A stretch of 20,365 nt of DNA from a virus, in the IMG/VR virus record IMGVR_UViG_3300006336_000117, positions 1 through 20,365 of that record. The stretch is one strand, 5' to 3'. This document shows, in pieces, positions 1 to 20,365 of the stretch. The first letter of the stretch is position 1; every line of letters begins with the position of its first letter. A model generated the notes under the pieces. That model worked only from the letters and a program-made list of their open reading frames with translations. It was not told where the DNA came from and did no database searches. The translations under genes were made by a program, and so were the position numbers.

Positions 1-1
1 G

Positions 2-40
2 GTTTGTTGTAGATTAATCTACAATTAATTAATAACAAAC
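2..40 (+). promoter_or_regulatory. Structured 5' leader of the first csp gene
   Basis: An 18-base perfect palindrome, TTGTAGATTAATCTACAA (7-24), lies inside a wider stem of GTTTGTT (2-8) and AACAAAC (34-40). The two share bases 7-8, so they may be alternative or stacked folds. The Shine-Dalgarno AAGGA (41-45) follows immediately. A similar arrangement precedes the second csp-like gene (334-375). The role is inferred: either a leader RNA tuning translation, as cold-shock mRNAs often have, or a DNA operator. Confidence 0.5.
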
Positions 41-53
41 AAGGAACATTAAG

Positions 54-260
54 ATGAGTCTTAAAGGTAAAGTAAAATGGTTCAATGGAAAAAAGGGTTA
101 TGGTTTCATTGAGCGTGAAGATAAAGAAAAAGATGTTTTCGTTCATCATACTGCAGTTAGAGATGCTGGTCTTAAGTTTCTTAACGAAGGTGACGAGCTG
201 ACATTTGAAGTTGAGAACGGCGAAAAAGGACCTTCCGCAGTAAATCTGCAAAAAGCTTAA
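54..260 (+). CDS. csp: Cold-shock protein (CspA family)
   Basis: This 68-residue protein has the size of a typical single-domain cold-shock protein, a five-stranded OB-fold that binds single-stranded RNA or DNA and melts mRNA structure. RNP1 (KGYGFI, residues 14-19) and RNP2 (VFVHHTA, 28-34) are both intact, and the C-terminal half carries the expected [19 protein letters not shown]-type strands. AAGGA sits 8 bases before the ATG. It is the first gene in the window, transcribed toward the virion genes; its promoter is not visible and may lie to the left. In a phage it plausibly acts as an RNA chaperone or host-mRNA modulator during infection. The next gene repeats its first 31 codons. Confidence 0.93.
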
Positions 261-286
261 TCGTATTTCAATAAATTTCACAAACT

Positions 287-327
287 TGGGGCAGAAAATA
301 TTTGTTATTGTAAAAAATTCTGCCCCA
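287..327. terminator. Candidate hairpin between the two csp-like genes
   Basis: TGGGGCAGAA (287-296) pairs perfectly with TTCTGCCCCA (318-327) around a 21-base AT-rich loop, 27 bases after the csp stop. There is no U-run directly after the stem on either strand, so it is not a textbook intrinsic terminator. It could instead be an mRNA 3'-end stabiliser or processing site separating csp from the virion operon. Confidence 0.4.
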
Positions 328-333
328 GAGAAA

Positions 334-375
334 CTTGTTGTTAGATTGACTAACAATTAAGTTAAATTAACAAAG
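334..375 (+). promoter_or_regulatory. Second copy of the csp-type leader
   Basis: TTGTTAG (338-344) pairs with CTAACAA (350-356) over the loop ATTGA, and CTTGTT (334-339) can pair imperfectly with AACAAAG (369-375). AAAGG (376-380) is the Shine-Dalgarno for the ATG at 389. The layout of inner hairpin, AT-rich spacer, closing stem and Shine-Dalgarno matches the leader at 2-40. The leader therefore seems to have been duplicated together with the start of the csp coding region. Confidence 0.5.
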
Positions 376-388
376 AAAGGTAAATAAC

Positions 389-2284
389 ATGAGTATAAAA
401 GGAAAAGTTAAATGGTTTAACCCAACAAAGGGTTATGGTTTCATTGAACGAGAAGATAAAGAAAAAGATGTTTTCGTTCATTCTTCAGCAGCTCAAGCAG
501 CAAGTCCATCAGCTCAACCAGTTTCAACAATGACTGCTGGAACAGGAACTGCTCAAGCAGGAACTGCTCAAACTGGTGCAGTTGGAACTACATCTCAAAT
601 TGGTACAGTAACTGGAGCTTTATCTGGTACTGCTACAGGAGCAGCAGCAGGTCCAACAAGTTCTGCAGTAGCTCAAGCTGCTTCAGGACAATTATCTGCT
701 GGAGCTTTAGCTCAAGTATTAAGTGGAACTGCAGCTACAGTAGCTGGACAAACTGCAACTCTACCTGGAAATATTCAGGCAGCAATTGCAACTAATCCTG
801 CTTCTGTAACTAAAGTAATTGTTGCTCAACCAACTGATGTACAAGCACAAATTGCATCATTACCTACAGATGCTTTAGTATCTACTCAATTAACTTCTTT
901 ATTAGCTGGAATAGATACAGGTACAATACCTACATGGGCAAGAGGTGCTGTAGAAAATGTTGAAAAGAATTTAGCTCAAAGAGGTTTAAGCAAATCTACT
1001 ATTGGTAGAGATGCATTAGTTAATGCAATTATACAATCAGCATTACCTATAGCTCAATCAAATGCAACTGCATTACAACAAAGAGCTTCACAGAATTTAA
1101 CAAACGAACAACAAGCTTCTGTATTATCAGCACAACAGAGTTTTCAAACTCAGTTAGTTAATGCTGAGAATGATATGAAAGCTCAGATGATGACTGGGCA
1201 GTTTGCTCAAGAAATTACTAAGCTTAATGCTATGAGTGAGCAACAAGCTATATTAGCTGGTGCTTCTCATCAACAAGAAGTAAGATTAGCAAACTTAGCT
1301 AACATACAACAAGCTGGATTAACAGGTGCTCAGTTAACTCAGCAAATGGCTTTAGCTAATTTAAGTACAAATCAACAAACAGCTTTAGCAAATGCACAAA
1401 CAACTGCAGGGTTTGATGTTTTAAATTTAAATAATGCACAACAAACTGCAATATCAAATTCTAATTTATTTAGAACTTTTGAAATATCTAATTTAAATAA
1501 TACTCAACAAGCTACTATGCAGAATGCTGTTCAATTAGCAACTATGGATATGGCTAATTTATCCAATGCTCAACAAAAAGCTGTAGTTAATGCTCAAGCT
1601 TTTTTACAAATGGATATGGCTAACTTGTCAAATGCTCAACAATTAGAAGTTGTTAATACACAAAATAGACAACAAGGTATGTTAACTGACCAAGCTGCTA
1701 CAAATGCTGCTGCTCAGTTTAATGCATCAAGTACAAACCAAATGAATCAGTTTATAAATAATTTATCAGCTACAATTAATTCACAGAATGCTGCAAGAGA
1801 TGATGCTATGGGTCAGTTTAATGTAACGGAAGCAGATAGAGTTGCAGCTTTAAATCAAAATAATACTTTAGAAGCTGATAGATTAGAGAATACTTTAAAT
1901 ACACAAATTGCACAATTTAATTCTCAACTAGATAATGAACGAAATAAATTTAATACACAGAATGCAAACTTAGTTGAACAAGCAAATGTTCAATGGAGAA
2001 GACAACTTAATACTGCAAATACTGCAGGACAAAATGCTGTTAATCAAGCTAATGCTATGAACTCATTTAATATGAGTAATCAGGGTTTATCTTTTTTATG
2101 GCAAGAAATGAGAGATGCTGCTAAATGGGAATATGAATCAGCACAAAATTATGAAGAAAGACAAGCTAATATTACAATAGCTGCTTTAGGAAATGAAGCT
2201 GCATCTGATGCAGGTAAGGCAGATATTTTAAAAACTTTAGGTGGATTTGCTTTAGATATTTGGAGAGGTAAAGACGCACCATAA
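389..2284 (+). CDS. Half cold-shock domain fused to a repetitive virion-type protein
   Basis: This 631-residue protein is chimeric. Residues 1-31 repeat the start of the upstream cold-shock protein, including RNP1 (KGYGFI) and RNP2 (VFVH), but the second half of the OB-fold is missing. Residues of about 32-110 are low-complexity Ala/Gln/Thr/Gly/Ser. Residues of about 236-433 form nine 22-residue registers centred on N-L-x-N-x-Q-Q, predicted as a long helix or coiled coil. The C-terminal part stays Asn/Gln/Ala-rich, with aromatic-containing stretches ([20 protein letters not shown]) near residues 570-590. The composition and position at the head of the virion block suggest a structural or ejection-associated protein; I recall similar Asn/Gln-rich virion proteins in marine phages but cannot confirm homology. 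Its stop overlaps the next start (TAATG). Confidence 0.75.
1094..1687 (+). repeat. Nine in-register 66-base (22-residue) coding repeats
   Basis: The Asn codon that starts each NLxNxQQ-like motif falls at 1094, 1160, 1226, 1292, 1358, 1424, 1490, 1556 and 1622, always exactly 66 bases apart. Unit 2 (at 1160) is degenerate. The last two units are the most alike, each with ANLSNAQQ. A period of 22 equals two hendecads, which suits a right-handed coiled coil or long helical rod. No unit contains an insertion or deletion. Confidence 0.85.
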
Positions 2285-2736
2285 TGAATAAAAGTCAAGA
2301 TATACAAGATACAATACGTTTATATAAAAGTCATAATGTTTATGATAATTTATCAAAAGATGATGTAGCTCAACATATTATACCTTCTGTAGCTTTAAAT
2401 CAATATAAAGTATTTAGATATGATAATACAGGGGTTGCTTATGCATTTACTAACTGGGCATTTTTAAATAATGAAACACAAAATAGATATAAATTAACAG
2501 GAGTATTAGATAAGTTTGATTGGGATAGTGGTAAAAATTGTTGGCATATAGATACAGTTAATACTGCTTATAATAAATTAACAGAAATTTATAACTGGAC
2601 TGCAAGTTATTTTTCAAAACTTTTAACTGATGATGAATATTTTAATTGGTTAAGATTAGATAAAGAAGGACAGAACGTAAAAAGAGTAAATAGAATCAAA
2701 GCATCAAATGGAAAAAGGAAATTTTTAAAGGAATAA
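2284..2736 (+). CDS. HlyC-like toxin-activating lysine acyltransferase
   Basis: This 150-residue protein matches the RTX toxin-activating acyltransferase family (HlyC type), which moves a fatty acyl chain from acyl-ACP onto internal lysines of a protoxin. Conserved features in order are IIPSVALNQY (residues 32-41, compare VLPAIQANQY in HlyC), VAYAFTNWAFL (51-61), DWDSG (79-83), WHID (87-90) and a WLRLD-like motif near residue 124. In HlyC-type enzymes a His near residue 23 and Asp92 are catalytic; Asp90 here aligns with the Asp, and His17 is the likely His, about three residues displaced. The start overlaps the previous stop (TAATG), and the next gene, a lysine-rich membrane-active protein, begins 4 bases after its stop. 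No RTX repeats are seen in the window, so the substrate is unknown; the neighbour is the obvious candidate (inference). Confidence 0.8.
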   Translation: MNKSQDIQDTIRLYKSHNVYDNLSKDDVAQHIIPSVALNQYKVFRYDNTGVAYAFTNWAFLNNETQNRYKLTGVLDKFDWDSGKNCWHIDTVNTAYNKLTEIYNWTASYFSKLLTDDEYFNWLRLDKEGQNVKRVNRIKASNGKRKFLKE

Positions 2737-2740
2737 TAAT

Positions 2741-4048
2741 ATGGGAAGTGTAGCAAAAGTAGTAAAAAAAGCAGCTAGAGTAATTAAGAAACCTATTAAG
2801 AAAATAACTAGAGGTATTGCTAGAGGTATTGCTAAAGTAGGAAAATCAGTAATGAAAGGTGTTGGCAGAATAACTAAAAAATTAGGACCAATAGGTATGA
2901 TTGGTTTAGCTATTGCTATGCCTTATGCTTTATCAGCATTAGGTGGAGGTGCAACTGGTGGACTGATAGGTAGAACTATGATGGGACCACATGGACAAAT
3001 GATGAGTACAGGATGGTTAAATTCATCAAATGTATTTTTAAAAAGTATTGGACAAGTTGGTAATGCTATAAGAACAGGTTATACAGCTTCAACTGGTGCT
3101 ATAAGAACAAGTGTTGGAAATACATGGCAAAGTATTACTAAATCTATTGGAAATGGTTTTCAAAAATTTCAAACAGGTTCAGGAAATATATGGACTAGAA
3201 TTTCGAATGGTGCAAAAAATTTATTTACTAAAGCAAGAAGTACAATAAAACAATATACACCAAAATTTAGAGCAGGTCAAGCAGGTAAAGTAAATGTATT
3301 AGGTGAAACACCTTGGGGTGCAAAATATACTACTATGACAGCCGAACAAGCTGGAAGTTTAATACAAGGTGGTGCTATGGACCCTGCTAATCTTACTGGT
3401 CAAGTATTAGGAAGTCCTGAAGGATGGTTTACTAAAGCAGGAAGTTCTGAAGCAGATAAATTAGTAACTCAAACAATTAATAATGCTATGGAATCAAATG
3501 TTAATATGTTACAAGGTAATTCACAAAAATATTTTAATGATTTAGTTACTCATCAAAAAGAAATGGGAAGTTATGTAAATAATTCAGAAGCTTTTGATAC
3601 AGTAGTAAATAATACAGGAACAAATTATAATGGTATAACAGATTTTGATGGTGCTTATAATTCAGATTTAGGTATGACAGGAGATTATAAATTAATAAAT
3701 CCAAATGAACCTAATTCATATACATTTACTGGTGAAAAAACTTATAATAATCCTGTAGGTAAATCATCAATTAATAAAGCTAAGAAGAGTAAGATTTCAA
3801 AAAATTTAAAATATGCTGCAGGTACTTTAAGTAAAAGTTTATTAACTCCAGCAAAAACTGGTCTTCAACATCCTAATGTTATGTATGCTTCTACTGCAGA
3901 TATGACTCAAGCAACTACTGGTGGATATGGTGGAACTGATATAGAAGGTGCATGGGGTGGAAGTTTATTACATGGTGCATTTGATGATAATCAAAGAGAA
4001 AGAATTATGAGTTTTTATAAAAATATGAATATTATAGGAAGTCATTAA
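2741..4048 (+). CDS. Lysine-rich, membrane-active putative internal virion protein
   Basis: The 435-residue product begins with 48 residues that hold 12 Lys and 4 Arg and no acidic residue, in an amphipathic pattern of basic and hydrophobic positions like a cationic membrane-active peptide. A Gly/Ala-rich hydrophobic segment (about residues 49-74, GMIGLAIAMPYALSALGGG) could enter a membrane. The rest is polar, Gly/Asn/Thr-rich, with no enzyme motif that I recognise. Position between the acyltransferase and the ejection-type proteins suggests a virion protein that contacts the host membrane during DNA entry. AAAGGA precedes the ATG by about 7 bases. The N-terminal lysines would be natural acylation targets, but this is inference. 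Confidence 0.65.
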   Translation: MGSVAKVVKKAARVIKKPIKKITRGIARGIAKVGKSVMKGVGRITKKLGPIGMIGLAIAMPYALSALGGGATGGLIGRTMMGPHGQMMSTGWLNSSNVFLKSIGQVGNAIRTGYTASTGAIRTSVGNTWQSITKSIGNGFQKFQTGSGNIWTRISNGAKNLFTKARSTIKQYTPKFRAGQAGKVNVLGETPWGAKYTTMTAEQAGSLIQGGAMDPANLTGQVLGSPEGWFTKAGSSEADKLVTQTINNAMESNVNMLQGNSQKYFNDLVTHQKEMGSYVNNSEAFDTVVNNTGTNYNGITDFDGAYNSDLGMTGDYKLINPNEPNSYTFTGEKTYNNPVGKSSINKAKKSKISKNLKYAAGTLSKSLLTPAKTGLQHPNVMYASTADMTQATTGGYGGTDIEGAWGGSLLHGAFDDNQRERIMSFYKNMNIIGSH

Positions 4049-4074
4049 TAACAATTAATAAAAAGGAAAATACA

Positions 4075-4230
4075 ATGGCAAAGAAACAAGGATACAATGC
4101 AAGAAAAGACGAACAACTAGGAATGACTAGAGGCAAACAATCTGGTAAAAAGATGTCTATGGCTGGTCGTAGAAAAGTAGCTAAAGCTACAAGAAAACCT
4201 AAAGGTTCATACGGATTCGGCAAAAAATAA
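4075..4230 (+). CDS. Small basic protein (51 aa) in the virion block
   Basis: The frame starts MAKKQGYNARKDEQLGMTRG and ends GSYGFGKK. It is very rich in Lys and Arg with almost no hydrophobic residues, so it is probably disordered or nucleic-acid/protein binding. AAGGA lies about 7 bases upstream of the ATG, and the stop overlaps the next ATG (TAATG), the same coupling seen throughout the block, which supports a real gene. Small basic proteins of this kind sit among tail and ejection genes in other marine phages as I recall; no function can be given. Confidence 0.75.
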   Translation: MAKKQGYNARKDEQLGMTRGKQSGKKMSMAGRRKVAKATRKPKGSYGFGKK

Positions 4231-4394
4231 TGCCTTTTAAGTCCGAGAAGCAACGTAAATTTTTATGGGCTAATGAACCCAAAGTTGCAAAAGATTGGAC
4301 TCAAAGATATAGTAGCAGAATTAAAAAAGAGAAAGGTGGTTGCATATCAATAATGATAGTAACCCCTAGTAAGAAACCTAAGAAGAAAAAATAA
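4230..4394 (+). CDS. Small conserved-type phage protein (54 aa)
   Basis: It begins MPFKSEKQRKFLWANEPKVA and contains two Trp residues, then ends in a run of Lys (SKKPKKKK). The KSEKQR-x-F/Y-L-W start resembles a short protein family common in marine phage virion blocks (from memory, not searched). Start and stop both overlap the neighbours by one base (TAATG on each side), strong support for translation. The function is unknown; the basic tail suggests binding to nucleic acid or an acidic partner such as the next protein. Confidence 0.75.
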   Translation: MPFKSEKQRKFLWANEPKVAKDWTQRYSSRIKKEKGGCISIMIVTPSKKPKKKK

Positions 4395-4954
4395 TGGCTG
4401 AAAGAGTACAACAAAATAAATTTGAAAAAGCAGGTGTTAATCCCTTTAATGCTCCTGTACCTGGTGAATCGCTAACTGCGTCTCCAGCTACACAGCAACC
4501 TTGGGAAACTCCTTCAAGATATACAGAGCAAGACAAAGCTATGGAAGCTGTATATATGGAATTAACTTCTCCAGATAATTTAGAGAAATTAGTAGATATA
4601 ATAAATGAAGGAACTCCTTTAGATGACATAGCTCAAGTTATTTTATATAAAGGTTATTCAGAAGGATTGTTTAGTCCTGATTTAATGTTATTATTAATTG
4701 AACCTACTTTATATCTATTAATTGCTATTGCTGATTATGCTGATATAAAAGATTATGTTTTATATGATGGTGAAGATACAGACCCTGAAGCTGAAATTCA
4801 TGGTGATGATGTTGAACCTGTTGATTTTGATGAAGGTGAGAAAGAAGAAGAAATAAAACCTAAACCTAAAAAAGAAAGTTTGGGTGAAAGTCTTTTAGCA
4901 AAAGTAGAATCCGAATTACCTGAAAAGGTTGCAGAAATTAAGGAGAAAGAATAA
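4394..4954 (+). CDS. Acidic hypothetical virion-block protein
   Basis: This 186-residue protein has three parts: a polar N-terminus with Pro/Thr/Ser (PVPGESLTASPATQQPWETP, about residues 21-40), a helical hydrophobic middle (SPDLMLLLIEPTLYLLIAIADYA, about 94-117) and a strongly acidic then mixed-charge tail (about 125-186, many Glu/Lys). The hydrophobic stretch is interrupted by charged residues, so it is more likely a buried helical core than a membrane span. Both ends overlap neighbours through TAATG. I recognise no enzyme motif. Position suggests a structural, scaffolding or assembly role for the two large proteins that follow. Confidence 0.7.
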   Translation: MAERVQQNKFEKAGVNPFNAPVPGESLTASPATQQPWETPSRYTEQDKAMEAVYMELTSPDNLEKLVDIINEGTPLDDIAQVILYKGYSEGLFSPDLMLLLIEPTLYLLIAIADYADIKDYVLYDGEDTDPEAEIHGDDVEPVDFDEGEKEEEIKPKPKKESLGESLLAKVESELPEKVAEIKEKE

Positions 4955-6621
4955 TGGGAATTAATCTTTGGGATATTGGAGCTGTTGCAACAGGAGCTAT
5001 TGAAAGAGATAGAGAACATACTGCTGAGAATTTAAAAATTCGTGCTGATGAATTAGCAGCGAAAAGAAATGCTCTTATTCAAAGAAAGAATAAAAAGTAT
5101 GATAAAGAAATTGATTCTTATTATAAAGAAAAAGGTACATTAGATAAAATTAATTCTTTAAATGCTGAAGCTGCAGCTTTTAATACAGCTAATGAAGGTA
5201 AACTAGATGCTGCTGGAAAAGCAGTTACTTATGATAAAGATTTATATGCAACAAGATATTTGTTAGCAACTGTTTCTGGATTTAAAGATTTAGATGCGGC
5301 TGAAAGAAAAATAATGATTGATGGATTTAGTAAATCTGGTGCTAATTATCAAATGCAAACAAAAGACCCTGATAAATTAGCTGCATTACAAAGTAAAGAA
5401 GAAGATATTATTCTTTCTAATTATGCAAACCAATTAAAAAATGCTAAAGATGATAGTTTCTTAATTAATAAAATATTAGGAAAATCAACAACAGCTAGTT
5501 CGTCAGCAGATTTAGAAAAAGCAGTTGATGCAGATGTTAAAGCTTCTGAGATTGTTACTAAAATTGATAATGTAGAAAATCCTAATAAAGTAGATGGTAC
5601 TTCTATCAATTTAACTGCAACTTTAAAGATGACAAAACCTCCTAAAGAATATCAAACTGAATGGGCTAGTAAAAGAGATACAATTGTTTTTGATATAAGT
5701 AAAAATAATAATAATACTTTTAAATTTTTATCTAGAACATCAAAATTAGGTGGGACTGATGAATTAAGTTATAAATATAATTCAACTGATAGTAAGATTG
5801 AAGGTATGAATGCACCTGCGATAGAAAATTTACTTGCTATGGAATATATGTTTAATAAAATTAAAGATTCTGATGATACTATGACATTACATTATAATAC
5901 TGTTACTAAGAATAAAGGTGATATAGGTAAGACTTGGAATTCAGATAAAGTTTATGATGATATGGCTGTTCTATTAAAGGATAGAGGAAGTAATATTAAT
6001 CGTGGAGCTGGTACTCCTTTAGAAAATTTACGACTAACTACATTTGTACCATTATCAATTGCAAGTCAAGATAATGTTTTGATGATGGGTGATGTAAAAA
6101 TTGATTTAAATTCAACACAAATGAAAAATGTTAGTCATGTTATGGCTGATTTTATTAAAGAAAAAGCATTACTACAAAATAAAGATATAGATGATGTTAA
6201 TTTACAAAATATAGGAGCAACAATCTATGAAGATTTATATAGAGGTAATGCTCAAACACTCAACGAATTTAAAAATTATTTATATGATAAGGATTCTGAC
6301 ATTAAAAAATTATATGATGAAGGTCCTAAAAAAGATGAAGCAGAAAAGAAAACTACTGATGACACAACTACAACAGAGGGTGTAGATACACCTCCTAAAT
6401 TTAAAATTAGTACAACTAAAGATGGTAGTGCAGGTGTAGAAATAAATGGTAAAGTTTATAAAATTAAAGATAATCTAGAATATTTAAAATCACTAGATAA
6501 TGCTGACTTACAAAAAGCAATTTCTGAGGCAACAAAATTTGGTATGAATGTAAATAAAATGGCACCTTTAGTTGGTATTCCAAAGAAAACTAAAAAAATA
6601 ACCAAGAAAAAAATTCGTTAA
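4954..6621 (+). CDS. Putative internal virion / ejection protein (555 aa)
   Basis: The protein starts MGINLWDIGAVATGAIERD and continues with a Lys/Glu-rich helical region (about residues 20-75), consistent with coiled coil. The middle and C-terminal parts are mixed alpha/beta with no recognised catalytic motif; residues of about 455-475 form an acidic, Thr-rich linker (DEAEKKTTDDTTTTEG), and the C-terminus is very basic (KKTKKITKKKIR). By order and size it occupies the position of the middle ejectosome protein (gp15 in T7) before the giant lysozyme-bearing protein. That assignment rests on context, not on recognised homology. It starts by TAATG overlap and ends 13 bases before the next gene. 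Confidence 0.65.
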   Translation: MGINLWDIGAVATGAIERDREHTAENLKIRADELAAKRNALIQRKNKKYDKEIDSYYKEKGTLDKINSLNAEAAAFNTANEGKLDAAGKAVTYDKDLYATRYLLATVSGFKDLDAAERKIMIDGFSKSGANYQMQTKDPDKLAALQSKEEDIILSNYANQLKNAKDDSFLINKILGKSTTASSSADLEKAVDADVKASEIVTKIDNVENPNKVDGTSINLTATLKMTKPPKEYQTEWASKRDTIVFDISKNNNNTFKFLSRTSKLGGTDELSYKYNSTDSKIEGMNAPAIENLLAMEYMFNKIKDSDDTMTLHYNTVTKNKGDIGKTWNSDKVYDDMAVLLKDRGSNINRGAGTPLENLRLTTFVPLSIASQDNVLMMGDVKIDLNSTQMKNVSHVMADFIKEKALLQNKDIDDVNLQNIGATIYEDLYRGNAQTLNEFKNYLYDKDSDIKKLYDEGPKKDEAEKKTTDDTTTTEGVDTPPKFKISTTKDGSAGVEINGKVYKIKDNLEYLKSLDNADLQKAISEATKFGMNVNKMAPLVGIPKKTKKITKKKIR

Positions 6622-6634
6622 TGGGCTATGACTT

Positions 6635-9600
6635 ATGGCAGAACAAATCTCAACAATCATAGACGAATCCAAATTAGTTGGTGGAGAAGTCATCAACGAA
6701 CAAATTCTTGAATCTCAAGAAGAAGAAAAAAATAAAGAAAAAGAAACAGAAGTAATTTCAGAAACATTAATTGATAAATCAAAATTAGTTGGTGGCGAAA
6801 AAGTTGAAGAACCTACCCAAATAACTTTCACAACAGACTCTATAATAGACAAATCCAAATTAGTTGGTGGCGAAAATGTCATAACTGGTGAGGAATATAC
6901 TGAACCTACAAATTTAGAAAGATTAGAATATGGTTGGGATAAAGAAACCATGGTTCTAGGAAATGTATTTAGAATAGGTAAAGCTAAAGTACAAGATTTA
7001 TTTGATGATGATAAATCTTTTAAAGATTATATTTTAGAAAATGAAAAGAAAAGATTAGAAGCTCTAGATAAAGAACATTGGAAATTTCGTGGTCGTGAAG
7101 ATGAAGGTGGAATAACAACAGTTGGTTCTATCGCTTCAATGATTTTAGACCCTTATTATTTAGCTGGATATTTAAATCCTGTTAGTTTAAAAGCTATGAC
7201 AAATCCTGTTAGTGCAGGTACATTAAATGCTTTATTAATATCAGGTGATGTTATCATAGATAATTTAGCAAAAACTGGTGAAGTAGATTGGGGAAGTGTT
7301 GCTTTAAGTGGAGCAACTGCTGGAGCAATTGGAGCAGTAATTCCTATTGGTGGAAATATTATTAAAAAATATGCTCCTAAATTTATTGAATCAGAAGTTA
7401 AATTAGTTGCTGATTTTATAGATAGAAAACTTGCTAAATCTAATAATATTTCTATATCTCAATTAAAGAAAATTCAAAATGTTTCTAAATCAGCACAAGT
7501 AAAAGCTGCTGATAATGAATTAATTAAATGGACTAGAAATTTTGTTCATCCTATTACAGCAGAAACTAAAAAGTTTAGAGCTTTAGAAAAAACATTATTA
7601 GAAAAAAGAAATCTATTAATCAAGATTAGAAAATTAAAAGGTAAAAAGAAACCTATACCAGGTAAATTATCTGGTATGTTGACACAAGAATCTCCTGGTA
7701 AACAAATCATTAATATTAGACAACAAATTATTGATGCTAAAAAAGCATCTGAAGCTGTTAAAAAGAATTTAATAACAAAACAACAAGGTAAATTAGAGAA
7801 CTGGGCTGAATTAATTTCTAATAGAAATGTAAAAATTCTAGAACAATTAAGAAAAAATGAAACAACAATTGACTGGGCAGCTAGAAGTTTATTTTCAGTT
7901 GCTGTAAGACCATTAGTAGGTGCTGGAATGGGTACTGTTGGTGGTATTTTATTTGGTGATGAAGAAACAGATTTAATGTATTGGGCTACTGCTGGTGCTG
8001 TTGCAGGTCAAATGCAAAAAATGATAGCGAGAAGTGCTAAGTTTGGAACTAAATTAGAGAAAGGAAAAATTTTAGGAGTTATTGATAGAGAGTTAACTCA
8101 ATTAACTTTACAAAAAGTTAGAGATTTAATGTCAGCAACAAGTGCTACCAAATTAGATTCTTATGGTGGTGCAACTAGGGAAATTGGCAAGATGTTATTT
8201 AGAGAAGTAGATTCTCCTGTTTCTCAAAAATCTGCAATCGCTATCGCTGACCAAATGCAAAGACATTTCTTTAGAAAAGTTGATAAAATTTTTAAACCTT
8301 ATAATAATGATGAAATAGCTTGGGCTATATCTATTAATAGAGGTAAACAATTAACAAAAGAAACACCAAAAAGAGTAGAAGAGTTATCTATTCAAGTTAA
8401 AAATTATATAGATGAATTTAAAAATTTATCTGAAGGAGCAGGATTCTTTCCTAAAAAAGAAATTGATGATTATTTCCCTAGAGTTTTAGATTGGGATGCA
8501 ATTAAGAAAGATGAAAAAGCTTTTTTAAAAACAGTTCAAGGAATTTATGAAAGCCTAGGTATGAAAGGTAAAGTAGCTTCTGGACCAAATAAAGGTAGAT
8601 TAAGGTCTGAAGTTGCAGCCGAAAGTTATTATGCTGGGCACAAAACTTCTGGTGATAGTGTATTTAATGCTCAAGTATTGAAAGAGATGTTTGAAAAATC
8701 TACATCAGGTGTTTCAAAATCTGGTAAGAAATTTATTTATGCTCCAGTTAGTGAGCATATTATTCATCAAAGAGCTTTACAAGGTCCTTATAAATTAGTT
8801 GAAGAAGTTTTAGAAAAAAAAGGATATTTAGTAAATGATGGTAAAAATATTTTAACTAGAATTGCAAATGATTCAGTTAAATCTATTGCATTTGCTAGAC
8901 AATTTGGAACTCATGGAGAATTACTACAACCTTTCTTTCAAAGAATTAAAGATAAATATTTAAAATCAGGATTAACAACTGAAAAAGCTTTGACTGCTGC
9001 AAATCAAGAAATGAAGTTAGTAGTTAATAGTATTGATGCATACTTTGATAGATATGGTGTTGCCATGACTGGTGCAGCTAAATCGTCAGCAGGAATTATT
9101 GCAACTTTAGGTAATGCAAATATGCTAGGTAGAGTTACTATATCATCTTTAGGTGATATAATTCAACCTTTACAAAACTCTAGTAATTGGACAGTTATTC
9201 TTAATGGTTTTAGAAGAACTGCTATAAGACAAGCAAAAGAAACTGGACCAGCTAGAGAATTAGGTTTAGATATATCTAATTCAATTCAACAAGGACTTCA
9301 AAGGTCGGCTGGTTTTGAAGGTAAAAATCTATTATTAAATAATAGTTGGATGGGTAAAACTCCTACAGAAACAGTTAATAATATAATGTTTAAAGCATTA
9401 GGATTACAATGGTTGACTGGTTATGCTAGAAGATTTGCTTATAATGTAGGTGTATCTGATGCTTATTATTTATCTAAAACTTTAAAGAAATTAACTGCTA
9501 GAGGATTAGAAAATTCTGGTAAAGCAAAAAGAATTAAATTTTTTTTAAATAATAATTATGAAATAACTACTAGACAAGCTTTACAACTAGGTTCAGCTAA

Positions 9601-11206
9601 AAATTTTGATGATGCAATACTTAATAAATTAAATAAAAAAGCTATTAATGATGCAGGAGTTAAAGCTGCTAATAGAGATGCATTAATTCCTCAAGCAGAT
9701 AATAGATTGTTATTTACTCAAAGTAATAATCAATGGGTTAGATTAATGGGTCAGTTTTTATCATGGGCACAAGCAAAATCTGCACAAACAAATAAAATTC
9801 TAATGAGAATAGAAAATGGTAGTGCTAAAACATTAATTAAAACTTTAGCAGTATTACCAGTTTATAGTGGAGTTCAATCATTAAGAGAGATAGCAAAATA
9901 TGGAGAAATTATAACTGATTATGATGCAAATAATAATAGATGGTGGGCAGAAGGTGCAAGACTATCAGGTATGTTTGGTTTTTTACCAGAACTAATTGCT
10001 AATAGATTTATTGGACCAGGAGCAAGAGAACCATGGTATTTATTTGCACCTGCTTTTACAATTATAGGAGCACCAGGAAGAGCAGCAAAACAATTTTGGG
10101 ATGGAGATACTGATAAAGCATTAGTAACTCTTAATGAAAAATTTTTTCCTTTACCTAATTGGAGACGAAGACTTTGGCAATTATTTACGTCTGGACCTCA
10201 ACCTTTAAAAATAAAAGGAACTACTATGGGTAGTAAATTAGAATGGAATTTAGGTGGTTTAGTTCTTAGAAAAAGATTTAAAAAAGGAGATGCAGTAGAA
10301 GCTGCTGCTATGGAAGATATAAATTTAAACAAACAGGAAGATATGAATATAAAAGATTTAGCAAATGTAGCTGCTGCAGCAACAATAGCTACAACAGGAG
10401 TGAATGCAGATATAAATAAAGCTGCAGAAAATAATATACTCCCTCCTTCTATAGTAGAAGAACAAATATTACCTGAAGAAAAACCTCTTTATGCTGAAGG
10501 AGCTTTTGTAGATTATATAGAACAAGTTGAAAATCCTAATCTTAAATATGGAATGATACATAAATCTGCAGAAGGTGGTAATGATACAATAGCGTTTGGG
10601 CATAAACTTACAGATAAAGAAATAAAAGATAATAAAGTTTATGGTTATAATCTTAATGAATTAACAGAGAAAAATGCAAAACATATACTACTATTAGATT
10701 TGCAAAAAGCAGATGAACAACTACAAGAAGATTATGGAGAAAAATATAATAAGTTAGATAAGAAAAGAAAACAAATGCTTATTGATTTTCAATATAATAT
10801 GGGTAGTGGTGGAGTAAAGAAATTTAAAAATTTTAAAGAAGGTCTTTTTTCTAATGATATAAACAAAATGAAAGAAGAATATGAAAGAGGATTTACCAAT
10901 GAAGAAGGTGAGTTTAAAAAATTAACCAATAGGAATAAAGAATTTTTTAATTACTTTTTCTCTGAAAGAAAAAAATTAAGAGTTGGTGGAGACCCTTCAG
11001 TTAGGTATAGTGATATTGCTAAATTAGATTTAGATAAATCAACTGATGAGTCAGCGATAAGTCAGGTTCCTACTGAGATAGATAAAATGATTGACCAAAA
11101 AGAAGCTCAAAAAATGATGACGGATGATTCAAGTATGCACGATAAACTTGATAAAGATATTCAAAAATTAAAAGAATTAAAAAATGAACAATTAGTTGCT
11201 GTTTAA
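6635..11206 (+). CDS. Giant ejection protein with C-terminal GH24 lysozyme domain
   Basis: This 1523-residue protein is the largest in the window and comparable to T7 gp16 (about 1300 residues), which forms the DNA-ejection channel. The N-terminus has three copies of I-D-x-S-K-L-V-G-G-E (ending at residues 18, 55 and 80) in an acidic linker. Hydrophobic Gly/Ala-rich segments near residues 222-248 and 417-442 could be membrane-inserting. The C-terminal domain (about 1286-1455) reads as a phage lysozyme: YIEQVEN (Glu1296/Glu1299, one probably catalytic), EGGNDTIAFGHKLT and a later FQYNMGSGG. It should cut peptidoglycan locally during genome entry. T7 gp16 instead carries an N-terminal transglycosylase, so the enzyme is at the opposite end here. 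The chosen ATG is the first in frame, 13 bases after the previous stop. Confidence 0.85.
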   Translation: MAEQISTIIDESKLVGGEVINEQILESQEEEKNKEKETEVISETLIDKSKLVGGEKVEEPTQITFTTDSIIDKSKLVGGENVITGEEYTEPTNLERLEYGWDKETMVLGNVFRIGKAKVQDLFDDDKSFKDYILENEKKRLEALDKEHWKFRGREDEGGITTVGSIASMILDPYYLAGYLNPVSLKAMTNPVSAGTLNALLISGDVIIDNLAKTGEVDWGSVALSGATAGAIGAVIPIGGNIIKKYAPKFIESEVKLVADFIDRKLAKSNNISISQLKKIQNVSKSAQVKAADNELIKWTRNFVHPITAETKKFRALEKTLLEKRNLLIKIRKLKGKKKPIPGKLSGMLTQESPGKQIINIRQQIIDAKKASEAVKKNLITKQQGKLENWAELISNRNVKILEQLRKNETTIDWAARSLFSVAVRPLVGAGMGTVGGILFGDEETDLMYWATAGAVAGQMQKMIARSAKFGTKLEKGKILGVIDRELTQLTLQKVRDLMSATSATKLDSYGGATREIGKMLFREVDSPVSQKSAIAIADQMQRHFFRKVDKIFKPYNNDEIAWAISINRGKQLTKETPKRVEELSIQVKNYIDEFKNLSEGAGFFPKKEIDDYFPRVLDWDAIKKDEKAFLKTVQGIYESLGMKGKVASGPNKGRLRSEVAAESYYAGHKTSGDSVFNAQVLKEMFEKSTSGVSKSGKKFIYAPVSEHIIHQRALQGPYKLVEEVLEKKGYLVNDGKNILTRIANDSVKSIAFARQFGTHGELLQPFFQRIKDKYLKSGLTTEKALTAANQEMKLVVNSIDAYFDRYGVAMTGAAKSSAGIIATLGNANMLGRVTISSLGDIIQPLQNSSNWTVILNGFRRTAIRQAKETGPARELGLDISNSIQQGLQRSAGFEGKNLLLNNSWMGKTPTETVNNIMFKALGLQWLTGYARRFAYNVGVSDAYYLSKTLKKLTARGLENSGKAKRIKFFLNNNYEITTRQALQLGSAKNFDDAILNKLNKKAINDAGVKAANRDALIPQADNRLLFTQSNNQWVRLMGQFLSWAQAKSAQTNKILMRIENGSAKTLIKTLAVLPVYSGVQSLREIAKYGEIITDYDANNNRWWAEGARLSGMFGFLPELIANRFIGPGAREPWYLFAPAFTIIGAPGRAAKQFWDGDTDKALVTLNEKFFPLPNWRRRLWQLFTSGPQPLKIKGTTMGSKLEWNLGGLVLRKRFKKGDAVEAAAMEDINLNKQEDMNIKDLANVAAAATIATTGVNADINKAAENNILPPSIVEEQILPEEKPLYAEGAFVDYIEQVENPNLKYGMIHKSAEGGNDTIAFGHKLTDKEIKDNKVYGYNLNELTEKNAKHILLLDLQKADEQLQEDYGEKYNKLDKKRKQMLIDFQYNMGSGGVKKFKNFKEGLFSNDINKMKEEYERGFTNEEGEFKKLTNRNKEFFNYFFSERKKLRVGGDPSVRYSDIAKLDLDKSTDESAISQVPTEIDKMIDQKEAQKMMTDDSSMHDKLDKDIQKLKELKNEQLVAV
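6656..6874 (+). repeat. Three copies of an IDxSKLVGGE coding motif
   Basis: Units at 6656-6688, 6767-6799 and 6842-6874 encode IIDESKLVGGE, LIDKSKLVGGE and IIDKSKLVGGE. The second and third differ at the DNA level mainly at silent sites. They are separated by 78 and 42 bases of acidic, low-complexity linker. The conserved core against variable linkers suggests a short linear binding motif displayed in multiple copies. Confidence 0.85.
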
Positions 11207-11209
11207 TTG

Positions 11210-11238
11210 TTGACAAGTAACAGATTTCTTACTATAAT
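11210..11238 (+). promoter_or_regulatory. Perfect-consensus sigma70 promoter for hsp20
   Basis: TTGACA (11210-11215) and TATAAT (11233-11238) match both consensus hexamers exactly, with the optimal 17-base spacer. Transcription should start near 11245. It begins 3 bases after the stop of the giant protein, so hsp20 and the downstream genes can be made by host RNA polymerase independently of the virion operon. Confidence 0.9.
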
Positions 11239-11249
11239 ATAGTATGAAA

Positions 11250-11301
11250 GAGTAATGTCCATTGTGGAGTTACTCAATTTAAATCGCTTAATGAAAGGAT
11301 T
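11250..11301 (+). promoter_or_regulatory. ROSE-like RNA thermometer in the hsp20 leader
   Basis: The leader (about 60 nt) folds into two hairpins. The first pairs GAGTAA (11250-11255) with TTACTC (11270-11275), with inner TCCA/TGGA. The second pairs AATC (11282-11285) and CTT (11287-11289) with AAG (11295-11297) and GATT (11298-11301), leaving G11286 bulged. It therefore contains UCGCU opposite AGGA, matching the UYGCU motif with unpaired G that defines ROSE thermometers of bacterial small heat-shock genes. The sequestered AAGGA (11295-11299) is the Shine-Dalgarno for the ATG at 11305. Melting with heat would expose it. Confidence 0.8.
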
Positions 11302-11304
11302 AAC

Positions 11305-11721
11305 ATGACAACATACGATTTAATAAACTTTGACCCATTTAAGAACTTCTCTATCGGTTTTGATAGAATGTTTGATTCATTGAATGAGGTCTCTAAGATA
11401 AATACTTCAAACTTTCCACCATATAACATTAGAAAGATAAAGGATGGGAAGTATCAGGTAGAGATGGCATTAGCTGGGTTCTCTAAATCTGATATCAAGT
11501 GTGAGTTGCAAGATGGGATACTTACAGTTGAAGCGAAGAAAGAAAAAGAAAGTGATAACTTGATTCATCAAGGGATTGCTTCAAGAAGTGTTCTAAGGAA
11601 GTTTACTCTTTCGGAATATATGATGGTAGAAGATGCTGATTTTAAAGATGGAATGCTTAAAATCAAACTCTATCAAGATTTACCTGAAGAGAAAAAACCG
11701 AGAACAATAAAGATTAAATAA
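11305..11721 (+). CDS. hsp20: Small heat-shock protein, Hsp20/IbpA family
   Basis: This 138-residue protein has a short N-terminal arm with DPFKNFSIGFDRMFDSL (residues 10-26, IbpA-like), an alpha-crystallin domain from about 39 to 128 with GKYQVEMALAGFSKSDI, the G-I-L-T-V strand and the family signature DADFKDGMLKIKL, and a C-terminal I-x-I motif (TIKIK) used for oligomer assembly. Such proteins hold unfolding proteins in a refoldable state without ATP. It has its own consensus promoter and a ROSE-type thermometer leader, so it is probably made early and increases with temperature. Phage hsp20 genes are known in marine phages, where a role in virion assembly or host stress protection has been proposed. 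Its codon usage includes more G/C-ending codons than the virion genes. Confidence 0.93.
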   Translation: MTTYDLINFDPFKNFSIGFDRMFDSLNEVSKINTSNFPPYNIRKIKDGKYQVEMALAGFSKSDIKCELQDGILTVEAKKEKESDNLIHQGIASRSVLRKFTLSEYMMVEDADFKDGMLKIKLYQDLPEEKKPRTIKIK

Positions 11722-11733
11722 ATCTTTACTGTC

Positions 11734-11781
11734 ATGGTGGTACCAGTAGGACTCATGCGAGTGAAACTGCTCTGCCACCAT
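11734..11781. ncRNA. Compact multi-helix RNA or attachment-like element
   Basis: ATGGTGG (11734-11740) pairs with CCACCAT (11775-11781); inside, CAGT pairs with ACTG and ACTC with GAGT, the latter two helices separated by an AGG/GAA internal loop that could form sheared G-A pairs. No U-run follows, so it is not a normal terminator. It is noticeably GC-richer than the surroundings and ends 9 bases before the next ATG, which has no Shine-Dalgarno. It may be a structured 5' UTR, an RNA-processing or termination signal, or a small RNA. I do not recognise it as a known riboswitch. Confidence 0.5.
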
Positions 11782-11790
11782 TAAAAAATT

Positions 11791-12156
11791 ATGATACCAT
11801 ACAATATATTATTTAAACTTGGTTCTAAAGCTGTCGGTTCTTTTATGAATAGACGGAAAGAAAAATCAGACAGGGCACACGCTATAGCCCTTCAAGAAAT
11901 GTCTACTGGAAATGAACGAGCTAAAAGAAATGGTTCTTTATTTTTAGATTTAATATTAGGAGCATTTATATTAGCACCATTAGGCATTCTTGCTTATGGT
12001 TCTTATTTGGGTGATGCATTAATATTAGAGAGAACTGAATTTTATTTCAACAGACTGAAAGAAATTCCTGAAGTCTACCTTTACTTAGTGTTTATAGTAG
12101 TAGGTGGAAACTATGGAATCTCTGTTACAAGTTTAATAAAAAATAGAAAAAAATAG
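11791..12156 (+). CDS. Putative holin (multi-TM)
   Basis: This 121-residue protein has a basic N-terminal region (residues 1-45) followed by two clear hydrophobic segments, FLDLILGAFILAPLGILAYG (about 51-70) and VYLYLVFIVVGGNYGISVTS (about 95-114), and a short basic tail (LIKNRKK). Topology and the closing V-V-G-G-N-Y-G-x-S segment resemble holins of the 3-TM gene-transfer-agent type, whose N-terminal third segment is weak. A holin permeabilises the inner membrane and times lysis. It heads a chain of small membrane-protein genes, which fits. No Shine-Dalgarno is visible before the ATG; the stem at 11734-11781 lies immediately upstream. The assignment comes from topology and context. Confidence 0.6.
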   Translation: MIPYNILFKLGSKAVGSFMNRRKEKSDRAHAIALQEMSTGNERAKRNGSLFLDLILGAFILAPLGILAYGSYLGDALILERTEFYFNRLKEIPEVYLYLVFIVVGGNYGISVTSLIKNRKK

Positions 12157-12251
12157 TGATAACAATAGCCTATGCATTATTAATGCTAGTCTTTATAAGT
12201 TTAGTTATTGGAATGGCTATTTGGTTTATTAAAGATTATTTTAAAAAATGA
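12156..12251 (+). CDS. 31-residue single-TM peptide (GTG start)
   Basis: A GTG at 12156 shares its G with the TAG of the previous gene, and the TGA stop overlaps the next ATG (ATGA). The product is almost all membrane span: ITIAYALLMLVFISLVIGMA followed by IWFIKDYFKK. Coupling at both ends and a perfect span between them support a real microprotein, plausibly a holin modulator or second lysis membrane peptide. The function is not known. Confidence 0.65.
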   Translation: MITIAYALLMLVFISLVIGMAIWFIKDYFKK

Positions 12252-12637
12252 AAATATCCGACAAGACTGCTATAAGTATGCCTATGAGAAATCTTATAGG
12301 GATTGTAACAGCAGTTTCTGTAGGGGTGTGGGCATTCTTTGGGATTCAAGAGACCCTTAATAAACATAGCACAACTTTAGAGTTAATGTCTAAAGATTTA
12401 GAAGCTAATAGTGAATTCAGAATTAAATATCCTAGGGGAGAGTTAGGACAATCTTCAGGAGAAGCAGAACTTTTCATGCTTGTGGAACACATGAGTTCTC
12501 TTTTAGAAGATTTAAATAACGAAATTAAAGGCATGAGAAATAATAAAGTGAACATAGATTTTTTAAAAGAACGAGTTAAAAAATTAGGTGATGATGTTGA
12601 AAAATTAATTAGAAATGGTAATGGAATAAAACAATGA
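12248..12637 (+). CDS. Membrane-anchored coiled-coil protein
   Basis: This 129-residue protein has one N-terminal span (NLIGIVTAVSVGVWAFFGIQ, about residues 15-34) and a charged, helical remainder with predicted coiled coil at about 80-123 (LVEHMSSLLEDLNNEIKGM and VNIDFLKERVKKLGDDVEKL). There is no signal-cleavage site, so it should be anchored in the inner membrane. The layout is that of an inner-membrane spanin or a tail-adjacent membrane protein; similar proteins occur in marine phages as I recall. It overlaps both neighbours by ATGA. The function is unproven. Confidence 0.7.
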   Translation: MKISDKTAISMPMRNLIGIVTAVSVGVWAFFGIQETLNKHSTTLELMSKDLEANSEFRIKYPRGELGQSSGEAELFMLVEHMSSLLEDLNNEIKGMRNNKVNIDFLKERVKKLGDDVEKLIRNGNGIKQ

Positions 12638-12849
12638 TAGAAACTGTTGTAGCTTTACTACTTATATTAAATGGAAATGTTATTGAACATACCTTTAAAG
12701 ATAATTTAAGCTCATGCTTAAAGTCCAAGAGGATTGCTCAGAGAGAAGTAAATCCTGAGTCTGTAATTTTTAGCTGTAAAATTGTTGAAGCTAAAACTGA
12801 AATATATATGGGTGGAAAAAAGATACTTAAAATAATAAAGACAAAATAA
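12634..12849 (+). CDS. Small exported or membrane protein
   Basis: The 71-residue product starts with a short hydrophobic stretch (MIETVVALLLILNGNVIEH) that could be a signal or a surface strand, followed by a soluble part with Cys28 and Cys48 (SSCLKSK and FSCKIVE) that might form a disulfide. It is coupled to the previous gene by ATGA overlap. I do not recognise a characterised family. The position within the membrane-protein chain points to an envelope or lysis-related role. Confidence 0.65.
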   Translation: MIETVVALLLILNGNVIEHTFKDNLSSCLKSKRIAQREVNPESVIFSCKIVEAKTEIYMGGKKILKIIKTK

Positions 12850-12862
12850 GGAAGGAGAAACA

Positions 12863-12928
12863 ATGGCTAAAAAGAAAAAGAAAAAAGGCAAAAAGAAAAA
12901 TAAAAAAAATAAAAAGAAAAAGAAATAA
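12863..12928 (+). CDS. 21-residue poly-lysine peptide
   Basis: An ATG 13 bases after the previous stop, with an excellent Shine-Dalgarno (AAGGAAGGAG, 12848-12857) at good spacing, opens a 21-codon frame: Met-Ala, then 16 Lys, 2 Asn and 1 Gly. Codons alternate AAA and AAG, which limits poly-A slippage. The strong ribosome site and clean stop argue for translation. Such a peptide could bind DNA, RNA or membranes, but none of this can be shown here. Alternatively the run may act on ribosomes, since consecutive lysine codons can slow translation. Confidence 0.55.
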   Translation: MAKKKKKKGKKKNKKNKKKKK

Positions 12929-12932
12929 CTAA

Positions 12933-13007
12933 ATGATGGAGAGCATATTTATAATTATAGTCGTATGTTTTATAATATATGTTGTCCATGATTTAAAAAG
13001 AAAATGA
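12933..13007 (+). CDS. 24-residue single-TM peptide
   Basis: The frame MMESIFIIIVVCFIIYVVHD plus LKRK is one uninterrupted membrane span with a positive C-terminal end. The stop overlaps the next ATG (ATGA at 13004), matching the coupling pattern of this cassette. The second Met codon (12936) is an equally good start; no strong Shine-Dalgarno is present, so translation may depend on the gene before it. Possible lysis or holin-regulating peptide. Confidence 0.5.
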   Translation: MMESIFIIIVVCFIIYVVHDLKRK

Positions 13008-13204
13008 TTAACGATAAATTAATAACAGTACTACTCGCTATATTATTAGCACTCGGAGGATGGAATCTCCAGCGAACTTTTACTCTGTCGCAAGACATGG
13101 TTCTAATTAAAGAAAAGGTTGGAAATATAGAGCATGAATTACAACACTTTAAGAAACTTCAGAAGAAGAAGAATCGAAAGAAGAATAAGGAAAAGACAGG
13201 CTAG
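13004..13204 (+). CDS. Inner-membrane coiled-coil protein, i-spanin-like
   Basis: This 66-residue protein has an N-terminal span (LITVLLAILLALGGWNLQRT, about residues 6-25), a short heptad-like helix (DMVLIKEKVGNIEHELQHFKKL) and a lysine-rich tail (KKKNRKKNKEK). This is the plan of a small Rz-type inner-membrane spanin subunit, although it is shorter than usual. It overlaps the previous gene by ATGA, and the secreted protein that follows begins 4 bases after its stop. The spanin assignment is inference from topology and neighbour. Confidence 0.6.
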   Translation: MINDKLITVLLAILLALGGWNLQRTFTLSQDMVLIKEKVGNIEHELQHFKKLQKKKNRKKNKEKTG

Positions 13205-13208
13205 ATGG

Positions 13209-13694
13209 ATGCGTTATTTTACTACGCTTCTGTTCGTCTGTCTATTTTTATTAGGGTGGTGTGCTCAAGCTCAAGGTAAGAATGAATATCTTGGAGACAA
13301 TTGGCGTAATTGTGATTCAGGAACCTTTGAACCTTATGTAGAAAAGAGTGAACGAGATGTTGATTATTTTGATAATGACAGCTCCCATGATGATGATGAA
13401 TTAAGATATGGATTTAGATTTAGATTCAAACTTGGAAATACCTGCGATAAAGAATTCAAAAAAAAGCAAGAAGAACGATACGAACTACACCAACAAATAG
13501 AACTTCTTAAAATCTGTAGAAAATATAAGACTGCAGAGATGGGTCCTGAGTTAGAACTCGTTGCTAAAAAATGTAGAGATATTAAGTATAAGAAAATAGA
13601 AAAGAATAGACCTGACCAAGATAATCTATTTGATGAGATACTAAAGATAGAAAAGAAAAAACAAATGGAATTAAAAGATAGTGGAGAAAAGTAA
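13209..13694 (+). CDS. Secreted Cys-containing protein, spanin-partner candidate
   Basis: I place the start at the ATG at 13209, giving 161 residues that open with a clean signal peptide, MRYFTTLLFVCLFLLGWCAQ, and a likely A-Q-A cleavage just after it. A longer reading from 13134 adds only an Arg-rich stretch that is the other frame of the preceding gene's lysine-rich tail. The Cys in the signal region lies in G-W-C, a poor lipobox because of the Trp. The mature part has an acidic region (DVDYFDNDSSHDDDELRYGF), four Cys suited to two disulfides, and a charged C-terminal helix. It should be periplasmic. Together with the preceding gene it resembles a spanin pair, but it lacks a convincing lipoprotein signal. 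Confidence 0.65.
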   Translation: MRYFTTLLFVCLFLLGWCAQAQGKNEYLGDNWRNCDSGTFEPYVEKSERDVDYFDNDSSHDDDELRYGFRFRFKLGNTCDKEFKKKQEERYELHQQIELLKICRKYKTAEMGPELELVAKKCRDIKYKKIEKNRPDQDNLFDEILKIEKKKQMELKDSGEK

Positions 13695-14022
13695 ATTTAA
13701 TATTTTTGTAATTATTCCAGTAGTTATTTCTCTTGTAGCTGCAACCTTTGGGTCTGTTAAATATATTCTTAATTTAACTGATACTATTAATAAAAATGAA
13801 ACAGCAGTTCTTATATTAAACAAAGACATTAATCAAATCTTTGATAAGTATGCACAAGACAAAGAAGAATTTACAAGAGAAATGTTTGAGGTTAATGCTA
13901 GAGTAACTGAAGGTACTGCTTACTATAGAGCATTAGAAGAAATTTTAAGAAAGACAACTGACTCTGTTAGAGAACAACAATATGATATTAAAGATTTACA
14001 ACGTGAAGTCTTAGGAGATTAG
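13681..14022 (+). CDS. Membrane-anchored coiled-coil protein (GTG start)
   Basis: A GTG at 13681, 14 bases inside the previous gene, begins a 113-residue protein with an N-terminal span (NIFVIIPVVISLVAATFGSV, about residues 7-26) and a long helical domain with heptad spacing to the C-terminus (ending REQQYDIKDLQREVLGD). Its plan matches the 12248-12637 protein, so the cassette holds at least two anchor-plus-coiled-coil proteins. Spanin-like or receptor-binding membrane roles are both possible. No better in-frame ATG exists before the span. Confidence 0.65.
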   Translation: MEKSKFNIFVIIPVVISLVAATFGSVKYILNLTDTINKNETAVLILNKDINQIFDKYAQDKEEFTREMFEVNARVTEGTAYYRALEEILRKTTDSVREQQYDIKDLQREVLGD

Positions 14023-14141
14023 TGAAAAAGCATTATGCTTTCTTTCTTAAAAAAAGAAGATGGTATAGTAGAACAAAAAAAAGAACAAAATCTGTTGATG
14101 AATATGACTGGAACACACCTAGAAAAGAAAAAAAGAAATGA
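14022..14141 (+). CDS. 39-residue basic peptide (GTG start)
   Basis: The GTG at 14022 shares its G with the previous TAG, and the TGA stop overlaps the next ATG at 14138. The product is highly basic with aromatic residues (KKHYAFFLKKRRWYSRTKKR, then a short acidic DEYDWNTP segment and KEKKK). Overlap-coupling at both ends mirrors the 12156 microgene and supports translation. There is no membrane span; nucleic-acid or lipid binding is plausible, but the function is unknown. Confidence 0.55.
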   Translation: MKKHYAFFLKKRRWYSRTKKRTKSVDEYDWNTPRKEKKK

Positions 14142-14380
14142 TAAAGTACTTGTTGGTAATAAAGATATGCTATGCAGTTGCACAATTCTGTGGACCAGGA
14201 TTAGAAAGTAATAATCTTTATGATAGTTTTCGTGATTGTGCTTTAGACGGATATACAAAATCACATGAGATTATATTATCTATGCCTCCAACTCAAGTAG
14301 AATCAACACAAACAATTATAAAATTTTATTGTATAAAAAAGGAGACTGACCCAGTTCCTTTAAAAGGAACTCCTATTTAG
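14138..14380 (+). CDS. Small exported Cys-containing protein
   Basis: The 80-residue product has a moderately hydrophobic N-terminus (MIKYLLVIKICYAVAQFCGP) that may be a signal or membrane-associating helix, and four Cys (11, 18, 34, 65) that could pair in the periplasm. No known domain is recognised. It is the last gene of the + strand cassette; its TAG overlaps the TAA of the opposing operon within a hairpin. Confidence 0.65.
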   Translation: MIKYLLVIKICYAVAQFCGPGLESNNLYDSFRDCALDGYTKSHEIILSMPPTQVESTQTIIKFYCIKKETDPVPLKGTPI

Positions 14381-14384
14381 GAGT
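14354..14384. terminator. Candidate bidirectional terminator at convergent operons
   Basis: Two adjacent hairpins can form: GTTCCT (14354-14359) with AGGAAC (14365-14370), and ACTCCTA (14369-14375) with TAGGAGT (14378-14384). The stop codons of the converging genes overlap at 14377-14380, inside the second stem. No immediate U-run is seen on the + strand; on the - strand a CTCCTTTTTTAT stretch follows about 13 bases after the first stem. A terminator here is expected from the layout. Confidence 0.5.
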
Positions 14385-14634
14385 GGTACACATCTCTTGC
14401 TATTTTTTCTAAATAGTCATGTAACTCTGTAAAATTAGTTTTGCATTCTCTTAACATAGCAACTATAACTCCTGCATTTTCTTTTTTAAAATGTAAAGGA
14501 ATTTTATCTGAGGGATAAGTTTTAAGTTCAGTAATAAACTGACCTTGATTATTAATAATCAATTTGAAGCCCATCAAGTCGGCTTCTTTTCTCTTAACCC
14601 TTTTGGATTTATTTAATTTTCGTGGGAGTTGCAC
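14377..14634 (-). CDS. Hypothetical early protein
   Basis: The longest reading starts at a GTG (14634) and gives 85 residues; an internal ATG at 14574 (starting MGFKLIINNQGQF) gives 65 and avoids a 26-base overlap with the upstream gene, so the start is uncertain. The first 20 residues of the long form are very basic (KLNKSKRVKRKEAD). The remainder looks like a small alpha/beta fold with a C-terminal helix (TELHDYLEKIARDVYHS). I recognise no family. It is the last gene of the leftward operon. Confidence 0.6.
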   Translation of the reverse strand: MQLPRKLNKSKRVKRKEADLMGFKLIINNQGQFITELKTYPSDKIPLHFKKENAGVIVAMLRECKTNFTELHDYLEKIARDVYHS

Positions 14635-14944
14635 TAGCTTTTTTCATTAAGTCAACAAAAAATTCGTCATCACTTTTATCTTTCCTTAATTTAGTTAAAG
14701 GTTTATCACCCTTCTTATATACTTCTACACTTCTAACTCTAACAGGATTTGTCATAAAAACAGGTAGTCTTGGATTATCTAAAGTTTTAACCATAAAGAA
14801 TCCATCATCTGCTATACCAAATGTTTGTATGTTCTGTATATCTAAATCATCCGAACCAACTAAACATAATCTCATATGATAAGTAGTAGGTTTACCTTCA
14901 ACTGGTTTTCCTTTCATGGAAAAAACTTTATTTTTTTCTTCCAC
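14609..14944 (-). CDS. Hypothetical early protein (GTG start)
   Basis: This 111-residue protein starts at a GTG directly abutting the previous TAA. It appears to be a compact beta-rich protein (THE YHMRLCLVG, FGIADDGFFMVKTL and RVRSVEVYKKG stretches) followed by a charged helical tail. An alternative ATG at 14917 would remove nine residues. No motif is recognised. Tight packing in the replication operon suggests an early-phase role. Confidence 0.6.
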   Translation of the reverse strand: MEEKNKVFSMKGKPVEGKPTTYHMRLCLVGSDDLDIQNIQTFGIADDGFFMVKTLDNPRLPVFMTNPVRVRSVEVYKKGDKPLTKLRKDKSDDEFFVDLMKKASATPTKIK

Positions 14945-15148
14945 TTATTTATCTCTTATAATACGTTTTCGTAAAGCTCTTATAAGCTCTTCGACTTTAT
15001 CTATAATAGCAATTAAAGATTTATCTTTTATAAAAGATTGTTCTTCTTTTAACTTATCATATTCTTTTAATGGAATTGAAACATAAGATTCTCTTTGTGT
15101 TTCATTCTCATAAGTTAAATTTTCTCTGTCTTCTTGAGACTCATTCAT
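14945..15148 (-). CDS. Small charged helical hypothetical protein
   Basis: The 67-residue product is acidic at the start (MNESQEDRENLTYENETQRE) and then mostly helical with heptad-like hydrophobics (YVSIPLKEYDKLKEE, AIIDKVEELIRALRKRII), so it may dimerise through a coiled coil. The S-I-P-L-x-E-Y-x-x-L pattern resembles short phage coiled-coil or regulatory proteins, but the function is unknown. It overlaps the upstream gene by 8 bases. Confidence 0.6.
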   Translation of the reverse strand: MNESQEDRENLTYENETQRESYVSIPLKEYDKLKEEQSFIKDKSLIAIIDKVEELIRALRKRIIRDK

Positions 15149-15491
15149 CTACAGCCTCTGTATTATCAACTTCAATTGACTTAACTTTTTCTGCAAAATA
15201 ATCTTTACTAACAAAACTTGGTTCAGTATTAACCTCACCGATAGCACCACTTTGTCCATCATCATCTATTAAAGTATCTATACTTGTTGTATTTAGTTCA
15301 TTTAACTTTTCATTATTTCTAGTTATCTTCTTTTTTAGATGGTCTTTTAATTCACCTATTCTTATATATAAAATTTTATCTATAGATGGATTAATTCCAT
15401 ACATAGGTAAATCATTAAGAGCTGAAATAATTCTTCTAAATCCTCTAGCTCTTTTTTCTAATTGAGTTATTTGTGCTTCATTAATCGTCAT
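15141..15491 (-). CDS. Hypothetical early protein
   Basis: This 116-residue protein has a basic helical N-terminal half (TQLEKRARGFRRIISALNDL; later LKDHLKKKITRNNEKLNEL) and an acidic, probably disordered C-terminal half ending in EVDNTEAVDE. That split is typical of small nucleic-acid-associated phage proteins, but I recognise no family. It overlaps the genes on both sides (8 and 11 bases). Confidence 0.6.
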   Translation of the reverse strand: MTINEAQITQLEKRARGFRRIISALNDLPMYGINPSIDKILYIRIGELKDHLKKKITRNNEKLNELNTTSIDTLIDDDGQSGAIGEVNTEPSFVSKDYFAEKVKSIEVDNTEAVDE

Positions 15492-15723
15492 AATCCCTTT
15501 CCAATATCATTTCTAAATAATGCATAGCTTTTTCTATATCCTTCCTCTTTCCTTTTCTTTGATGTCTACAAATATATTTAATAGCATTACCTTCTGCAAA
15601 CTCTAAATTATTTTCATTAATAAATTCTGCAGGTTGAATCTTCATATGACTATAATGAGACCCATCTACTTGTTTACTTAATGAAGTATAGGTAGTACCT
15701 TTAAACATATCTTTACTTGTCAT
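15481..15723 (-). CDS. DUF3310-family protein
   Basis: The 80-residue product carries the family pattern from VDGSHYSHMKIQPAEFI through NAIKYICRHQRKGKRKDIEKA to MHYLEMI: a H-Y motif, then a helix with G-N-x-I-K-Y-x-x-R-x-x-x-K and a D-x-x-K-A-x-x-Y-L motif. DUF3310 proteins are widespread in phages; members have been linked to T7 gp1.7, a nucleotide kinase, but this short protein shows only the DUF3310 region, so I do not claim kinase activity. AGGA precedes the ATG by about 7 bases. Its gene follows an 87-base gap containing an inverted repeat. Confidence 0.85.
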   Translation of the reverse strand: MTSKDMFKGTTYTSLSKQVDGSHYSHMKIQPAEFINENNLEFAEGNAIKYICRHQRKGKRKDIEKAMHYLEMILERDYDD

Positions 15724-15743
15724 AACTTATTCCTAAATGAAAC

Positions 15744-15808
15744 AAGTGGGAGACATACATATAGTTTATTAACAATTTTCCTTTCATAATTAATTAACAC
15801 TCCCACTT
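15744..15808 (-). promoter_or_regulatory. Inverted repeat in the only sizeable gap of the leftward operon
   Basis: AAGTGGGAG (15744-15752) and CTCCCACTT (15800-15808) are perfect 9-base inverted arms separated by 47 AT-rich bases. The arms bracket most of the gap between the 15811 stop and the DUF3310 start. Neither side has a U-run. The loop holds an AAAGGAAAA stretch and a possible 24-codon frame, weakly supported. It may be an attenuator, RNase-processing site, or boundary between early sub-operons. Confidence 0.45.
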
Positions 15809-15810
15809 AA

Positions 15811-16122
15811 TTACATAGCAAGAGGACCTTCTTCAGCCATCCTTGCTCTTCTCTTGTCTCTTTCTGTAGGTTCTAAACTATTATTCAAATCATCTATAGT
15901 CCAATGAGGATTCTTTTTTAATTTTTTAACAATCCATTTATAAGACCAAGGTTGTAAACGTAGAGTAGTTCCTTGCCAATAATGAGTTTGATTAGGTAAT
16001 AATTTAAATACATTCTTAACATTAACTTTCTTTTGTTCTTCAGCATTTAATAAACCTTTAAGCCACTCAACCATAATATGTTTAGCTTTGTTTCTTATCC
16101 TACTCATTTGTTTAGTATTCAT
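15811..16122 (-). CDS. Hypothetical basic early protein
   Basis: This 103-residue protein is basic and Trp-rich (four Trp: VEWLKG, HYWQGT, QPWSYKWIVKK and HWTIDD). The middle (FKLLPNQTHYWQGTTLRLQP) may be a small beta unit, and the C-terminus (EPTERDKRRARMAEEG) is a charged helix. No family is recognised; a nucleic-acid-binding role is possible from composition alone. It overlaps the upstream gene by 11 bases. Confidence 0.6.
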   Translation of the reverse strand: MNTKQMSRIRNKAKHIMVEWLKGLLNAEEQKKVNVKNVFKLLPNQTHYWQGTTLRLQPWSYKWIVKKLKKNPHWTIDDLNNSLEPTERDKRRARMAEEGPLAM

Positions 16123-16393
16123 TTCTAGCTTTTCTTTTTACAATATATGTTAATAATTTATCTGATTTTGAAAATTGCTCTAACCTATTATCAGCAAGAT
16201 GTTTAAATCCTGGTCGTTTTCTGTTACGACAAAACTTATCTCGTTCATTAGCTTGTCTTTGTCTTCGGTCTAAACCTAAAAAAACTTTATCATTCCACAT
16301 CCACTTATCCCACAATGTATAATGAACATTATTTGTGTCTAACCATTTTGCAAATCTTTTCATAGTATTTATTTTTAATAAATTAATTTTCAT
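16112..16393 (-). CDS. Hypothetical very basic early protein
   Basis: The 93-residue frame begins MKINLLKINTMKRFAKWLDT; Met11 is an alternative start. It is rich in Arg and Lys (LDRRQRQANERDKFCRNRKR) with several Trp and ends in KRKARNEY, consistent with nucleic-acid binding. The ATG overlaps the stop of the SET-domain gene (TAATG), so translation is probably coupled. No known domain is recognised. Confidence 0.6.
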   Translation of the reverse strand: MKINLLKINTMKRFAKWLDTNNVHYTLWDKWMWNDKVFLGLDRRQRQANERDKFCRNRKRPGFKHLADNRLEQFSKSDKLLTYIVKRKARNEY

Positions 16394-16785
16394 TATTCTG
16401 TATCCATCATAGGAGCATTAACAATAGGTTCTAATTCATCCTGTAATTTTTCAGATATTGTTTGAGAACCATTACTACTCATATTATAAAAAGTATATTT
16501 AACAGTTAGTTCATCTCCTCCTGCAATATCTTTTATAGTAACTAAATTATATTTAATATAATTATCAGTATGTAATTTTGTTTTAACACAATTAGGGTCA
16601 TCTGAATGATTTACAAATCCACCTAAAGGTGTACGAATTAATTCATCCTTTATCTTAATATGAGATGTTCCAAGATTTGTACCCTGTTTTAGAAACAATA
16701 AAGTAGACAAACCAAATCCCTGTATCTTACTCTTCTCAATTCTAAGTCCTTCAGGTAATGGTTTATACAGCTTTTCTTTTTCCAT
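16393..16785 (-). CDS. Compact SET-domain lysine methyltransferase
   Basis: This 130-residue protein is a minimal SET domain, the S-adenosylmethionine-dependent fold that methylates protein lysines. Visible motifs are the cofactor-binding G-x-G in SKIQGFGLS (residues 23-25), GGFVNHSDDPNC (55-66; the N-H-S-x-x-P-N signature) and the closing IAGGDELTVKYTFY (87-100) with candidate catalytic Tyr97. There are no pre-SET or post-SET cysteine clusters, and the C-terminus is a short acidic tail. It sits between an exonuclease and two basic small proteins and overlaps the exonuclease gene by 23 bases. Targets could be phage replication proteins, ribosomal proteins or basic neighbours; this is inference. 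Some marine phages carry SET genes, but their substrates are largely unknown. Confidence 0.85.
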   Translation of the reverse strand: MEKEKLYKPLPEGLRIEKSKIQGFGLSTLLFLKQGTNLGTSHIKIKDELIRTPLGGFVNHSDDPNCVKTKLHTDNYIKYNLVTIKDIAGGDELTVKYTFYNMSSNGSQTISEKLQDELEPIVNAPMMDTE

Positions 16786-17692
16786 AAGTTTTTAATTCCT
16801 CTGAAAAGTTTGGAGTTATCTCTTCAACATTCGGTTGTCTATTTACTTCAGCTAAATAAACATATCTATTAGAATATTTAAATACTCTTAATCCTTTTCC
16901 ATCATTAGCATCTTTATAACATTCCCATTTATGTGCACAAAACTGACAACCAATAGGTAAAGATTTATTTCCACCTTTAGTTTCAGATAATTGATAACAC
17001 CTATCAGGTGGTGAATTTCTTTTTAATGTATCTTGTAAAGTTTTAATTAAAGTTGGAACATTAGGTTTAGCTAACTCATCAGGTTTATAGAAACAAACAT
17101 CTCCAGTTGATTTATCCATAACCAAGAAGCCACCTTTGTTAGTGCCCATACCTGCTTCATATCCTGATAGCTGGGCATGATAACCAAATGGGTCATCACC
17201 AACTAACTCACCTGTTTTAAATTTCTTAAAACTAAATGAGGAAGCTGACTTAACATCACATACTTCACCATCTACTGTCGCATCTATATGTCCTTTAATA
17301 TTATCTATCTCTACTTTCTTTTGTTGGTCTCCTATTTTATGTCCAGTTAATTCTGCTAGATATAATAATAAATGTTCTAGTATATGTCCATATAAAAATT
17401 TAATATTTAAACTAGCATCATAATCTTTAGTTTTCTTTGGACTAAATCTATCATACCATAATTGTCTAGGTGGTTTACCTAGCACAGACATTCTTAACTT
17501 CCCATCTTTTTCTCTAATAGGATTGTTCCATGAATTAAAAGCTTCCTTAATATTACTAAGGAACTTATCCATGTTCTCTTCTGTTACGTTAGCAGGTTTA
17601 CCATTTGATATACCAGCTACTAATTTTTTAATATCAGTTGCTATTGTATCAATGCGTTTCTGCCCAGTTGTTTCCGATTTTATATTTTCCAT
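16763..17692 (-). CDS. PD-(D/E)XK exonuclease, Cas4/RecB-like
   Basis: The 309-residue protein carries the nuclease core motifs in order: RQLWYDRF (76-83), YGHILEHLLLYL, GHIDATVDGEVCDVKSAS (the D...D-V-K active site), and YHAQLSGYEAG (Q-x-x-x-Y). Near the C-terminus is GCQFCAHKWEC, a C-x2-C-x5-C cluster as in Cas4/AddB-type iron-sulfur nucleases. The usual first cysteine of that cluster, expected just before RQLWY, is Pro74 here, so a complete 4Fe-4S site would need another ligand (for example the Cys of DRCYQL). In a phage it probably resects DNA for recombination and host-DNA breakdown, replacing T7 gp6. It overlaps the polymerase gene by 44 bases. Confidence 0.85.
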   Translation of the reverse strand: MENIKSETTGQKRIDTIATDIKKLVAGISNGKPANVTEENMDKFLSNIKEAFNSWNNPIREKDGKLRMSVLGKPPRQLWYDRFSPKKTKDYDASLNIKFLYGHILEHLLLYLAELTGHKIGDQQKKVEIDNIKGHIDATVDGEVCDVKSASSFSFKKFKTGELVGDDPFGYHAQLSGYEAGMGTNKGGFLVMDKSTGDVCFYKPDELAKPNVPTLIKTLQDTLKRNSPPDRCYQLSETKGGNKSLPIGCQFCAHKWECYKDANDGKGLRVFKYSNRYVYLAEVNRQPNVEEITPNFSEELKTYGKRKAV

Positions 17693-19331
17693 CTAACGGA
17701 CACCTTATTTTTAATTCCTTTCCTGCTTCTCTTATTGATTGTACTGCTAAGTTTCCAAACTCTTCGGCTCTACTATCTTCAACCTCATATTGAAACTCAT
17801 CATGTACATTAACAATAGGATAAGCTTTGATTCGTTTATTTATAACATATTGGTCTAGTAGTGTCAACGCTTTCTTCATAACACACGCACCAGCACCCTG
17901 TAATAGGGTGTTTAACGCAGCATGGGGGTGTCTTATGAGGATTTTTCTTTGGTCGAGACCTCTGAGCCATCTTTTTTGAGCCACTCCATCCACTCTTTCT
18001 CGTAGTCGTTTAAAACTTGGTGTAGCTCTAAGAAATTTTTCTTTAACTCTTTCTCCATCTCTTTCAGACCTTTTGATGATACTTCCGATTTTTTTTGAAC
18101 CTGCTCCATAAATGAGTGCGTATATAAATGTCTTCGCCTCATCTCTTGACTCCAAGCCAGTCCTAATCTGATTTGTTGTGTGTATATCTCCATTAATGAT
18201 TTCATTTGTGTATTCCTTATCGTTCATGTAGTGTGCTAACATCCTCAACTCAAGTCCTGAAGCATCAACACCTACTAATTTATAACCTTTGTTTGTAATC
18301 CATAACTCTCTGCATTCTTTTCCGTAGGGTGAATACACAGCAGGAACTTGTGCCATATTGGGCGACTGATGGCTCATCCTTCCAGTAATTGTACCATTGG
18401 TAATTACTTTGCCATGTACTCTCCCATCTTCTCTAGTAGCTTCAATCCAAGAACTGACTTGAGCAATTCTTTTCTGAAGAGTGAGAAATTTTTTTATTAA
18501 TTCAGCTTCAGGAATATTTTTAATTTCTGATAAAACTTTTTCATCAACTATGATATGTCCTTTATCTGTTTTCTTTTTAGGTTTCCATCCTAACATAACT
18601 AATCGTTCAGCTATTTGTTGACGTGAACCTAAATTAAATTCTTTAAATTTTACTTTTGTAAATGGTACTCCCTTAACATAACCTCTTGTTTTATTATTAG
18701 ACTTAGGAATAAATTCTGTTTCTATTTTTAAAGGAGGAAAAGTTTTTCTTACTATTAATTGTAAGCTAGTCATATCCTCCTTGAACTTAGCTTGTAGCAT
18801 ATGTGCACCTACAACATCTATCATAAATCCTTTTTCATGTTGTCGTTGTATAATCTTGGCAACCTTATGTTCTAATTCAATTGACTCTCCAAAGTCTGTC
18901 ATCTTTTTAGAAAGAAATTTATATAACTTCTCAGTTAAATCAACATCATTTCTACAATACTTTAACATCTCTTCACTAAAATAATCAAAGTTATCAAACT
19001 CCATTTTCTTTTTATAAAGTTTTTCACCCCAATTTTTTAATGAATGCCCACCCTCTAACATAGGGTTAAGTAATCTAGATAAAATTAATGTATCAGTTAT
19101 CTTACAATTTTTAAATATGTTATAACCAAAAGCTTTATTTAAAACTGGTATATCAAATCCAATAATGTTATGTCCAATAACTTCTTTAGTTTGTTTTAAA
19201 AATTCTTCAAACCTATGTATTCTATCTTCTTTAAATTGATAATAAGTATCCTTATGTTTACAAACAATACACCAAATTTTATCTGTCGTCATTGTTGTTT
19301 CAATATCAAATATTACTTTATCAAAAGTCAT
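17649..19331 (-). CDS. Family A DNA polymerase (T7 gp5-like)
   Basis: This 560-residue polymerase has an N-terminal 3'-5' exonuclease with Exo I (FDIET, Asp9/Glu11), Exo II (GHNIIGFDIPVLN) and Exo III (YCRNDVD), so proofreading should be active. Polymerase motif A is VGVDASGLELRMLAHYM, motif B is RDEAKTFIYALIYGAG and motif C is VNVHDEFQYEV. The motif B residue equal to E. coli Phe762 is Tyr, as in T7. It is about 145 residues shorter than T7 gp5; part of the gap is in the thumb, where T7 has its thioredoxin-binding loop and this protein has only a short segment (KSNNKTRGYVKGVPFTKVKF). Processivity may therefore rely on another factor. Its start overlaps the helicase stop by 11 bases. Confidence 0.95.
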   Translation of the reverse strand: MTFDKVIFDIETTMTTDKIWCIVCKHKDTYYQFKEDRIHRFEEFLKQTKEVIGHNIIGFDIPVLNKAFGYNIFKNCKITDTLILSRLLNPMLEGGHSLKNWGEKLYKKKMEFDNFDYFSEEMLKYCRNDVDLTEKLYKFLSKKMTDFGESIELEHKVAKIIQRQHEKGFMIDVVGAHMLQAKFKEDMTSLQLIVRKTFPPLKIETEFIPKSNNKTRGYVKGVPFTKVKFKEFNLGSRQQIAERLVMLGWKPKKKTDKGHIIVDEKVLSEIKNIPEAELIKKFLTLQKRIAQVSSWIEATREDGRVHGKVITNGTITGRMSHQSPNMAQVPAVYSPYGKECRELWITNKGYKLVGVDASGLELRMLAHYMNDKEYTNEIINGDIHTTNQIRTGLESRDEAKTFIYALIYGAGSKKIGSIIKRSERDGERVKEKFLRATPSFKRLRERVDGVAQKRWLRGLDQRKILIRHPHAALNTLLQGAGACVMKKALTLLDQYVINKRIKAYPIVNVHDEFQYEVEDSRAEEFGNLAVQSIREAGKELKIRCPLDGKYKIGNNWAETH

Positions 19332-20365
19332 CTACCTTTACCTCAGATAATCTTCCAGTATCCATATCATACCTTAAGTCACAACAAGGTCCAGTTAAAC
19401 CAGCAAATCTGTTCTTTAATACTCTTACCCTTGTGGTACTACGGATTTCAGGGTCATCATTCTGTGCGTCTCTCTCAAGCCCTATAACCATGTCACTTAA
19501 CTGCCCTATAGAAGCCGAACCTCTTAGTTGAGACAGAGATGTAGCCGCACCCTCTTCATGTCCCTTACCATCAGGTCTCCTTAAATGTGAGACTACTATC
19601 ATAGCTATACCTGTTTCTTGAACAAGAGTTCTAAGTCTAGTCATGATTTCATCTAATGCTCTACGTTCATCTCCATGACTTTGGTCTGATACTATAATAC
19701 TAACGTGGTCTATAATAATATACTTACAGTCTAAACCTTTAGCTAAATATCTAACTCTAGAAATTATATTATCAATAGTGTTAGAACCAAAATGGTCAAA
19801 CATAAATATTCTACCAGTACCTACAGTAGCATCAAAGTAAGTTCTTAATTCTTCTTTCGGAACATGAACATCAGGTAAATGTAATCTTTGATTAGCTTCG
19901 ATACTCATGATACCTTTAGATGTTATAACAGGGGTCTCTTCTAACATTAACAAACCTATATTATCTTTAGTTTGTTTTATTAGATGATGAATTAATTCTC
20001 TCATCACTTGAGTCTTACCTAACCCACTACCTGAAGTGAACGTCACTAATTCAGATGGTCTTAATCCATAAGTAATTTTATTTAATCCTTCAAAAGGATA
20101 TTGAACAAAGCTTTGTAATGTTGGTTTACTTATCTCATCAAACAAAACATTAGCATTTATAATTCCATCAGGAGCATAGACCTTTGCATTCCAAAATGCT
20201 TTTTGATAAAGCTGTAATTTATTTTTAGTTAAACAATCAGACGCATCTTTTAAATCATTAGGAAGATACATTATCTTACATTTCCCAGGGCTAAATAATT
20301 CAGCTACCTTTAATGCACCTTCACGACCATGCTCGTCATTGTCAAAATTAACGCAGGCAATCCCC
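19321..20365 (-). CDS. T7 gp4-like primase-helicase (partial, N-terminus missing)
   Basis: The frame stays open to the right edge, so the ATG at 20271 is internal; 31 more codons read through, including FDNDEHGREGA, a TOPRIM motif. The helicase half has Walker A (TSGSGLGKT), Walker B (YIIIDHVSIIVS), the MIVVSHLRRP and LRGSASIGQLSD motifs, and VRVLKNRFAGLTG with the arginine-finger region. It therefore unwinds the fork and probably primes Okazaki fragments. It ends in VDDF: T7 gp4 also ends in an acidic tail with a terminal Phe that contacts its polymerase. The zinc-binding part and any further primase residues lie outside the window. It is first in the visible leftward operon. Confidence 0.93.
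   Translation of the reverse strand, partial: GIACVNFDNDEHGREGALKVAELFSPGKCKIMYLPNDLKDASDCLTKNKLQLYQKAFWNAKVYAPDGIINANVLFDEISKPTLQSFVQYPFEGLNKITYGLRPSELVTFTSGSGLGKTQVMRELIHHLIKQTKDNIGLLMLEETPVITSKGIMSIEANQRLHLPDVHVPKEELRTYFDATVGTGRIFMFDHFGSNTIDNIISRVRYLAKGLDCKYIIIDHVSIIVSDQSHGDERRALDEIMTRLRTLVQETGIAMIVVSHLRRPDGKGHEEGAATSLSQLRGSASIGQLSDMVIGLERDAQNDDPEIRSTTRVRVLKNRFAGLTGPCCDLRYDMDTGRLSEVKVDDF

Follow-up and report, generated by a model that had tools for sequence, protein, structure and literature searches.

Host-like genes for small heat-shock proteins are common in ocean phages, and the literature that we searched gave no account of their control during infection. The question is raised here by a virus record (IMGVR_UViG_3300006336_000117, 20,365 bases, analyzed over its whole length and referred to below as the window) that codes for a 138-aa small heat-shock protein at positions 11305 to 11721 of the plus strand (Pfam PF00011 [HSP20], 1.6e-16; PHROG 432, 7e-39). 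Comparative sequence analysis makes it probable, in our judgment, that the leader of about 60 nucleotides (nt) in front of this pelagiphage hsp20 gene is an RNA thermometer element of the ROSE type, in a short form with two hairpins.

Genomic context and promoter of hsp20

The window virus is a pelagiphage. Its Hsp20 is 80% identical to the counterpart in the isolated Pelagibacter phages HTVC103P and HTVC104P, and the gene order around hsp20 resembles that of these two phages. Immediately upstream of the hsp20 cassette lies an open reading frame (ORF) of 1523 aa (6635 to 11206) with a phage lysozyme domain near its C terminus (residues 1314 to 1435); the end of this ORF varies among relatives just before the hsp20 promoter. 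Elsewhere, the ORF at 54 to 260 codes for a full 68-aa cold-shock protein, and that at 389 to 2284 for a repetitive protein of 631 aa that starts with the first part only of a cold-shock domain, so that, with hsp20, the phage has both cold-shock and heat-shock type genes. Downstream of the hsp20 stop codon there is a strong hairpin (11733 to 11782, predicted at -21 kcal/mol for the stretch) with no T run after it. About half of the relatives have a recurring one-by-three internal loop in this hairpin, and others a plain GC-rich stem (CTAGGGAG..CTCCCTAG).

The perfect-consensus promoter that the initial annotation had placed before hsp20 is indeed there: a sigma-70 promoter, TTGACA-17-TATAAT, occupies 11210 to 11238 of the plus strand, matches the consensus at 12 of 12 positions and is the sole 12/12 match within 10000 to 14500. 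In the window's family, each of 56 distinct leaders has TTGACA, a 17-nt spacer and TATAAT or TATACT, and the hsp20 transcript should start near 11245. An inverted repeat (TTTCTTACTATAATATAGTATGAAA, 11222 to 11249) overlaps the -10 box; its sequence differs among relatives, with the palindrome kept in many and absent in some. Its place ahead of the predicted start of transcription would suit an operator, or else a hairpin that forms in read-through RNA.

Anatomy of the leader

We took the features of ROSE-like elements from PMC3669281 and PMC4166951: a position next to a small heat-shock gene, U(U/C)GCU paired imperfectly with the Shine-Dalgarno (SD) sequence, and two to four hairpins. In the window, hsp20 lies directly 3' of the leader, and both hairpins described in the initial annotation are recovered by folding. 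Hairpin I (11250 to 11275, plus strand) is predicted to be a stable 5' stem of 11 pairs with a bulged G11257, GAGUAAU[G]UCCA-UUG-UGGAGUUACUC. Hairpin II (11282 to 11301, plus strand) sets AAUC[G11286]CUU against AAG-GAUU across the loop AAUGA, so that UCGCU (11284 to 11288) stands opposite the SD sequence AGGA (11296 to 11299) with G11286 bulged; this assignment draws on the predicted fold, motif conservation and covariation of the flanking pair across families. The exact motif is present once in the window, and the hairpin II fold with the SD sequence paired has a z score of -2.3, with 3 of 200 shuffled sequences folding equally well. The leader was also considered as a fourU thermometer, but the strand paired with the SD sequence is AUCGCUU, not four consecutive U.

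Conservation and covariation

We gathered phage hsp20 genes by protein similarity alone, with five queries, and added named phage records. Among 264 distinct phage hsp20 leaders, UYGCU precedes the SD sequence in 260, whereas of 474 control leaders with an SD sequence, taken from viral loci, 12 have it; all queries except the first came from phages already known to bear the motif, and the survey thus covers their relatives, mostly marine, rather than all phage hsp20. This count leaves out loci fetched via the motif itself, with which it becomes 286 of 290, and the motif is kept in the window's own family by all 22 leaders that were fetched by protein. The motif of the window leader is therefore real and beyond chance. 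Four of the 264 leaders lack UYGCU before the SD sequence: cyanophage S-TIM54 (which has ACGCU), L280 (apparently a misassigned start codon) and two Vibrio phages. The near-universal presence of this leader design on hsp20 of the marine phages surveyed came as a surprise.

For 200 of 260 phage leaders the minimum-energy fold contains hairpin I with a single bulged G, compared with 6 of 260 shuffled sequences. ROSE folds of minimum energy were obtained for 180 of 290 leaders cut at -45, which removes hairpin I, and for 178 of 286 refolded at -72, too few to carry the case, which rests instead on conservation and covariation. Within a second type of phage hsp20, two members (L065 and L077) keep hairpin II but carry an unrelated sequence where hairpin I would normally be, as if by recombination exchange.

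Compensatory changes, for which the initial annotation had proposed aligning related phage leaders, are found both within the family and across families. In the alignment of the window's family (A3), 99.1% of cells are paired and five pairs show two-sided changes, four of them in hairpin I; hairpin II is nearly invariant there, with one compensated pair, so its covariation rests mainly on other families. Across 282 leaders, the pair that flanks the SD/anti-SD core on its outer side is C-G in 130, G-C in 56, A-U in 43, U-G in 36 and U-A in 2, with 15 unpaired, although many of these sequences are related and the independent changes amount to a handful. Neither A3 nor this motif-anchored count was fitted to the structure. 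In the cross-family alignment A5, two-sided changes are seen at 12 of 16 pairs. Its covariation score of 0.648 compares with 0.199 for shuffled sequences and at most 0.111 for slid pairs; A5 was fitted to the structure and leans towards it. A cross-family MAFFT alignment (A1), in which hairpin I was misaligned, was discarded.

Relationship to the ROSE families

The scan with Rfam ROSE models that the initial annotation had suggested was negative for the window itself: ROSE (RF00435), ROSE_2 (RF01832) and ROSE_3 (RF02523) gave no match at the gathering threshold and chance matches only at E values up to 10. Formal membership in these families was accordingly rejected, with the best relative at 34.1 of the 43 bits required. 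That relative is Melnitz-3, whose hsp20 leader is the sole ROSE_3 match in a record of 141 kb (E = 1.6e-6). Below the 43-bit cut-off but exactly on the hsp20 leader, ROSE_3 also scores in L501, L344, L304 and L498 (24.8, 24.2, 21.7 and 19.7 bits), with E = 0.0012 for L501 when 111 bases were searched. The ROSE_3 consensus likewise has a bulged G in hairpin I (GAUGCCGAA..GGGUC). RF00435 gave three weak matches in 115 alphaproteobacterial genomes, none of them above the cut-off.

We also built covariance models of our own. R1, made from the window's family only, finds leaders of other phage families and matches over its full length in front of an alphaproteobacterial hsp20 (L195, E = 1.4e-4). 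Its successor R2, made from phage leaders plus L195 and hence almost wholly phage, gave 24 matches at E values up to 0.01 in 385 alphaproteobacterial genomes. All 24 precede heat-shock genes, namely 14 hsp20, 8 rpoH (sigma-32) and 2 dnaK, seven of the proteins having been checked by profile and the others assigned by reading the sequence. The rpoH and dnaK matches are L584, L586, L590, L591, L594 and L596 to L600. Ten low-GC genomes (1.2 to 1.6 Mb) with an R2 match at hsp20 code for proteorhodopsin, which fits SAR11-like marine bacteria. In a set of 88 loci, R2 gave 73 matches (E up to 0.05), of which 72 fall at the 5' end of hsp20. A search of genome contigs with the exact 17-mer returned mostly chance matches at unrelated places, along with three alphaproteobacterial hsp20 leaders.

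R2 also finds, weakly, the leader of Pseudomonas aeruginosa ibpA (in L603, E = 0.041). Counted 61 nt back from the ATG, this leader has CCGC at 23 to 26, the G of UUGCU at 39 and SD guanines at 52 and 54, the same positions as in the leader for which thermometer function has been proven by reporter assays, probing and ribosome binding (PMC3669281). Taken together, the conservation of the motif, the covariation, the sub-threshold but exactly placed ROSE_3 signal in related phages, the confinement of all 24 bacterial matches to heat-shock genes and the weak ibpA match make the ROSE type claimed in the initial annotation a well-supported assignment at the level of sequence.

Evolution of the hsp20 cassette

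The Hsp20 tree mixes phages and bacteria, with five label changes, at least two of them forced by well-supported branches. Mosig and HTVC008M group with the bacterial proteins L593 and L595, and both bacterial genomes carry proteorhodopsin genes. Within the window's family, the DNA upstream of TTGACA varies among relatives while promoter, leader and hsp20 remain linked, in the manner of a mobile cassette. For cyanophage small heat-shock genes, a published study concluded that bacterial class A genes are closer relatives than those of cyanobacteria; it makes no mention of regulation, promoters or thermometers (PMC3827213).

Proposed mechanism and alternative explanations

In the mechanism that we propose, the strong sigma-70 promoter would produce hsp20 mRNA, in which a stable hairpin I would aid folding and stay folded on warming. 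Hairpin II would pair AGGA with U(C/U)GCU (bulged G) and thereby restrict ribosome binding at low temperature; warming would open hairpin II first and Hsp20 would be made, the presumed benefit being protein protection during warm or stressful infections. We infer the melting of hairpin II and the temperature-dependent translation, and with them the temperature response of the window leader, by analogy with the proven relative, Pseudomonas ibpA. The predicted energy of hairpin II on its own rises from -5.2 kcal/mol at 15°C to -2.2 at 37°C and -0.4 at 50°C, although the predicted melting of a weak hairpin alone does not mark a thermometer.

Folding across temperatures, as the initial annotation had advised, upholds its claim of a fully hidden SD sequence in one setting and not in the other. 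In the leader alone the SD sequence stays paired (predicted 2 to 12% unpaired at 10 to 37°C), whereas folding of the full leader with the coding sequence predicts no simple SD opening, the SD sequence being mostly unpaired at all temperatures. For this reason we looked into competing pairing. The outer arm of the anti-SD strand (UUAAAUCG, 11279 to 11286, plus strand) is a perfect 8-nt complement of CGAUUUAA (11316 to 11323, plus strand) in codons 4 to 7 of hsp20, a complementarity confined to the window's genus. Extending the folded RNA by about 18 or more coding nt moves the predicted ensemble to another structure, in which the SD sequence is about 70% unpaired; the energy at 20°C is predicted to be -23.9 kcal/mol with the coding complement, whereas a slightly shorter RNA in the hairpin II state comes to -19.7. 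The competing pairing may be a second regulatory pairing or may reflect a weakness of nearest-neighbor energies, and it is the main uncertainty about the mechanism in the window's genus.

These predictions allow a bistable leader, in which the anti-SD strand pairs either with the SD sequence or with codons 4 to 7, the competition being shifted by temperature, transcription speed or elongating ribosomes. We think this possible, with the odds clearly against it, and it would add to the ROSE element of the window's phage genus rather than replace it. Besides the energies, the complementarity speaks for such a leader: the longest complement averages 7.6 in the window's family against 4.4 in shuffled sequences, and it is kept wholly or partly in three different N termini via codons that are rare in the genome (TAC, 5% of Tyr; CGA, 5% of Arg; ACG, 2% of Thr). 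These codons, however, represent few independent cases, other phage families show no excess of complementarity between anti-SD strand and coding sequence, and nearest-neighbor energies omit the non-canonical pairs of ROSE elements and treat multiloops roughly. With 30 coding nt appended, the SD pairing is predicted to be partly lost in several other phage families too. The fuller form of this idea, that in the window's pelagiphage genus the ROSE thermometer became a two-state switch between the SD sequence and codons 4 to 7 with its coding partner held by rare codons, we put forward as a speculation, somewhat less likely still.

The hairpin could also be a fixed damper of translation, or sense a cue other than heat, such as a host or phage protein, a small RNA or ribosome availability. 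Any hairpin that hides an SD sequence reduces translation and every weak one melts on heating, and what the comparisons establish is anatomy, conservation, covariation and, for the bacterial matches, restriction to heat-shock genes. That restriction, and the fact that a proven thermometer (PMC3669281) has a UYGCU/AGGA core with the same bulged G and a hairpin I of the same design, make a damper or non-thermal sensor improbable. Still further from what we expect is a passive remnant, acquired with hsp20 from a bacterial host and functionless in the phage: the intermixing of phage and bacterial Hsp20 and the travel of promoter, leader and gene as one unit would suit it, but the leader shows compensatory changes and is retained almost universally in phage families that have diverged, which points to continuing selection, and we give the remnant hardly any weight. 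A thermometer of ROSE type remains our preferred reading.

Comparison with known thermometers and implications

The initial annotation was mistaken in supposing that a phage sensing temperature through RNA had not been described, since lambda cIII (PMC4166951) and the fourU element of SPbeta blyA (PMC10586365) are known phage RNA thermometers. They share with the window leader, where this role is a prediction, the sensing of temperature by a phage mRNA leader; their structures and genes are different, and neither is a ROSE element or belongs to hsp20. The literature that we searched, which covered few subscription papers, contains no report of a phage ROSE element on hsp20, of thermometers in cyanophages or Pelagibacter or of ROSE elements with rpoH.

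The closest known system is Pseudomonas ibpA (ROSE_3, RF02523; PMC3669281), likewise a leader of about 60 nt on a small heat-shock gene, with two hairpins, a bulged G in hairpin I, U(U/C)GCU with a bulged G pairing the SD sequence in hairpin II and the start codon outside the hairpins. The window element differs in being phage-borne and AT-rich, in its weaker hairpin II, in a sequence beyond the reach of the Rfam model and in the extra complement to codons 4 to 7 in its phage genus. Rhizobial and enterobacterial ROSE elements (RF00435, RF01832) also precede small heat-shock genes and pair U(U/C)GCU imperfectly with the SD sequence in the 3'-proximal hairpin, but they have three to four hairpins rather than two and their models do not match the window. 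The low-GC alphaproteobacterial leaders (L579 to L602) share both hairpins and the UYGCU/AGGA core and are found by the same covariance model; unlike the window element they are chromosomal and occur also on rpoH and dnaK, and we found no report of them in the literature searched. As thermometers, the matches before rpoH and dnaK would extend the ROSE type beyond small heat-shock genes. If the thermometer is conserved among the phages, the expression of a viral chaperone would be tied directly to temperature in very abundant viruses.
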